A stretch of DNA of 64,000 bases. Origin: Acidobacteria bacterium 13_1_20CM_3_53_8 (GTDB lineage: Bacteria; Acidobacteriota; Blastocatellia; Pyrinomonadales; Pyrinomonadaceae). The stretch's first letter is position 1, and each line of letters begins with the position of its first letter. Shown in pieces: positions 1 to 64,000 of this stretch. The notes beneath the pieces are model-generated. The model had not been told where the DNA came from. It made no database searches and saw only the letters and a list, made by a program, of their open reading frames with translations. The stretch spans positions 38,941 to 102,940 of the forward strand of contig MNJR01000144.1 of NCBI GenBank assembly GCA_001920415.1, written 5' to 3'. The position numbers were made by a program, and so were the translations under genes.

Positions 1-145
1 GGGCGATAACCCGCTCACAGGGAATTTCCTGCGCGAGCATGAAGAGTTGATGGTTCTTCTGTCGAACACAGTCTTAAATCTTGCCCATCCGAACCACGTG
101 CGCGAAGCTCTGGCCTCGCGCCGCATAGGCATGAGCGGGAAGTAA
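1..145 (+). CDS. 3' end of an unidentified gene (partial)
   Basis: An open frame runs in from the left edge (first full codon at base 2) and stops 11 bases before the next start. It encodes the last 47 residues of a protein, a mostly helical-looking segment rich in Leu, Arg and His that ends in MSGK. I do not recognise the family from so short a piece. It is co-directional with the export genes that follow, and the ribosome binding site of the next gene directly follows its stop codon, so it could be the upstream member of the same operon. The frame and stop are clear; the function is unknown. Confidence 0.6.
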   Translation, partial: GDNPLTGNFLREHEELMVLLSNTVLNLAHPNHVREALASRRIGMSGK

Positions 146-156
146 AGGAGTTTAGG

Positions 157-1269
157 ATGAAAAGGTCAATAAACTTTGCGCTCTGTTTTTCGCTTCTTGC
201 CGCTAGCGTTGTGCGCGCTCAGCAGCAGCAGCCCCCCATAATCGCTCCGCCGCAGAGCAGCAGCACGACGCACGCTCCGCAGCCTGCCTCTTCGCCGCAG
301 CCGCAGCCGACAACGCCCGCGCAGACTTCAACGCCATCAACTCAAACTAACGAAGCGTTACAAGCATCTTCCGCCGTCGTCGCTCAGTCGTCTTCCGTTG
401 TGGACGAGCGTTATCGCATAGGCCCGGGAGATTTACTTGATCTTCATGTATTGAGAGCGCCTGAGCTTTCCAGGGATTCGATTCGCGTGGATCAGCGCGG
501 GATGATACGAATTCCCATGATTGATTATGATGTTCCTGCTTCGTGTCGTACTGAAAGTGAGCTTGCGCAGCAGATTGCGACTATCTATTTGAGATACAAG
601 CGCAACCCGCACGTTGACGTTTTCGTCAAAGAGTACCAGTCGAAACCTGTGGCTGTGATTGGCGCTGTAACCCAGCCGGGCAGATTTCAGATGCAGAGGC
701 GCATACGCCTGCTTGAGCTACTCGCCTACGTTAACGGGCCGACGGAACACGCAGGCCGCACAGTGAACGTGATTCATGCTGGTGCCATCAATCAGTGCGA
801 CACTGCTGCTGTTAATCAACAGGCCGAAGATACTCAAAGCTTCGCCGCGTACAAATTGAGCGACCTGCTGCGCGGCGACCCGTCTGCGAATCCAGTAATC
901 AGTCCGGGCGATATAATCACTGTGCCGGAAGCAGAGCAGGCTTACGTCGTAGGCAATGTCGCAAGGCCAACAAACATTCTGCTCAGAGAGCCAGTTACAA
1001 TAACGCGCGCAATTGCCATGGCCGGAGGCGTATTGCGCGACACACGCACGGATCAAATTCGCATAGTCAGGCAGGTTCCCGGTAGCACACAGAAGAGCAC
1101 GATAATGGTTGACCTCAGAGCGATCAACCGCCAGCGTGCTGAGGACATTCAGTTGCAGCCCAACGACATAGTTGAAGTACAGGAGAGCGCTAGCAAGAGT
1201 CTACTGCGCAGCTTGCTAGGAACTATCGCGCCCGCAGTCTCGCAGCTTCCGATAAGGGTTATACCGTAG
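157..1269 (+). CDS. Wza-like polysaccharide export outer-membrane protein
   Basis: Probable outer-membrane channel component for exopolysaccharide or capsule export (OPX family). Residues 1-21 form a signal peptide ending in VRA; there is no clear lipobox, unlike E. coli Wza. Residues 22-80 are a Pro/Gln/Ser/Thr-rich linker. A Poly_export domain begins at YRIGPGDLLDLHV (about 86), followed by two SLBB-type segments, near 163 (VIGAVTQPGRFQM) and near 264 (AYVVGNVARPTNI). At 370 aa it is of usual size for the family. The start is supported by an AAAGGAG ribosome binding site 7-13 bases upstream. The tyrosine autokinase gene follows directly, the classic Wza-Wzc pairing. Confidence 0.93.
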   Translation: MKRSINFALCFSLLAASVVRAQQQQPPIIAPPQSSSTTHAPQPASSPQPQPTTPAQTSTPSTQTNEALQASSAVVAQSSSVVDERYRIGPGDLLDLHVLRAPELSRDSIRVDQRGMIRIPMIDYDVPASCRTESELAQQIATIYLRYKRNPHVDVFVKEYQSKPVAVIGAVTQPGRFQMQRRIRLLELLAYVNGPTEHAGRTVNVIHAGAINQCDTAAVNQQAEDTQSFAAYKLSDLLRGDPSANPVISPGDIITVPEAEQAYVVGNVARPTNILLREPVTITRAIAMAGGVLRDTRTDQIRIVRQVPGSTQKSTIMVDLRAINRQRAEDIQLQPNDIVEVQESASKSLLRSLLGTIAPAVSQLPIRVIP

Positions 1270-1321
1270 GGTTCGCGGTTTCAAAAACTTTCACAAAGAT
1301 TGATGCCGAGAATTGGATTTG

Positions 1322-1349
1322 AAGCGCTGGCGTTCGTTCGTCAGCGCTT
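1322..1349 (+). promoter_or_regulatory. stem-loop directly upstream of the kinase ribosome binding site
   Basis: An 8 bp perfect stem (AAGCGCTG with CAGCGCTT), extendable by three pairs including one G-T, closes a loop of about six bases. It ends two bases before the AGGAGA ribosome binding site of the tyrosine autokinase gene. No T-run follows, so it is not a classical terminator. It could be an mRNA processing or stability element between the export and kinase genes, or it could tune kinase translation. The structure is seen in the sequence; the role is inference. Confidence 0.45.
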
Positions 1350-1361
1350 GCAGGAGACAAG

Positions 1362-3806
1362 ATGAAAGAATCCCGTGAACTTATCACTAGAGTCAAGGAA
1401 GCTAATGAACTCGAAGTAGCTGGCGAGACATTCTCGCCAAGCCCGTCCGCCTATAAAGGCTATGACTCTGCTGCGGAAGATGAGGTTCACCTGCTGGACT
1501 ACTGGCGCTCAATACGTAAGCGCCTGTGGCTCGTTATAAGCATAACGGTATTGATGACCACGCTTGCGGCGATTTACATGGCGCGCAAGCCGGACATCTA
1601 CACGGCGCAGGCGCGCGTTCAGGTTGACCTTGAAAACATCAACCCGGCATTAGGTACAAACAGGAACGGCGTCAACATCAACTATAGGATAAGCGACCCT
1701 GCGTATTTCAACACGCAGTTGCAAATCTTGAACAGTCCCGGTCTTCTACGCCGCGTTGTGAAGACGCTAGACCTCGAACACAACCAGGCTTTCGTACATC
1801 CGCAGTCGCAGAGCAACCGCTCTACGTGGCAATCCATTCTACAGATGATCGGCCTCAGTCGCTCTTCAACGCAGGAGCAGAACCAGCAAGCATCGCAGGA
1901 CATACCTCTTACCACGAACGTGGCTTCAGCAGTTGCGAGCGAAGATTTGGCGGAAGCTAAACGGCTTCAGCCCTACGTCTCTATGCTTCAGGGAGGGCTT
2001 AAGGTTGATCCAGTCAAAGAGACTCGTCTGCTGATTAAAGAGACTCGTCTGATTGACATCTCGTTCACACATCAGGACCCGCAGGTCGCCGCGAAGATAA
2101 TCAACGCGCTTGCGGACACCTTTGTGCTCTCCAATCAGGAGAAGAGAAACGAGTCGAACAACACCACTGGCGGCTATTTGCAGCGGCGCATAGCAGATCT
2201 TCAAGGGGAGATTCGCTCAGACGAAGAGCGGCTGATTAACTACGCAAATCAACACCAGATTCTTTCGCTCGATCCGGGACAGAACACTGTGGTCGAGAGG
2301 CTAGCGGGATTAAACCGCCAGCTTCTTGAAGCGGAGAACCAGCGAAAGCTTGCGCAGGCGGTTTACGAGGCAAGCCTTCAGCCGGGCGCATCCGAAGCGC
2401 GAGCCGAAGATGCCAACAAGCAGATTCAACAATATGAAGCTAATCTCGTCGAGCTTAGAAGAAAGCGCGCAGAGCTTCTGGTGGAAAACACAGAAGAACA
2501 CCCGGATGTTCAGCAGGTTGAACAGCAGATAGCAGAGATTGAGCGCCAGCTTAAGGAAGCGAAATCTCACGCGGCAAACATTCTCACGACAAACCTGAAG
2601 ACCAATTACTTGCAGGCGAAAGCGCAGGAAGACTCACTGCGCGACGCATTCAACAAGCAGCGCTCTGAGACATTGGTGCAGAACGAGGCCGCCGTCAATT
2701 ACAACATCATCAAGCAGGGCATTGAGACCAACAAGCAGCTTCTCGACGGCCTGCTACAACAAGAGAGGACGAACGACGTTGTGGGCGAGGGAACGCCCAA
2801 CAACATTCACATAGTTGATTACGCGCTCGTGCCAGACGGGCCTGTTGGGCCAAACCGCACGCGCGTAGTGATGCTAGCCCTTGTGCTCTCGTTCGGCTTC
2901 GGCATAGGTTTCGCGCTCTTTCTGGATTACCTGGATGACACTGTCAGAACCGCCGACGATGTTGAAAAAGTTCTTCGCCTTCCGGCGCTCGGCGTCATCC
3001 CTTCAATCGAAGGAAAGACGCGTCGCAAGTTGCTGCCCTCGGTCGGCTCTCTTCAGATACGCAACGGCAAGGGCGGGATCAATCAGCCCGAACTGATATT
3101 CAGCACAGACGGTCGCTCATCGCTCGCAGAAGCTTACAGGCAGTTGCGCACATCCGTGTTGCTGTCAACCGCAGGCCGCGCGCCTAAGAGTCTTCTGGTC
3201 ACATCGAGCCAGCCAGCCGAAGGAAAGACCACGACCGCGACCAACATAGCAATCAGCCTTGCGCAAACGGGCGCGAGCGTTCTAATCATTGACGCTGATA
3301 TGCGAAGACCGCGCCTGCATACAATTTTCGAGACGGAGAATCGCAAAGGTCTAAGCACCTATCTGTCCAGCGACATGAGCGACGCCGAACTCTTGGACAT
3401 GATCGAGCAGCACGGGGCCAGCGGCCTTCATTACCTGACATCGGGGCCAGTCCCGCCAAACCCGGCTGAACTGTTAGGCTCAGAACAGATGCGCAAACTC
3501 CTCTCCTGCATCGAAAAAACATTCACGCACGTCATCATTGACTCGCCTCCCATAGCTTCGTTCACAGACGGCGTGCTCATCTCAACAATTGTTGACGGAG
3601 TGCTACTGGTCGTTCACGGCGGCAAGAGTTCGCGCCATGTTGTCAGGCGTGCACGCCAGGTGCTTCAGGACGTAGGCGCGAAAATCTTCGGCATAGTCCT
3701 CAACAACGTCAACATAAGCTCGCACGACCATTACTACTACCAGCGCTATTACCAGCAGTCTTACTACGATAGCGAAAATAAAGTCGCCCCAGAAGCTCAA
3801 GGGTGA
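1362..3806 (+). CDS. Wzc-like polysaccharide co-polymerase / tyrosine autokinase
   Basis: Inner-membrane BY-kinase that controls chain length and polymerisation by autophosphorylation of a C-terminal tyrosine cluster. The first membrane helix lies near residues 54-73 and the second near 503-525. Between them is a Wzz-type periplasmic region with long coiled coils (about 270-460). The cytoplasmic kinase domain has Walker A (SSQPAEGKTTT, about 615-625), Walker A' (LIIDADMRRPR, about 641) and Walker B (HVIIDSPP, about 723). The tail near 791-802 holds seven tyrosines in clusters (YYY, YY, YY). At 814 aa it has the fused proteobacterial-type layout. The ribosome binding site AGGAGA sits just before the start. 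No partner low-molecular-weight tyrosine phosphatase is visible in the window. Confidence 0.95.
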   Translation: MKESRELITRVKEANELEVAGETFSPSPSAYKGYDSAAEDEVHLLDYWRSIRKRLWLVISITVLMTTLAAIYMARKPDIYTAQARVQVDLENINPALGTNRNGVNINYRISDPAYFNTQLQILNSPGLLRRVVKTLDLEHNQAFVHPQSQSNRSTWQSILQMIGLSRSSTQEQNQQASQDIPLTTNVASAVASEDLAEAKRLQPYVSMLQGGLKVDPVKETRLLIKETRLIDISFTHQDPQVAAKIINALADTFVLSNQEKRNESNNTTGGYLQRRIADLQGEIRSDEERLINYANQHQILSLDPGQNTVVERLAGLNRQLLEAENQRKLAQAVYEASLQPGASEARAEDANKQIQQYEANLVELRRKRAELLVENTEEHPDVQQVEQQIAEIERQLKEAKSHAANILTTNLKTNYLQAKAQEDSLRDAFNKQRSETLVQNEAAVNYNIIKQGIETNKQLLDGLLQQERTNDVVGEGTPNNIHIVDYALVPDGPVGPNRTRVVMLALVLSFGFGIGFALFLDYLDDTVRTADDVEKVLRLPALGVIPSIEGKTRRKLLPSVGSLQIRNGKGGINQPELIFSTDGRSSLAEAYRQLRTSVLLSTAGRAPKSLLVTSSQPAEGKTTTATNIAISLAQTGASVLIIDADMRRPRLHTIFETENRKGLSTYLSSDMSDAELLDMIEQHGASGLHYLTSGPVPPNPAELLGSEQMRKLLSCIEKTFTHVIIDSPPIASFTDGVLISTIVDGVLLVVHGGKSSRHVVRRARQVLQDVGAKIFGIVLNNVNISSHDHYYYQRYYQQSYYDSENKVAPEAQG

Positions 3807-3810
3807 AAGT

Positions 3811-3907
3811 CAGTTTTCAGTTTTTAGTTTTCAGAAAGAAGCGAACCGGCTTTTACTGAAAACTCAAAACTACGAACTAAAAACTGAAAACTAAAAACTG
3901 AAAACTG
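3811..3907. repeat. palindromic heptamer-repeat element (CTgAAAA words)
   Basis: Two perfect 24-base inverted arms (3811-3834 and 3884-3907) are separated by 49 bases. The right side is a tandem array of seven 7-base units from 3856 to 3904 that vary around CTGAAAA (CTGAAAA, CTCAAAA, CTACGAA, CTAAAAA and so on). The element fills the gap between the kinase stop and the acyltransferase start; its right arm ends three bases before the ATG. As RNA it would fold into a 24 bp hairpin that could end or stabilise the kinase transcript. The same architecture, with different words, recurs at 27.8 and 41.2 kb. Confidence 0.85.
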
Positions 3908-3910
3908 TTT

Positions 3911-4396
3911 ATGCCGATTGCGCCAGACGTTTCTTTAGCCGAAGGCGTCAAGATTTATCAGCCCGATCTGGTCAACCTCTACGGCTGCACAATCGGGCGC
4001 GACACACGCATAGGGGCGTTCGTAGAAATCCAGAAGAACGCAATCATCGGCGCGCGCTGCAAAATCTCCTCACACACATTCATCTGCGAAGGCGTCGAGA
4101 TTGAAGACGAAGTCTTCATAGGTCACGGCGTCATGTTCATCAACGACCTTTACCCGCGAGCCACGACTGACGAAGGAAATCTACAGACTGAAAAAGATTG
4201 GAAGGTTGCTAAGACGCTGGTTAAGCGGCGCGCCTCAATCGGGAGCAATGCGACCATCTTGGGCGGAGTCACTGTCGGTGAAAACGCGCTGGTCGGTGCT
4301 GGTGCGATTGTCACGCGCGACGTTCAAGATTATGCAATCGTCGCTGGCTCGCCCGCTCGCATTATTGGGGACACGCGTGAGCGCGTTCACAGGTAA
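3911..4396 (+). CDS. hexapeptide-repeat acyltransferase (WlbB/WbpD-like)
   Basis: Left-handed beta-helix transferase, probably an acetyl-CoA-dependent N- or O-acetyltransferase acting on a nucleotide sugar. Hexapeptide repeats run almost throughout, for example IGRDTRIGAFVEI, IGARCKISSHTFI, IEDEVFIGHGVMF and the late IGSNATILGGVTVGENALVGAGAIV. The FINDLYPRA stretch with the preceding GHG resembles WbpD/WlbB, which acetylate UDP-3-amino-glucuronate sugars. The companion dehydrogenase and aminotransferase genes of that pathway are not in the window, so the substrate is open. At 161 aa it is short, as expected for the family. No good ribosome binding site is visible because the palindromic element abuts the start. 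Confidence 0.85.
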   Translation: MPIAPDVSLAEGVKIYQPDLVNLYGCTIGRDTRIGAFVEIQKNAIIGARCKISSHTFICEGVEIEDEVFIGHGVMFINDLYPRATTDEGNLQTEKDWKVAKTLVKRRASIGSNATILGGVTVGENALVGAGAIVTRDVQDYAIVAGSPARIIGDTRERVHR

Positions 4397-4494
4397 TTTG
4401 CAGCTAGATACAAATCGGTATTTCGATTCTATCGATTACTGTTCATATACCGTGAGATAAGCGGCTTTTAGATAGACTCAGAATTCAGAGCATC

Positions 4495-5982
4495 ATGTCG
4501 CTGACAGGGAAAGTCACCAGTGGAGTTTCGTGGCTAGGGGCAGCCTTTGTTGCACAGCGACTCACTATACTTGTGGTTACGGCTATTCTGGCTCGTCAGC
4601 TTTCGCCTGAAGATTTTGGTCTCATTGCGCTAACATTATTGGCGGTCAACTTCATCACCTACTTTCAGGACATGGGACTGTCATCTGCTCTCGTACAGCG
4701 CAAAGAGCTTGATAACGATCACCTGTCAACAACTTTTTGGCTGAATGCTGCTGCAGGGGTAGCTCTTGGCATAATCGGCTGCGGCCTGTCGCCGCTCATC
4801 GCCCTCATCTTCAGAGAGCCGCGCCTCACGCCTTTGCTCATCGCTATGATGCTGACGCTACCGATTAATGGGCTGGGCTGGGCGTCGAATGCTCTACTGC
4901 AACGAAAGCTAGTTTTCAAACAGATTTCGTTAATTGAATGTACGGCAGTGCTCATCTCAGGCGTTGTGGCGGTGATGCTGGCATTTGCTGGCGCGGGCGT
5001 ATGGGCGCTGGTTTCGCAGAACATCACTATGTCGCTGGCGAACACGGGCGGTCGCATTATCGCCGCACGCTGGCTTCCCCGATTCACATTCAGCATTCAG
5101 CGAGCACGTGAGCTGTTCTCTTTCAGCCTGAGCGCCTTCGGATATTTCTTAACCTATCACGGGATCCGAAACATAGACAATGCAATCGTCGGCGGCGTAC
5201 TCGGCGCGACGGCACTCGGCTACTACGCGCTCGCCTATAATTTAATTTTGATACCCGGCATAAGTATATGCGGTCTTATCGGTCGAGTGATGTTCCCAGC
5301 TCTTTCTTCTGTACAAGACGATCTCGCGCGATTTCGTCGCGCATATCTTCGTATGGCTCGAACCGTAACCGCTGCAACGTTCCCCCTTATCATCGGCCTG
5401 TGGGCGACTGCTCCGCTTTTCGTAACTACAATTTATGGGGAAAAGTGGATTGCGGTAATACCACTGTTGCGCATTCTTAGTGTTATAGGATTTTTTGAAG
5501 CCATAAGCATATGGGGAATGGCAGCATGGGCTTTAGGAAAGACTAAAATAACTTTCCACATGGCGCTCGTTTCTCTTGCTGCAATGACGGTAGCTTTTAT
5601 CGTCGGCGTTCGTTGGGGACTCCTCGGCGTTGCATGGGCTTATATTATTGTTAGCCCAATTATTTTCCTCTTACCCCACCTTCTTACGAATCATTTAATG
5701 AAATTGCGAATGCCCTCTCTACTTAAGGCCATCGCGCCGCCTTTTTGCGCATCATCTGTGATGGGCATTGCTGTCTGGTTTCTAATTGCGCGCGGAATAC
5801 AGTTCTTCACCTCACGTTGGATGAATCTCCTAAGCTTCATTGTTATCGGTGGGGTCATCTATTTCGCCACGCTTATAGTCCTAGCGATTGCCAACAGACC
5901 TGAGGGCGGCATTATCTCATGGGTCATGGGCCAGCATCTTGGAGAAATTGATGCGCCGCACACGCAAATCGTAAATTCGTGA
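4495..5982 (+). CDS. Wzx-type oligosaccharide flippase
   Basis: Multi-spanning MOP-superfamily membrane protein that would move lipid-linked repeat units across the inner membrane. The 495 residues contain about 12-14 hydrophobic segments. The N-terminal GVSWLGAAFVAQRLTILVVTAILARQLSPEDFGLIAL and the following DMGLSSALVQRKEL are typical of the WzxC/Polysacc_synt_3 branch. In this locus it belongs with the Wzy-like polymerase and the Wza/Wzc pair, which makes a Wzx/Wzy-dependent pathway the simplest reading. Its last codons overlap the start of the next gene by four bases. Confidence 0.93.
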   Translation: MSLTGKVTSGVSWLGAAFVAQRLTILVVTAILARQLSPEDFGLIALTLLAVNFITYFQDMGLSSALVQRKELDNDHLSTTFWLNAAAGVALGIIGCGLSPLIALIFREPRLTPLLIAMMLTLPINGLGWASNALLQRKLVFKQISLIECTAVLISGVVAVMLAFAGAGVWALVSQNITMSLANTGGRIIAARWLPRFTFSIQRARELFSFSLSAFGYFLTYHGIRNIDNAIVGGVLGATALGYYALAYNLILIPGISICGLIGRVMFPALSSVQDDLARFRRAYLRMARTVTAATFPLIIGLWATAPLFVTTIYGEKWIAVIPLLRILSVIGFFEAISIWGMAAWALGKTKITFHMALVSLAAMTVAFIVGVRWGLLGVAWAYIIVSPIIFLLPHLLTNHLMKLRMPSLLKAIAPPFCASSVMGIAVWFLIARGIQFFTSRWMNLLSFIVIGGVIYFATLIVLAIANRPEGGIISWVMGQHLGEIDAPHTQIVNS

Positions 5983-6998
5983 GAATGGGATTGCTAAAAA
6001 CAGACCACCCAATTCTGACAGAGAAAAGTAAACCCCGCGGACCCCGACTGGATAGCGCGCGAATTGATCTAATAAATTCGCGCGGAATCTGGAATTCGCG
6101 CGATCTCGTATTCGAAAATCATTGCGCATTCTGCTCGACAACTGACGCAAGGGAAGTTGCAATGCGAAGCGACGGCCTTTCGATTTACGAGTGCGAGGAC
6201 TGCGGCTTGGCATACGTTGATCCGCGCCCAACGCAAGAGGCTCTAGCGCGTTATTACAATGAGGGATACTTCAGCGGTGAGAAGGATTTCTTTAGGGGAA
6301 AAGACTACTGCGCAACGCGCGATGAGTCTATAGCAGACGGTCTCGTCACGGGCTACCAAGAGATCGTTTCCAACTTCGTGCTTCGGGAGAAAAAAATACT
6401 CGACATCGGGTGCGCATCTGGTAGCCTGCTCTATTCTTTAAAGAAACACGCCCCCGGTGAATTGGTTGGCATTGATGTCTCCGACTATCCTATTTCATTC
6501 GGGAGGGAGCGTTATAACCTAGACCTACGCTGCACATCGCTTGAGAATGCGCGTCTCCCAATTGCACATTTCGATCTAATCATGCTGATTGATGTACTCG
6601 AGCATGTCGAAAACCTTCATGGTTTCCTAAGAGAGATGAGGCGCTTGCTTGCATCAGGGGGCAGCATCTTCATCCTTACGCCTAACTTCGCCTCTTACGA
6701 ATTCGCCGGGAAAAGATGGCATTGCCTGCATCAGGACTTCGAGCACCTTCACTACTTCAGCCCGGAGAGCTTGAGAAAAATTTCGGCGCGAGCGGGCTTT
6801 CGCCTCTTGAAATACTGGACTTGGGGATTGCCTTTCAAGATTAGTTCGTATCCGAGAATCTTTCGTTACGGCCTGCACCGTCTTATGCATCCGGGCATTG
6901 CAATGAAAAATGCTTACTATAGCCGTAGGTACAGACGATTCTTCTCTCGGAATGAGATGGCTGGCCTTATCCTGTATGCCGTATTGTCGGCTGCTTAA
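5979..6998 (+). CDS. class I SAM methyltransferase with N-terminal zinc ribbon
   Basis: Probable sugar methyltransferase or C-methyl-type enzyme of the polysaccharide pathway. An N-terminal treble-clef/zinc-ribbon-like segment has two CxxC pairs (about residues 49-52 and 72-75, in CAFC and CEDC). The SAM-binding motif I ILDIGCASGSL lies near 140-150 and the acidic LIMLIDVLEHVENLH about 60 residues later. The start is GTG overlapping the flippase stop by four bases; an in-frame ATG two codons on is an alternative. The overlap implies translational coupling. Specific substrate unknown. Confidence 0.88.
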   Translation: MRMGLLKTDHPILTEKSKPRGPRLDSARIDLINSRGIWNSRDLVFENHCAFCSTTDAREVAMRSDGLSIYECEDCGLAYVDPRPTQEALARYYNEGYFSGEKDFFRGKDYCATRDESIADGLVTGYQEIVSNFVLREKKILDIGCASGSLLYSLKKHAPGELVGIDVSDYPISFGRERYNLDLRCTSLENARLPIAHFDLIMLIDVLEHVENLHGFLREMRRLLASGGSIFILTPNFASYEFAGKRWHCLHQDFEHLHYFSPESLRKISARAGFRLLKYWTWGLPFKISSYPRIFRYGLHRLMHPGIAMKNAYYSRRYRRFFSRNEMAGLILYAVLSAA

Positions 6999-7022
6999 GT
7001 TCCTGACGATTTAGCATCGAGC

Positions 7023-7050
7023 TTTCCACTAACGAAGTGGTCTATATAAT
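7023..7050 (+). promoter_or_regulatory. candidate sigma-70-type promoter
   Basis: A perfect TATAAT lies at 7045-7050, 16 bases after TTTCCA (four of six matches to the -35 consensus). It sits in the 69-base gap before the FkbM methyltransferase gene, 17 bases before its ATG. A small hairpin (CCACT/AGTGG) lies in the spacer. If real, it gives an internal promoter inside the methyltransferase series. Based on consensus only. Confidence 0.4.
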
Positions 7051-7067
7051 ACACCCGGAAGAGTCCC

Positions 7068-7904
7068 ATGCATCTAGCTGAAAAGCTGAGCATCGCAATC
7101 AGACACAATAAGCATCTGGAGCATTCCACATGGTTATGGAATAAAGTGCGACCGCTCTACGATAGGGTCGTCTCTATCACGGGGCATCGTGGGCTAAAGC
7201 GAGTTATCAACGACACTGATAGCATCCTCGTCTCTCCAAAGTGTCGCGGCGTGATTGAAGAGTACGAGCCAGATGTCTGGCGCTCTCTGATGGCTGAAAT
7301 CAGAGCTGGCGACTGGGTAGCAGACATTGGCACGTTCATAGGTCTTTACACGATCTCGCTCGGAAAGCGTGTCGGGCCAAAGGGCAGAGTCTTCGCCTTC
7401 GAGCCTGATCCCAGAAATTTCGCAATGCTGGAAGAGAACGTGCGGTTGAACGGTCTAGATGGCAGAGTAGAATTGGTCTGTGCTGCCGCAGGCTCAAGCG
7501 ACGGCGAGGTTTGCTTCGCTTCAGAAGCAATCGAGTCTCATGTCGTTCCGGGTATGATTGACGCAGCCGCAGACGGCAAACTGCGCGTCAAGTGCGTGAC
7601 GCTCGACAGCATCTTTGCAGATAATCGTCTTGACGTGATGAAGATTGACGTTGAGGGCTATGAGGAAAGAGTGCTTCAAGGGGCCAAGCGCTTATTGAGC
7701 GAGCGGAATCCTAGCCCGCGCGTGCTCTATATCGAAGTGCATCCTTATGCTTGGCCCGAAATCGGAACGACTAGCGATTCGTTGCTCGATCTTCTCAAGA
7801 ATTATCATTACGAGGTAGCGACATTGCAGGGAGAGCCGGTTCGCTCTATTTCACAGTATGGTGAAATCATCGCTCGAAAGGTCGGGACTGCTGAATGGAC
7901 TTGA
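7068..7904 (+). CDS. FkbM family methyltransferase
   Basis: SAM-dependent O-methyltransferase of the FkbM family, common in polysaccharide clusters where it methylates sugar hydroxyls. Motif I is WVADIGTFIGLYTISLGKRVG (about residues 83-102), followed by VFAFEPDPRNFAMLEENVRLNGL, the family's hallmark stretch. The later DVMKIDVEGYEERVLQGA (about 190-207) is the second hallmark. At 278 aa it is of normal length. A short untranslated gap precedes it and holds a candidate promoter. Substrate not determinable. Confidence 0.92.
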   Translation: MHLAEKLSIAIRHNKHLEHSTWLWNKVRPLYDRVVSITGHRGLKRVINDTDSILVSPKCRGVIEEYEPDVWRSLMAEIRAGDWVADIGTFIGLYTISLGKRVGPKGRVFAFEPDPRNFAMLEENVRLNGLDGRVELVCAAAGSSDGEVCFASEAIESHVVPGMIDAAADGKLRVKCVTLDSIFADNRLDVMKIDVEGYEERVLQGAKRLLSERNPSPRVLYIEVHPYAWPEIGTTSDSLLDLLKNYHYEVATLQGEPVRSISQYGEIIARKVGTAEWT

Positions 7905-8026
7905 CCGTTGAATCTTCATCTTCAGTCTGATTGTTTACCTGTCAGATAACAAGGGTTCTCCCTTAAAAGAGCAAGAGGGTCTTAATCCTGTCTTTAAGAA
8001 CAAGCGCTTATAACTACGTCCGGCTG

Positions 8027-8770
8027 ATGTGCGTGATGATGGGATTCAATCCCTATCATCTGAAGCGGAACATGGCCGAGACACCCCATTTTATTAAGGA
8101 CTTACTCGTGTACCGAAAGCTTTCGCAACAGCAGCAATTTCCTCTGCACTACAGCAATCTTTATCCGATTATGACGGACTTTGACGGAGAGGCTGGATGG
8201 GCTGGCGGGCCTTACTTTCATCAAGACCTATGGGCTGCCAGAAAAATTTATCATGCTCGTCCGGCGCGTCACATAGACATAGGGTCGCGCATTGACGGAT
8301 TTGTTGCGCACGTGCTCACCTTCATGCCGATCATCGTGATTGATATTCGTCCCCTTTCGAGCGATCTTCCCGACCTGAATTTTATTCAGGACGATGCAAC
8401 GCTGCTCTCTAACTTTGAGGATGATAGCGTCGAGTCTCTTTCAAGCCTGCATGCTATAGAGCATTTCGGTCTTGGGCGCTACGGCGACCCCGTTGACCCT
8501 GACGCCTGTTTCAAAGCGATGGCTTCGCTCGCACGTGTCCTGAAGCCCGGAGGCCGTCTCTATTTTTCCGTGCCTATTGGAATAGAGCGTGTCGAGTTCA
8601 ACGCGCATCGCGTGTTCTCGCCGAAGACTATTCTGCAAGCCTTCAATAAGCTGAGACTCCTCTCGTTCGCTACCGTTGACGACGCCGGGAAAATTGAGAT
8701 TGAAGCGAAGCCGGATGATTACAATGAAGCGCGTATGGCTTGCGGTCTCTTTGAATTCACGAAAGATTAG
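8027..8770 (+). CDS. DUF268-like methyltransferase-fold protein
   Basis: Resembles the DUF268 family, a divergent SAM-methyltransferase-like group often found in polysaccharide loci. The core runs from RHIDIGSRIDGFVAHVL (about residue 84) through IVIDIRPL and SLSSLHAIEHFGLGRYGDP to RVLKPGGRLYFSVPIG. The glycine-rich motif I is replaced by IDIGSR, which is usual for DUF268. Several start codons cluster at the beginning (ATG, GTG, ATG, ATG); the first is listed and the true start may be up to four codons later. The 122 bases before it contain no clear promoter. Confidence 0.8.
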   Translation: MCVMMGFNPYHLKRNMAETPHFIKDLLVYRKLSQQQQFPLHYSNLYPIMTDFDGEAGWAGGPYFHQDLWAARKIYHARPARHIDIGSRIDGFVAHVLTFMPIIVIDIRPLSSDLPDLNFIQDDATLLSNFEDDSVESLSSLHAIEHFGLGRYGDPVDPDACFKAMASLARVLKPGGRLYFSVPIGIERVEFNAHRVFSPKTILQAFNKLRLLSFATVDDAGKIEIEAKPDDYNEARMACGLFEFTKD

Positions 8771-8791
8771 AGTAGAGATAGATTCCAACGG

Positions 8792-9412
8792 ATGAGCACA
8801 CTACAAAGCTTCATCAAGGGTTTGGGCGGTTACGCTCAGGATTTGTACGGGGTTGCCAGATGCAGGTTCACGAACCCGCACAGTTATACGAAATTCTTAA
8901 CAATCAACAGGCTCAGAAAAGAGACTGGGGCGCGCATCTTTATAGAGGCCGGAACATTTCACGGTGTTACTGCCGAAAGATGCGCCAGTGTCTTCGAGCG
9001 CGTCTTCACCATAGAGCTTGACGAAAAACTTTACGAGCGTGCGGCGAAACGCCTTGCGCGAAAGAGAAATATAGAGGCCATTCGAGGCGACGCTCTGATT
9101 GCTCTTCCAAAAGTTCTGGAGGACGAGAGTGTGAGCGATGCTCTAATCTTTTTGGACGGCCATTTTTCGGGCGGCGAGACGGCTCACGGAGATTTGGCCG
9201 AACCTGCTGTCGAAGAATTGGAAGTGCTCTCAAAATATCGCAATAAAATCAAAGCGATTGTTGTTGACGACTTTCGCTGTTTCGGCACAGAGCCGGGTTA
9301 TCCTTCCAAGTCCGATCTGTTCAAAGGTGCTGAAGAGTATTTCGCCCAACATGGTTTCAATGTCACAGTCTATTTAGATCAACTGATAGTTACCCGAAAG
9401 CAGTTTGCATGA
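8792..9412 (+). CDS. small class I SAM methyltransferase-like protein
   Basis: A 206-residue protein with a Rossmann-like methyltransferase core: IFIEAGTFHGVTAERCASVF (motif I, about 49-68), VFTIELDEKLYERAAKRL (acidic motif II), IRGDALIALP and DALIFLDGHFSGGE. It resembles proteins annotated as class I methyltransferases in O-antigen loci, but the exact family is not clear. Its stop overlaps the next start in an ATGA arrangement. It is the fourth methyltransferase-like gene in a row. Confidence 0.75.
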   Translation: MSTLQSFIKGLGGYAQDLYGVARCRFTNPHSYTKFLTINRLRKETGARIFIEAGTFHGVTAERCASVFERVFTIELDEKLYERAAKRLARKRNIEAIRGDALIALPKVLEDESVSDALIFLDGHFSGGETAHGDLAEPAVEELEVLSKYRNKIKAIVVDDFRCFGTEPGYPSKSDLFKGAEEYFAQHGFNVTVYLDQLIVTRKQFA

Positions 9413-10284
9413 GGGAGAAAAAAGCTTCGTCGTTCTGTTACGCCCAACTCCCCAGAGCCGGGCTTGGCAACATGCTGCTCGTCTGGGCGCGCGCGCAAGC
9501 CTTCGCACATCTGAATGACATTGAGTTGATCGTCGCATCTTGGGGAGGGGTGAAAGTCGGGCCAATCCTCAGGCGCGAAAGACAGAGCCGCTTCTATTTC
9601 GGCTATTTCAAAAAAAACGGCAATCGAAATTTTTTTCGGCGGCAAATGATTTTGCGCACTTATCAGTGGATAGTCGAGCCGGAGATTGAGCGCCTTTCGA
9701 ACAGGCACAACGACGCTGCCGGGAATCTATACGTCTTCAATCAGATTCCACATTGGGCCGATTATTTCAAAGGAATAAAAGAGCACAGGAAATTAATTCT
9801 TAATCGTCTTTATTCGATGCTGGAGGAGAAGCATCGTGAAGAACTGGCGGGGCTTGAATCGCCTGGCGAGGACTTCGCCAAAGTCGGACACGTTCGCGCA
9901 CCTTTCTCTTATTTCACAAACGCCATAGAACGGTTGCGAGCAGTCAGCGGCAAGCCTCTTCCTGTTACGATTTTTTCTGACGGTTATGATGATGAACTGG
10001 AAGAGCTATTAAAACTTCCTCACGTTACGCGTTCTTGCGCAACTTCAGACGTTACCGATCTGCTGCTTCTATCAAAAGCCCGTGTAATCATTCCTTCTCC
10101 GGGAAGCACCTTCGGCTATTGGTCAGCCTTTTTGTCAAATGCAGCCGTGTTGCATCATCCAGACCATTTTCATTCTACGGTTCGCTCCGAGACTTTCAAC
10201 CGATCTTTTTACGAAGGCTGCGCGAAGGGGGAGACCGACTCGTGGCCTTCGCTGCTGAAAGAGAATATAAGAAGCATTGTTTAA
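9409..10284 (+). CDS. GT11-like (alpha-1,2-fucosyltransferase-type) glycosyltransferase
   Basis: Likely glycosyltransferase. The opening LPRAGLGNMLLVWARAQAFA (about residues 13-32) resembles the GLGNQMFQYA signature of family GT11. A later GHVRAPFSYF matches the HxR region of those enzymes, and IIPSPGSTFGYWSAFLSN (near 225) resembles their SxSxFSWWAA motif. The key positions are recognisable but not exact, so donor and linkage are uncertain. GDP-fucose synthesis genes are present in the same locus (19.5-21.6 kb), which fits a fucosyltransferase role. The start overlaps the upstream stop by four bases. Confidence 0.65.
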   Translation: MREKKASSFCYAQLPRAGLGNMLLVWARAQAFAHLNDIELIVASWGGVKVGPILRRERQSRFYFGYFKKNGNRNFFRRQMILRTYQWIVEPEIERLSNRHNDAAGNLYVFNQIPHWADYFKGIKEHRKLILNRLYSMLEEKHREELAGLESPGEDFAKVGHVRAPFSYFTNAIERLRAVSGKPLPVTIFSDGYDDELEELLKLPHVTRSCATSDVTDLLLLSKARVIIPSPGSTFGYWSAFLSNAAVLHHPDHFHSTVRSETFNRSFYEGCAKGETDSWPSLLKENIRSIV

Positions 10285-10306
10285 GCCGTAACGAGTTGCT
10301 GCCTTT

Positions 10307-11509
10307 ATGACTATTCGCCTTGCTGTTCTAGTCAGTCATCCAATTCAACATTTCGCTCCCTGGCACAGAGAAGTCGCAAGGCGTAAAGAAGTTGATCTGC
10401 GCGTCTTCTTTTATTGTGATTGGGGAGTGGCAAGTTACTTTGATCCAGAGTTTAAGATTCCGGTCGAGTGGGACATACCTCTTATGGACGGCTACGCTTA
10501 CGAATTACTGCCCATCGCGCGCAGGCCGCGTAATCTGAGCTACTGGGAGGTTGATAATCCTACAGTTGGGACTGCCCTTAACAGTTTTCAACCGGATGTT
10601 GTGCAGGTCTTCGGCTATGCTCATAAGACAAGCTGGCGCGCGGCCAACTGGGCTTACGCGAACCGTAAACCTCTCTTGTTATATTCTGACTCGAATGTCC
10701 GCACACAGCCTGCCTGGTGGAAACGTCTGCCCAAGCAGATGATAGTACGCCGCTACTATAGCCGCGTTGACGGCGCTCTGTACGTCGGGGATAACAATCG
10801 GGAATATCACAAGCTCTACGGAGTTCCAGAGGATCGTCTCTTTCGCGGCAACTTGCCAATAGACCGCAGCTCACTCCTTGCGAGAGTTCAGAAGAGAGAT
10901 GAGATACGACTCGCAATCCGTGACGAATTGAAGATCCCGCAAGACGCATTCGTTGTGGCCTTCTGCGGGAAGTACATCACGCGCAAGAGGCCGCTCGATC
11001 TGGTCGCAGCCACTCACAGAGCAGCCGAAGGGGGCGCGCCCGTGTGGTCTATGTTGATAGGCGAAGGGCCTGAGCGCGGAGCGATTGAGGAATATTGCCG
11101 ACGAGAGCGAGTCGGCAATACTGTGATGGCGGGATTCGTAAATCAGTCGAGGGTGCCGGAATTTTTGGCGGCTGCGGATGCGCTTGCAGTCACCTCAGCA
11201 TACGACCCGCACCCGCTGGTGGTAACAGAAGGCGCTTGCTTCGGGCTTCCGGTTATTATCAGCGACCGTGTTGGCTGCGTCGGGAATGATGACACTGCGC
11301 GACCTGATGTGAACGCCTTAGTTTATCCATGCGGAGATACAGAGGTGTTGCGACAGATGATTGAAAGACTCTGCCGGGATAATAGTCTTTATAAAGCTAT
11401 GTCGGCGGCGTCAATCTCTATCTCTGAGACACAGGATGTAACGGTCGCGGCTTCAAATTTGACGGAAGCCGCATGTAAATTGCACTCACTTGGCCCACGT
11501 CGGCATTGA
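10307..11509 (+). CDS. GT4-family glycosyltransferase
   Basis: Retaining glycosyltransferase of the GT-B fold. The acceptor-side N-terminus opens with LAVLVSHPIQHFAPWHREVA. The C-terminal donor-binding half includes VVAFCGKYITRKRPLDLVAA (about 215-234), MLIGEGPERGAIEEYC and the EX7E-type region DALAVTSAYDPHPLVVTEGACFGLPVI (about 290-316). At 400 aa it is of usual size. It is closely spaced with its neighbours in the assembly cluster. Donor sugar not determinable. Confidence 0.9.
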   Translation: MTIRLAVLVSHPIQHFAPWHREVARRKEVDLRVFFYCDWGVASYFDPEFKIPVEWDIPLMDGYAYELLPIARRPRNLSYWEVDNPTVGTALNSFQPDVVQVFGYAHKTSWRAANWAYANRKPLLLYSDSNVRTQPAWWKRLPKQMIVRRYYSRVDGALYVGDNNREYHKLYGVPEDRLFRGNLPIDRSSLLARVQKRDEIRLAIRDELKIPQDAFVVAFCGKYITRKRPLDLVAATHRAAEGGAPVWSMLIGEGPERGAIEEYCRRERVGNTVMAGFVNQSRVPEFLAAADALAVTSAYDPHPLVVTEGACFGLPVIISDRVGCVGNDDTARPDVNALVYPCGDTEVLRQMIERLCRDNSLYKAMSAASISISETQDVTVAASNLTEAACKLHSLGPRRH

Positions 11510-11571
11510 CTTGTGGAAAGAAGCGAGCGGGCCGCACAAAGAGACACTAAATATTCGGGCAAGGCAGAACA

Positions 11572-12618
11572 TTGGCCGGTCAATCTCTCTTAATCGTCGG
11601 GTCAGAAAGGTTCCAGAGCTTGGAAAGCTCGTACGCCAGAGCTTTTAAGAAGATAGGGTGGGACGTTTCTTTCTGGAATCCAGTAGAAGCCCGGAAGCGT
11701 TTCGCACGTGGGTGGCGAGTGGGCCAACTCTTCAGCACTTTCGTCCATGTTGAACCTTGGATTCGGAAGGCAAACCTCGAGCTTATTTATGCCGCAGAGA
11801 AGCTGCGCCCAGATCTGATCGTTGTAATCTGGACGGAAGAAGTGTGGAGCGGAACGCTCGGGCAGGTGAAAGTGCTTTTGCCTCATACTCCGATCTACTG
11901 CGTTTATCCCGACTCTCCCCAAAGTCTGAGCAGTGACCGGATTCAGTGCCTACCATTATTCGATAGATTTATGACTGTTTCTCCCGCTTGGGTCGAAGTC
12001 TTCGAAAGGTTGGGGGCAAGGCGAGTAAACTACCTCCCTTTAGCAGCCGACCCTGAGTTGCACCGCCCGGCGATGAAAACGAAGAACGGCGACTCCACTC
12101 TGGCTCATGATGTTGTCTTTGTCGGTAATTGGCGGGCTGCGCGCGAAACCTTGTTAGAGCAACTTTCCGATTTTGATTTGTACCTGTGGGGAAGCAGCTA
12201 CTGGAAGCGCCGCACGCGTCCCGGTTCCCCTTTGCGGGCGTGTTACGGCGGGCGCAGACTCGGCGGAGCAGAGTTTGCGCAGGTCTGTGCCGATAGTCGC
12301 ATCATGCTTAATATCATTGACACGATGATATGGCCCGGGCCGAACATGCGAACCTTCGAGCAGCCAGCATGCAGAGCTTTTTCTCTGATTACTAGAACGC
12401 CCGCTGTGGTTGATCTATTTAAAGAAGGCGAGACGGTAGAGTGCTTCGACTCGGCTGAGGAGGCGCGCGACAAGGTTAAATTTTATCTGAATAACGAAAC
12501 AGCGCGTCAGAGAGTCGCCGATGCGAGTTATCAGTACGTTATCGAAGGCGGCCATACATATGTTGATCGTGCAAGGCAATTGATTGTGTGGGCGGAACAG
12601 GATAGAGCGAGGCTGTAA
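11572..12618 (+). CDS. CgeB-type glycosyltransferase
   Basis: Resembles the CgeB/DUF3880-like group with a C-terminal Glyco_trans_1_2 domain. Characteristic stretches are LRPDLIVVIWTEEVW (about 80), IYCVYPDSPQSLSS, VNYLPLAADPELHRP (about 157) and the C-terminal NMRTFEQPACRAFSLITRTP (about 260) followed by VECFDSAEEARDKVKFYL. The listed start is TTG, giving MAGQSLLIVG, directly at the first beta strand; no strong ribosome binding site precedes it. The stop overlaps the next ATG by one base. Probable transferase of an unknown sugar. Confidence 0.8.
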   Translation: MAGQSLLIVGSERFQSLESSYARAFKKIGWDVSFWNPVEARKRFARGWRVGQLFSTFVHVEPWIRKANLELIYAAEKLRPDLIVVIWTEEVWSGTLGQVKVLLPHTPIYCVYPDSPQSLSSDRIQCLPLFDRFMTVSPAWVEVFERLGARRVNYLPLAADPELHRPAMKTKNGDSTLAHDVVFVGNWRAARETLLEQLSDFDLYLWGSSYWKRRTRPGSPLRACYGGRRLGGAEFAQVCADSRIMLNIIDTMIWPGPNMRTFEQPACRAFSLITRTPAVVDLFKEGETVECFDSAEEARDKVKFYLNNETARQRVADASYQYVIEGGHTYVDRARQLIVWAEQDRARL

Positions 12619-13391
12619 TGATAGTGTTGAAGTCGACTGAAGCAGACTTCAGAAAAGAGCTATATCATCGTTACGTTTCAACCTTCAAGGGAGAGTCCTT
12701 TGAGGAAGATGTGAATGCCCTTGAATCCCACTGGGCATGGTGCGAGCACAAGTACATACCTACATTCAATCGTTTAAGGCGAGACGATTCGATGCTTGAG
12801 TTGGGCTGCGGTGCGGGTTATATGATGGAGTTCCTACGAAGGCACGGCTTCTCTCAAGTTCAAGGTATTGACATATCGGAAGAGCAAGTCGGCCTTGCAC
12901 GAAAAAAAGGATTGAATGCACAGGTCGCAGACGCTCTCCTTTTCCTCGAATCTAAGAGCGAGTGCTATGACGCAATTCTTGCTCTCGATTTCATAGAACA
13001 TTTTACCAGAGACGAACTGATGCGCCTGCTTCCTCTTATCAATCAGGCTCTGAAAGCAGACGGCATGTTGATTCTACAGACTCCGAACGGTCAGGGGCTT
13101 TTCCCTCGACAGGTTATCTTTGGCGACCTGACGCATTTGACCGTCTTCACACCTGAGTCACTGAGCCATCTATTAAAGCTCTTCAATTTCAATAGCGTCG
13201 CGTTTATTGAAACCGGCCCCGTGCCGGAGAAGCTAACCGGAAAGATTCGGGCTGGACTATGGAAGCTGCTCAAGTTGATGGCTAATACAGTTCGCCGAAT
13301 CGAGACAGGCAAATCTCAGCAGATATGGACTGAGAACATGATCTGTTGCTGTCGAAAATCAGCGAGCTTAGTCGCTAATAATATTGGCTGA
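12618..13391 (+). CDS. class I SAM methyltransferase
   Basis: Methyltransferase of the Methyltransf_23/11 type. Motif I is MLELGCGAGYMMEFLRRHG (about residues 59-77), followed by VQGIDISEEQVGLARKKGL, AILALDFIEHFTRDELMRLL and LILQTPNG. At 257 aa it is of usual length. The ATG overlaps the upstream TAA by one base, so it is translationally coupled to the CgeB-type transferase. Probably acts on a sugar of the repeat unit. Confidence 0.88.
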   Translation: MIVLKSTEADFRKELYHRYVSTFKGESFEEDVNALESHWAWCEHKYIPTFNRLRRDDSMLELGCGAGYMMEFLRRHGFSQVQGIDISEEQVGLARKKGLNAQVADALLFLESKSECYDAILALDFIEHFTRDELMRLLPLINQALKADGMLILQTPNGQGLFPRQVIFGDLTHLTVFTPESLSHLLKLFNFNSVAFIETGPVPEKLTGKIRAGLWKLLKLMANTVRRIETGKSQQIWTENMICCCRKSASLVANNIG

Positions 13392-14631
13392 GGAGACGAT
13401 TTCATTAAAGGGGAATGAATGGAGCAGTTTCGCTAATCTTAAATCAGTGAGCAGAAAAACTCGAAAAATTTTATATATACAATATACTAATCCGGCTGCT
13501 TTCCCGCCGCTTGAGCATAGCTCGCAGATTTTAGCCAATGACGGATGGAGCGTGCTCTTCCTCGGCATAGGCGCAATGGGGGGAGCCGACGCACTGCGCT
13601 TTGCGCAGCACGAGCGAGTTGATGTTCGTCAGATGGCATTCTGCAAGCGCGGCTTGATGCAGAAGTTGCACTACGTTAGGTTCACACTCTGGACTTTGGC
13701 TTGGGCGATCTGGTGGAGACCTGAATGGCTCTATGCCTCAGACCTGTTGTCCTGTCCTGCGGCGCGCCTGATTAATCTGCTACTTGGCGTGAAGGTAATC
13801 TACCATGAGCATGATTCGCCTGAAGCTACTGGCGCTACTTTTTTCATGCGCATCTGTTTGAGCGCAAGAAAACAGCTTGCGCGACATAGTCAGATTTGTA
13901 TCCTGCCTAATGAACAGCGCGCTTCAATCTTTGCCGAACAGACCGGGGCCGAGAATATGCTCTGTGTGTGGAATTGCCCGGCGCGCGCTGAGGCCGAGAT
14001 GTCTGGCGGCGACCATGAGAATGAGGCATTCTGGGTGCTCTATCATGGCTCAATAGTGCCGCCTAGACTCCCTGAGACAGTTCTATTTGCTCTTACGATG
14101 CTGCCCGAAAGAGTAAAACTGCGCGTGATAGGCTACGAGACGGTCGGCCACTTGGGGTACGTAGAGGAGTTGCGAGAAATGGCAATGAAACTTGGGATTG
14201 CTAATAGAATGGAGTTTCTTGGTTCTATACCGACGAGAGGCGAACTTCTGGAATTGTGCAGGAAATCTGATGTTGGACTTGCCTTCATGCCCGAAAACGG
14301 AGGCGATATCAACTTGCGCTACATGGCAGGCGCGTCCAACAAGCCTTTCGATTACCTTGCAAGTGGTCTTACCCTTCTGGTCACAGATTTACCTGAGTGG
14401 CGAAAGATGTTTGTCGAACCCGGCTATGCCCTTGCCTGTGACCCTAAGAGTGCTGAGAGCATAGCCTCGGCGCTTCGTTGGCTTATTGACCATCCAGAAC
14501 AGGCACGACAAATGGGGGAGTTAGGGCGTGAAAAGATAATCGCCGAGTGGCACTACGAGAAAGCGTTCTCTCCGGTAATCAAGCGATTGAGCACACACAG
14601 TTTTCAGGAATCATCAAATGGCGCGGACTGA
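13384..14631 (+). CDS. GT4-family glycosyltransferase
   Basis: GT-B glycosyltransferase. The N-terminal half has KILYIQYTNPAAFPPLEHSS and a VIYHEHDSPEATG segment. The C-terminal half has RVIGYETVGHLGYVEELREMA, RMEFLGSIPTRGELLELCRKSDVGLAFMP and KPFDYLASGLTLLVTDLPEW (about 325-345), matching the donor-site Glu/Gly region of GT4. The start is uncertain: the listed TTG overlaps the previous stop by eight bases, while an in-frame GTG at 13447 would start right before the first beta strand. Neither has a good ribosome binding site. Confidence 0.85.
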   Translation: MAEETISLKGNEWSSFANLKSVSRKTRKILYIQYTNPAAFPPLEHSSQILANDGWSVLFLGIGAMGGADALRFAQHERVDVRQMAFCKRGLMQKLHYVRFTLWTLAWAIWWRPEWLYASDLLSCPAARLINLLLGVKVIYHEHDSPEATGATFFMRICLSARKQLARHSQICILPNEQRASIFAEQTGAENMLCVWNCPARAEAEMSGGDHENEAFWVLYHGSIVPPRLPETVLFALTMLPERVKLRVIGYETVGHLGYVEELREMAMKLGIANRMEFLGSIPTRGELLELCRKSDVGLAFMPENGGDINLRYMAGASNKPFDYLASGLTLLVTDLPEWRKMFVEPGYALACDPKSAESIASALRWLIDHPEQARQMGELGREKIIAEWHYEKAFSPVIKRLSTHSFQESSNGAD

Positions 14632-16129
14632 ACTTGCCGGTAAATTAAGCACTTCGAGGTGGGAAGACACTCACTCTATAGTAAGATTGTCTGCGGCAGC
14701 CTTCGTCTGCTTTACCTTCATAATCCCACTAATACTCTCTCAGTATGATTATTCTGCAATGCAGGTTTTTCTTGCGATGATTCTGCTGGGCCTCTGCCTG
14801 TATCCGCTATACCGCTACATCAGGAAGCGCGAGGTTGGTGTGCCTGTTTTACCGCTCCTATGCATTGCATACGCAGCGCAATTCGTTATCCCCATCTTCA
14901 CGCGCGAAGCAATCATGGCGCTCGCTTATGACGATGCTTACCTTGATAGCAACGATGTTATAGTTGCGCTTGCGATGACAATCATTGGCATCTTGGTGAT
15001 GCAGATGGCCTATCACCTTATGCGGAAGAAGAGAATCAGCAATGCCCTCCCGGCTGTTAGCCTTCCGCTGAATGTTAATAGATCAATTCTCTATTGTTTC
15101 TCAATTTTCTTACTGCTACAGATTTTAAGATCTATCCAGACATTTCTGTGGGAAAAAAGCGAATTGCAGTTTTCAGCTATTATTGGCTTATTGCAAAACC
15201 AAGCGCTAGTGGCAATTGGGATACTCGGCTGGATCGTTTATACAGGGCGCGGAGGCAAGTGGCTGAAACTTATTTTGTACTTAATGCTAATAATCACAGT
15301 CATTCGCAATGCTACAACAACGATGCTTGAGTCCGTACTCGTGCCGATAACTGTGCTATTAATAGCCAAGTGGATTTACTCTCGTCGAGTTCCGATTCTG
15401 GGCTTTGCGTTCATTGGCGTGTTAATCGTCTTTCTGTCCCCTGTGAAATCAGATATCAGAAGATCAGTCTCTGAGAACGAGTCGGCTACCGATTCATCAG
15501 TTACAATTCGCAGTCTACAATGGATCGAACAAGCAACGGACTACTGGGTATCAGCTTTAACCGAACAACACAATTTTCTCGAATCAGCTTCAGACACCAC
15601 ATCGCGTACAGACCTTATTCATCAATTCACTTACATCTATGCGTCAACCCCCTCGCGCGTTCCATATCAGTATGGAGAGAGTTACAAATATTTCGCTGTC
15701 GCCTTGATTCCGCGCGCTCTCTGGCCGGGCAAGCCAGAAGCCAATAACGCTAACAATTTTTACGCAATCAATTACGGCGTCTCAACAGAGCAGGTTCTGG
15801 AGAGCACCACCTTTGGTGTGACTCTAATCGGCGAAGGGTACATGAATTTCGGGTTTTTCGGCGTTCTTCTGGTGATGTTCATGCAAGGAGCTATCCTTAG
15901 CCTACTTGAACAGATTTTTGCGGGGCCGAAAGCGGGGGCTGGCGGGTGGGCAATCTTTATAGCAAGCTTCGTTTTCTTCTTGAACGGTATAGGGTCGAGT
16001 GCAGAGGTTATGTTCGGTGCGATCCTTCAGAATCTCATCTTTAGCTCTATCTTGTTATGGTGGGTGCGAGAAAAGATGCACGACAAGCGGGACATCAATT
16101 TGAGCTTGGCTAGCTTAATCACTAAATAA
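14618..16129 (+). CDS. Wzy-like oligosaccharide repeat-unit polymerase
   Basis: Integral membrane protein of 503 residues with about 10-12 predicted helices (for example FVCFTFIIPLILSQY, VFLAMILLGLCLYPLY, ILVMQMAYHL, IVFLSPVK). A large loop in the middle includes RVPYQYGESYKYFAVALIPRALWPGKP, and the region after it (FGVTLIGEGYMNFGFFGVLLVMFMQG) is typical of O-antigen polymerases of the EpsG/Wzy type. It would join repeat units in the periplasm. It overlaps the upstream glycosyltransferase by 14 bases. Wzy proteins have low sequence identity, so the call rests on topology, this loop and context. Confidence 0.8.
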   Translation: MARTELAGKLSTSRWEDTHSIVRLSAAAFVCFTFIIPLILSQYDYSAMQVFLAMILLGLCLYPLYRYIRKREVGVPVLPLLCIAYAAQFVIPIFTREAIMALAYDDAYLDSNDVIVALAMTIIGILVMQMAYHLMRKKRISNALPAVSLPLNVNRSILYCFSIFLLLQILRSIQTFLWEKSELQFSAIIGLLQNQALVAIGILGWIVYTGRGGKWLKLILYLMLIITVIRNATTTMLESVLVPITVLLIAKWIYSRRVPILGFAFIGVLIVFLSPVKSDIRRSVSENESATDSSVTIRSLQWIEQATDYWVSALTEQHNFLESASDTTSRTDLIHQFTYIYASTPSRVPYQYGESYKYFAVALIPRALWPGKPEANNANNFYAINYGVSTEQVLESTTFGVTLIGEGYMNFGFFGVLLVMFMQGAILSLLEQIFAGPKAGAGGWAIFIASFVFFLNGIGSSAEVMFGAILQNLIFSSILLWWVREKMHDKRDINLSLASLITK

Positions 16130-16193
16130 ATCAACCGACTCTCCAATTCTCGATACACCTGAAGCAAGGACTTTCGATTAAACAAGGCCCGTT

Positions 16194-17120
16194 ATGTCAA
16201 TTTCAAAGCTCAAAGATGATGTCCCGACCGGGTTCGATAGCCCGACTGCCTTGCCTGCTACGCCCGAGCAGGAACTCCAATGGCAAGAAGCTAATCGTAC
16301 GTGGTGGGAACTCCATCCCATGCGCTACGATTTCAGCGAGAAACTTGAGGCCGAAGAATTCACCAGAGAATTTTACGAAGAGATTGACAGACGGTTCTTT
16401 TCTGACGCCGCCACAATGATTTCATGGAACAAATTGCCTTTTGACTCAATCATAAACTTTGGCTCTCTTAAAAAGAAGGACGTGCTGGAGATTGGATGCG
16501 GTAATGGAAGCCACGCACAACTTCTTGCCCAACGGTCGCGCTCATATACCGGAATTGATATAACTCGCTACGCTGTTCGGAGCACGACACAAAGATTACG
16601 CTACATTGGGCTGAACGCGGTTATTGAGCAGATGGACGCAGAAAAGATGTCTTTCCCCTCCGAATCGTTCGATTACATATGGAGTTGGGGCGTAATCCAT
16701 CACTCGGCAAATACAAGGCGAATACTTGAAGAGATGCACCGCGTGTTACGGGCAAAGGGAGAAGCCCAAGTCATGGTGTATCATCGAAACTTCTGGAACT
16801 ACCAGATATTCTCCGGGCTTCTGGCCGGGATTTTCCAGGGACACTTATTTAAAACCGGGTCTCTACACAAGACTTCACAAAAGATTACGGATGGCGCCAT
16901 TGCTCGTTACTACACTATCGCCGAATGGAAATCCCTCGTCTCTGACCTATTCACTGTTAAAGATGTGACAATCTTGGGTAGTAAAGCGGGTCTGATACCA
17001 TTGCCCGCAGGGTCTTTGAAGAGCGCTTTGATACCCCTTGTTCCGAACTCTCTGAGCCGTTTCTTGACCAGCCGTATGAAATTCGGCACCTTCCTTGTCT
17101 CTACTTTAGAGAAGAAATAA
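16194..17120 (+). CDS. class I SAM methyltransferase
   Basis: Methyltransferase with motif I VLEIGCGNGSHAQLLAQRS (about residues 97-115), then YTGIDITRYAVRST, DAEKMSFPSESFDYIWSWGVIHHSAN (about 147-172) and EEMHRVLRAKGEAQVMVYH. The N-terminal NRTWWELHPMRYDF is typical of a group of methyltransferases in glycan clusters. At 308 aa it is complete. Its TAA overlaps the next ATG by one base. Confidence 0.9.
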   Translation: MSISKLKDDVPTGFDSPTALPATPEQELQWQEANRTWWELHPMRYDFSEKLEAEEFTREFYEEIDRRFFSDAATMISWNKLPFDSIINFGSLKKKDVLEIGCGNGSHAQLLAQRSRSYTGIDITRYAVRSTTQRLRYIGLNAVIEQMDAEKMSFPSESFDYIWSWGVIHHSANTRRILEEMHRVLRAKGEAQVMVYHRNFWNYQIFSGLLAGIFQGHLFKTGSLHKTSQKITDGAIARYYTIAEWKSLVSDLFTVKDVTILGSKAGLIPLPAGSLKSALIPLVPNSLSRFLTSRMKFGTFLVSTLEKK

Positions 17121-18274
17121 TGATTCTTAGTTTGCAGACGAACACATTCGGGTGGTATGGGGGAATCCCTACATATAATAGACTCATCTGTCGTGCGCTT
17201 AATGAGATGAAAACGTCCGCCAAAAGCCGCGTGCTAATAGCAATGGACGAGCGCGAAAAGGCGGCCTCTCAAGATTCTTTATATTCCAATCTCTTCATAG
17301 AAGCCTTCAACGGCGACCGCATCCAATTCGTGAAGCGCGTCCTGCGTATCGCGGCAAAACGACAAACGGATGTGATACTTGCCAGCCACATAAATTACGC
17401 GCCCCTATGTTCGCTTGTTAAATTCATGCGGCCACAGGCACGAGTGGGCATAGTAATTTATGGTTGGGAGGTGTGGCGCAGCTTACCGTTATTACAGAAG
17501 AGGGCGCTTCGCCATGCGAATTTTATTATCTCAATAAGTGAATATACAAAACAGAGAGCGATTGAGGTTCAGGGCATCGAAGGTCAGCGTGTCTTTGTTC
17601 TACCAAATGCTCTTGAGTGGAAAGAGACTCACCCCACAAGAATTCCGGGCAACTGTTCCTTCCCTCCGGGAGTTAAACTTTTGTCGGTAGGTCGCCTCGA
17701 TGCTGCGGAGCAGCAGAAGGGATTTGATACCGTAATTAGGGCGCTGCCTAAAATAGCCAATCAAGTTCCAGATATACAGTACATCGTGATTGGTGACGGC
17801 ACAGATTTGGAACGACATAAGCAATTAGCTAAGAAGCTAGGCGTCTCGGAGCGCGTGCATTTCTTAGGTTTTGTGGATGATGACCTATTGCGCCAAGCTT
17901 ATGCAGCTTGTGATCTCTTTGTGATGCCTAGTGCCCAGGAGGGTTTTGGCTTTGTGTACCTTGAGGCGATGCAGTACGGCAAGGCGGTAGTTGCTGCAAA
18001 TAGCGGCGGCGCGCCCGAGGTCGTAACGGATGGAGAGACGGGCTGGTTGGTCGAGTACGGGAATACGGAACAGCTTTCGCAGGCACTCATTCGTCTGTGC
18101 CTTGATTCGGAACTTCGCGCCAAATTAGGTGACGCCGGTTATCATCGGCTACAAAAGAGTTTCACTTTCCCCAAGTTTTGCCAGACGTTTTCAGATATAC
18201 TGAAACGAGAATTGTCCGCCATCGAAATTTACAAGTCTCGCCGCAAAATGATTGGCAATACACAGGCTGTTTAA
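17120..18274 (+). CDS. GT4-family glycosyltransferase
   Basis: Canonical GT4 enzyme. The N-terminus LQTNTFGWYGGIPTYNRLICRAL has the glycine-rich acceptor loop. The donor half has LLSVGRLDAAEQQKGFDTVIRAL (about 192-214), YIVIGDGTDLERHKQLAKKLG, VHFLGFVDDDLLRQAYAACDLFVMPS and EGFGFVYLEAMQYGKAVVA, the EX7E motif (about 274-292). Length is normal. Coupled to the preceding methyltransferase by a one-base overlap. Donor sugar unknown; GDP-mannose-type transferases share this pattern. Confidence 0.92.
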   Translation: MILSLQTNTFGWYGGIPTYNRLICRALNEMKTSAKSRVLIAMDEREKAASQDSLYSNLFIEAFNGDRIQFVKRVLRIAAKRQTDVILASHINYAPLCSLVKFMRPQARVGIVIYGWEVWRSLPLLQKRALRHANFIISISEYTKQRAIEVQGIEGQRVFVLPNALEWKETHPTRIPGNCSFPPGVKLLSVGRLDAAEQQKGFDTVIRALPKIANQVPDIQYIVIGDGTDLERHKQLAKKLGVSERVHFLGFVDDDLLRQAYAACDLFVMPSAQEGFGFVYLEAMQYGKAVVAANSGGAPEVVTDGETGWLVEYGNTEQLSQALIRLCLDSELRAKLGDAGYHRLQKSFTFPKFCQTFSDILKRELSAIEIYKSRRKMIGNTQAV

Positions 18275-18297
18275 TAGGTGTTTGATATTCTCTTTCC

Positions 18298-19293
18298 ATG
18301 CGCCTTTCAGTTATCTCGGATCTCAAAGCGTCTCGTAATGGTCTAGTTCAGCAACTTCCACCATCAAATCTTGACGCAGACAACTGGCCGTTTCGTATCT
18401 ACGCGTCAGAATCTTTACGTCAGAGACTAAAGAGAAGTATTGCTCCCCCACTTCTTTTTACTGCCCAGCCACGCCTACGCCGAATGGTAGAAATTCCGTT
18501 CAATTATGATTTACTCACATACGACGAAAGGCACGCAGAAGCCGCGTCACTCAGAAATCTCCTGCGATTTCTACGCAGGGATAAGATAGAAAGGGTGTTT
18601 ATACCCGGATGTTTTGTCGGTGGCGAAGACGTACAATTCTGGCTTCGTAGGGGTGTGAAACGATTGGACGGTATTGACGTGCTCGATCTCAATACTTGGC
18701 CTGACATAACCCAACAATTAGCAGAGCATTTCATGGCTAAAGTAAATTTTAAGCGCGCCTCTATTGAAGAAATACCATTTGAGAGCGGTTACTATGATCT
18801 TCTCTGTACAAGGGCAGTGCTTGAGCATGTTCATAACTTAGATGCTGCGGCGCGTGAGACAGCAAGGATATTAAGGCCGGGAGGTTGGGCTTGGCATGAG
18901 ATTGGGCCTCTCTATTACACCCATAGCGGCGATCACTGTATCTCAAGTTATGGAGACGAGCATGGCTACGACCATTTACTATTAGACGAGCACGAGTATA
19001 AAGCGATGGTTTGCGATCAAGAGTTTTATTCCAACGAACCTGACCCGTACTGTTCTTATTGGGCGCAGCACGACCAGTTTTCGTTCGCTTTGCCAGATGA
19101 GTACATTGAGACTTTTACTCGCTACTTCAATATCAGGCACACGGTCTTAAAACTGAGTGGGCCGGGACTTTGGTTCAGGGAGGAGAAACCAGAGGAGTGG
19201 AGTATCTTACTTGACGCTGGTTTGAGGGAATCAGACTTGCTCGTTAAATCAATCGTTGTTATCTTGCAAAAACATTCCACTTCATTGCTCTAG
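18298..19293 (+). CDS. class I SAM methyltransferase-like protein
   Basis: Protein of 331 residues with a recognisable methyltransferase core: VFIPGCFVGGEDVQFWLRRG (a modified motif I), LDGIDVLDLNTWPD, IPFESGYYDLLCTRAVLEHVHNL (about 155-177) and ARILRPGGWAWHEIGP. After the core come two acidic/aromatic segments that do not match a family I know. It ends the methyltransferase/glycosyltransferase block and is followed by a 202-base gap. Substrate unknown. Confidence 0.8.
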   Translation: MRLSVISDLKASRNGLVQQLPPSNLDADNWPFRIYASESLRQRLKRSIAPPLLFTAQPRLRRMVEIPFNYDLLTYDERHAEAASLRNLLRFLRRDKIERVFIPGCFVGGEDVQFWLRRGVKRLDGIDVLDLNTWPDITQQLAEHFMAKVNFKRASIEEIPFESGYYDLLCTRAVLEHVHNLDAAARETARILRPGGWAWHEIGPLYYTHSGDHCISSYGDEHGYDHLLLDEHEYKAMVCDQEFYSNEPDPYCSYWAQHDQFSFALPDEYIETFTRYFNIRHTVLKLSGPGLWFREEKPEEWSILLDAGLRESDLLVKSIVVILQKHSTSLL

Positions 19294-19386
19294 AGATTTT
19301 AAGGCTAGGGATTAGCCTTCAAGCGAAAACGTGTCCTAAAGAAAGAATAGAAACCGTTAGTTGCTTCAGACACGAAGCTCTTTAAG

Positions 19387-19440
19387 ATATACAGTGTCCT
19401 TAAAGTTGCTCCGACAGAAAGTTCATTCGTTTTCTAGATG
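19387..19440 (+). promoter_or_regulatory. conserved upstream element, copy 1 (before gmd)
   Basis: This stretch of the 19294-19495 gap shares ATACAGTG, CCTT, GCTCCG and TTTCTAGA, in the same order, with the region before the 35.6 kb dehydratase gene. A third, looser match precedes the kinase gene at 44.0 kb. All three lie upstream of genes that follow a long gap. It may be a shared promoter or leader element. The rest of this gap shows only a weak hairpin (AAGGCT/AGCCTT near 19300-19318). Confidence 0.35.
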
Positions 19441-19495
19441 CGTTTGCCTTGGAATTACACTGCTCTTTAAATCTTATTTTGAGGGTTAAGCAGCT

Positions 19496-20542
19496 ATGTC
19501 AAAACGCGCGCTGGTAACCGGAATAACTGGACAGGACGGTTCATTCCTGACCGAATTTTTATTGGAGAAGGGCTATGAAGTTTACGGCATAATTCGCCGC
19601 GCCAGTTCATTCAACACTGATCGCATCAATCATCTTTATCAAGACCCCCATGCTCCAGATACACGGCTGCGCCTTATTTATGGTGACCTGAACGATTCCA
19701 GTTCTCTCAATACCATCTTGCGCAATACGCAACCCGATGAGATTTATAACCTAGGCGCACAATCTCATGTTCGCGTAAGTTTCGACATCCCGGAATATAC
19801 GGCAGAAGTTACTGGAGTCGGTACTGTGCGTATTCTAGAGGCGATTCGTGAAGCAGGAATCAAGCCGAAATTCTATCAAGCTTCATCATCAGAATTATTC
19901 GGGAAAGTTGTGGAGTCACCGCAGACCGAAAGAACACCATTCTATCCCAGATCACCTTATGCTTGCGCCAAGGCTTATGCTTATTACATCACGGTCAATT
20001 ATCGTGAAAGCTATGGGTTATTTGCCTGCAATGGCATCCTATTCAATCATGAATCAGAGCGTCGAGGCGAGACGTTCGTGTCACGAAAGATCACGCGCGC
20101 TGCAACGAGAATCAAGTTAGGATTACAGGATAAACTTTATCTGGGCAATCTGGATGCAAAGCGCGACTGGGGATATGCGCGTGATTATGTTGATGCGATG
20201 TGGTTGATGCTGCAAGCTGAAGAACCGGACGATTATGTTATAGCCACAGGCAAAACTCATTCTATAAGGGAGTTTCTGGATGAAGCTTTCGGCCATCTGG
20301 ACCTTAACTGGAAAGAGTACGTGGAGATTGACCCTCGCTACTACAGACCCACCGAGGTTGACTTGCTATTAGGGGATTCGACCAAGGCACGCCGCGTACT
20401 GGGGTGGGAGCCTAAAGTGAACTTCAAAGAACTGGTTCGTTTGATGGTTGAATACGATCTTGATTTAGCCAGACATGAGAAGGCAAGCAGGTCATTGGGT
20501 GAACGAGCAATTTCGGCAGAAACAGGTTGGTGGGAAACTTAA
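19496..20542 (+). CDS. gmd: GDP-mannose 4,6-dehydratase
   Basis: Converts GDP-D-mannose to GDP-4-keto-6-deoxy-D-mannose, the first step to GDP-L-fucose. Extended SDR: NAD(P)-binding [18 protein letters not shown] (about 9-26), [17 protein letters not shown], the catalytic region [10 protein letters not shown], and YACAK carrying the Tyr-xxx-Lys pair (about 156-160). [19 protein letters not shown] is diagnostic for the family. At 348 aa it is full length. The fucose synthase gene follows after 121 bases. Confidence 0.97.
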
Positions 20543-20657
20543 AAAATCAAAGTTCAAGATGATTGATTAGGCGATTCTCGACTAAATTTATGGCCTGTTC
20601 TGTATAGGAAACAATTGAGGTCGCGATTATCAAGGCTATTAGAGAAAAGCAAATTGA

Positions 20658-21629
<972 letters not shown>

Positions 21630-21685
21630 AATCCGACATCGGTAGCTAAGGCGAGCAGTCGGCGTAATATAAAAGGACTTAAGCG

Positions 21686-23569
21686 ATGTGTGGAATTGTC
21701 GGAGCATTGATGAAGGGGACGCGCGAGCAGTCGGTAGAAATAGTAGCGCGCGGCGTCTCTGCGCTTGCACATCGAGGCCCTGATGACAAAGACATTGTTG
21801 AAGTTGATTCCTCGCATGACAACGTTAAGGTTGTTTTCGGACACAGACGGCTCAGTATCATTGATCTTTCAGAAGGCGGGCATCAACCGATGCGCGACCG
21901 GGAAACAGGTAACTGGATTACATACAACGGCGAGGTCTATAGCTACTTATCTCTGCGCAAAGAGCTTGAGGACGAGCGGCGCAGGTGGGTTTCGCACTCA
22001 GATACAGAAGTTGTTCTTCGCGCGTTCGCAAAGTGGGGCGTTGATTGTTTTGAAAAATTGCGGGGCATGTACGCGCTTGCCGTGTGGGATGTGCGAAAGC
22101 AAGAACTTGTTCTGGCGCGTGACCCCTTTGGCATTAAGCCGCTCTATTACTATCGGACTGAAAATCTTTTTCTATTCGCATCTGAAATTCGCGCGCTTCT
22201 TGCGAGCGGGCTTGTCCCGCGCCGCTTAAGCCCTGAAGGTCTCGCATCGTTTCTGGATTTCGGTTCGGTCGAAGCGCCCGCGACAATCCTTGAGGGCGTG
22301 CGCTCGCTCCTGCCCGGCCATTCGATGACCGTAAGATTTTCGGGAAACTCTTTTCAGACGGAAGAGAAATTTTTCGCTGAAAAACTCTGGGCAACTGATG
22401 AGAGAGTTGCTGTAAAGAATCGTGACGAGGCGGTCGTACAGTTAAGAGAGATTCTTGAAGAGTCCGTGCGTCTTCATCTGGTGAGCGATGTTCCGCTCGG
22501 CCTCTTTCTTTCCGGCGGAATGGATTCAAGCGCGCTCGTAGCTTTGATGAGCAGGGTTTCAACTGAGAGGCCGAAAACTTTCAGCGTGGTCTTCGCAGAA
22601 GGGAAGTTTACAGAGGCCGCGCACGCTCGATACGTTGCAGAAAAGTTCGAGACCGATCATCAAGAGATTCCGCTCTCAGAAGATGACCTGCTCGGATTGC
22701 TTCCTTCAGCCTTGAGCGCCATTGATCAGCCGACGATTGATGGCATCAACACTTATGTCGTCTCAAAAGCTGTGAAAGAATCGGGCGCTACTGTGGCGCT
22801 TTCAGGGCTGGGTGGCGACGAGTTGTTCGCGGGCTACAGCACTTTTCGTAGAGCGCTCAGAATGAAGCGGCTCGAAAGATTTCCGCCGCGACTTCGCAGA
22901 ACTGCTTTAGCGTTGGGAAAGCCTTTTGCGAACGGCTCCGTGCAGAAGAAAAAGCTCTGGCAGCTTTTGACGAGCGAGGGAAGCGCTCGCGATGTTTATA
23001 AAATCTCGCGCCAGCTTTTCGCTCCAGACGAACGGCTAGCCCTCTTAGTGGAAGATGCGGATGAAGTTGAAAGAGAAAACTCTAACGGTCTGCATGATAT
23101 TGTGAACGCTGTCTCTCTTTACGAGCTTCGCGGATACATGGCAAACACGCTGCTGCGCGACACGGACGCTATGAGCATGGCTCATTCGCTTGAGGTGCGC
23201 GTCCCATTCGTTGATGCGGAGGTCGTGCGCTTCATGCTGGGGTTGCCGGGTGCGTGGAAGATGAGAGGCGATGGGCCAAAGCCTCTCCTTCAAGATGTGA
23301 TTAAAGATTTGCTCCCGACTGAATTTATGCGCAGGCCGAAGATGGGGTTTACGCTTCCGTTCGAAAGCTGGATGCAGTCTCGGCTGCGCGATCAAATTAA
23401 CCAAAAGTTCGCAGACGAAGGCGGTTTCATAAAATTGGGGATTCGACCTGAAGCCGCGCAAAAGGTCTGGGCGCGTTTCCTTCTCAATCCTCGAAGCGTA
23501 GGCTGGTCACGTCCTTGGTCTCTATTCGTGCTCGCCAACTGGTGCGAGCTTCACCAAATCGAGTTGTGA
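21686..23569 (+). CDS. asnB: asparagine synthase-like glutamine amidotransferase
   Basis: Class II glutamine amidotransferase joined to a PP-loop ATP pyrophosphatase domain. The catalytic Cys2 is present (MCGIVGALM), as are the LAHRGPDD and HRRLSIIDLSEGGHQPM stretches. The synthetase half has the PP-loop LFLSGGMDSSALVAL (about 272-286) and LSGLGGDELFAGY. AsnB-like proteins in polysaccharide clusters probably amidate a uronic acid or aminoacyl substituent; asparagine itself is also possible. At 627 aa it is full length. It partners with a second paralogue after one glycosyltransferase gene. The next gene starts inside its stop codon. Confidence 0.93.
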   Translation: MCGIVGALMKGTREQSVEIVARGVSALAHRGPDDKDIVEVDSSHDNVKVVFGHRRLSIIDLSEGGHQPMRDRETGNWITYNGEVYSYLSLRKELEDERRRWVSHSDTEVVLRAFAKWGVDCFEKLRGMYALAVWDVRKQELVLARDPFGIKPLYYYRTENLFLFASEIRALLASGLVPRRLSPEGLASFLDFGSVEAPATILEGVRSLLPGHSMTVRFSGNSFQTEEKFFAEKLWATDERVAVKNRDEAVVQLREILEESVRLHLVSDVPLGLFLSGGMDSSALVALMSRVSTERPKTFSVVFAEGKFTEAAHARYVAEKFETDHQEIPLSEDDLLGLLPSALSAIDQPTIDGINTYVVSKAVKESGATVALSGLGGDELFAGYSTFRRALRMKRLERFPPRLRRTALALGKPFANGSVQKKKLWQLLTSEGSARDVYKISRQLFAPDERLALLVEDADEVERENSNGLHDIVNAVSLYELRGYMANTLLRDTDAMSMAHSLEVRVPFVDAEVVRFMLGLPGAWKMRGDGPKPLLQDVIKDLLPTEFMRRPKMGFTLPFESWMQSRLRDQINQKFADEGGFIKLGIRPEAAQKVWARFLLNPRSVGWSRPWSLFVLANWCELHQIEL

Positions 23570-24771
23570 AAGTCCTGCACGTTCTTCCAAGGCTTGCATT
23601 GCAATGTGGAGGCCCGGTCGTTGCCGCTCTTGGCATGACCTCTGCGCTAGCAAGGGCTGGCGTGGAAGTGAGACTGGTCGCAACTGACCGCTGGGCTTAC
23701 GACATCCCCGAAAAATTCGACTGCGATACTCGAATCTTTCCTAACCTCGTCGGCCCTTGGCAGTGGTCGCCGAAACTCGGTAGGGCGCTGCCGGAACTCG
23801 TCGGTTGGGCAGACGTGGTGAACCTGCACACGCTCTGGAGTTATCCGGTCTCAGCAGCCGCGCGTGAATGCCGCCGCACTGGCGTGCCTTACATTTTGAG
23901 ACCGTGCGGCATGATGGACACTTGGTCGCTATCGCAAAAGAGTTGGAAGAAGCGTCTCTATACGGCTCTGGTAGAACGAAGAACGGTTGATGGCGCGGCT
24001 GCGCTGTGGTTCACGAGCGAAGAGGAGAGAAGAAGCGCTCAGCCTTTCAACTATAAATCACCGGATACAGTTATTCCTTTGGGGCTTGCTCCTAACGCCT
24101 ATCAGAATCTGCCCACGCCCGGCAATTTTAAACTGAAATATACGGAACTAGCCGGGCGTCGCCTCATACTTTTCCTAGGCAGGCTCACGCCGGGCAAACG
24201 GGTTGATCTTCTGCTTCAAGCTTTCGCAGAGATTCATGAAGAATTTTCTGACACGACGCTGGTCATAGCAGGGCCTAATGAGGGAACTTACCTGAGCGAG
24301 TTAAGGCAGTTGGCCCAGAGTTTGCGAATCACAGAGCGCGTTGTTTTCACGGGGGCGCTGCGAGGGCTAGAGGTACAGGCCGCGCTTGTTGATGCGGAAA
24401 TTTTTGCGCTGCCTTCTCTGCACGAAAATTTCGGAGTGTCAGTGATAGAGGCTATGGCCTGCGGAGTTCCTGTCATCGTCAGCAACCTTGTAAATCTTTC
24501 GGAACAGGTTGAGCAGTTCAAAGCCGGTGTGAGCATAAGTCCTACTGCGGAATCTCTGACGAAAGCTTTACGACAGCTTCTAGCAGACCCTTCGCTATCA
24601 AGTCAGATGGGTGCGAATGGCAGAAAACTCGTGTTAGAAAAATTCACTTGGGACGGAATCGTTCCCGAACTGATTGATCTATACGAAAGAGCTATTGCGC
24701 GAAAGCTAAAGGCCAGAGCCGCGCGCGATGTAGTTCATGTGGATGGCGCTGGACAGTTAGGCGAATTGTAA
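23566..24771 (+). CDS. GT4-family glycosyltransferase
   Basis: GT-B glycosyltransferase: VKVLHVLPRLALQCGGPVVAALG opens the acceptor half; RLILFLGRLTPGKRVDLLLQAFAEI (about 203-227), VFTGALRGLEVQAALVDAEIFALPS and the EX7E region ENFGVSVIEAMACGVPVIVSNL (about 286-308) form the donor half. The start chosen is GTG overlapping the upstream TGA by four bases; it puts the first beta strand at the N-terminus. An earlier in-frame start 17 codons upstream would overlap asnB by 55 bases and add nothing conserved. It lies between two asparagine-synthase paralogues. Confidence 0.9.
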   Translation: MKVLHVLPRLALQCGGPVVAALGMTSALARAGVEVRLVATDRWAYDIPEKFDCDTRIFPNLVGPWQWSPKLGRALPELVGWADVVNLHTLWSYPVSAAARECRRTGVPYILRPCGMMDTWSLSQKSWKKRLYTALVERRTVDGAAALWFTSEEERRSAQPFNYKSPDTVIPLGLAPNAYQNLPTPGNFKLKYTELAGRRLILFLGRLTPGKRVDLLLQAFAEIHEEFSDTTLVIAGPNEGTYLSELRQLAQSLRITERVVFTGALRGLEVQAALVDAEIFALPSLHENFGVSVIEAMACGVPVIVSNLVNLSEQVEQFKAGVSISPTAESLTKALRQLLADPSLSSQMGANGRKLVLEKFTWDGIVPELIDLYERAIARKLKARAARDVVHVDGAGQLGEL

Positions 24772-24777
24772 TCAGAT

Positions 24778-26703
24778 ATGTGTGGTATCGCAGGATTTTT
24801 TAATCTAAGCGACAGTTCCGTTCTGGAACGCATGACAGACCTGCTGGCTTATCGCGGGCCGGATGATCGAGGCACGCGATATTTCGAGAAAGAACGAGTC
24901 GGCCTTGGGCATCGCAGGCTCTCCATCATTGACCTCTCGCCTGCGGGTCATCAGCCTATGAGCAACGCGGACGAGAGCATTTGGATAACTTACAACGGAG
25001 AAATCTATAACTTTTTAGAGTTGCGTGGCGAACTGGAAGCGCTGGGGCATAGCTTTAAATCAAGAACAGATACGGAAGTGATTCTGCATTTGTATGAGGA
25101 AGAGGGCGCAGAGTGCGTTAAGCGTTTGAACGGAATGTTCGCATTCGCGCTCTTTGACAGGCGCAAACGTAAACTCGTTCTCGCACGTGACCATTTTGGA
25201 ATCAAACCTCTCTACTACTACCACGAAAATGGCTGCCTCGTTTTCGCTTCGGAAATAAAAGCGATCCTGGCATCGAACGCTTATTCGACAGAAGTAAACT
25301 GGCAAGCCGCGCGCGACTTTTTCACATACCTTTACGTTCCATGTCCAGAGACTATGTTTCGTGGAATCTACCAGGTTCCTCCGGCGCATGTTGTAGAACT
25401 GGATTTGACTACGAACCAACTGGAATCAAGACGCTTCTGGCAGCCGCGCCAGATCGAAAGAGTAAACGGCAACGGTTCTCATCAAGACGAGAAAGAAAGA
25501 TTGCGAGAGCTTCTCTCCGATAGCGTGGAGCGCCAGATGATTAGCGACGTGCCGCTCGGCGTTTTCTTGAGCGGCGGCGTTGATTCGCCAATACTGGCGG
25601 GGCTTATGATGCAATCATCTTCCCAGAAGATCAAAACCTTCACAGTTGTATTTCGCGGCAAGGGGCTTGAGTTTTACGATGAGAGCGAAGCGGCTCGAAA
25701 GGTTTCCGAAAAATTCGGAACAGAGCATCAAGAGATTGAAGTTGATTTGAACGATCCAGTAGAAATGCTAGAACTCGTAGACCACTTCGATCAGCCTTTC
25801 GGCAATCCCACCTTCTATCTAATGTACTTAATCTCCAAACACACGCGGCGCGCTGTGACGGTTGCGTTGTGCGGCGCAGGCGGCGATGAGCTTTTCGCAG
25901 GCTATCCGCGTTATCGCGCTATGAAGATGGCGCGATGGCTGCGCCGCGTTCCGCGCCCCATTCTGGCTGGCGCTCGACGCGCTCTTGATATGGCGTCGGA
26001 CGATCACAGAAAGATGACTCTGCGGCGCGCTCGTCAGTTACTCGATGGTCTTAGCGAAGACGAAGTGAGCCAGTTTGTGAACTGGACTTACTTTCTAACC
26101 GAAAATCAGAAGAAGAGTCTTCTTAATCAAATTACATTTGATAGGGCGAACGCTAACGGAGGTTTTCTACCTGCTGAAAGAATTATGCGGCGTCATCTGG
26201 GTGAAAGTTTGCTGGAAGACAAGGGCAATAGAATTCTTCATCTGGATGTGCAAACTTTTCTTCCAGACAACATTCTGGAATACACGGACAAGATGAGCAT
26301 GGCGCATTCATTGGAAGTGCGCGTGCCTTACCTTGATTATCGCTTTGTAGAGCACTCGCTTCAGATTCCTTTCCGCGAAAAACTGCGCAAGGGGAAAGGG
26401 AAAGCAATTTTAACAGAAGTGTTCGCAAACCTTTTCCCGGCTGGACACTTGAAGAGGCCGAAGAAGGGTTTCAATTTTCCACTGGCGCTATGGATGCGCG
26501 CGTCGTTCGATGGTTACTTCAACCGTAATCTGAATCGCGCTGAGGTTGAGAGGCTGGGAATTTTCAACTTCGATTACATAGAGTCGTTGCGCCACCAGCA
26601 CCGGACAGGCAAGGCCGACAATTCCTACGCGCTCTTTTCAATCATTATGTTCGACAAGTGGTTCCGAGACTACATTCTTGAAGAAGAACCTGTTGAAATT
26701 TAG
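24778..26703 (+). CDS. asnB: asparagine synthase-like glutamine amidotransferase (second copy)
   Basis: Paralogue of the amidotransferase at 21.7 kb. MCGIAGFFNL gives the catalytic Cys2, LAYRGPDDRG and HRRLSIIDLSPAGHQPM follow, and the PP-loop is LGVFLSGGVDSPILAGLMMQ (about 260-279) with LCGAGGDELFAGY. At 641 aa it is complete. Compared with the first copy, the PP-loop ends DSP rather than DSS and the synthetase domain diverges clearly, so the two probably have different substrates. It follows the glycosyltransferase by six bases, within one operon. Confidence 0.93.
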   Translation: MCGIAGFFNLSDSSVLERMTDLLAYRGPDDRGTRYFEKERVGLGHRRLSIIDLSPAGHQPMSNADESIWITYNGEIYNFLELRGELEALGHSFKSRTDTEVILHLYEEEGAECVKRLNGMFAFALFDRRKRKLVLARDHFGIKPLYYYHENGCLVFASEIKAILASNAYSTEVNWQAARDFFTYLYVPCPETMFRGIYQVPPAHVVELDLTTNQLESRRFWQPRQIERVNGNGSHQDEKERLRELLSDSVERQMISDVPLGVFLSGGVDSPILAGLMMQSSSQKIKTFTVVFRGKGLEFYDESEAARKVSEKFGTEHQEIEVDLNDPVEMLELVDHFDQPFGNPTFYLMYLISKHTRRAVTVALCGAGGDELFAGYPRYRAMKMARWLRRVPRPILAGARRALDMASDDHRKMTLRRARQLLDGLSEDEVSQFVNWTYFLTENQKKSLLNQITFDRANANGGFLPAERIMRRHLGESLLEDKGNRILHLDVQTFLPDNILEYTDKMSMAHSLEVRVPYLDYRFVEHSLQIPFREKLRKGKGKAILTEVFANLFPAGHLKRPKKGFNFPLALWMRASFDGYFNRNLNRAEVERLGIFNFDYIESLRHQHRTGKADNSYALFSIIMFDKWFRDYILEEEPVEI

Positions 26704-26728
26704 AGTTTGTTGTAATTGAAAGGATTTT

Positions 26729-27769
26729 ATGCCGAGAGTTAAAGCAGCAATCATAGGAACCGGATTAATAGCGGGGAAGAAACATATTCCGGCTTTTCTG
26801 AAGCACAAAAGCAAAGTCGAATTGGCCGCGCTCTGCGATTTGAATCAAGCGGCCGCGCAGAAGGTTGCGAGCAAGTTCGGAATACCGCGAACCTACTCCG
26901 ACATAGGCGAGATGATCGAGCAGGAAAAGCCAGACATCGTTGACATCTGCACGCCGCCGCAGACTCACGTGAAGCTCGCTATAGAGGCTATGAAGCGTGG
27001 CTGCAACGTTTTTATAGAAAAGCCTATGGCGCTTACTGTAGAAGAGTGCGACCGTATCGTTGACGCTTCGCGCTCGGCGGGCGTGAAGGTGTGCGCAGGC
27101 CACAGCGATCTCTTCTACTATCCGTTCATGGAAGCTCGTGAGATGGTCGCGCGCGGCGCAATTGGTGAGTTTCGCGGGATGCGAATCTTTCTTTCGACGC
27201 CTACGAACTACATGACCTCGCAAGAAAATCACTGGGCGCACAAGTTGCCCGGCGGCGTAATTGGCGAAACAGGCCCACACATTGTTTACATGACGCTGGC
27301 TTTCATCAATCCTGTAAGGCGCGTGAGCGTTGATGCCATGAAGATTCTTGATTATCCTTGGTCGCGTTATGACGACTATCGTATAAATCTGATTGGAGAC
27401 AAGGCTATAAGCTCCGTGACCCTCTCTTATACTACGGATCAATGGGCTGCGCGTTTGGATATTTTGGGGAGCAAAGGTATTCTCACACTCGATCTTGAAG
27501 GCATGTATCTAATCAACAATCGCCGTCCGACCTTAAAGCCAGTGCCCGTCGCGCTCTCTCTCTTGAGCGAATCAGGTCAAATAGTTCAGAATCTTCTATC
27601 GAAGAGCATGAAGGTGGCTACGGGACGCTACGACAACACACACGACATTCTGATTGAGCGCTTCGTTGACGCCGTAGCGAACGGGACGGAATCGCCCGTG
27701 TCGGCGGAAGAGGGAAGGGAAGCAGTCAGGGTTTTGAATATGATCGTAAAGAGTCTGGAGTCAGACTGA
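26729..27769 (+). CDS. Gfo/Idh/MocA-family oxidoreductase
   Basis: NAD(P)-dependent sugar dehydrogenase or keto-reductase. The N-terminal Rossmann fold starts with AAIIGTGLIAGKKHIPAFL (about 6-24), followed by DIVDICTPPQTHVKLAIEAM (about 70-89) and the signature NVFIEKPMALTVEECDRIV with the EKP motif (about 92-110). The C-terminal domain includes GGVIGETGPHIVYMTLAF. At 346 aa it is typical. In polysaccharide clusters this family oxidises or reduces nucleotide-sugar intermediates. The last codons of the gene form the left end of a palindromic element that runs through the following gap. Confidence 0.9.
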   Translation: MPRVKAAIIGTGLIAGKKHIPAFLKHKSKVELAALCDLNQAAAQKVASKFGIPRTYSDIGEMIEQEKPDIVDICTPPQTHVKLAIEAMKRGCNVFIEKPMALTVEECDRIVDASRSAGVKVCAGHSDLFYYPFMEAREMVARGAIGEFRGMRIFLSTPTNYMTSQENHWAHKLPGGVIGETGPHIVYMTLAFINPVRRVSVDAMKILDYPWSRYDDYRINLIGDKAISSVTLSYTTDQWAARLDILGSKGILTLDLEGMYLINNRRPTLKPVPVALSLLSESGQIVQNLLSKSMKVATGRYDNTHDILIERFVDAVANGTESPVSAEEGREAVRVLNMIVKSLESD

Positions 27770-27877
27770 TTTTCGATTTTAGATTTGCGATTTTCGATTT
27801 AAGAGCTTTTCTGTTTCTTCCAATCGAAAATCCAAAATCCAAAATCGAAAATCCATTTGGCTCCAGACTCCAGACTC
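27751..27877. repeat. palindromic heptamer-repeat element (TTTTcGA and CTCCAGA words)
   Basis: Two nested inverted repeats fill the gap before the carbamoyltransferase gene. The outer pair is a 12-base perfect match between 27751-27762, which lies in the last codons of the oxidoreductase gene, and 27866-27877. The inner pair is 27769-27799 with 27822-27852: 31 bases with three mismatches and a 22-base loop. The inner arms are tandem 7-base units (TTTTCGA, TTTTAGA, TTTGCGA, TTTTCGA; on the right AATCGAA, AATCCAA, AATCCAA, AATCGAA). The outer right arm is also heptameric (CTCCAGA twice). It ends five bases before the next ATG. Confidence 0.85.
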
Positions 27878-27881
27878 TTTT

Positions 27882-29678
27882 ATGTACATACTTGGAATAA
27901 ACGCATATCACGGTGACGCTGCTGCTGCTGTGATTCGTGATGGTCGCTTGATTGCGGCTGTGGAAGAAGAGCGGTTCAATCGTCGCAAGCATTGCGCAGG
28001 ATTTCCGATTGAGTCGGTGAAATATTGTCTTGAAGCTGCTGGCTGCTCTATTGAAGATGTGGAGCACATAGGCATTTCGCGTGACCCGTCGGCGCATCTT
28101 CACAAAAAGATTCTTTACACTGCGACGCGCGCCGCAAAAAGTCTGGGCGATTTCGACAAAGGAAAGAAGGCGAAGAGCGAAAGAAACGGGTCAAGCGTTT
28201 TCCGTCAGGTGGCAGACCGCCTTGCTAACGCCGCGCGCGTGCGCGATTTGAAGGACGATCTGGCGAGAGCCTTGAAAATTCCAAAGAACAGGTTTCGAGC
28301 GCAGTTTCATAACGTAGAGCATCACCGCGCGCATCTTGCAAGCTCTTTCTTCGTCTCGCCGTTTGAGCGCGCCGCGCTGCTTTCGATTGACGGCTTCGGA
28401 GATTTCATCTCAACCATGTGGGCCGTAGGCGAAGGCAACTCGATTGATGTTCTGGGACAGGTTGAATATCCGCACTCTTCCGGCATTCTCTACACGGCGA
28501 CCACTCAGTTCATAGGTTTTCCGCACTACGGCGACGAAGGAAAAGTTATGGGGCTTGCGCCGTATGGCGAGCCGCGCTTCATAGAAGATTTTCGGGACAT
28601 CATCAGAACTGAAGAGGGCGGACGCTTTCGTCTGAATTTAGATTACTTCCGTCACCACGCCGAAGGCGTAGAGATGAGTTGGGACGAAGGCTCGCCCGTC
28701 ATAGGCAGAATCTTTTCCGATGAATTCGTGCGGAGGTTCGGGGCTGCCCGCGTCGCAGGCTCACCCTTGACCGACCGCGAGCGAGACATAGCTGCGAGTC
28801 TTCAACTGCGTCTTGAAGAGATAGGCTTTCATGTTCTAAATCATTTGCATGACAAGACCGGTTTGACTGATCTGGGTTTATCGGGCGGTGTGGCCTACAA
28901 CTCGGTAATGAATGGAAAGATTCTTCTAAACACTCCGTTTCGCCGCGTCTTCGTACAACCTGCTGCTGGCGATAGCGGGACTGCGCTGGGCGTTTGCTAT
29001 CACATTTACAACAATCTTCTAGACAAACCTCGCGCGGAAATTATGGAGGGCGCTTACACTGGCCCGGAGTTCAGCGACACGGAGATTCGCAGCGAGCTTG
29101 AGCGGGCGGGATTAAAGTTCGAGAGCTATTCTGATAGCGAGGTAACAAGACGCGCGGCTGAGGATATAGCGGACGGCGCAGTGGTTGGATGGTTTCAAGG
29201 GCGCATGGAGTTTGGGCCTCGCGCTCTTGGAAATCGCTCGATCGTCGTTGACCCGCGCCGCTCGGACATGAAAGAGATTCTGAACGAGCGAATAAAGAAG
29301 CGCGAGCCTTTCAGACCATTCGCGCCTTCGATTCTTGAAGAGCACGTCGGAGATTATTTCGAACAGACGCATCCAGCGCCAACCATGTTGATGGTCTATC
29401 AGATCAAACCCGAACGACGCGCAGAGATTCCTGCGGTCACACACGTTGACGGCTCAGGTCGTTTGCAAACTGTTTCCGAGAATGTCAACCCTCGTTACTA
29501 TCAACTCATTTCAGACTTCCACAGCCTGACCGGAGTCCCTGTGGTTCTGAACACATCGTTTAATGAGAACGAGCCTGTCGTCTGCACTCCGCGCCATGCC
29601 ATTGACTGCTTTTTGAAGACGCGTATGGATGTGCTCTACTTAGGAAATAATGTAGTTCGCCGCGAGCAGCATGATTAA
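27882..29678 (+). CDS. NodU/CmcH-family carbamoyltransferase
   Basis: Transfers a carbamoyl group from carbamoyl phosphate to a hydroxyl, here probably of a sugar. The N-terminal Kae1-like ASKHA domain begins YILGINAYHGDAAAAVIRDG and contains VEEERFNRRKH, HHRAHLASSFFVSPF (about 147-161), LLSIDGFGDF and KVMGLAPYGEPR (about 223-234). The C-terminal domain has GWFQGRMEFGPRALGNRSI (about 442-460) and REPFRPFAPSILEE, diagnostic of the family. At 598 aa it is full length. A carbamoyl decoration of the polysaccharide is the likely outcome, as with Nod factors. Confidence 0.94.
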   Translation: MYILGINAYHGDAAAAVIRDGRLIAAVEEERFNRRKHCAGFPIESVKYCLEAAGCSIEDVEHIGISRDPSAHLHKKILYTATRAAKSLGDFDKGKKAKSERNGSSVFRQVADRLANAARVRDLKDDLARALKIPKNRFRAQFHNVEHHRAHLASSFFVSPFERAALLSIDGFGDFISTMWAVGEGNSIDVLGQVEYPHSSGILYTATTQFIGFPHYGDEGKVMGLAPYGEPRFIEDFRDIIRTEEGGRFRLNLDYFRHHAEGVEMSWDEGSPVIGRIFSDEFVRRFGAARVAGSPLTDRERDIAASLQLRLEEIGFHVLNHLHDKTGLTDLGLSGGVAYNSVMNGKILLNTPFRRVFVQPAAGDSGTALGVCYHIYNNLLDKPRAEIMEGAYTGPEFSDTEIRSELERAGLKFESYSDSEVTRRAAEDIADGAVVGWFQGRMEFGPRALGNRSIVVDPRRSDMKEILNERIKKREPFRPFAPSILEEHVGDYFEQTHPAPTMLMVYQIKPERRAEIPAVTHVDGSGRLQTVSENVNPRYYQLISDFHSLTGVPVVLNTSFNENEPVVCTPRHAIDCFLKTRMDVLYLGNNVVRREQHD

Positions 29679-29699
29679 TTTCAGGAGCGATCTATTGTT

Positions 29700-30650
29700 A
29701 TGAGAATTCTTGTGACAGGCGGTGCGGGGTTTATCGGTTCGCACCTTTGCGAGCGTTTGGTCAGTGAAGGAAATGATGTCATTTGCCTTGACAATTTTTT
29801 TACAGGGCGCCGAGAGAACATATTTCATTTACTCGATGATCGTCGCTTTGAATTGCTGCGTCACGATGTCATCGAACCTATCTTGCTCGAAGTAGATCAA
29901 ATCTATAATCTAGCTTGCCCCGCTTCGCCCATTCACTATCAGTACAATCCCGTGAAGACTGTGAAGACGAACGTGATGGGAACACTCAACATGCTAGGTT
30001 TATCAAAGCGTGTGAAGGCTCGCATCCTTCAGGCTTCGACTTCGGAAGTTTACGGCGACCCGGAAGTGCATCCTCAAACGGAAGACTACTGTGGGCACGT
30101 CAATATGATCGGGATCAGGGCATGCTACGACGAAGGAAAACGTGTTGCGGAAACTCTGATGATGGATTATCACCGTCAGAATAAAGTTGACACTCGCATT
30201 GCGCGCATCTTTAACACCTATGGGCCAAGGATGCTTGAGAATGATGGGCGCGTCGTCTCGAATTTCATAATGCAGATATTGCGCGGCGAAGAGTTGACGA
30301 TTTACGGCGACGGCTCGCAGACTCGCTCGTTCTGTTACGTTGACGATCTAGTAGAAGCTCTGATTCGTTTGATGAACTGCGAAGGAATTCACGACCCTGT
30401 TAATCTGGGCAATCCGGGCGAATTTACAATCAAGGAGCTGGCCGAAGAGGTCGCGCGACTTTGCGGAGCAACGCCGCGCTTCAAATACTGCGCGCTCCCG
30501 CAGGATGACCCCAAACAACGAAAGCCGGACATCACACGTGCCCAAAAATTCTTAAACTGGAATCCAACAATTCCGCTACGCGATGGCCTTCAGCGCACGG
30601 TCGCCTATTTCGCATCTCGCGTTCGCCAGGCTCCCGCTCTACAGATTTGA
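29700..30650 (+). CDS. UDP-glucuronate decarboxylase (UDP-xylose synthase)
   Basis: Extended SDR converting UDP-glucuronate to UDP-xylose. [19 protein letters not shown] binds NAD (about 7-25); [11 protein letters not shown], the RHDVIEPI segment and [18 protein letters not shown] (about 73-90) are diagnostic of UXS. The catalytic Tyr-xxx-Lys pair lies in [13 protein letters not shown] (about 142-154). [20 protein letters not shown] also matches. The usual DYWGHVNPIGPRACY region reads [15 protein letters not shown] here. At 316 aa it is of usual size for the soluble bacterial form. No UDP-glucose dehydrogenase to supply its substrate is seen in the window. Confidence 0.94.
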
Positions 30651-30755
30651 GAGTTCGACGACGAAACGTTCTGCGTCTCTTTTGAATAAATACGCGCGTC
30701 CGATAACGCCGAAGAAAGACGCTTCTCTTATTAGAAACTTATTCAAATTAAGCGA

Positions 30756-32009
30756 ATGAAAGTGCTTCTTCTAAATCAGTGCTTCTATCCTGATGTGGTT
30801 TCGGCTAGCCAGCATCTGACAGACTTCGCAGTGAGGCTGGCTGACGAGGGGCACGATGTGACGGTTCTGGCGAGCCGCAGAGGTTATGATGACGCGGAAG
30901 CGCGCTTCGCCAAACGAGAGATGTGGAAGGGGATTAAGATCATACGCGTTCCTTCGCTCAATCTTGGAAAAAATTCGAAGTTGCGCAGGTCTATGAATTT
31001 CGCAAGCTTTCTGGCGGCTTGCGTTTTCCGCCTGACGCTTTTGCCCCGGCATGACGTTGTCGTTGGGATGACAGCGCCTCCGCTCATCTCTTTTCTCGCG
31101 GCGCTCTTCGTTCAATTGAAAGGCGGTCGCTTCGTCTACTGGGTCATGGACTTGAATCCTGATGAAGCAGTAGCCGCAGGGTGGTTGCGCGAGCGCTCCA
31201 TTGCTGCAAGATTTCTTAACTCCATACTTCTATACGCGCTTCGACACGCTGAAAAGATTATAGTGCTGGATCGCTTCATGAAAGAGCGCATCCTTGCCAA
31301 AGCCATTTCAGGCGAAAAAATAGAGATTGTTCCGCCCTGGTCTCATGATGATGCCGTAAAGTTTGACATTGAAGGCAGAGAAGCATTTCGCCAAAAACAC
31401 GATCTTTCAGAAAAATTCGTAGTCATGTATTCCGGCAATCACAGCCCATGTCACCCGCTCGATACGCTTCTGGACGCGGCTCAAAGGTTGAAGGATAATT
31501 CCAACGTAGCGTTCTGCTTCGTAGGCGGCGGGAGCGAATTTGCAAAGGTCAAGAGCTTTGCTGTTGAGCGTGAGTTGAAAAATATTCTGTGCCTGCCGTA
31601 TCAGCCGCTAGACAAGCTGTCCGCATCGCTCTCTGCGGCAGACCTTCACGTAGTAGTTATGGGCGAGCAGTTCGCTGGAATAGTTCATCCATGCAAAATA
31701 TATAACATTCTTTCCGTAGGCGCGCCGTTTCTCTACATTGGCCCAACGGAAAGCCACGTGGTTGACATACTCCCACAAATTCCCTCGCGCGAGGCCGGTC
31801 GTACGGCCAAACACGGCGAGGTGGACAAAGTAGTCGCTCATATTTTCGAAGCCATGCGGGACGAGCAAGTCTTGCCCTTACTGAATGAGGTAGAGTTTTC
31901 AAGCAGGTTCTCTATGGGAGCGCTGCTGCCCAGCATGGTTGAAGCAATTGAAGCTCAGCCGACGGAATTGCCCGTGCGCAGCCTCGGCGCTTCAAACACC
32001 AGCGCATAA
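30756..32009 (+). CDS. GT4-family glycosyltransferase (WcaI-like)
   Basis: GT-B glycosyltransferase with the opening VLLLNQCFYPDVVSASQHLTDFA (about 3-25), which resembles WcaI and WbuB-like transferases. Later motifs are DVVVGMTAPPLISFLAALF, FVYWVMDLNPDEAVAAGW (about 129-146), VVMYSGNHSPCHPLDTLLDAA and FCFVGGGSEFAKVKS. The usual C-terminal EX7E site reads more like EQFAGIVHPCKIYNILSVG (about 307-325), as in that subfamily. Length 417 aa. It sits between two nucleotide-sugar epimerase-type genes. Confidence 0.9.
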   Translation: MKVLLLNQCFYPDVVSASQHLTDFAVRLADEGHDVTVLASRRGYDDAEARFAKREMWKGIKIIRVPSLNLGKNSKLRRSMNFASFLAACVFRLTLLPRHDVVVGMTAPPLISFLAALFVQLKGGRFVYWVMDLNPDEAVAAGWLRERSIAARFLNSILLYALRHAEKIIVLDRFMKERILAKAISGEKIEIVPPWSHDDAVKFDIEGREAFRQKHDLSEKFVVMYSGNHSPCHPLDTLLDAAQRLKDNSNVAFCFVGGGSEFAKVKSFAVERELKNILCLPYQPLDKLSASLSAADLHVVVMGEQFAGIVHPCKIYNILSVGAPFLYIGPTESHVVDILPQIPSREAGRTAKHGEVDKVVAHIFEAMRDEQVLPLLNEVEFSSRFSMGALLPSMVEAIEAQPTELPVRSLGASNTSA

Positions 32010-32049
32010 ATTTCCAAAAAATCTTTAATTCAAATCGAAGGAGCTTTGA

Positions 32050-33075
32050 ATGTCAGAACAAGTAAAAGTCCTGGTCACAGGCGCGGGCGGTTTTATAGGT
32101 CATCACTTAACCAAATATCTTGTTGACAGAGGCTACTGGGTTCGCGGCGTTGACGTAAAAGAGCCTGAGTACGCGCCGACCTCTGCGCACGAGTTTGAGC
32201 TTCTTGATCTGAGCAAAGAAGAGAACTGTCTCAAAGCTACGCGAGGCGTTGAGGAAGTTTACGGGTTGGCGGCCAACATGGGCGGTATAGGTTTCATTGA
32301 GACCAACAAGGCCGTCATCGTGCGCGATAACACCTTCATCAACATGCACACAATCGAAGCCGCCCGCCAGAACCACGTTAAGAGGTATCTATACACTTCT
32401 AGCGCCTGCATCTATCCGGGCTATCTGCAACGGGACGCAGATGTGACGCCGCTCAAGGAAGAAGATGCGTATCCGGCTGATGCCGAAGACGGCTACGGTT
32501 GGGAGAAGCTTTACATGGAGCGTGTGTGTCGCCATTACACGGAAGATTTCGGGCTGGACACGCGCGTCGTACGCTTCCACAACATCTTTGGCCCACTGGG
32601 AACTTACGACGGCGGGCGCGAAAAATCTCCTGCGGCAATCTGTAGAAAGATAGCGCTCGCGCACGATGGCGATTCCATAGAAGTCTGGGGCGATGGCGAG
32701 CAGACACGCTCCTACTGCTACATTGACGACTGCGTTGAAGGAATTTTCAGGCTGATGCGAAGCTCTCATCGTGAGCCGCTTAATCTTGGGCAGGATCGCA
32801 TGATCTCAATCAACGAGCTTGTTGACATCGTCTCTAAAATCGCCGGGAAGAGAATTGGAAAGAGTTACGATCTGACGAAGCCGCAAGGGGTTCGCGGTCG
32901 CAATAGCGACAACACGCGGCTGCGCGAAGTTCTCAAGTGGGAGCCGCAGGTCTCGCTCGAAGACGGACTTGCGAAGACGTATCGGTGGATTGAAGGCGAG
33001 CTGCATAAAGAGGGAAGAATCCCATCGCAACGGGTTCAGCAACCTGCGGTCGAAGCTTCAGCAATTTCAGACTAA
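32050..33075 (+). CDS. GDP-mannose 3,5-epimerase-like SDR
   Basis: Strongly resembles plant GDP-mannose 3,5-epimerase, which makes GDP-L-galactose and GDP-L-gulose. NAD-binding GAGGFIGHHLTKYLVDRGY (about 11-29), AANMGGIGFIETNKAVI (about 75-91), SSACIYP with the catalytic Cys (about 117-123), YGWEKLYME with Tyr-xxx-Lys, FHNIFGPLGTYDGGREKSPAA carrying the second catalytic Lys, and PQGVRGRNSDNTRLRE all match. At 341 aa it is slightly shorter than the plant enzyme. A ribosome binding site (GAAGGAG) precedes the ATG. With gmd and fcl it draws on the same GDP-mannose pool. Confidence 0.9.
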   Translation: MSEQVKVLVTGAGGFIGHHLTKYLVDRGYWVRGVDVKEPEYAPTSAHEFELLDLSKEENCLKATRGVEEVYGLAANMGGIGFIETNKAVIVRDNTFINMHTIEAARQNHVKRYLYTSSACIYPGYLQRDADVTPLKEEDAYPADAEDGYGWEKLYMERVCRHYTEDFGLDTRVVRFHNIFGPLGTYDGGREKSPAAICRKIALAHDGDSIEVWGDGEQTRSYCYIDDCVEGIFRLMRSSHREPLNLGQDRMISINELVDIVSKIAGKRIGKSYDLTKPQGVRGRNSDNTRLREVLKWEPQVSLEDGLAKTYRWIEGELHKEGRIPSQRVQQPAVEASAISD

Positions 33076-33090
33076 GAGCAAGTCTCAATA

Positions 33091-33215
33091 TCTTAGCGAG
33101 CTTAAGTATTTCCCTTTGCGCCTTTGCGTGAACCCTCAATTATCTTGACTCTTAAGATTAACGAGAGTTGCATGTTCACGCAAAGGCGCAAAGATAAGAG
33201 ATAAGCTCGCTAAGA
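33091..33215. repeat. nested palindromic element (cctttgcg octamer words)
   Basis: An outer pair of perfect 14-base arms (33091-33104 with 33202-33215) encloses a perfect 20-base pair (33114-33133 with 33174-33193). The inner arm contains a tandem 8-base unit, CCTTTGCG twice, mirrored as CGCAAAGG. The loop of 40 bases has further short self-complementarity. The element fills most of the gap between the two epimerase genes. It belongs with the heptamer palindromes by architecture but uses an 8-base unit. Confidence 0.8.
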
Positions 33216-33250
33216 GGCTGAACGCTCGTAACGGATATTGAAATAATCAT

Positions 33251-34228
33251 ATGAAGGTGTTGGTGACGGGAGCAGGTGGCGCAATCGGGACGGCGCTGGT
33301 TGAGCATCTTCTAGCTGAAAAGCAGAGCGTACGCGCTCTTGTCCGAAAGTCCTCGCGCACGGATTATCTGAATAAGCGTGTAGAGGTTTTCGATGGTGAC
33401 TTGACCGATTCGGAATCTCTCAGTCGCGCAATTGAAGGCGTGAGCGTGGTCTTTCATCTAGCCGCGAAACTTCACATAAATTCCCCGGACGCCTCGCTTC
33501 GTGACGAGTATCGAAAGATAAATGTTGAAGGCACTCGGCGGCTTGCCGAAGCTGCGCGCTCGGCAGGTGTAGAGCGCATGGTCTTCTACAGCACTATCAA
33601 CGTCTACGGCTCATGCAATAATGCTGAAACTTTCGACGAGGATTCGCCGCTTAGACCGGAAACGATTTACGCCGAGACGAAGGCCGAGGGCGAGAGGATT
33701 GTTCTGGAAAATCTGCCTTCCGTTGTTCTACGCCTTGCAGCCGTCTATGGCCCAAGAATGAAAGGGAATTATCCTCTGCTTCTTAACGCCTTGAGCAAGG
33801 GGCACTTTGTGAAGATAGGAGATGGAAACAACAGGCGCAGTCTCGTCTATGTTTCGGACGTTTGCGCAGCGAGCCAGCTTGCAGCCTCGCACGAAAGCGC
33901 CGCAGGGAAAGTTTATAACTTAACGGACGGGCGCGTTCATACTCTGAATGAGATAATCGAAGCTATGAGTGCAGCGCTGGATAAAAGAGCGCCGCGCCTG
34001 CGTGTGCCCATCGCGCCGACTCGCGCGCTGGCCGGAGTGTTTGAGGACGGCGCGCGTCTTTTCGGAGTTCGTTCGCCTGTGGGAAGAGCTACGATTGATA
34101 AGCTCAACGAAGACATAGCTGTCAGTTCACAGAAGATAGAGCGCGAGCTAGGTTTCATACCGCGCTTCGATCTTGAACGGGGATGGCGCGAGACCGTTCG
34201 ATTGATGAAGGACAGGCGCGCAGCATGA
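33251..34228 (+). CDS. NAD-dependent epimerase/4-ketoreductase (WbpV/WreQ-like)
   Basis: Extended SDR of 325 aa. VTGAGGAIGTALVEHLLAE binds NAD (about 5-23); VVFHLAAKLHIN, YSTINVYGSC and YAETKAEGE with the Tyr-xxx-Lys pair (about 141-149) form the core. Its position directly before a WecA-type initiating transferase and near a membrane 4,6-dehydratase matches the WbpV-WbpL-WbpM and WreQ-WreU-WreV sets. Those make UDP-QuiNAc (or UDP-FucNAc) and load it on the lipid. That assignment is inference; a UDP-galactose-type epimerase is possible. It overlaps the next gene by four bases. Confidence 0.85.
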   Translation: MKVLVTGAGGAIGTALVEHLLAEKQSVRALVRKSSRTDYLNKRVEVFDGDLTDSESLSRAIEGVSVVFHLAAKLHINSPDASLRDEYRKINVEGTRRLAEAARSAGVERMVFYSTINVYGSCNNAETFDEDSPLRPETIYAETKAEGERIVLENLPSVVLRLAAVYGPRMKGNYPLLLNALSKGHFVKIGDGNNRRSLVYVSDVCAASQLAASHESAAGKVYNLTDGRVHTLNEIIEAMSAALDKRAPRLRVPIAPTRALAGVFEDGARLFGVRSPVGRATIDKLNEDIAVSSQKIERELGFIPRFDLERGWRETVRLMKDRRAA

Positions 34229-35298
34229 TAGCCGCACATCTTCTCATCTCTATAGTTGTATTAGCCCTCTCAGGCAGGGTAACACGCCACCTTTCTCTGC
34301 CTGCGTCGCGCCTGCGTCTTCTGGATCATCCAAACGAGCGCTCGCTTCATGATAAACCGATGCCACGCACAGGGGGGCTTGCGATTCTACTCAGTTTCGC
34401 AACGGGTCTCATAGCGGAACTGCTACTGAAAATTTCGGGCATAAGTGGCGATAGCAATTTTGTTGTGAGCAATCTTCTCATCATCGCAATGCTCTTCTTC
34501 ATAGCTGTGGTTTCGTTGTTGGATGATTGGAAAGAGCTTGCCCCAGCCATTCGCCTGATGGTTCACATAGCAGCCGCTTGCGGAGTTGTGTTCGGCGCGA
34601 GGGTGACAATTGGATCGCTCGCACTTCCCGTTCTTGGTTCTTATCAACTGAGCTTGCTGGCCGTCCCACTCACAATTTTGTGGTTGGTATGGATGACAAA
34701 TCTTTACAACTTCATGGACGGGATGGACGGGTTCGCGGGCGGCATGAGCGTAGTGGGTTTCGGTTTTCTTTGTCTGATAGCTTGGGGCGGTCATTACTAT
34801 TTCATGGCGCTGCTGGCGTTGCTCGCAGCAGCTTCGGCTGGCGGATTCCTGATTTTCAATCGCCCGCCCGCCAGAATTTTCATGGGCGATGTGGGAAGCA
34901 CGTTTCTAGGATTTCTTGCTGGCACACTTGCGGTCATGGGAGTTCACCTGGAGCTTTTCGACCTCTGGGTTCCCGTTCTAATCTTCTCGCCTTTCATAGT
35001 TGACGCGACCGTGACGCTGCTGCGCCGTCTGCTTCGCGGCGAAAAGGTCTGGCAGGCGCACCGAGAACATTATTACCAGCGCATGGTGCTCGCCGGTTGG
35101 AGTCATCGAAAGACAGTCTTGGCCGAGTACATTCTGATGATTGGCTGCGGTGCGAGCGCGGTTGTTTACATGAAGGTTGGCGCTACTACACGTCTGGTCA
35201 TATTACTGGGATGCGCGTTCGTCTATCTGCTGCTGGCTTTCGGCGTGAGACTTGCCGAGCAAAGAAAAAACCTTAGACCACCGGAATTGGCTATTTGA
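34225..35298 (+). CDS. WecA/WbpL-type undecaprenyl-phosphate sugar-1-phosphate transferase
   Basis: Polytopic membrane enzyme of the MraY/WecA family that starts repeat-unit synthesis by loading an N-acetylamino-sugar-1-phosphate on undecaprenyl phosphate. Conserved sites: HPNERSLHDKPMPRTGGLAI (about 34-53), the Asp-rich SLLDDWKEL, YNFMDGMDGFAGG (about 159-171), FMGDVGSTFLGF and HREHYYQRM. The start chosen is ATG overlapping the upstream TGA (ATGA); an earlier in-frame start 14 codons upstream would put charged residues before the first helix. The 357-residue length is usual. Confidence 0.93.
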   Translation: MIAAHLLISIVVLALSGRVTRHLSLPASRLRLLDHPNERSLHDKPMPRTGGLAILLSFATGLIAELLLKISGISGDSNFVVSNLLIIAMLFFIAVVSLLDDWKELAPAIRLMVHIAAACGVVFGARVTIGSLALPVLGSYQLSLLAVPLTILWLVWMTNLYNFMDGMDGFAGGMSVVGFGFLCLIAWGGHYYFMALLALLAAASAGGFLIFNRPPARIFMGDVGSTFLGFLAGTLAVMGVHLELFDLWVPVLIFSPFIVDATVTLLRRLLRGEKVWQAHREHYYQRMVLAGWSHRKTVLAEYILMIGCGASAVVYMKVGATTRLVILLGCAFVYLLLAFGVRLAEQRKNLRPPELAI

Positions 35299-35657
35299 TA
35301 AAGCGAGCGTGTTAGTTAATTCGGAAAAATTTTTGGTTCGTGTGCGAGTAGTGTCATAGTTTGAAAATATGATGCCGATGAATGTTGATCTTTATTTCCA
35401 AAATATGACAACGCCCGTGTGCGGCATAATTTTCCACTTTCAAGCCTTATGTGATATAAACACAGCCCCGTCCGGGTTAAATGAACAAGGTGAGTTAGCT
35501 CGCCGCGCTTGAGCCATGCTTTCAAGCTTCAGGCTTATTCGTTCATCGCGCGAACCGGATTTTCAGAGAAAAATTAATTTGATACAGTGCCTTGCTCCGT
35601 AAAGGCTTTCTCGCTTTCTAGAAAAAGTTTCGCCCGTTCCGACCGAATTGCAGCATT
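35299..35657 (+). promoter_or_regulatory. 359-base gap with conserved upstream element, copy 2
   Basis: No gene is seen here. The last part (35582-35624) carries ATACAGTG, CCTTGCTCCG, TAAAGGCT and CGCTTTCTAGAA. The first and last blocks match the gap before gmd; GCCTTGC..TAAAGGCT and GCGCTTTCTAGAA match the gap before the kinase gene at 44.0 kb. A GCTTGA/TCAAGC hairpin lies near 35508-35527. No clear terminator follows the upstream gene and no strong -35/-10 pair stands out. It probably holds the promoter of the following transcription unit. Confidence 0.35.
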
Positions 35658-37676
35658 ATGTCAAATGGCTCAAACGAGTTTCGTAGAGTCCGCGTATGGT
35701 GGGGGCGGCTTCTCAGCCGACGCCTTCAGTTTGTTCTGGACATAACTGTTCTGGTTCTGGCTTTCGCCATAGCCAACTGGCTGCGCTTCGATTTCAACGT
35801 GCCCGCCGAGTGGGTGGGCAACGAACTGTTTCAACTTCCCCTCGTCGTTCTAGTCCAATTCACAGCCATCACGCTGACCGGCGGTCGTACCTTCATCTGG
35901 CGATACACTGGAATAGGCCACGTCAAATCTTTCTTTTACGCTGCGCTTGCTTCTTTCGTCATCATCCTTTCATTAAGACTCGGACTGCCGGACGCTTATT
36001 TCCACTGGCGCGTTCCTGCATCAGTCTGCGTCATGGACACAGTTCTGGCCTTTGGCGGACTTCTCAGCTTGCGCGTGTTGCGACGCCACCTTTTTGAACG
36101 CTACGAGAAGAGGAAGCGACTGCGTTACAACGATTGGATGAACGAAGTGAGACGGCCAGTTCTGCTTATAGGCGCTGGCCGAGCAGGCGTGCTCGCGGCC
36201 AAGGAGATTCTCGATCGCGGCGATTTAGACCTTGAGATTAAAGGGTTCGTTGACGATGATCCGGGCAAGCAGCGGCGCACGGTTGTTCAGGGACTGAAAG
36301 TTCTTGGCACTACGGAGGAGATTCCAAAGCTTGTACGCTGGCACGCAATTGATCATGTCGTCATAACTATAGCTCAGGCCTCGCGTGATGAAATTCAGCG
36401 CATCGTGACCATCTGCGAACAGATTCCCGTCAAGGTCAGAATTATTCCGGGGCTTTACGAGATACTTCAAGGCAATGTCGAAGTAAGCCGAATACGCGAT
36501 GTGCAGATCGAAGACCTGCTGGGACGCGAGCCTGTGCGCCTTGACGAAGAGAGTCTGATGCATTTTCTCTCAGGCAAGACAGTGATGGTCACGGGCGCTG
36601 GCGGTTCAATCGGCTCAGAACTATCACGCCAGGTTGCCAGATTCCATCCCGGCAGTCTTTTGCTTGTAGAGCGCGCGGAATTTGCACTCTTCCAGATTGA
36701 TCGTGAGTTGCGCGAATCGAATGACGATTTTGATATAGTCCCGCTCGTCGCAGACGTTGGTGATACAGCGCGCATGAGCACCGTCTTTAAAACTTACAAG
36801 CCACAGGTCGTGCTGCACGCAGCAGCGCACAAGCACGTGCCCTTGATGGAATATAATCCGGGCGAAGCGGTCAAGAACAACGTGCTCGCAACGAATCTGG
36901 TAGGCGAACTCGCCGGAAAGTTCGGCGCGGAAGTCTTCGTGCTAATCTCTACGGACAAAGCTGTCTTTCCATCTTCGGTGATGGGCGCGACCAAAAGAAT
37001 GGCTGAATTCGTGGTGCAGGATTTGAATCACCGATACGAAACACATTTCGTGGCCGTGCGCTTTGGCAACGTTATAGGCTCGGCTGGCTCAGTCATTCCA
37101 ATCTTTCAGGAACAGATTAGAAAGGGTGGGCCAATAACCATCACAGATAAGCGCATGAAGCGCTATTTTATGACTATACCGGAGGCCGCCCAGCTTGTTC
37201 TTCAAGCCGGAGCAATCTGCCGTGAGCGAGATGGCTGCGAGGTCTTCATTCTGCACATGGGCGAACCCGTCAGCATCTATGATCTGGCCGAAGCCATCAT
37301 CACGCTTTCGGGATTAAAACCGCACGAAGACATTCAAATTGTAGAGACCGGAATTAGACCCGGAGAAAAGCTTTACGAGCGCCTGAAGATTGATGAAGAG
37401 GATGTTGTCGGCACATCGCATCCCAAGATTTTCATCAACAAGATTGCGGATCGCCCCGCAAAAGATTTGCGTGAAGCGCTGGAAAGATTATGTGAGCTAT
37501 CGCAGAACGGCCACGAGCGCGAACTGCGCTCTTACTTAAACGATCTGCTCCCCGAAGCCAGACTTTCGGCGCAAGCGAACGGCGAAGAGATTTTGTCCGA
37601 AAATCCTTCCGAACCAGTCCAGACAGAGGCGCACGCTGACGAGCCTTTGAATTTAAGCTCAACCGCGCAAGTCTGA
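35658..37676 (+). CDS. WbpM/CapD-type membrane nucleotide-sugar 4,6-dehydratase
   Basis: Inner-membrane UDP-GlcNAc 4,6-dehydratase of the large WbpM/PglF class. Four N-terminal membrane helices span about residues 15-140. A first Rossmann-like domain begins VLLIGAGRAGVLAAKEIL (about 169-186). The catalytic SDR domain begins VMVTGAGGSIGSELSRQVARF (about 310-330) and has VLHAAAHKHVPLMEYNPGEA. Its active site reads STDKAVFPSSVMGATKRMAEF (about 433-453), with Met in place of the usual Tyr as in WbpM. At 672 aa it is full length. The next gene starts 10 bases downstream. Confidence 0.95.
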   Translation: MSNGSNEFRRVRVWWGRLLSRRLQFVLDITVLVLAFAIANWLRFDFNVPAEWVGNELFQLPLVVLVQFTAITLTGGRTFIWRYTGIGHVKSFFYAALASFVIILSLRLGLPDAYFHWRVPASVCVMDTVLAFGGLLSLRVLRRHLFERYEKRKRLRYNDWMNEVRRPVLLIGAGRAGVLAAKEILDRGDLDLEIKGFVDDDPGKQRRTVVQGLKVLGTTEEIPKLVRWHAIDHVVITIAQASRDEIQRIVTICEQIPVKVRIIPGLYEILQGNVEVSRIRDVQIEDLLGREPVRLDEESLMHFLSGKTVMVTGAGGSIGSELSRQVARFHPGSLLLVERAEFALFQIDRELRESNDDFDIVPLVADVGDTARMSTVFKTYKPQVVLHAAAHKHVPLMEYNPGEAVKNNVLATNLVGELAGKFGAEVFVLISTDKAVFPSSVMGATKRMAEFVVQDLNHRYETHFVAVRFGNVIGSAGSVIPIFQEQIRKGGPITITDKRMKRYFMTIPEAAQLVLQAGAICRERDGCEVFILHMGEPVSIYDLAEAIITLSGLKPHEDIQIVETGIRPGEKLYERLKIDEEDVVGTSHPKIFINKIADRPAKDLREALERLCELSQNGHERELRSYLNDLLPEARLSAQANGEEILSENPSEPVQTEAHADEPLNLSSTAQV

Positions 37677-37686
37677 ACTCTTCTCA

Positions 37687-39159
37687 GTGAGCGAATCTAT
37701 CATCGAAACAATCCCAGAATCATTCGAGATGAAAGAGGGGATGCATGTGCGCACGCGGCTGGCTAGCAGGCTGGATTCGTTTATCTTCTACGCCCTGCTT
37801 TGTGTAATTGCACTCACAGCAATCCCTTTCGGAACAGTTCAACCCTGGTGGGAAGCTCTGTTTGAAAGCGCTATCTTCGTGCTCTGTGTATTAAGCGTCG
37901 TCGAGATAATGCTGAGCGGATTAGGAGACACTTCCAGATACAAACTGCTTCTTCCATTGCTGGCGCTATTGCTGTTCGCATTTCTTCAAACGCTGCCTTT
38001 GAAAGGCCAGAATGCAAGCGCAGCAGGAATTAGCACGGCAGCCGCGCGCGCCATCAGTGCCGATCCATACGAAACGCGCATCTTCATCTTAAAAGTCGCC
38101 GCAATCTCTCTCACGCTCGCGCTTCTCATACGGTACACAAAGAGCAAACGACGCTTGAGCGCGCTAATGTTTTTAATCATAGGCGTCGGTATGGCGTGCG
38201 CTCTTTTTGGAATCATACGTCAGACTACTCAGCATCAGGCAACAGGCTTCTTGATTCCATACCTGAAGCCGGATGTAGGCTACGCGCAGTTTATAAATAA
38301 GAATCATTTCGCTTTTTTGATGGAGATGGCTCTGGGACTGACGCTGGGGTTTCTGGTTGCGGGCGGCGCTCGCCGTGATAATGCATTAATGTATCTTTCT
38401 GCCGCCGCGCCAGTCTGGATCGCTCTGGTTCTATGCGGCTCTCGTGGCGGCATACTGAGCATGCTGAGCCAGATAATCTTCCTGGCTCTCTCCTTCAATT
38501 TAGCCCGCCCGCAAGCAGATATGTATAAGAGGACGAGCCAGAATATTCTACTCCGTGTGGGTCGCTCTCTGGCGTTGCGTGTTCTTCTCATCACGGGATT
38601 AGTTGCAGCAATCTTCGTAGGAATGGTTTGGGTCGGCGGCGAAAGCCTTGTCAGCCGTTTACAGACCGTGCCGGGTGAAGTAAGCCAGGATAGGACTACA
38701 TTGGGGGCGAGTCGTTCGGAGATTTGGAGGGCTACATGGCGCATGATTGAAGATCATCCTATAGCTGGAGTAGGGTTTAATGGCTACTGGATGGCGATAA
38801 CTCAATATCATGATGCGCCCGGATTGCTCACACCGCAGGAGGCTCATAACGATTATCTTGAGATTCTGGCTAGCGGCGGGCTTATAGGTATAGCAATTTT
38901 TATATGGTTCCTCGTTCTATTCGTCCGGGAGGTTAGAAGAGCTTTAACCACTGAGGACGCTTTTCGTCGCGCGACAATAGTCGGAGCATGTGCGGGCATC
39001 TTCGGCGTAGCCGTTCACAGCTTCGTTGATTTCGGCCTGCACATTACAATCAACAGCTTAATTTTCTTCGCGCTCATTGCGATGGCGACCGTCAATGTTG
39101 CAGCAACGAAAAGCAGAATGGAAAGACGCTCTGAAAAGAGAGCTACTGTTGCCGCTTGA
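37687..39159 (+). CDS. O-antigen ligase/polymerase family membrane protein (Wzy_C)
   Basis: Polytopic protein with about 10-12 helices and the Wzy_C (PF04932) periplasmic loop: SEIWRATWRMIEDHPIAGVGFNGYW (about 340-364) followed by QEAHNDYLEILASGGLIGIAIFI (about 378-400). It would either ligate the finished glycan to an acceptor or polymerise repeat units. The EpsG/Wzy-like protein at 14.6 kb is the other candidate polymerase, so ligase is the more economical reading here. The start is GTG, ten bases after the dehydratase stop. Confidence 0.88.
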   Translation: MSESIIETIPESFEMKEGMHVRTRLASRLDSFIFYALLCVIALTAIPFGTVQPWWEALFESAIFVLCVLSVVEIMLSGLGDTSRYKLLLPLLALLLFAFLQTLPLKGQNASAAGISTAAARAISADPYETRIFILKVAAISLTLALLIRYTKSKRRLSALMFLIIGVGMACALFGIIRQTTQHQATGFLIPYLKPDVGYAQFINKNHFAFLMEMALGLTLGFLVAGGARRDNALMYLSAAAPVWIALVLCGSRGGILSMLSQIIFLALSFNLARPQADMYKRTSQNILLRVGRSLALRVLLITGLVAAIFVGMVWVGGESLVSRLQTVPGEVSQDRTTLGASRSEIWRATWRMIEDHPIAGVGFNGYWMAITQYHDAPGLLTPQEAHNDYLEILASGGLIGIAIFIWFLVLFVREVRRALTTEDAFRRATIVGACAGIFGVAVHSFVDFGLHITINSLIFFALIAMATVNVAATKSRMERRSEKRATVAA

Positions 39160-39260
39160 GGCTAGAAGAATAGCAGGCGACTTTAATATTTCGACCTAGC
39201 AGCGGCGAAATTATTCTCTACGACAGTTTTGACTTTGCAGCCAACTTCGGTTTTTCAGTT

Positions 39261-41201
39261 ATGAAGCAGGAAAGATTAAGGCGAGTTTATAGCGCTCTTT
39301 TGGTCATCACGATAATCTGTCAGGGCGGGCTTGCGCTGGCTCTTCAGGACATACGTGGCGGCACGGGTCGAGATATAGTCGGGGGGGCGAGCGCGTTTCA
39401 GGCTCAGGACATAATTGGCGGGGCGGCCATAGCATTCCAAAATCCAGTGCGCCGAAGAGACCTGGTTGGCGGCGCACGCTCGCTCATTGTTAAGCGTGTG
39501 AAGCGGCCAACTCCGACCACGGAAGTTGCTCGCTCGAATCGTACTGCGGCGGGGCATGGGAATCGTCCTGCCGCCAATGAATCCGAATCAAGCAGGACTA
39601 GACCTACAGCGGAAACTGAGACTGCCGAGGATTACAACATAAAGGGGAATGCTCTGTACGAGCAGGGTCACTACGCAGACGCAATCGCCGCATACAAAAA
39701 AGCTATCGCGCTAAAGCCATCGGACGCGCTCGCTTATAACAATCTGGGCGCAGCCTATTTCAGCTCCGTTCAATACCCGGAGGCGATTGATGCTTTCCAG
39801 CACGCTATCAAACTTGATCCAAACGATGCGGACTCGCACTTCAACTTGGGCAACGCGTTTATGAGTTTGGAGCGTTATGAAGATGCCGTTGCTGCGTTTC
39901 AGCAGGCTTTGAAGTTAAAGCCGGATTGGGCCGAAGCGGAAGAGAGCCTGGGCGATGCGTTTTTGGGACAAAGCCATTTCGAGGATGCAGGCCGCGCATA
40001 TGAAGCGACCGTGCGCTTGAAACCAAACGCGCCTGAAGTCTTCAATAAGCTGGGATATGTTTACGAACGACTGGGCAGGTTTGCAGATGCCGTCAATGCT
40101 CTGAAAAGGGTTGCGGGCTTACAGCAATCGGACGCAATCGTTTACAACAATCTTGGCGCAGCGCTCTATAAGTCAGCACAGTACAGTGAGGCTGTCGAAG
40201 CTTTCAAAAAATCGCTCGAACTCAAACCTGACAGCGCAGAGACCGAGAACAATCTCGGTGCTGCGTATTACAGCCTCAACCAGTTTGCAGAGAGCGCGGA
40301 GGCTTTCAAAAAGGCCATACAGTTAAGAAACGATCTAGCCGACGCGCATTACAATCTGGGAAACGCCAGCTACATGCTGGGCCAATACGATCAATCTGTA
40401 GCGTCCTACAGGGAAGCGATACGGCTGAAACCCGATTCTGCGGACGCGCACAATAATCTTGGCACGGCTCTTAACAACCTGGGTCGCTACGACGAAGCCT
40501 TAGCCGCGTTCAAACAGTCATTGCAACTCAACCCGGGTAACGCTGCTGTTTACAACAACCTCGCTTTCGCATACGACCGTCTCAATCGTCAGCCTGAAGC
40601 TGTGGACGCATACCGCGAAGCCATAAGGCTCAAGCCCGATTACGCTAAGGCTTACAATAATCTGGGCTACCTGCTAGACAAGATTGGAAAGTACGCAGAG
40701 GCTGTTGATGCGTTGAGAGAGGCTTTAAGAATCAACCCGGAATACGTTCACGCACACTACAATCTGGGCAAAGCTTATTACGATCTCAACAGGTTCGCTG
40801 AAGCCATAGCCGAATTCAAAGAGGCCATAAGATTGAGGCAGGATTACGAGCCTGCTTACGTTAATCTAGGCGCGGCCTTCTTCCGCGCAGGGCAGTTTCA
40901 AGACGCAGTGGCGGCCTTTAAGCAGGCTGTCGCATTGAAGCCGGACGACGCCGAAGCCTACAACAATCTGGGCAATTCTTACTATAAGACTCAAGCCTAC
41001 AACGAGGCCCTTGACGCCTACAAGCATGCTGTTCAGATAAAGCCCGGCTATGCAGAGGCGTATTACAATCTGGGCGTGGCCTATTTGACTGTAGGAAACC
41101 GAGATGCCGCCATGACCGAATACAACGCCTTGAAGCCTATAAATGCGGAGATGGCAGATAAGCTATTGACGTTGATTAACAGGACAAGGCAGAGACGATA
41201 A
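39261..41201 (+). CDS. secreted TPR-repeat protein with N-terminal DIxGG motifs
   Basis: A 646-residue protein with a signal peptide (about 1-28, ending ALA). Directly after it are four copies of a short motif, D-[IL]-x-GG, at about residues 30, 38, 50 and 67, three as DIVGGA, DIIGGA and DLVGGA. A low-complexity linker follows. From about 122 to the end there are some 15 tandem TPR units of 34 residues (consensus AxAYNNLGxAYxxxGxYxEAxxAFKxAIxLKPD). TPR arrays in this setting usually scaffold assembly or export proteins in the periplasm. The DIxGG cluster is not one I recognise. The stop codon abuts a palindromic element. Confidence 0.88.
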   Translation: MKQERLRRVYSALLVITIICQGGLALALQDIRGGTGRDIVGGASAFQAQDIIGGAAIAFQNPVRRRDLVGGARSLIVKRVKRPTPTTEVARSNRTAAGHGNRPAANESESSRTRPTAETETAEDYNIKGNALYEQGHYADAIAAYKKAIALKPSDALAYNNLGAAYFSSVQYPEAIDAFQHAIKLDPNDADSHFNLGNAFMSLERYEDAVAAFQQALKLKPDWAEAEESLGDAFLGQSHFEDAGRAYEATVRLKPNAPEVFNKLGYVYERLGRFADAVNALKRVAGLQQSDAIVYNNLGAALYKSAQYSEAVEAFKKSLELKPDSAETENNLGAAYYSLNQFAESAEAFKKAIQLRNDLADAHYNLGNASYMLGQYDQSVASYREAIRLKPDSADAHNNLGTALNNLGRYDEALAAFKQSLQLNPGNAAVYNNLAFAYDRLNRQPEAVDAYREAIRLKPDYAKAYNNLGYLLDKIGKYAEAVDALREALRINPEYVHAHYNLGKAYYDLNRFAEAIAEFKEAIRLRQDYEPAYVNLGAAFFRAGQFQDAVAAFKQAVALKPDDAEAYNNLGNSYYKTQAYNEALDAYKHAVQIKPGYAEAYYNLGVAYLTVGNRDAAMTEYNALKPINAEMADKLLTLINRTRQRR

Positions 41202-41321
41202 GAAGGTAAAAGTAAAAAGGTAAAAGGTAAAAGGGATAAGGACGAAAGCAATTTTTAATTTATAATTCACGCCGCAGGCGTGCCTACACTTTTGCCTTTT
41301 ACCTTTTTACTTTTACCTTCT
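41201..41321. repeat. palindromic heptamer-repeat element (AGGTAAA words)
   Basis: Perfect 27-base inverted arms (41201-41227 with 41295-41321) extend inward by six more pairs, one of them G-T, to 33 bases. The left arm is tandem 7-base units (AGGTAAA, AGTAAAA, AGGTAAA, AGGTAAA); the right arm mirrors them (TTTTGCC, TTTTACC, TTTTTAC, TTTTACC). Inside the loop is a small hairpin CACGCC/GGCGTG (41269-41283). The left arm starts on the last base of the TPR gene stop codon, so the element begins exactly where coding ends. Confidence 0.87.
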
Positions 41322-41369
41322 TCAAAGGCTGGTGACCAAAAAACTAGCCATTTCGTTAATGGAAAATTA

Positions 41370-41399
41370 TTGACCGGTCACGCTTGAAAGCTGTAAACT
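41370..41399 (+). promoter_or_regulatory. candidate sigma-70-type promoter
   Basis: TTGACC (five of six to the -35 consensus) is followed after 18 bases by TAAACT (four of six to the -10). It lies 83 bases before the FecR-like gene and downstream of the palindromic element that closes the TPR gene, so it would start a new transcript. Consensus match only. Confidence 0.45.
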
Positions 41400-41481
41400 C
41401 CCCAACGAGTTATTCTGCTTTTTACAGACATCGGAGTTAGAACCAGAGTCAAACGGCTTTTTACTTTAAGGAGACATAACG

Positions 41482-42135
41482 ATGATGACGCCACGTATGC
41501 AGAAAGCCTTAAAATCAGTTGCGCTCCTGCTCATTTTCTGTGTTGCGCAATTATATATTCAGGTAAATCTGGCCGCCGGGCCAAGCGCGGCTTCCGGTTC
41601 TATACCGATGCCTGCGCAAGGCGCTGTAGGTAAACTTGTAGTACACGGCAATCAGCCTGTGCTCGTGAACGGGAATGCAGCACACACAGGGGATACCATT
41701 TCAGCCGGCGCTACACTTGAGACAGGCGATCAAACCGGCGCGACTATTGACCTAGGGTCGCTCGGATCGGTCGAACTCGCGCCCAACACAAAGGCCGTGC
41801 TTGATTACAGCGACGGTCAGATTAAGGTCAAAATAATTACCGGCTGCGTAATCGTACACTCGAAGAGGGGTACGTCGGGCGATATATCAACCGATCAAGG
41901 AAGCGCTGCCCATAATGATTCGTCCAGCGCAGGATTGCTTAATGTTTGCTTGCCGCCGGGAGCGACCAGCCCCGTGGTTAATTCCGCTAATGCGGCTGCC
42001 GGTGGTGGAGGGGCAGCCGGTGGCTCGCACGCGGCATTGATAATAGCAGTTTTATCTGGTGTGACCGGTGCCGTCATCGTTGGCTTTATCGTAGCTAATC
42101 ACGAGTCTAGCAATCCCAGCGGCACCACGCCGTAA
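41482..42135 (+). CDS. FecR-like secreted or membrane-anchored protein
   Basis: A 217-residue protein with an N-terminal signal sequence (hydrophobic stretch about 11-32). The middle resembles a FecR-type beta-rich domain: VNGNAAHTGDTISAGATLETGDQTGATIDLGS and VELAPNTKAVLDY (about 62-115). The C-terminal part is a Gly/Ala-rich linker followed by one membrane helix (LIIAVLSGVTGAVIVGFIVA, about 185-204) and a short tail without basic residues. This layout is not a PEP-CTERM signal. FecR domains often sense or bind cell-surface ligands. A ribosome binding site AAGGAG lies 9-14 bases before the ATG. Confidence 0.75.
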   Translation: MMTPRMQKALKSVALLLIFCVAQLYIQVNLAAGPSAASGSIPMPAQGAVGKLVVHGNQPVLVNGNAAHTGDTISAGATLETGDQTGATIDLGSLGSVELAPNTKAVLDYSDGQIKVKIITGCVIVHSKRGTSGDISTDQGSAAHNDSSSAGLLNVCLPPGATSPVVNSANAAAGGGGAAGGSHAALIIAVLSGVTGAVIVGFIVANHESSNPSGTTP

Positions 42136-42157
42136 TCTAACGCCGCGGCCTATCTCT

Positions 42158-42208
42158 TAAAAGCTTCGCCCGCTTCGCCTTTTTACGATTGAGCGCGCGA
42201 AGCTTTTA
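42158..42208 (+). terminator. hairpin after the FecR-like gene, overlapping the next start
   Basis: A 12 bp perfect stem (TAAAAGCTTCGC with GCGAAGCTTTTA) encloses a 27-base loop and is A-rich on the left and T-rich on the right, as in a bidirectional terminator. The proposed TTG start of the next gene lies in the loop. Either the hairpin is a terminator and the next gene starts later or on a separate transcript, or it controls access to that start. Confidence 0.45.
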
Positions 42209-43553
42209 TCTTGCCTTTAACTTTTCATCTGAATTGAAATCCGTAGAACCGATCGAATCGCGCGCTGGTCTCGACGCCGCTCTTAAAAAGGGCGCAGCCT
42301 TACAGAAGGCTTTGCGTATTCTATGCGGGCTTCTCTTCATTCTGATCTTCTGCGCAGCGATTTGGGCGTCCATTAAGGTTGGATTTTCAAGGCTCTTCTC
42401 CTATTACGGCGAAGGGCAAACTCTGGACCAGCCCCTGCTGCTGGCCGTACAGATGACTCCCGGCGACCCGGAAGCCCATTACTTGCGTGCCAGGGTGTTG
42501 GAAGATGCAGGAAATCTGTCGGAGGCAATTAAGGAGTTCGAGCAAGCAGTATCGCTTAGACCTAGTGATTATGTTATGTGGCAGGAACTCGGCTTAGCCC
42601 ATGACAGGGTAAACGATGAGCAGGGAGCCGTCTCTGCTCTTACAGAATCGGTTAGGCTTGCCCCCTTTTATTCACAGCCGCGCTGGCAATTAGGTAACAT
42701 ACTTTTTCGCGCAGGTCGCTACGAAGAAGCTTTTGCAGAGATGCGCAGAGCCGTCATGAATGATTCTATGCTTCTGCCAAATTTTATAGATTTAACGTGG
42801 GGTGCTTACCGTGGCGATACAGTAGCTATGGAACAGGTCATACGTCCCGAGAGGGATGAATGGCGACTGGCGCTTGCAAAATTTTATGCGGCGCATGGTA
42901 AGTTCAGCGAAGCGACAGGAATGGTTAAAAGCCTTCACGAATTGAGCGCCAGTGACCGACAACTCTTAGTGAGCATGCTTCTGAAAGGGAAACAGTTTCA
43001 TGCAGCTTACGATGTCATGAGTGGCGGCGCGTCTGCGGGCAGCCCCGTGCAGATGCCCACGTTTCTAAACGGCGGCTTTGAAGATCGCGTGAGTTTAGAA
43101 GAGCAGAGCTTTGGATGGCAGATAGCCAGAAACAGTCCGGCGATTGCTATCTCTCAGGATGGAAGCCAGCACCATTCTGGAAGCTATAGCTTGCGCGTTG
43201 AGTGGAACGGTGATTCGCCTGCGGACACGCCTGCGCTCTCGCAGATTATTTTAACGGAGCCGAATAAGCGCTACGTCATCAAATTCGCAGTGCGCACAGA
43301 GAAGATAGTAAGCGGCGGACTGCCCATAATGGCTGTATCTGATATTACCGGAAACGAAAACCGCGCGCTTGTTCAATCTAAGCCGCTTCCACAGAATACA
43401 GAGGGTTGGACTGAATATTCTCTGGAGTTCACTACAGGGGCTGCGACAGAGGCAGTGCTTGTAACCCTTCGACGCGAAGCTTGCACCACAGCGCCCTGTC
43501 CTGCTTTCGGAAAAGTCTGGCTGGATGATTTCGAGATTCAGAAGGTTAATTGA
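42189..43553 (+). CDS. membrane-anchored TPR protein with C-terminal beta-sandwich (CBM-like) domain
   Basis: A 454-residue protein. One membrane helix (ILCGLLFILIFCAAIWASIKVGF, about 45-67) is followed by TPR units (for example PEAHYLRARVLEDAGNLSEAIKEFEQAVSLRPSD, about 96-129). The C-terminal 150 residues (LNGGFEDR, FGWQI, SGSYSLRVEWNGDSPADTPALSQII, WLDDFEI) look like a carbohydrate-binding-module-type jelly roll. The start is weak: TTG without a ribosome binding site, inside a hairpin loop; a TTG at 42234 is an alternative. It may monitor or bind the polymer in the periplasm, which is inference. Confidence 0.78.
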   Translation: MSARSFYLAFNFSSELKSVEPIESRAGLDAALKKGAALQKALRILCGLLFILIFCAAIWASIKVGFSRLFSYYGEGQTLDQPLLLAVQMTPGDPEAHYLRARVLEDAGNLSEAIKEFEQAVSLRPSDYVMWQELGLAHDRVNDEQGAVSALTESVRLAPFYSQPRWQLGNILFRAGRYEEAFAEMRRAVMNDSMLLPNFIDLTWGAYRGDTVAMEQVIRPERDEWRLALAKFYAAHGKFSEATGMVKSLHELSASDRQLLVSMLLKGKQFHAAYDVMSGGASAGSPVQMPTFLNGGFEDRVSLEEQSFGWQIARNSPAIAISQDGSQHHSGSYSLRVEWNGDSPADTPALSQIILTEPNKRYVIKFAVRTEKIVSGGLPIMAVSDITGNENRALVQSKPLPQNTEGWTEYSLEFTTGAATEAVLVTLRREACTTAPCPAFGKVWLDDFEIQKVN

Positions 43554-43981
43554 CACTGGTTGCCAGTTATTTGAAATCTCTTCGGAGCAATTGACTAGAC
43601 TTTTTATGGCAACTTGAGTTAATTAATCTTCTGAATCATCTGTCTGGGAACAAAAAAGCGCGTCGAAGGGTTATTCAGATACGGTGCGGGGCACGGCTGA
43701 GGGCAAAAAATTCTACAAATATTGCGCGAGAAAGATTGACGCAAACAGTCGCACGTGATAATTTCACGCCTTGCATAAAGGCTAATAAGCAAGTCGCCTT
43801 CGGACGGAATATATTGGCTCTCGCCGGTCGCGCTTTCTAGAAGAGGCGCGCATGGAACAGCGTCACCACGATCTTAAATTTACTTCGGTTTAATATTGCA
43901 GGAAGGTTTACTTCATCTGTGAATTTGCCTCGTCTTAAATGGAGAACTACTTGAATTGAGAAGGTTGACCGCCTGGGCTGG
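43554..43981 (+). promoter_or_regulatory. 428-base gap with candidate promoter and conserved element, copy 3
   Basis: No gene is seen. TTGACG at 43737-43742 is followed after 15 bases by GATAAT, a possible promoter. Downstream, 43768-43782 (a GCCTT/AAGGC hairpin) and 43830-43842 (GCGCTTTCTAGAA) match blocks of the gap before the 35.6 kb dehydratase gene. GGAG at 43941-43944 lies 10 bases before an in-frame ATT codon (43955) that could extend the next gene by nine residues. The leader of about 200 bases before the kinase gene could carry regulation. Confidence 0.35.
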
Positions 43982-44839
43982 GTGGCAGGATTCTCATTTA
44001 CATCGTTCGGTCTGCGCATAGGCGTTCGCTCTAATGATGAAGCTGCGCTTGAGCGCATCATTGAAAATCTTCCGCCGGGGTGGAAGCCTTCAACGGTGCG
44101 TAGCGTTGAGCGCCTATATTCAATCTTAATAGGCAAGGGGGCGAACCGCCCCGGTGTTCGACGGTTCAATCTTCTTTATGAAGATCACATACGGGTGGCA
44201 CGCACGCTAGACCCGGACGAGTTGTTTGAATCATTCGAGTCAACCTTGCGGTTGTACGTCGCAGAGTTTGCTAAGCGCAGGTTGTTCATACACGCCGGTG
44301 TGGTAGGGTGGCGCGGGCGAGCCATACTGATTCCGGGACGCAGCTTTTCAGGAAAGACTACGCTCGTTTCTGAACTGCTTCGCGCTGGCGCAACCTACTA
44401 TTCGGACGAGTACGCTGTTTTGGACGAGCGCGGGCGCGTTCATCCCTTTCCGAAAAAGCTCTCTATGAGGGAGAGCGGCGATCACAGGCAGAACGATACG
44501 CCTGTAGAGGCTTTCGGCGGGCGGGCTGGCTCCAAGCCGTTGCCGGTTGGACTCGTGATTGCGAGTCAATACAAGGAGGGAGCGCGGTGGCGTCCTGTTG
44601 AGTTGACGCCGGGGCAAGGAGCATTGACACTTCTAGCCAATACGGTGGCTGCGCGGCGTGAACCTGAAAAAGCGATTGCAATTTTGCAGCAAGTAGTGTC
44701 AAATGCGCGTGTCCTTAAGGGAGCGCGTGGCGAAGCTAAAGAGATGGCTCGGTCTGTGTTGGGCCAACTTGACGAGATAAATTCTGTTCCATTCTTCGAG
44801 AATGATGGTAAACTCCCCGTCGAGCTTCGCAGTTCTTAG
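43982..44839 (+). CDS. HPr-kinase-related kinase (HprK-like)
   Basis: P-loop kinase related to the C-terminal domain of HPr kinase/phosphorylase. The N-terminus FSFTSFGLRIGVRSND is typical of HprK-related proteins of glycan and peptide-modification loci. Walker A is PGRSFSGKTTLVSELL, with the Lys near residue 125, preceded by RLFIHAGVVGWRGRAILI and followed by YYSDEYAVLDERGRVHPFPKKLSMR, the HprK-like active-site segment. The start is a GTG; an ATT nine codons upstream has the better-placed ribosome binding site. It lies 44 bases before a PqqD-like gene, with a nucleotidyltransferase gene next. In some lasso-peptide clusters related kinases phosphorylate a peptide, so the PqqD-linked peptide is the likely substrate here. 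Confidence 0.85.
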   Translation: MAGFSFTSFGLRIGVRSNDEAALERIIENLPPGWKPSTVRSVERLYSILIGKGANRPGVRRFNLLYEDHIRVARTLDPDELFESFESTLRLYVAEFAKRRLFIHAGVVGWRGRAILIPGRSFSGKTTLVSELLRAGATYYSDEYAVLDERGRVHPFPKKLSMRESGDHRQNDTPVEAFGGRAGSKPLPVGLVIASQYKEGARWRPVELTPGQGALTLLANTVAARREPEKAIAILQQVVSNARVLKGARGEAKEMARSVLGQLDEINSVPFFENDGKLPVELRSS

Positions 44840-44883
44840 GTCGGGAGCCGTTTTCAGTTTAGCAATCTATTATTGGAGGCTAC

Positions 44884-45378
44884 ATGAGAGATACAAATGG
44901 ACAGCAAACCCCCTTCGCTCGTAAAGATGGGCTAGTAGTAAAAGAGCTGCCAGACGAGGTTTTGGTCTATGATCTCGAGCGTGATAAAGCACACTGCTTG
45001 AATCAAACGGCTGCCCTCATTTGGAAACACTGCGATGGTCAGACGAGCGTACGGGATATGACCCAGATGCTTGAGACAGAGTTGAAGGCTCCGGTGGATG
45101 AGAAGCTAGTTTGGTTCGCGCTGGATCAGCTCTCGAAAGATAATTTGCTTGAAGAGCGTGTCACGATGCCCGCTGCAATCATTGCCAGCGGCATGAGCAG
45201 AAGACAGATGATGCGCGCGCTTGGCGTTGCAGCCCTGGTAGCCGTTCCAGTTGTGACCTCAATCGTTGCCCCAACTCCGGCTCAGGCCGCGACATGCTTG
45301 CCGCCAGGCTCCCCGTGCACACCACCGGGTACAAATTGTTGCTCTCTGTCGTGCTTACCTACCAACCTGTGCGCTTAA
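44884..45378 (+). CDS. PqqD-like (RRE) protein fused to a signal peptide and a six-cysteine knottin-like tail
   Basis: A 164-residue protein in three parts. Residues about 10-95 are a PqqD-type winged-helix domain (FARKDGLVVKELPDEVLVYD, HCLNQTAALIWKHCDG, LDQLSKDNLLEE), the fold of RiPP recognition elements. Residues 104-135 form a secretion signal: SRRQMMR resembles a twin-arginine motif, followed by a hydrophobic stretch and a PAQA cleavage site. The last 29 residues hold six cysteines (138, 145, 152, 153, 157, 163) spaced C-x6-C-x6-CC-x3-C-x5-C, with many Pro, Gly, Ser and Thr. That is the cystine-knot pattern of conotoxins and other knottins. A ribosome binding site (GGAGG) lies 6-10 bases before the ATG. 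Confidence 0.88.
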   Translation: MRDTNGQQTPFARKDGLVVKELPDEVLVYDLERDKAHCLNQTAALIWKHCDGQTSVRDMTQMLETELKAPVDEKLVWFALDQLSKDNLLEERVTMPAAIIASGMSRRQMMRALGVAALVAVPVVTSIVAPTPAQAATCLPPGSPCTPPGTNCCSLSCLPTNLCA

Positions 45379-45438
45379 TTAGCGCCCAATGTTAGAGCTT
45401 GCCTAATCAGGCTCTAAAGGAGATTCGAGTTGCGGTCA

Positions 45439-45468
45439 GGGTGCCTGTGCGAAATTTGACAGGCACCC
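45439..45468 (+). promoter_or_regulatory. 10 bp stem-loop between the cystine-knot and nucleotidyltransferase genes
   Basis: GGGTGCCTGT-type arms pair perfectly over 10 bp (45439-45448 with 45459-45468) around a 10-base loop. No T-run follows. Smaller hairpins precede it at the stop codon (GCGCT/AGCGC, 45371-45385) and at 45393-45416. The series may attenuate the nucleotidyltransferase message relative to the cystine-knot gene, allowing more peptide than enzyme. The structure is seen; the role is inference. Confidence 0.4.
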
Positions 45469-45520
45469 CACATGACCGTACTCGTTTCCTTCCTCACCAG
45501 CAAGGGGCGTGTGAAGCTGT

Positions 45521-46591
45521 ATGTCGAGAGCTTTTTGCGATTCACCAGGCAGTCTGGTTGCAAAAGCTCTCACAGGCTCATGGCGCACACACCCGCCTTC
45601 ACTGGAAATCTCAGAATCCGAATTTGACCGCATAGCACCTCTGCTTTTAGGCTCTGGCGCTGCATCACTAGGGTGGTGGCGTCTCAAGCACTCGACTCTT
45701 CGCCCAGCCTCTTACCACGATTTTCAGCAAGCTTATCGCTTACTGGCCTTACAGGATTCGGTTCACGAATCTGAAATTAAAAAAATATTTTCACTCCTGC
45801 GCGCTTCCGGCATAGAGCCTCTGTTGGTGAAGGGCTGGGCTATTGCGCGGGCTTATCCTGAAACAGCCCTTCGCCCGTTCGGGGATAAGGACATCTGCGT
45901 TCGGCCCGGACAGCACTCAACGGCACGGTCTGTCCTTACAAGCCCGGAGGCGAAGGGTCTATGGTTCGATCTTCACGAAGGTTTTGACGAACTGCCGGAC
46001 AGAACTGTGGAAGAGCTTTTCGAGCGCTCCCGTCTGGTAAAACTTGGCGATTACGATGTCAGGGTTATGAGCGAGGAGGATCACTTAGCTCTGCTCTCAA
46101 TCCATTTGCTGAAGCACGGTGCATGGCGTCCGCTCTGGCTCTGCGACATAGGCGCAGCGCTTGAGACGAGAGCGGAAACTTTCGACTGGGACATCTGTCT
46201 GGGCAAACAGAGTCGCCGCGCAAAATGGATAACGTGCGCAATTGGTTTAGCACGCGAACTCTTGGGCGCTTGCGTTGCTGATGATGAGATTGAAAAGAGA
46301 TCGCTAGAATTGCCGCGCTGGCTCATTCCAAATGTATTGAAGCAATGGGAGAGGCCATACGCTATAAATCAGCCACCGATGAGTCATCGCGCTCCTATGG
46401 TTAGTTATCTGCGTCATCCCGGCGGTCTGTTGGCGGATATACGCAATCGCTGGCCTGATCCTATCATCGCCACCATAAGCTTGAGCGGGCCTTTCAATGA
46501 TCTACCCAGATTTCCTTTTCAATTTGGAAATTGCATTGCGCGAACTGCCCAGTTTCTGACTAACTTGCCCAAACACATGCGTGGGCAATGA
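45521..46591 (+). CDS. nucleotidyltransferase-family protein (NTP_transf_5-like)
   Basis: Polymerase-beta-type nucleotidyltransferase fold of the family found near HprK-like and PqqD-like genes. The core is IEPLLVKGWAIARAYPETALRPFGDKDICV (about 96-126), where D122 and D124 form the DxD metal site, followed by WFDLHEGF and the helical LALLSIHLLKHGAWRPLWLCDIGAAL. At 356 aa it is of usual length. The ATG is the first start after an in-frame stop; no strong ribosome binding site is visible. Homologues in lasso-peptide clusters are thought to modify the peptide. Here the neighbouring cystine-knot protein is the obvious candidate partner. Confidence 0.82.
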   Translation: MSRAFCDSPGSLVAKALTGSWRTHPPSLEISESEFDRIAPLLLGSGAASLGWWRLKHSTLRPASYHDFQQAYRLLALQDSVHESEIKKIFSLLRASGIEPLLVKGWAIARAYPETALRPFGDKDICVRPGQHSTARSVLTSPEAKGLWFDLHEGFDELPDRTVEELFERSRLVKLGDYDVRVMSEEDHLALLSIHLLKHGAWRPLWLCDIGAALETRAETFDWDICLGKQSRRAKWITCAIGLARELLGACVADDEIEKRSLELPRWLIPNVLKQWERPYAINQPPMSHRAPMVSYLRHPGGLLADIRNRWPDPIIATISLSGPFNDLPRFPFQFGNCIARTAQFLTNLPKHMRGQ

Positions 46592-46650
46592 CGGTTTCAT
46601 CACATCATACGTATAATGAATCTCTAATTGAATCTACTTTCAAAACCTTA

Positions 46651-46674
46651 GGCTCGTGAGAGCGCCGCTTTTTC
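46651..46674 (+). terminator. candidate terminator after the nucleotidyltransferase gene
   Basis: GGCTC pairs with GAGC(G)CC around a GTGA tetraloop of the GNRA type, followed by GCTTTTT. It lies 60 bases after the stop codon and would close the kinase/PqqD/nucleotidyltransferase unit. Confidence 0.45.
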
Positions 46675-46989
46675 AATTATAACTAGCAGCTCAATAAGAT
46701 ACCCAGACCGATTCAAATTTGCTAAATTGTGTCTCTGCGCACTTGCGCTTGGGACAGAATATGCTTATAAAGATTAGGTCGAAAGAGTAGTCTGCTGGCC
46801 TGCAGTTGCTGGCCCGGTGCGAGGTTAATGAATCACAAGCGGCCAGCTTGATTATCATCCCTCTATTCCTTGAGCACCGAAATAAGTTGCACCCAGGATT
46901 GATTCCCTGTGATGGAGTTTTAGCAATAGTATTGATGTTCCATCTTCTAACTCGTTTCGGATTCGAGATTAGAAGTGAGGTGATTTGTA
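46675..46989. other. 315-base gap before the C25 peptidase gene
   Basis: No gene is supported. GCTGGCC (46794-46800) and GGCCAGC (46841-46847) form a 7 bp inverted repeat, and AATCACAAGC with GCTTGATT can form a competing hairpin (46831-46853). This could be a leader with alternative folds, but it matches no riboswitch I know. A good ribosome binding site (GAGGTG) precedes the peptidase ATG. Confidence 0.3.
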
Positions 46990-49971
46990 ATGAAGAGTTT
47001 TTGGCGCAAGTCGCGGATTAGGTTTTACCTTGTGCCCGTCTTGATTTCTATTTCAATTATCACGACATCCGCATCACCCTTTCTTGTACAGTCTGCCGCT
47101 CAGAGCCGCTCGCAAACAGATTCCAGCCAGTCGCAAGCAAACTTGAAACTCCTCTCTTTCAAGGCTACGGCTGCAAGCGGCGGCGTCTTACTCGAATGGC
47201 AGACCAGTTTTGAACTAAATAATCTTGGATTCAATCTATACCGCGAGCAGAACGGCGAACGCACATTGGTCAACCGATCTCTCATCGCTGGCTCGGCGCT
47301 TAGTGCCGGAGCAGGAAATCCTCTAACAGCCGGGCGAGGCTACACTCTGGCTGATTCGCGTGGCTCTATAAACTCAAGCTACTATCTTGAAGCGATTGAC
47401 TTGAGCGGAGTGAAGACCACGCACGGGCCTTTCTTCCCTGTACAAGCAAGCACGCTTTCAAAGCAGCAGCAGTCTGTAATTCTGTCGCAACTCAGCCAGC
47501 CATCTCCCAGCAATGATTTCGGCAGGGGCGAGCCTTCGACCGCCTTCGATAATTCGAGCGGGTCTAATACGCCTTCCGGGGATTTGAATACGCAGTGGAC
47601 GGTTGCGGCGCAGTCTGGATTAAAGATTCAAGTCAAGAAGAGCGGGTGGTATCGCATCACTCAGCCGGAGCTTCTGGCAGCGGGCTTGAGCGCATCTGCC
47701 GATGCGGGAACGCTTCATCTATTCAGGGATGGCGTGGAGCAGGCCATACGAGTGAGCCGTTCGAGCGGTCAACTGGGGCAGAACGATTACATTGAATTTT
47801 ACGCGCAGGCTCTGAGTAACCCTTTCACAGACACTCGCATCTACTGGCTAACCTCCGATACGACGCAAGGCAAGCGCATGCAGGTGTTTTCCGCCGTGAG
47901 ACCGGATACTACAGATACTCCAAAGCCTTCTACGCGTCCCACGCCCGTACCTGTTCAAGGTATTCCGCAGCGCCCCGCAAACGGATTCTATGTCCCATTC
48001 GCAGGCCAGCTATTTCCGCCCATCTTGAGACTGCCACAGGCCAGAAGAGATTCTATTGAAACTGAGACCACTAGGGAGCCTGTGCGGCCATCACATCAAG
48101 AAGAGAACGAGAACAATCAGCCGCCTGCCGCCGAAGCCCACACGGACGCGACCAACGCCTCTACGAGTACGGATGCGCCTCCTGTTGCGCATCCTAAAAA
48201 GAAGCGAGTGAAGACGCGTAAGGCTTCAGTTAAAAAGGGAAGCGCTCAGCGAAATCATTTCGACGTGAATGCCGCCAGCGCTTCTAATCCTAGCTTTCCC
48301 TACATTATTGAGCACCGCAACCGCTCTACCTATTTCGGGGCGGTGCTGAACGGGGATACCGAGAACTTTTTTGGCGAGCCTATACTGAGTTCTCTGCCAG
48401 CAGCAGGTATAATCACGCTTGACGTAAATAATCCTGATACTACTGCGCAATGGGAAGGCACTCTTGAGATCGCGATTCAAGGGGTATCAAACTTCCCGCA
48501 TCAGATAGGCGTGACCCTTAACGATCTGAGTTTGCCGCCCTTCACATTCTACTTTCGCGCTAATTTCGTCGTCAAAATTCCCATCAGCATGTCGCAGCTA
48601 CGCGCGGGCGCTAATACACTGAAGCTCACGACCGATTCGCAAAGCGGTGTGTGTCTGGTTGATTACGTGCGCCTTACTTTCGCGCACGCATATAGAGCGG
48701 ACAATAACTCTCTAGCATACAGCGCAAAGTCCGGGCAGACGGTTAGGATTGACGGTTTCACTTCTTCGCAAGTGCGCATCGTTGACGTAACCGATCCAAA
48801 CAACGTGCAAGCCACGAACAGTTGGAGCGGGAAAGGCCGACACACATTTCTGGCATTTACAGGCGGGCAGATCAATCACGCAGACGGGATCACCCTCAAT
48901 CAGCCTTCGCAGTTAAATAGCACTGCTCTGGGCGCAGACCTGCTGGTAATAGGCTATTCCGATTTTCTGTCTGCCGTCCAGCCTCTTGTGGATTTAAGAA
49001 GAAGTCAGGGACTAAAAGTGTACGTAGCCAATGTAGAGGATGTCTATGACGAATTCAGTTTCGGCAATCGCGGCCCTGACGCAATACACGATTTTCTGAA
49101 CTGGGCGCATGGTCACTGGTCTCAGCCGCCCCATTTCTTATTGCTGGTCGGTTGTGCGAGCGTTGATCCTAGGAACTATTTAGGAATAGCCTTTGTTGAT
49201 TTTGTTCCTACTAAACTGGTTGACGCCACTTTTTCAGAAGCTGCATCGGACGATGCGCTAGCTGATTTTGATAACGACGGTTTGCCGGAGATGGCGGTCG
49301 GAAGGTTGCCGGGACGCTCGGCTGCTGAAATTAGCAAGATGGTCTCGAAGATTGTGAACTACACGCCTGGCAATCAGTCGCAGACTGCCGTGATGGTCGC
49401 CGATACCAACGCAACCGGTTACGATTTCGAGGGCGAGAACGCAGAAGTCGCGCAACTTATGCCTCCTTCTATGACAGTTAAGAACGTCAACTACGGAAGC
49501 AACACTACGGGTTGCACAGAAACCAACTGCGCGACTCGAGATCAGATCAATAATGCCGTGAACCAGGGGCCTATGCTGGTCAACTACTCCGGGCATGGAA
49601 CCCTGAACGCTTGGACCGGCTCAGGCATTTTTAGGAACCAGGATGCGCTGGTGCTTTCGAACGGAAATCATCTTCCTGTTTTTATAATGATGACATGTCT
49701 AACGGGGTACTTTAACGACCCCAGTACAGAGAGTATATCCGCGTCATTGATGCGTGCGGACAACGGAGGAGCCGTTGCGGCTTGGGCTTCTTCGGGATTG
49801 ACGATACCAACGGGACAGCAGTTGATGAATAAAAGCCTCTACCAGCAGCTTTTCAGCAGTAACCCTCCAACTATTGGCGACGCCGTGCGAAACGCTAAAA
49901 CTTCCACAGACGACATTGACGTTCGCCACACCTGGGTTCTCTTCGGCGATCCAACGATGAGAGTTAGATAG
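46990..49971 (+). CDS. secreted gingipain-type C25 family peptidase
   Basis: A 993-residue secreted cysteine peptidase. A signal peptide (hydrophobic about 12-32, ending near SAAQS) is followed by a beta-rich N-terminal region resembling PorU/gingipain adaptors (LEWQTSFELNNLGFNLYREQNGER). A Pro/Lys/Arg/Thr-rich insert lies near 360-420. The C25 catalytic region (about 650-990) contains LPEMAVGRLPGRSAAEI. The His of NYSGHGT (H869) and the Cys of FIMMTCLTGYF (C903) form the dyad. The C-terminus WVLFGDPTMRVR ends in the GDPxMxL motif of this group. There is no T9SS sorting domain after the catalytic domain. PorU, a relative, is a sortase that attaches proteins to LPS. Confidence 0.88.
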   Translation: MKSFWRKSRIRFYLVPVLISISIITTSASPFLVQSAAQSRSQTDSSQSQANLKLLSFKATAASGGVLLEWQTSFELNNLGFNLYREQNGERTLVNRSLIAGSALSAGAGNPLTAGRGYTLADSRGSINSSYYLEAIDLSGVKTTHGPFFPVQASTLSKQQQSVILSQLSQPSPSNDFGRGEPSTAFDNSSGSNTPSGDLNTQWTVAAQSGLKIQVKKSGWYRITQPELLAAGLSASADAGTLHLFRDGVEQAIRVSRSSGQLGQNDYIEFYAQALSNPFTDTRIYWLTSDTTQGKRMQVFSAVRPDTTDTPKPSTRPTPVPVQGIPQRPANGFYVPFAGQLFPPILRLPQARRDSIETETTREPVRPSHQEENENNQPPAAEAHTDATNASTSTDAPPVAHPKKKRVKTRKASVKKGSAQRNHFDVNAASASNPSFPYIIEHRNRSTYFGAVLNGDTENFFGEPILSSLPAAGIITLDVNNPDTTAQWEGTLEIAIQGVSNFPHQIGVTLNDLSLPPFTFYFRANFVVKIPISMSQLRAGANTLKLTTDSQSGVCLVDYVRLTFAHAYRADNNSLAYSAKSGQTVRIDGFTSSQVRIVDVTDPNNVQATNSWSGKGRHTFLAFTGGQINHADGITLNQPSQLNSTALGADLLVIGYSDFLSAVQPLVDLRRSQGLKVYVANVEDVYDEFSFGNRGPDAIHDFLNWAHGHWSQPPHFLLLVGCASVDPRNYLGIAFVDFVPTKLVDATFSEAASDDALADFDNDGLPEMAVGRLPGRSAAEISKMVSKIVNYTPGNQSQTAVMVADTNATGYDFEGENAEVAQLMPPSMTVKNVNYGSNTTGCTETNCATRDQINNAVNQGPMLVNYSGHGTLNAWTGSGIFRNQDALVLSNGNHLPVFIMMTCLTGYFNDPSTESISASLMRADNGGAVAAWASSGLTIPTGQQLMNKSLYQQLFSSNPPTIGDAVRNAKTSTDDIDVRHTWVLFGDPTMRVR

Positions 49972-50019
49972 TCTTACAGAACTCACCCTCTAGGTCAGTC
50001 GCTTCATAAAAATTTGAGC

Positions 50020-50044
50020 ACCCGGTACATAGAGTGTACCGGGT
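50020..50044 (+). terminator. 9 bp hairpin between the peptidase and nuclease genes
   Basis: ACCCGGTAC pairs perfectly with GTACCGGGT around a 7-base loop, 48 bases after the peptidase stop. It is GC-rich but not followed by a T-run (CGGCCCC instead), so it may be a weak terminator, a processing site or an operator. Confidence 0.35.
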
Positions 50045-50082
50045 CGGCCCCGTCGTTTGCTGAAAATCAGTAGAGGTCTATT

Positions 50083-53000
50083 TTGATGTCATCAAGAAAC
50101 CGAATCATTCCGCTTCGTATCAGAACTAGCATGGCCGTGCTGGTCACACTGACAATCGCAGTCGTGATTTACTTTTCGGCGTCGCCTCTGTCAGTCCAAA
50201 GCGCTGGGAACCCTAGCGTTGTCATTAACAAATATTTCAACTCCGGCACGACAGCCGATGTGGTTGAGTTGCTCGTCATTCAAGACGGTCTGGATATGCG
50301 AGGAATGATAATAAAAGATTTTTCCAGCAGCATGGCAAACGATGGCGGCGGGAAATATCAATTTTCCACAGATGCTTTGTGGAGCAGCGTTCGATCTGGA
50401 ACACTCATCGTTCTCAGGAATGATAATAGTGCGGCGGATACAACCGTCGGCGGTGGGGATTATAACTTAGATTTGGGCTTGCAAAATGCTGCGTACTTTT
50501 CCTCCCTAGGAGGAACTTTCGACATTGCGACCACAGAAATGGTTATGATTAAGACGGCTGGAAGCGGTGATGCAGGAGTAACTGGAAGCATTCATGCTCT
50601 GGCGGGCGGGACAGCAGGCGCACAATTCACCGCCGCTGCCGCTCCTAAACTGATCGCATCAGGCACATCACCCGGCGGTCAATTCGTGTTTGCCAACAAC
50701 AGCACTCAAAGCATTAATGACTTCGACGGAACAGATGCTACCGGAAATGCTACCGGATTAACTTTCGGCGCCGGCAATAACGCGAATAACACTGCATACA
50801 TCAATTCGCTCAGAAACCAAGGCGGCATAACTATCTCAATCAACGACGTGACGAAAGCCGAGGGCAACGCGGGTACGACTACCTTTAGCTTTGTCGTTAG
50901 CCTGTCATCACCAGCGCAGGCCGGGGGCGTGACGTTCGATATAGCCACGCAAGACAACACAGCCACCATAGCCGATAACGATTACGTGTTGCGTAGTTTG
51001 ACGGGTCAAACAATTCCACAAGGCAGCAGCAGCTATAACTTCGATGTCACAGTCAATGGCGATACCACCACAGAGCCAAACGAGATATTCTTCGTTAACA
51101 TCTCGAACATAGTCGGCGCGAATGCTGGCGACACTCAAGGGCAGGGAACTATAAACAATGACGACGTTACGCTCGTCGGCATATGCCAGATTCAAGGATC
51201 GGGAACGACCTCCCCATTCGCAGGACAAAACATAACGACAAGCGGCGTAGTCACAGGCTTCAAGTCCGGGTCGTCTGGCGGCTTCTACATACAGGACGAC
51301 GCTTGCGACACAGACTCCGCCACATCAAACGGCATCTTCGTCTTCACTGGAGGAACTTTCCCGGCAGCAGCCGTCATAGGCAACAGCGTGCTTGTCCAAG
51401 GCACTGTGCAGGAGTTCATCCCTTCGGCGGACACGCACCAGAAGCCTCTGACCGAGATAAGCAGCAGCCCTACAACTACGTTGCTAACAACTGGGAATAC
51501 ACTCCCTGCGCCCGTCACTATAACCGCTTCCGACACGCAGGCGGCAGGTCTGGAAAATCTGGAGCGCTTAGAGGGCATGCGCGTTCAAGTAGGCTCGCTC
51601 ACGGTGGTTGGCCCAACTCAGGGCAGCATTACTGAGTCAAGCGCTACGGTCTCCTCTACAGGTGTCTTCTTCGGCGTCGTTACAGGAATGGCGCGCCCCT
51701 TCCGAGAGGCTGGCATCAGCATCAGCGACCCGCTCCCTTCGGGCGCGCCCGCCAATGTCCCGCGCTTTGACGAGAATCCAGAAAGGATTCGCGTTGATAG
51801 CGACGCGCAACCGGGTACGACCGCGCTGGACGTGGCCGCAGGCACTGTAATAACGAATCTCATAGGCGAGATGGACTACTCCTTCCGCGCATGGACTATC
51901 TTGCCGGAGGCAGCCAGCCCGCCTACGGTCGGCTCACAGCCCGGCTCAACGCCTGCGCCCGTGCCTAACGCCAACGAACTGACAATCGCCTCCTTCAACA
52001 TGGAGCGCTTCTTCGACACTACAAACGACCCGAATAATCCGAACGACCCTGTGCTGACGGCTACAGCCTTCAACAAGAGACTCAGTAAAGCATCGCAGAT
52101 AATACGCAACGTGCAGAAGCTGCCGGACGTTATAGGCGTAGAGGAGATGGAGAACCTCTCTACCTTGCAGGCCGTTGCGGCGCAGGTCAACAGCGATGTA
52201 GTGAACATTGACGGCGGCTCGAATCCTAACTACCATGCCTACTTAGTCGAGGGCAATGACATAGGCGGCATTGACGTTGGTTTCTTGGTCAAGGAATCGC
52301 GCGTTACGACCATCAACGTTACGCAGATTGAACTGGCTGGTTGCGATCACGTTACAGCCTCGACTTGCTATAATTACACTGACCCGAATACTGGCGCGCT
52401 CGATATACTCAACGACCGCCCGCCGCTTGTTCTGCAAGCATCAATACCCAGTCAGGCCGGGGGAACCTTCGCCTTCATCGTTATCGTTAATCATACGCGC
52501 TCGCTGAGTGGCATTGATGACAACACTGCGGCTGGAGCAGGGACGGTTGGAGCGCGTGTTCGTGAGAAGCGACGCAAGCAGGCAGAGTTCCTTGCTAACT
52601 ACATTCAGAATCGGCAGACGGCAGACCCTACAGAAAAGATTATCACGGTCGGCGACCTAAACGCTTTTCGGGTTAACGACGGCTACGTTGACGTGATAGG
52701 GACTATCCTGGGAACGCCTGCGCCGCCAGATCAAGTTGTGCTTGCCTCTTCAGACCTTGTCAACCCAAACTTAACAGACCTGTTGGATACGCTTCCGGCC
52801 ACCGAGCAATATTCTTACAATTTCGACGGCAATGCGCAGACGCTTGACCACATCATCGTTAACCGGCGTGCGTTCGTCTTCGTTGACCGCTTTGCCTACG
52901 CACGCAACGATTCAGATTTTCCGGTTAAGAACTACGAGAGCACGAACGAGTTGCGCCTCTCTGACCACGACCAGCCTGTAGCCTACTTCAATTTAGCAAT

Positions 53001-54021
53001 CCCACCAACGGCTGCTCCTGTGAGTTTGAGCGGGCGCGTAGTATCAAATGATGGCGTGCCGCTCTCAGGCGTCGTCATGCGGCTTGAAGGTTCACAAGCT
53101 CACGCGACAATCACAGATTCTAATGGGCATTACAGTTTCAACGCCATAGAACCCGGCGAGTTCTACAGTCTTACGCCGTCTCGCGCAAACTTCAGCTTCG
53201 ACCCGCCCGTTCGCACGTTCAATCTGGTGGGGAGCCGTACGGACGCAGTGTTTACTGCAAAAGTAGAAGCCGAGACAATGAATCCGCTTGATACGCCGGA
53301 ATATTTCGTGCGGCAACAGTACCTTGATTTTTTAGGGAGAGAGCCGGACGAAGGAGGACTCTATTTCTGGACAGCTAAGATTAAGGCGTGCAGCGCAGAC
53401 CCAGTGTGCATACGCAACGAGCGCATAAACATCTCTGCTGCATTCTTCATGAGTGATGAGTTTCAGGAAAGCGGCTTCTACGTTTACCGTCTATCTAAAG
53501 CCGCGCTGGGTGGTTTACCAGATTACGAACGATTCATGCAGTACAGCCGCCGTATGGCTACAGGCAGCGAAACCGAATTGAGCAGAGAAGCTTTTGCAGA
53601 AAGTTTCGTCCAGCAACCTGAGTTCATACAAAGATACCCGCAAGCGCTCGGCGGGAGGGCATTCGTTGATGCGCTGCTTCAGTCCGTGCAGGTGAACTCA
53701 GGAATTGATTTGAGCTTACAGAGAAGCGCCCTGATTGACGATTTCAACGCTCAAGGAAGCCGCGCGCGCACGCTTCGCCTTGTTGCTGAGAATAGCTCTT
53801 TCGTCAATGCCGAATACAACCGCGCATTCGTGTTGATGGAATATTTTGGATACCTGCGCCGTAATCCTGATAGCGCAGGCTACGATTTCTGGCTAAACGT
53901 TCTGAACGACCGTGTGCCCGGAAACTATCGCGGAATGGTCTGCGCGTTCCTTAGCTCCGTCGAGTACCAGCGCAGGTTCGGCTCTATCGTCTCGCACTCT
54001 AATGGCGAATGCAGTCAGTAG
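50083..54021 (+). CDS. secreted multidomain endonuclease/exonuclease/phosphatase protein with DUF4214
   Basis: A 1312-residue secreted protein. An N-terminal signal sequence (about 17-40) is followed by a region I cannot name, though it resembles lamin-tail-type domains. A Calx-beta domain follows (about 245-365, ending TINNDD). A beta-rich region (about 368-620) precedes an EEP domain (about 625-968) with all expected catalytic motifs: SFNMERFF, GVEEMEN, VNHTRS, GDLNAF and SDHDQPV. A carboxypeptidase-regulatory-like fold covers about 975-1062 (LSGRVVSNDGVPLSGVVMRL) and DUF4214 repeats the last 250 residues (FVRQQYLDFLGREPDEGGL). An extracellular nuclease or phosphodiesterase is likely. The C-terminal module is shared with the gene at 54.8 kb. 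Confidence 0.88.
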   Translation: MMSSRNRIIPLRIRTSMAVLVTLTIAVVIYFSASPLSVQSAGNPSVVINKYFNSGTTADVVELLVIQDGLDMRGMIIKDFSSSMANDGGGKYQFSTDALWSSVRSGTLIVLRNDNSAADTTVGGGDYNLDLGLQNAAYFSSLGGTFDIATTEMVMIKTAGSGDAGVTGSIHALAGGTAGAQFTAAAAPKLIASGTSPGGQFVFANNSTQSINDFDGTDATGNATGLTFGAGNNANNTAYINSLRNQGGITISINDVTKAEGNAGTTTFSFVVSLSSPAQAGGVTFDIATQDNTATIADNDYVLRSLTGQTIPQGSSSYNFDVTVNGDTTTEPNEIFFVNISNIVGANAGDTQGQGTINNDDVTLVGICQIQGSGTTSPFAGQNITTSGVVTGFKSGSSGGFYIQDDACDTDSATSNGIFVFTGGTFPAAAVIGNSVLVQGTVQEFIPSADTHQKPLTEISSSPTTTLLTTGNTLPAPVTITASDTQAAGLENLERLEGMRVQVGSLTVVGPTQGSITESSATVSSTGVFFGVVTGMARPFREAGISISDPLPSGAPANVPRFDENPERIRVDSDAQPGTTALDVAAGTVITNLIGEMDYSFRAWTILPEAASPPTVGSQPGSTPAPVPNANELTIASFNMERFFDTTNDPNNPNDPVLTATAFNKRLSKASQIIRNVQKLPDVIGVEEMENLSTLQAVAAQVNSDVVNIDGGSNPNYHAYLVEGNDIGGIDVGFLVKESRVTTINVTQIELAGCDHVTASTCYNYTDPNTGALDILNDRPPLVLQASIPSQAGGTFAFIVIVNHTRSLSGIDDNTAAGAGTVGARVREKRRKQAEFLANYIQNRQTADPTEKIITVGDLNAFRVNDGYVDVIGTILGTPAPPDQVVLASSDLVNPNLTDLLDTLPATEQYSYNFDGNAQTLDHIIVNRRAFVFVDRFAYARNDSDFPVKNYESTNELRLSDHDQPVAYFNLAIPPTAAPVSLSGRVVSNDGVPLSGVVMRLEGSQAHATITDSNGHYSFNAIEPGEFYSLTPSRANFSFDPPVRTFNLVGSRTDAVFTAKVEAETMNPLDTPEYFVRQQYLDFLGREPDEGGLYFWTAKIKACSADPVCIRNERINISAAFFMSDEFQESGFYVYRLSKAALGGLPDYERFMQYSRRMATGSETELSREAFAESFVQQPEFIQRYPQALGGRAFVDALLQSVQVNSGIDLSLQRSALIDDFNAQGSRARTLRLVAENSSFVNAEYNRAFVLMEYFGYLRRNPDSAGYDFWLNVLNDRVPGNYRGMVCAFLSSVEYQRRFGSIVSHSNGECSQ

Positions 54022-54140
54022 CCGTGAACGGTACGAAGCTTAGATCGAATCCATAGATCCAACTTCCGATTCCGAGCGAGAGGGGATGGGTTTTTGAAGA
54101 AAGGCAACTCGTCTCCTCTTACGTCCGATAACGCCAGTGA

Positions 54141-54165
54141 GTTACTGATGTTACGCATCAGTAAC
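54141..54165. repeat. 10 bp hairpin in the 54.0-54.8 kb gap
   Basis: GTTACTGATG pairs perfectly with CATCAGTAAC around a 5-base loop, followed by TTTGTT. It is the first of four structured elements in a 762-base gap that has no gene. It could end the transcript of the upstream gene. Confidence 0.6.
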
Positions 54166-54174
54166 TTTGTTAAA

Positions 54175-54393
54175 GCCACAGACGAAGCCGAAGGTATAGT
54201 CTGGGGTTACTCATCACATACCAAGAGAGTCTGCGTGAGCAGACGGCAGATGTTTATGCTCTAGGCGGCTATCTTTCATCTCGCGCCTCTGCCGTGCGGC
54301 TCACGCAGACTCCATCTATCTTCTCAATCTATACCCCAGACTACGCCTGCGGCTTCGTCTGTGGCTACACTCTAATCGTCTGCTTGCGCAGAC
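54175..54393. repeat. long nested inverted repeat in the 54.0-54.8 kb gap
   Basis: Outer arms 54175-54207 and 54333-54365 pair over 33 bases with three mismatches or wobbles; the first 16 pairs are perfect. About 20 unpaired bases on each side separate them from inner arms (54227-54240 with 54299-54312, 14 perfect pairs, continued by 54243-54250 with 54288-54295). The inner left arm can instead fold on itself as GTCTGC-GTGA-GCAGAC, a GNRA-loop hairpin, and a near copy (GTCTGC-TTGC-GCAGAC, 54378-54393) follows. The whole could be a structured RNA, a cruciform-forming DNA element or a remnant of a small non-autonomous mobile element. Confidence 0.75.
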
Positions 54394-54467
54394 TCGTTGA
54401 GCGCTTTCTTTCAGACATTTCAACTGCGTATCATGAGTAAGTAAATTATCGAGGCAAGGACAATCCA

Positions 54468-54511
54468 ATGCGGGAGGTGGAAGAGTAAACCTTTCATCTC
54501 CCGCATCTTTT
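54468..54511 (+). terminator. candidate terminator in the 54.0-54.8 kb gap
   Basis: ATGCGGGAG pairs perfectly with CTCCCGCAT (9 bp, 21-base loop), followed by CTTTTCTG. It is well downstream of the nuclease gene stop but before the next gene. From here to 54783 no further gene is seen; TTCCATTTT (54697) mirrors AAAATGGAA, which overlaps the next ribosome binding site region. Confidence 0.4.
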
Positions 54512-54783
54512 CTGTATCTTCGTTCAGCAGTCGAACCTGCGATTCAAATATTGTGAAAGCAAGGCAGACGTAGAAAGGATTGATGAATTGACGAATTCTC
54601 AGCGCACGCAATGAAATTAACTTGAATGAATCTTCTGCTTAGGCTTAGAATGTCAAAAACAGATTGGCTTTGATTATGGAAGAGCGTTAAGGCTTTTTCC
54701 ATTTTTGAGTTTAATCTCTTGCGGACTTGTCCTGCACCCTCAGGCAAGTGATTGTACAAATTTGAAAATGGAAGGAGTCTGTC

Positions 54784-57700
54784 GTGCTCAGACTAATCAC
54801 CCTCAGACTATCTTTAGCAGGATATCGCCGTCTATTCACCGCTCTTCCTATCTTAATTACCTTTGTAATTCTGTTATGGCAGGGGCATCATCTATTTACT
54901 TCACCTGTGAAAGCGTCTGCATTCACACCAGGCAACGTAGTCATCTACCGTGTGGGTACTGGAGCATCAAGCCTTATTGGCAGCAATGCCCCTGCTCAAG
55001 TGTTTCTGGACGAATACACAACGGGCGGGACATTTGTACAATCCATTCCGATGCCGACTGCCGTGAGCGGATCAAACAAGATACTTACAGCAACAGCGCA
55101 GTCATCTTCTGAGGGTGAACTGACACTTTCTACGGATGGAAGCCGTCTGGTTCTAACAGGGTACAATGCGGCTTTGGGCAGCACTACGAACCTTCCTGGC
55201 ACTTCAGGCTCAACGGTTAATCGCGTCGTTGGGTTGGTTGATTCTTCTGGCGTAATAGACACAACCACAGGATTGACTGATTTCGCCACGGGCGGCAATC
55301 CACGCAGTGCTACGAGCGATGGCGCTGGCAATCTATGGCTTGGCGGCAGTGTTGGCGGCGTCAGGTATGCTACGGTCGGCGCAACAACCTCTACGCAACT
55401 CAGCACGAACGTGACCAACGTGCGTCAGGTAAAAATCTTCGGCGGACAGTTGTACGTTTCCGATAGCTCAGGAGGTGCTATACGTCTTGGAACCGTAGGG
55501 ACTGGTACTCCAACCACGTCAGGCCAAACGATATCTAATCTGGTAGGTTTTCCTATAGTCACTAACAATCCTGTTAATAATAGTCCTTACTCCTATTACT
55601 TTGCGAAGTTAGGAGGCAGCGAGTGCCCGTTCGATACGCTTTATGTGGTGGACGACGCAAATACGAATAGCGGAACCACCGCAGGGATTCAGAAGTATTC
55701 GCAGGTCTCTGGAACATGGATTTCAAACGGCACGATTGCTGGGGACAGTATGCGCGGGCTGACCGGCGTTATTAACGGCGGGTCAAGCGTAACCCTCTAC
55801 GTAACTTCATGGAACTCGTCAACCGGCGCCTCTACACTCTATTCACTGACTGACGCCTCCGGGTACAACGCACCGATAACTGGCAGCTTGACTACGCTGG
55901 CGACTGCGGCAACGAATACGGCTTTCCGTGGCGTAGCCTTTGCGCCTTCAAACGCGGCTCCAAGCCCGACACCGTTCTGCACGCCTACAGCAACTCCTAC
56001 GCCTACCAGCACATGTCCGAATCCGAGTCCTGCGCCGATTGGATGCGGCACTGAGCGCTGGTCTGTAAAGACCGGGACAGATGCGGATAGAAATTTAGTA
56101 AATCTAAACTCGGCCACGCCCACTACGATTGCCGCGTTGTCAGCCATGCCTTCTCCGAATCCGACGCCACCGAATAACCGCGTCGCGCCTGCGGAAACTA
56201 CGCAGTGGATCGTTCATGGCACGATTACTCAATACAAGCTGGAGGATGATTCCGACTACCACGTAGTATTTCGTGACGGCAGTAATACTATGGTGACGGA
56301 AATTCCGTATCCGGGAAGCTCGCCTCAGTGCGTGCAGTTGACAAGTCCGTTCCTGCCTGGCATAGCCAGCGCGCGATGCAAGTTTGATGGCATGTTCCTG
56401 GTAACTACATCATTTAAGACAACCACTACGGTGGCGCGAATTAAGGGAGTTGGGATGTTTGACTTCCCGCACGGGCAGACGGGCGCAGCCCCAAATCAGA
56501 TCGAACTTCATCCCATTCTGGATGTAACCTTCCTTGCGCCTGCGAATGGAACGACGAACGCAGGCACGAACACGCAGACGCAAGCAGGAGAAGTCACGCT
56601 ACTCTTCAGTAATGTCTCAAGCGGTGGCACGACCACAGTCACTCCTATTGAACCGAGTTCGGCAGGAACTGCTCCGTCTGGCTATACGCTTGTAGGCCCT
56701 GCCGACAACATCACAACTACAGCGAGTGTGTCCGGCCCAATCACCGTCTGCTTCAGCGTACCGTACATCACAGACTATGCATCCTTCTCTAAACTGAAAG
56801 TGCTGCATAGTGTGGGCGGGAATCTCGTAGATATTACGACGGGGCAGAACGTAGGGAGCGGAGTGGTATGCGGCAATGAGCCGAGCGGCTCGCTCTCTCC
56901 TTTCGTCGTCGCAATTGGGAATACACCAACAGCCGCACCTGCTGCGCTTACAGGAAGAGTGACGAACTCGGAAGGTGACCCCTTGGGAGGCGTGCTGGTC
57001 AACTTAGGCGGCTCTAAGACTGCAAGGGCTATCACGGATAGCGAGGGCATGTACTCGTTCACTGGCGTTGAGACTGGCGGCTTTTACGTGGTGACGCCTG
57101 AGATGGCTAACTACAGATTCAGCCCTGCGACTCGCGCCATATCACTTCTGGGCAATAGGGCAGATGCATCTTTCACAGCCCTTGAGACGAGCCAGACGAC
57201 CAATCCTCTCGAAACGCCTGAGTTTTTCGTGCGGCAGCAATACCTTGATTTCTTAGGTCGTGAGCCGGATCAGGGCGGATTGGATTACTGGAGCGATCAG
57301 CTACGCGCTTGCGGCCAGGATGAGGCGTGCATGAGACAAAGGCGTATAGATGTGTCTGCGGCATTCTTCATGGAGGAAGAGCCACAGGACACGGGCTTCT
57401 TCGTCTACAGAGTCTTCCGCGCTGCATTCGGCCAGAAGCCCGGCTATTCGGAGTTTAATAGTGACCGAAGCCAGATGGTTACAGGGGCTTATAGGAGCGT
57501 GAACAAGTCAATCTTTGTGAGTAATTTCGTCAAGCGCGCGGATTTTAAGACAAAGTATCCAGACACGCTTACAAACGCTGAGTTCGTAGGCAGGCTCTAC
57601 AACTCTGCTGGTCTAAACTTCTCCATAGCGGATCAACAAGACGCTATACGGGAGATGGAGCAAGGCGCTACAAGGGCTGACATAATCAAGGAGTTGATCG

Positions 57701-57933
57701 AGAAGCCTGCGTTCATGCAGAGAGAGTACAACCCTGCGTTCGTACTGATGCAATACTTCGGTTACCTCAGACGTGACCCGGACGAGGGAGGATATGGCTT
57801 CTGGCTGGATGTCTTGAATAACCGTATTCAGGGTAACTACCGCGCTATGGTCTGCGCCTTCATCAGTAGCGCTGAATACCAACAGAGATTCAGCCCCGTG
57901 AGGACGCGCACGGACACGGCATGCGGGCAGTGA
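54784..57933 (+). CDS. secreted beta-propeller-like protein with regulatory-like domain and DUF4214
   Basis: A 1049-residue secreted protein. After a signal or anchor helix (about 18-35) comes a region with GNVVIYRVGTGASSLIGSNAPAQVFLDEY that resembles bacterial beta-propeller proteins of this type (about 48-390). A Pro/Thr-rich linker is at about 396-420, and an unassigned middle covers 420-715. The carboxypeptidase-regulatory-like domain (LTGRVTNSEGDPLGGVLVNL, about 721-805) and DUF4214 (FVRQQYLDFLGREPDQGGL, about 810-1045) are clearly paralogous to those of the 50.1 kb gene. The GTG start has a GGAAGGAG ribosome binding site seven bases upstream. Function is unknown; the shared C-terminus suggests a common surface-anchoring or assembly role. 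Confidence 0.85.
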   Translation: MLRLITLRLSLAGYRRLFTALPILITFVILLWQGHHLFTSPVKASAFTPGNVVIYRVGTGASSLIGSNAPAQVFLDEYTTGGTFVQSIPMPTAVSGSNKILTATAQSSSEGELTLSTDGSRLVLTGYNAALGSTTNLPGTSGSTVNRVVGLVDSSGVIDTTTGLTDFATGGNPRSATSDGAGNLWLGGSVGGVRYATVGATTSTQLSTNVTNVRQVKIFGGQLYVSDSSGGAIRLGTVGTGTPTTSGQTISNLVGFPIVTNNPVNNSPYSYYFAKLGGSECPFDTLYVVDDANTNSGTTAGIQKYSQVSGTWISNGTIAGDSMRGLTGVINGGSSVTLYVTSWNSSTGASTLYSLTDASGYNAPITGSLTTLATAATNTAFRGVAFAPSNAAPSPTPFCTPTATPTPTSTCPNPSPAPIGCGTERWSVKTGTDADRNLVNLNSATPTTIAALSAMPSPNPTPPNNRVAPAETTQWIVHGTITQYKLEDDSDYHVVFRDGSNTMVTEIPYPGSSPQCVQLTSPFLPGIASARCKFDGMFLVTTSFKTTTTVARIKGVGMFDFPHGQTGAAPNQIELHPILDVTFLAPANGTTNAGTNTQTQAGEVTLLFSNVSSGGTTTVTPIEPSSAGTAPSGYTLVGPADNITTTASVSGPITVCFSVPYITDYASFSKLKVLHSVGGNLVDITTGQNVGSGVVCGNEPSGSLSPFVVAIGNTPTAAPAALTGRVTNSEGDPLGGVLVNLGGSKTARAITDSEGMYSFTGVETGGFYVVTPEMANYRFSPATRAISLLGNRADASFTALETSQTTNPLETPEFFVRQQYLDFLGREPDQGGLDYWSDQLRACGQDEACMRQRRIDVSAAFFMEEEPQDTGFFVYRVFRAAFGQKPGYSEFNSDRSQMVTGAYRSVNKSIFVSNFVKRADFKTKYPDTLTNAEFVGRLYNSAGLNFSIADQQDAIREMEQGATRADIIKELIEKPAFMQREYNPAFVLMQYFGYLRRDPDEGGYGFWLDVLNNRIQGNYRAMVCAFISSAEYQQRFSPVRTRTDTACGQ

Positions 57934-57980
57934 ACAGTCATTGCTGTAGCAGCGCATCAGGAGTAGAATGCGCGGCAACT

Positions 57981-58012
57981 GTAGGGCGTGCGCTCTAAAG
58001 CATACGCCCTGC
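57981..58012 (+). terminator. hairpin after the DUF4214 gene
   Basis: AGGGCGT pairs with ACGCCCT around a 14-base loop; further pairs outside bring in GC-rich flanks. It lies in the 228-base gap that ends the secreted-protein block. No T-run follows, so it may act with the stronger terminator 66 bases downstream. Confidence 0.4.
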
Positions 58013-58077
58013 GCAAGTATGATGAGAAGACTTGAGCGCGCTTCTTCTCTCCTTTATGGGGAAGAACGAAAAGAGAG

Positions 58078-58113
58078 GCGGCGGGGAATCGGCAAGGACA
58101 CCCGCCGCTTTTT
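58078..58113 (+). terminator. rho-independent terminator
   Basis: GCGGCGGG pairs perfectly with CCCGCCGC (15-base loop) and is followed directly by five T residues. It separates the secreted-protein block from the tsaB-rimI genes and is the clearest intrinsic terminator in the window. Confidence 0.75.
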
Positions 58114-58161
58114 ACCTTTAAGATTTATTGAAATTCTATAAAGGGGATTTAGGGCAAAAAC

Positions 58162-58290
58162 GTGGCGGCCTATAACACGCCTCTCATATTGAGCATTGAA
58201 ACGGCAACTCTTGAGGGAAGCGTAGCATTGAGCATGGGCGAAAAGGTCATAGCCGCCGCGCTGGGTGAAAGAGACGCTTCAGCTTGGTGA
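58162..58290 (+). pseudogene. tsaB: 5' fragment of tsaB in a different frame
   Basis: An open frame from GTG encodes 42 residues, MAAYNTPLILSIETATLEG and on through SVALSMGEKVIAAALGERD to a stop. This is the typical TsaB N-terminus with the ASKHA phosphate-1 motif (SIETAT..GSVAL). The rest of TsaB continues in another frame, so the gene is broken here. About 20 residues that normally lie between this part and the next (the HS..LLP..helix region) are also missing, which points to a deletion rather than a single-base slip. Near-repeats GGGTGAA and TGGTGAA flank the junction. Confidence 0.7.
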
Positions 58291-58861
58291 AGTTGATCTT
58301 TTCGCAGTCACGCTTGGGCCTGGAAGCTTCACGGGTCTGCGCATTGGTCTGGCAACAGTCAAATCTTTCTCCGCGACGCTCTCGCGCCCCTGTGTTGGCA
58401 TCCCAAGCCTGGAAGCAGTTGCTTACGACGCAGCCACTCCTTCTTCTCTTAAAATCCTTGCAGCGCTCCCGGCAGGTAGAGGCGAGCTATTCTCGCAACT
58501 CTTTTCAATCTCTGCGGAAGGCTTGCCGCAGCCCTTGGAAGAACCCACGCACCTGTCACCACAGTGTCTTCTAGAAAAAGTTAAAAATCTGAAGCCGCTG
58601 GTATGGGCAGGCGACGGCGCGCGCGCATTTTCTCGGATGATAGAAGAGTTCGCCTTGCGCGAAGGTGTAAAGTTTGCTGGTGAGGCGGAAATTTCAGGTC
58701 GGTCGTCAGCAGACTGGGTTATAGCATCGCAAGTTGACCCTTTGGCTGTAAGCCTGGCCTCTTTGGCCTGGCGGCGCTATCTTCAAGGGAAGATTTGCTA
58801 TGCAGCAGAGTTGAAGGCTATCTACGTTCGCCCGTCTGACGCAGAGATTAAAAGAGCATGA
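58265..58861 (+). CDS. tsaB: TsaB, tRNA threonylcarbamoyladenosine biosynthesis protein (N-terminus disrupted)
   Basis: Partner of TsaD in making the universal t6A37 tRNA modification. The signature LGPGSFTGLRIGLATVKSFSA is intact (about residues 17-37), followed by GIPSLEAVAYDA and later conserved segments; the last codons overlap rimI by four bases. The open frame starts at GTG (VKETLQLGEVDLFAVTLGPG), but the true N-terminal strand and phosphate-1 motif lie upstream in another frame. If the sequence is right, only a shortened protein could be made. Because tsaB is essential in most bacteria, an assembly error or an intact second copy should be considered. Confidence 0.8.
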   Translation: MKETLQLGEVDLFAVTLGPGSFTGLRIGLATVKSFSATLSRPCVGIPSLEAVAYDAATPSSLKILAALPAGRGELFSQLFSISAEGLPQPLEEPTHLSPQCLLEKVKNLKPLVWAGDGARAFSRMIEEFALREGVKFAGEAEISGRSSADWVIASQVDPLAVSLASLAWRRYLQGKICYAAELKAIYVRPSDAEIKRA

Positions 58862-59358
58862 GCGCAGTGAATTTCGTAGAGGTGATAGGGCAGAGGATAG
58901 AGATTTCCTGTATGTCGGAGCACGATCTTCTGGAAGTCGTAGAGATTGAGGAATCTTGCGGGCTGAGCCGCTGGGGCTGGGAAGCTTATCACTCAGAGCT
59001 AGCGCAAGGTGACAGTGGGCTAATGCTGGTCGCGCGCGACCTGGACGCGCTATCGAATGCAGAAGAGCATAGAGTAGCCGGGTTTATAGCTTCACGCTAT
59101 TCAGTAGACGAATTGCATGTTAATAACGTAGCGGTTCGCCCAAAATTCCGCAGACAGGGAATAGGCGCTGCATTAATCAAAGCAGTCTTGCAAGCGGCGG
59201 CATCTCGCAAAGCGCGGCGGGCTTTGCTTGAAGTGCGAGCGTCGAATCTGGCAGCACAGGCGCTCTACGCGCGATGCGGTTTCTGTGTGATAGGCAGGCG
59301 AAAGAATTACTACAGGGAGCCGCCTGAAGACGCCTTGATTATGGCGCTGACATTTTGA
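58858..59358 (+). CDS. rimI: ribosomal protein S18-alanine N-acetyltransferase (GNAT)
   Basis: GNAT-fold acetyltransferase of 166 aa. The acetyl-CoA-binding loop is VAVRPKFRRQGIGAALIKAV (about 90-109), preceded by VDELHVNNVA. The C-terminal EVRASNLAAQALYARCGFCVIGRRKNYY is typical of RimI. RimI acetylates the N-terminus of ribosomal protein S18. Pairing with tsaB is conserved in many bacteria, and the ATG here overlaps the tsaB stop by four bases. Start by context and length. Confidence 0.9.
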   Translation: MSAVNFVEVIGQRIEISCMSEHDLLEVVEIEESCGLSRWGWEAYHSELAQGDSGLMLVARDLDALSNAEEHRVAGFIASRYSVDELHVNNVAVRPKFRRQGIGAALIKAVLQAAASRKARRALLEVRASNLAAQALYARCGFCVIGRRKNYYREPPEDALIMALTF

Positions 59359-59480
59359 CCGCAAGCTTGATTTGGCATGAGCCTTTGAGCTAACATTTTT
59401 GGTGAAGAGACTGTTTACAAAGGCAGCCCGAGAGGCTGTCTAAAATTTCATTTGGCATCTGAAAGGAGAACTCCTAGAAC

Positions 59481-59723
59481 ATGGAAACTACCAACCAGGA
59501 GAGCTTAAAGGAAGAGCTGATGACAAGCGACCCGGAGTTCCGCGAGCTTGCGCGCGAACACGGTCGCTACGAGGCGCGACTGAGCGAACTGTCGTCGCTT
59601 ACATACCCCAGCGACGAAGAGCAGTTGGAAGAAATAACGCTCAAGAAGAAGAAGCTTGCCATTAAAGATCAGATGCATTCGATGTTGCTTCAATACCAGA
59701 AGTCCAGGGATTCGTCGCACTAA
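59481..59723 (+). CDS. DUF465 (YdcH-like) small protein
   Basis: An 80-residue, highly charged helical protein: MTSDPEFRELAREHGRYEARLSEL, then EEQLEEITLKKKKLAIKDQM. This matches the DUF465/YdcH family, short two-helix coiled coils of unknown function. An AAAGGAG ribosome binding site lies 14-20 bases before the ATG. It stands alone between rimI and psd. Confidence 0.85.
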   Translation: METTNQESLKEELMTSDPEFRELAREHGRYEARLSELSSLTYPSDEEQLEEITLKKKKLAIKDQMHSMLLQYQKSRDSSH

Positions 59724-59772
59724 GCTAGAGGCGAAATCTTCGGGAAGATAGCTCAAGAGTTAAACGGAAACA

Positions 59773-59802
59773 GGGGCGCAAAGAGCTAACCTCATGCGCC
59801 CC
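59773..59802 (+). terminator. candidate terminator after the DUF465 gene
   Basis: GGGGCGCA pairs perfectly with TGCGCCCC over 8 bp (14-base loop), followed by ATTTCCC rather than a pure T-run; a second small hairpin (CCCT/AGGG, 59807-59819) follows. The remaining 170 bases before psd show no gene. Confidence 0.4.
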
Positions 59803-59995
59803 ATTTCCCTATAATAGGGTTGATTGGTAGAACATATTTATATCGGATTGCAATAAAGAGCTAAGAGTTCAAACTTCAGTTTGCCAATGCGTGTTGCTGG
59901 TAGCTGCGATTGTGCTTGAACTGCGAAACCTCTATTGTGACCGTCAATCCGGTATCAATTGGTAAGATAGCAGTCTTACTTTGCAGATTCTTGCT

Positions 59996-60610
59996 ATGGC
60001 TCGTGAAGGCATCCCGTATATAGTCGCCCCCCTGCTCTTAGCCCTGCTCGCTTTTGCGTTGGGTTACTGGCCTATGGGCTTGCTGTTGCTGGCGCTCTCG
60101 GGCTTCATGGCCTTCTTTTTTCGTGACCCTGAGAGGGAAATACCGCGCGACGAAAATATAATAGTGGCGCCAGCCGACGGACGTGTAACTCGCATAAGCC
60201 CCATCTCGCCAGGAGAAGAGGAATCATCTATGGTGGTGAGCATATTCCTGTCCCCCTTGGATGTTCACATAAACCGCGCGCCCATTTCAGGGACGATCAC
60301 AGACATGTCTTATAAGGAGGGGCGCTTCCTTATGGCAACTAATGAGAAAGCTAGTCTGGTAAACGAGCAGAATATTTTAACAATTCAGAGCGAGAGCTTG
60401 ACCATTGTGTGCAAACAGATCGCTGGCATCCTGGCGCGGCGAATAGTTTGCTGGAAGCATGTTGGCGACCGAGTTGAACTGGGCGAGCGGTTCGGCTTAA
60501 TCAAATTCAGCTCACGCACAGATTTAATCCTGCCGCCATCTGTACGTGTAGAAGTACGCGAAGGGATGCGCGTGCGCGGCGGGATTACAATTATTGGGAG
60601 AGTGGTCTAA
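59996..60610 (+). CDS. psd: phosphatidylserine decarboxylase (short, archaetidylserine-type)
   Basis: Pyruvoyl-dependent enzyme making phosphatidylethanolamine from phosphatidylserine. Two N-terminal membrane helices (about 6-45) precede FFRDPEREIPRDENIIVAPADGRV, the family signature (about 42-65), and VSIFLSPLDVHINRAPISG. The C-terminal autocleavage site, normally FGSR, reads KFSSRTDLILP, so cleavage would be between two serines. The ATG is listed; a TTG five codons upstream in the same frame is possible. The stop overlaps the pssA start by one base. Confidence 0.9.
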   Translation: MAREGIPYIVAPLLLALLAFALGYWPMGLLLLALSGFMAFFFRDPEREIPRDENIIVAPADGRVTRISPISPGEEESSMVVSIFLSPLDVHINRAPISGTITDMSYKEGRFLMATNEKASLVNEQNILTIQSESLTIVCKQIAGILARRIVCWKHVGDRVELGERFGLIKFSSRTDLILPPSVRVEVREGMRVRGGITIIGRVV

Positions 60611-61512
60611 TGGCCAGCGTCCAAAGCGTCAAGCCCGAAACGGAACCGGCTGTCCCAGAGCGACGCGGCCTCAAGAAGGGGCTTTATCTAATCCCTTCGG
60701 CTTTCACCGCCGCGAATATTTTAATGGGGTTTATTGCCATTATGGCCTCGTTACGCGGCTTCCAGCTTGTGGGAGTCGGGACTGCGGAGGCGTTTGCGCG
60801 CGCTGCTGCGCAGTTTGATAATGCCGCGATAGCTATAGGGGTCGCAATGTTCTTCGACATGCTGGACGGACGCATAGCCCGTATGACCAAGACAACGACA
60901 GAGATAGGCGTGCAGTTTGATTCCATAGCGGATGTTCTTACATTCGGTATTGCGCCAGCATTGCTAGTGTATACGTGGAGCTATGGCTCGGCCTTGCCGG
61001 AAGGTAGTCCCCTTCACAAGCTAGGGTGGTTTCTCTCATTCATGTATCTGATGTGCGGAGCGTTTAGGCTTGCGCGCTTCAACGTGCAGGCGGCTCGTCC
61101 TAGACTCATAGCCGAAGGTACAATCAAGCTGGACAAGAAAAGTTTTGTGGGGCTTCCCATTCCTCTGGCGGCGGGGATGCTAGCTGCGGTTATACATTTT
61201 GCCCCCACGCCTTTCATACAGTACGGCAAACAGAAGGCAGAGCTTTACAGCACTCTTGTAATGGCTATGACAGCTTGCCTGGGCACTTTGATGGTGAGCA
61301 CTCTGCGGTATTCAAGCTTTAAGGCCGTTGGCACTACCAGACGCAGCACGCGTATGATGATCCTTTTCATTGCCGCCTTTGGCGTATTGGTCTGGCTCTT
61401 TTCACGCTACATCCTTCTAGCGTCAGTTACGCTTTACGTTCTTCACGGTCTGGTATTCCGACTGTTCTCATTCATAAGAAGGAGGCCTGAAGCAAAAAAG
61501 AGTTCTCTATAG
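60610..61512 (+). CDS. pssA: CDP-diacylglycerol-serine O-phosphatidyltransferase
   Basis: Membrane enzyme that makes phosphatidylserine, the substrate of the upstream decarboxylase. The CDP-alcohol phosphotransferase signature DMLDGRIAR..G..FDSIAD (Asp-x2-DG-x2-AR-x8-G-x3-D-x3-D) is fully intact at about residues 83-108. The 300 residues have about 7-8 predicted helices. The ATG overlaps the psd TAA by one base. The next gene lies on the other strand, eight bases away, with no clear bidirectional terminator. Confidence 0.94.
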   Translation: MASVQSVKPETEPAVPERRGLKKGLYLIPSAFTAANILMGFIAIMASLRGFQLVGVGTAEAFARAAAQFDNAAIAIGVAMFFDMLDGRIARMTKTTTEIGVQFDSIADVLTFGIAPALLVYTWSYGSALPEGSPLHKLGWFLSFMYLMCGAFRLARFNVQAARPRLIAEGTIKLDKKSFVGLPIPLAAGMLAAVIHFAPTPFIQYGKQKAELYSTLVMAMTACLGTLMVSTLRYSSFKAVGTTRRSTRMMILFIAAFGVLVWLFSRYILLASVTLYVLHGLVFRLFSFIRRRPEAKKSSL

Positions 61513-61520
61513 CTAGTTTC

Positions 61521-62654
61521 CTATGATTGCTCAGGGCTAGAAAATGCTAGTAGTCCATGTCGTGTAGTTAGAAATAGAATTCTCCCGGCTGTTACGGGAG
61601 AGGCCGTAGAATTATTATCTTCGCCTACGCTGAGCAAGTTCACAGGTTTCCCATCTCTAAGATCAAGGACTACTGCTACGTCGCCAGAAAGTGGGGTGAG
61701 CAATGCGCCATCCTGCGTTGCTAAAGGCTCAGCGGTTGGCCTCCCAGCTAGTTGCCGCCTCCATAATTGACGACCATTCGTTGAGGAAAGAAAGTAGACA
61801 AAATTATCTAGCGACGCTACCAGTATACCCCTCTCAGTTCCAACGACCGATTGGACTCCTGCCCCTGTGCGCATTTTCCAACGCAATTGGCCGCTCGCTT
61901 CGCTAAGGGCATAAACATAGCCATCTGCGGAGCCAAAACTAACCAGCCCGGCGGCAAGAGCAGGGCGTCCGCGAACGGAGCCTCGCGTCCGATAATGCCA
62001 GAGCGTCCTCCCGGTTAATAGATCAAGGCAGAGAAGTGAGCCGTCCTCGCTACCTATGAAAACCTGTGAGTCTGAAGTTGAAGGCATTGAGTTGAAAGGG
62101 AAGGAAAACTGCCGCATCCATTGTATGTTTCCACTTTTAGTATTTATTGCATAGACTCGGCCATCGCTAGTGCCTCCCAACAATATTTCCTGATGCAGAA
62201 ATAAAGAGCCACGCACTGGCATGGGGAGGGTGCGCATCCAGAGCGTCACCCCTGTGAATTTACTCAAAAAGCGTAGGGCACCGGTAGCTTGGAGTCCAGA
62301 CGAACTGCTCCTTCTAATTTCGGACGCCACATAAACGCCTCGCTCATCGGCGACCGGTGAAGCTGATATCTCACCTCCCATCTCTGCTTTCCAGACCAAG
62401 TGTCCGTCTTCATTCTTTAAGCAAAGAAACGTCCCGCCAGCTAAAGGGAAGTAAATACTATTATAATCCGTGGCGGGAGTGAGATTAATCGTTAGCTCTG
62501 AGGGATAGCTCCAGCGTAGGGTAAGCGGCTGAGTAAGTGAAAAGGACTGGATCGGCTGCGGCTCCTGAGAGGAAAAAGTGGCACCACAGGTTTGAATAAA
62601 TATGAAGAGTAGAAGAAAAGAGACAGAGGCGTTACGCCCAAGTGTTTTTAACAT
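61521..62654 (-). CDS. PQQ-like beta-propeller repeat protein (BamB-like)
   Basis: The only minus-strand gene. The 377-residue secreted protein starts with a signal peptide (VSFLLLFIFIQTCGATFS, about 10-27). Repeated propeller blades follow with the motif AxxGxVYAL(N/S)xxSGxxxWxxR, for example GRVYAINTKSGNIQWMRQF, GSLLCLDLLTGRTLWHYRT, GYVYALSEASGQLRWKMRT and NFVYFLSSTNGRQLWRRQL. Such proteins include BamB of the outer-membrane assembly complex and PQQ enzymes; no PQQ-binding dehydrogenase motif is evident, so a BamB-like scaffold is more likely. It is divergent from guaA. Confidence 0.87.
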   Translation of the reverse strand: MLKTLGRNASVSFLLLFIFIQTCGATFSSQEPQPIQSFSLTQPLTLRWSYPSELTINLTPATDYNSIYFPLAGGTFLCLKNEDGHLVWKAEMGGEISASPVADERGVYVASEIRRSSSSGLQATGALRFLSKFTGVTLWMRTLPMPVRGSLFLHQEILLGGTSDGRVYAINTKSGNIQWMRQFSFPFNSMPSTSDSQVFIGSEDGSLLCLDLLTGRTLWHYRTRGSVRGRPALAAGLVSFGSADGYVYALSEASGQLRWKMRTGAGVQSVVGTERGILVASLDNFVYFLSSTNGRQLWRRQLAGRPTAEPLATQDGALLTPLSGDVAVVLDLRDGKPVNLLSVGEDNNSTASPVTAGRILFLTTRHGLLAFSSPEQS

Positions 62655-62697
62655 ATAAATGCCTAGAAGCCATAAATCTCAGGTGAAAGTATCAAGA

Positions 62698-62797
62698 TTT
62701 TGCCATATTCACGTATTTGATGATACATATAATGGTCTAGCATATATCTTACGTCTGCGAACGCGGTTTCGAGAGCAGCGTCGGAGGTTCATTTAAG
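62698..62797 (+). promoter_or_regulatory. guaA: divergent promoter region with -10 box and guaA ribosome binding site
   Basis: A perfect TATAAT is at 62728-62733 in the 143-base divergent gap; the best -35 candidates (TTGCCA 22 bases upstream, ATTCAC 15 bases upstream) are poorly spaced. GGAGG at 62783-62787 lies 10 bases before the TTG that starts guaA and decides that start. The guaA leader is about 60 bases. Confidence 0.45.
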
Positions 62798-64000
62798 TTG
62801 AGCGGAAAATCCAGTCATGAGACCATTATTATATTGGACTTCGGGTCGCAGTATACCCAATTAATAGCACGCCGCATACGTGAAGCCGGGGTATTCTGTG
62901 AGGTATTGCCGTACAATACTCCTGTACGGGAAATAGAGAGAAGAGAATTACGTGGAATAATCCTCTCCGGCGGACCTTCTTCAGTATATGACGAAGGCTC
63001 ACCGCGCCCTCCTGATGAGCTTTTAGAGAAAGTCAAATGTCCGAAACTGGGCATATGTTATGGGCTACAGTTGATTGCCGCACTGCTCGGCGGCGAGGTG
63101 CTACCATCTAAAAATCGAGAATATGGGTACGCCATGTTAAAATTAAGTATCTTGGATAGCCCGCTCTTTGCTGGCCTGCCACAGGAGATGGATGTCTGGA
63201 TGAGTCACGGGGACAATGTGGTTGCTCCTCCGCCCGGATTTCGCATAATCTCCAAGACGGATAAAGCGCTTAACGCTTTAGAAGATTTAAGCAAGCGCAT
63301 ATTCGGAATTCAGTTCCACCCGGAAGTCGCGCACACTCCCCTTGGGGTTCAAATCTTAAGGAATTTTGTTTTCGATATATGCGGATGCAAGGGCGACTGG
63401 TCGCCTAAAGCCGTTATTGGTGAACAGGTGGAGGCTATAAAGAAGAGGGTTGGTGGCAATAGAGTTATTTGCGGTCTCTCGGGTGGTGTGGATTCTACGG
63501 TTGCCGCTGCGCTCGTTAATCTTGCTGTTGGCGAAAGGCAGACCTGTATTTTTGTTGACACGGGGCTGCTGCGCGAGGGCGAATTTGAGTCAACGCTCGC
63601 TCTCTTCAAAAACAGTATGCACCTCGGTGTGGTTGGGGTTAAGGCCGAAGATAAATTTTTACTATCTCTTGAGGGGATAACCGACCCTGAAAGAAAGAGA
63701 AAAGAGATAGGGCGCGTTTTTATAGAGGTGTTTGAAGAGCAGGCTGATAATATTGGAGGGGTACGTTTTCTCGTTCAGGGAACTCTCTACCCGGACGTTA
63801 TCGAGTCAGTCTCCGTTTACGGCCCCTCTGCTGTGATCAAAAGCCATCACAATGTGGGGGGGCTGCCTGAGCGCATGAATCTGGAATTGATTGAGCCTTT
63901 AAGAAATCTATTTAAGGATGAGGTTAGATTGATCGGGCGTGAGTTGAATGTGCCAGAAGAGATTATTAAAAGGCATCCTTTCCCCGGCCCAGGACTCGCG
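62798..64000 (+). CDS. guaA: GMP synthase (glutamine-hydrolysing), 5' part
   Basis: Converts XMP to GMP using glutamine and ATP. The gene runs off the right edge; 401 codons are present. The start is TTG (MSGKSSHETIIILDFGSQY) preceded by GGAGG. The class I amidotransferase domain has ILDFGSQYTQLIARRIRE, LGICYGLQLIAALLGG with the catalytic Cys, and FGIQFHPEV. The ATP pyrophosphatase domain has the PP-loop ICGLSGGVDSTVAAALVN (about 222-239) and FLVQGTLYPDVIES. All key residues are intact up to the edge. Confidence 0.96.
   Translation, partial: MSGKSSHETIIILDFGSQYTQLIARRIREAGVFCEVLPYNTPVREIERRELRGIILSGGPSSVYDEGSPRPPDELLEKVKCPKLGICYGLQLIAALLGGEVLPSKNREYGYAMLKLSILDSPLFAGLPQEMDVWMSHGDNVVAPPPGFRIISKTDKALNALEDLSKRIFGIQFHPEVAHTPLGVQILRNFVFDICGCKGDWSPKAVIGEQVEAIKKRVGGNRVICGLSGGVDSTVAAALVNLAVGERQTCIFVDTGLLREGEFESTLALFKNSMHLGVVGVKAEDKFLLSLEGITDPERKRKEIGRVFIEVFEEQADNIGGVRFLVQGTLYPDVIESVSVYGPSAVIKSHHNVGGLPERMNLELIEPLRNLFKDEVRLIGRELNVPEEIIKRHPFPGPGLA

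Follow-up and report, generated by a model that had tools for sequence, protein, structure and literature searches.

TIRtrons, or TIRYTs, consist of Y1 genes placed within long, partly self-complementary inverted repeats and accompanied by dispersed repeat families, among which the partial text of Di Nocera et al. 2013 (PMC3733652) sets apart a distinct acidobacterial group. Members of the IS200/IS605 family, in the partial text of PMC2817692, have neither terminal inverted repeats (TIRs) nor larger target duplications. Subclass 1.2 of TnpA(Y1), as characterised in the excerpted text of PMC6006769, comprises low-copy proteins of about 148 aa with the motifs DH[IV]H, WQ and Y---Q--HH, distributed mostly in Cyanobacteria and Bacteroidetes, and that text lists no REP sequences for them. 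Here we describe an intergenic region in a 64,000-nucleotide stretch of an acidobacterial contig (the window), in which we find what is very probably a non-autonomous foldback transposon (MITE) with an interior derived from a Y1 unit, dispersed by way of its outer TIRs.

Anatomy of the gap between two DUF4214 genes

The gap measures 762 bases and separates the ORFs 50083-54021 and 54784-57933, both of which encode large proteins with a carboxypeptidase-regulatory-like domain and a DUF4214 C-terminus; the first additionally carries endonuclease/exonuclease and Calx-beta domains. An earlier note, made from the letters of the window, had described four structures in this gap, and repeat search and folding recovered all of them. 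The first three, however, turned out to be parts of a single element of 293 bp (54145..54437, plus strand), while the fourth lies outside it. The extent of this element follows from an alignment of 40 genomic copies and from TIR-based boundaries; full-length copies of the family measure 328-337 bp, compared to the 293 bp of the window copy.

The element begins with the left terminal inverted repeat CTGATGTTACGCA (54145..54157, plus strand), which continues as TCAGTAACTTTG to form a small terminal hairpin, and it ends with the right terminal inverted repeat TGCGTATCATGAG (54425..54437, minus strand), for which the family consensus reads TGCGTAACATSAG. The first of the four structures, a 10-bp hairpin GTTACTGATG-TTA-CGCATCAGTAAC at 54141-54165, is composite, its first four bases being flank and the remainder the left end of the element. 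Left flank TGAGTTA (54138..54144) and right flank TAAGTAA (54438..54444) match at five of seven positions and form a decayed 7-bp target-site duplication.

Inside, two modules of three hairpins each face one another in inverted orientation (A-B-C/C'-B'-A'). In the window copy, a deletion of about 41 nt at 54170..54172 (plus strand) has taken away the left hairpin A (GAGCCTGC-NNNN-GCAGGC), which the alignment shows to be kept in other copies. The deletion site is followed by B (54174..54207, plus strand), with a foot that reads TAAAGC here and often GTAGC in other copies, and by C, GAGTCTGC-GTGA-GCAGACGGCAGATG (54227..54252, plus strand). The centre (54247..54290, minus strand) can be aligned in many copies to the last nine or so codons (DEKYLWTT-stop) of the Y1 gene L075, introduced below, and is rearranged in the window copy. 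On the other side lie C' (54288..54312, minus strand) and B' (54333..54366, minus strand), the inverted partners of C and B, and finally A', CGTCTGC-TTGC-GCAGACTC (54377..54395, minus strand), within which the hairpin GTCTGC-TTGC-GCAGAC occupies about 54378-54394. Since the target duplication has decayed and left hairpin A has been lost, the window copy is old.

The inverted-repeat search bore out the arms of the large nested repeat: the outer pair (54174-54207/54333-54366) measures 34 nt and is 91% complementary, and the inner pair (54227-54240/54299-54312) has 14 nt, is 100% complementary, and is followed by GGCAGA/TCTGCC. The fourth structure (54468..54506, plus strand), previously a terminator-like stem of 9 bp, is indeed present but stronger, with 16 pairs and a 7-nt loop, then a T-rich tail, CTTTTCT. 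It does not belong to the family, because family matches end at query positions 315-329 (329 corresponding to 54448), and it is a candidate for an ordinary intrinsic terminator of the upstream gene. Other long inverted repeats within the window are located at 27751-27870, 33114-33193 and 41200-41322.

A dispersed family with terminal repeats and target duplications

A search of the element's own genome with 54120-54520 returned 111 matches, which resolve into about 40 distinct places, and the copy number of the window family is at least 40 (40 scored of 63 candidates, hence a lower bound). In the copy alignment, full copies start with CTGATGTTACGCA and finish with TGCGTAACATSAG, i.e. with 13-bp terminal inverted repeats; CTSATGTTACGCA is found at both ends of 41 elements, with no more than three mismatches in all. 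Their flanks form matching 7-bp pairs (at most one mismatch) in 21 of 41 elements, compared to a mean of 3.5 and a maximum of 9 after shuffling, and matching 8-bp pairs in five (shuffled mean 0.6, maximum 3), with TTAAGAG (L014), CTTTTTA (L023) and TTTCTTAA (L019) as examples of the duplicated sequence. None of the 41 is contained in an ORF of 150 aa or more. A foldback mobile remnant had been among the readings proposed from the letters alone, together with a genome search in which many copies with target-site duplications would point to a mobile element; this is the outcome we obtained, and the copies, their terminal inverted repeats and their target-site duplications confirm that reading.

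Directly 5' of hairpin B, many of the family's arms carry GTAG, as do several relatives; in the window copy, the left arm has TAAAG. The central piece is oriented one way relative to the outer ends in 24 copies and the other way in 12 (copies in L009-L045), which suggests inversion of the stem-loop by recombination between the arms. The 202-bp element at L056:1889-2090 has terminal repeats that match perfectly and lies in a 7-bp duplication, but is devoid of the Y1 hairpin modules; it is possibly a simpler relative of the outer element, and a look for DDE remnants in it yielded short ORFs only.

The window family is absent from all 59 relatives searched, and the 21-mer of its left end occurs in none of the other genomes among 396 of the phylum. 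An exact scan for this end across 84,980 species genomes, however, detected it in an Anaerolineae metagenome-assembled genome (L079, MNXJ01000057), which holds about 110 such ends. Five of ten complete elements examined there have duplications of 7 or 8 bp (no more than one mismatch); the two inspected in sequence contain GTAG-tagged hairpins with a sequence unlike that of the window family. The ORFs at four Anaerolineae loci with these TIRs include no transposase, and the one Y1 match of that genome, a domain within a larger fusion protein, has no such arms. Many contigs of this assembly (L080-L099) terminate about 160-270 bp from a terminal repeat; probably, the MITE breaks the assembly. At L141:238-1902, a regulator-like protein of 554 aa terminates in a Y1-like domain that lacks the HUH motif and may represent a domesticated transposase. 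Two further resemblances were discarded: the left-end 21-mer occurs once in a Deltaproteobacteria contig (L078), where it lacks a partner end and is compatible with chance, and the similarity of the left end to an integron-borne plasmid sequence is at chance level (E = 2). No viral contig searched contains the left end.

Y1 genes within inverted hairpin arms

Four matches to IS200-type (Y1) transposase genes were obtained in the window's genome. One of these, L075, shares its contig with the window and encodes a complete protein of 147 aa with intact DHVH (HUH) and YVRNQEEHH (catalytic Tyr) motifs, which matches Pfam Y1_Tnp (E 1.4e-25), the NCBIfam IS200/IS605 transposase and solved TnpA relatives. 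The inverted-repeat search found the gene enclosed by arms nested in the order of the element (1289-1333/1935-1979, 1340-1368/1903-1931 and 1365-1400/1870-1905). Nearly all copies of the window family align to these arms, with best E values between roughly 1e-20 and 1e-41; about 19 of the alignments extend beyond the stop codon into the 3' end of the gene. With the final 90 nt of this gene as query, 12 copies matched, 11 of them from the same base; singly, these matches to the gene end are short and weak (best E 0.018). As the same modules flank the intact L075 gene, the MITE is a hairpin-gene-hairpin unit that has lost most of its gene. The outer TIRs of the L075 unit are degenerate, and it has no target duplication.

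A second subfamily, of about 260 bp and at least 40 copies (40 scored of 100 candidates), has the same outer repeats as the window family. It aligns to the arms of a different Y1 gene, L076, including the right terminal repeat CGCGTAGCATGAG; the L076 unit shows one TIR only. In the L076 gene (1411-1859, minus strand), GQVH replaces DHVH, and derivatives are abundant; because this replacement affects the HUH motif, the protein may be inactive. In the protein tree, L076 clusters with genes from other genomes in a clade supported at 100/99, and L075 falls into a different, five-row group, a placement that is moderately supported (91/88). On account of these different groups, two unrelated Y1 units reside inside the same outer repeats. 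Given the degenerate TIRs of L075 and the single TIR of L076, the link between Y1 genes and outer repeats draws mainly on the derivative copies.

Inverted arms surround Y1 genes elsewhere in the class, too. The set tested comprised 35 Y1 genes, namely 30 loci that the L075 protein retrieved as query in this genome and in relatives, and five others, with the L075 gene counted twice (as L111 and L075); inverted arms flank 26 of these 35 within 350 bp, compared to 0/150 random window positions and 0/25 displaced positions (0/175 controls in all). By inspection, many of the arms are made up of three small hairpins, the middle one often preceded by GTAGC or a variant of it, while the hairpin sequences are entirely different from one Y1 gene to the next; the related units in other genomes lack the family TIR. 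The motif Y...Q..H is present in 31 of 32 Y1 proteins, and most of these genes resemble subclass 1.2, assigned here by motif and not by the profiles of PMC6006769.

Origin, spread and relation to known systems

From comparison of sequences, we have shown that the feature belongs to a repeat family with terminal repeats and target duplications, and that its arms originate from a Y1 unit. In the mechanism that we envisage, a Y1 enzyme would recognise and cut the A, B and C hairpins as single-stranded DNA, like TnpA(IS200) and TnpA(REP); such action on single-stranded hairpins would explain why the arms are complementary both to themselves and to their partners. A DDE-type transposase, active in trans and absent from the assembly, most likely dispersed the present copies through their outer repeats, as dispersal used the outer repeats and left duplications typical of staggered cuts. 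Since two unrelated Y1 hairpin units share these repeats, a short TIR element would have acquired Y1 hairpin modules on two or more occasions and then spread them. We found no DDE-family transposase gene between these TIRs in this assembly: the eight matches to DDE_Tnp_1 (PF01609) are not flanked by them, and none of the fetched places with a single TIR end proved to be a longer element, the ORFs at L049, L060, L061 and L065 being host genes. The genome is a draft of 155 contigs, so the autonomous element could be missing from it. In the openly accessible literature searched, no transposon paper quotes the TIR. Tentatively, and with somewhat more doubt than confidence, we extend this to a chimera of two transposases, in which a DDE-type TIR element common to this organism and the Anaerolineae genome repeatedly captures three-hairpin modules of HUH/Y1 type; the resulting foldback MITEs may be substrates for both Y1 and DDE enzymes, and the orphan subclass 1.2 would gain its cognate hairpin repeats.

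One can ask whether a Y1 transposase alone could make and spread the unit, the outer repeats simply being its ends. Families of this kind, with Y1 genes in long inverted repeats and dimeric TIR repeats, are known, Acidobacteria included, from the partial text of PMC3733652, and the arms of L076 themselves reach into the TIR. Yet target duplications of 7-8 bp are unexpected of Y1 enzymes, to judge from the partial text of PMC2817692, one TIR is common to two unrelated Y1 lineages, and related Y1 units elsewhere do without it, so that we regard spread by a Y1 enzyme alone as unlikely.

Much less probable still is a structured RNA that regulates by switching folds and is confined to this gap; the earlier note had considered a structured RNA with alternative folds. 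The appeal of this reading lies in the extreme folding energy (z = -12.6 against shuffles for RNA of 54130-54520, -12.3 for the other strand); however, any foldback DNA is expected to give the same, and the element alone, folded as DNA, has z = -9.9. Nor does the choice between local and long-range partners call for an explanation by RNA, since the geometry of an inverted hairpin pair always allows it to fold locally or across the loop. The GNRA loop proposed for the local fold is not conserved, TTTA, GTCA, GATA or GACA occurring at that place in other copies. There is no Rfam match at gathering or lenient thresholds and no single gene context, the at least 40 dispersed copies having no tie to DUF4214 genes. 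The suggested covariation analysis gave little among the family copies, with a single strongly covarying pair (T-A/C-G, in hairpin A); as the stems are nearly invariant within the family, covariation argues neither way, and the conservation of hairpins across Y1 genes with unrelated flanks is the better sign of function. As for the idea that the element marks the duplication which produced the two DUF4214 genes, the flanking proteins do have related C-termini (48% identical across the final 338 aa), but the same element sits at dozens of unrelated intergenic places and no direct repeat spans the gap, leaving this proposal with hardly any credibility.

With the foldback MITE as the preferred reading, a riboswitch-like gap becomes a readable piece of mobile DNA, and HUH/Y1 proteins resembling subclass 1.2, a group that is poorly understood, are linked to a consistent inverted surround of three hairpins and to high-copy derivatives. 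If it is true that both types of enzyme act on one element, this would constitute an unusual spreading route for short hairpin repeats.

Among known systems, classical bacterial MITEs such as NEMIS, Nezha and ERIC are likewise short, non-coding, intergenic and foldback, with TIRs and target duplications, but the interior here comes from a Y1 unit, and no autonomous partner with these TIRs was found in the assembly. Insertion sequences of the IS200/IS605 type differ by the TIRs and 7-8 bp duplications that are present here. With subclass 1.2, L075 shares its length of about 147 aa, the motifs DH[IV]H, WQ and Y---Q--HH and the low copy number, whereas the genes here are enclosed by hairpin arms and accompanied by dispersed derivatives. 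REPINs and the REPtrons of RAYTs, in the partial texts of PMC2817692 and PMC3116915, likewise have an inverted hairpin pair around a low-copy Y1 gene and gene-less inverted doublets dispersed between genes, and many arms of the family add to the likeness by a GTAG foot at hairpin B; here, however, there are three hairpins instead of one REP per side, in units of about 330 bp, with an outer TIR and 7-8 bp duplications that those texts do not report, and RAYT class 2 has a Y..NP motif in contrast to YVRNQEEHH (Y...Q) of L075. The nearest description of the L075-type unit, as far as the partial text of PMC3733652 extends, is that of the TIRtrons or TIRYTs, which also place a Y1 HUH gene inside long inverted repeats and disperse gene-less inverted copies; here, by contrast, each arm has three hairpins, and there is an additional outer TIR of 13 bp with 7-8 bp duplications, ends of a kind which that text does not describe.
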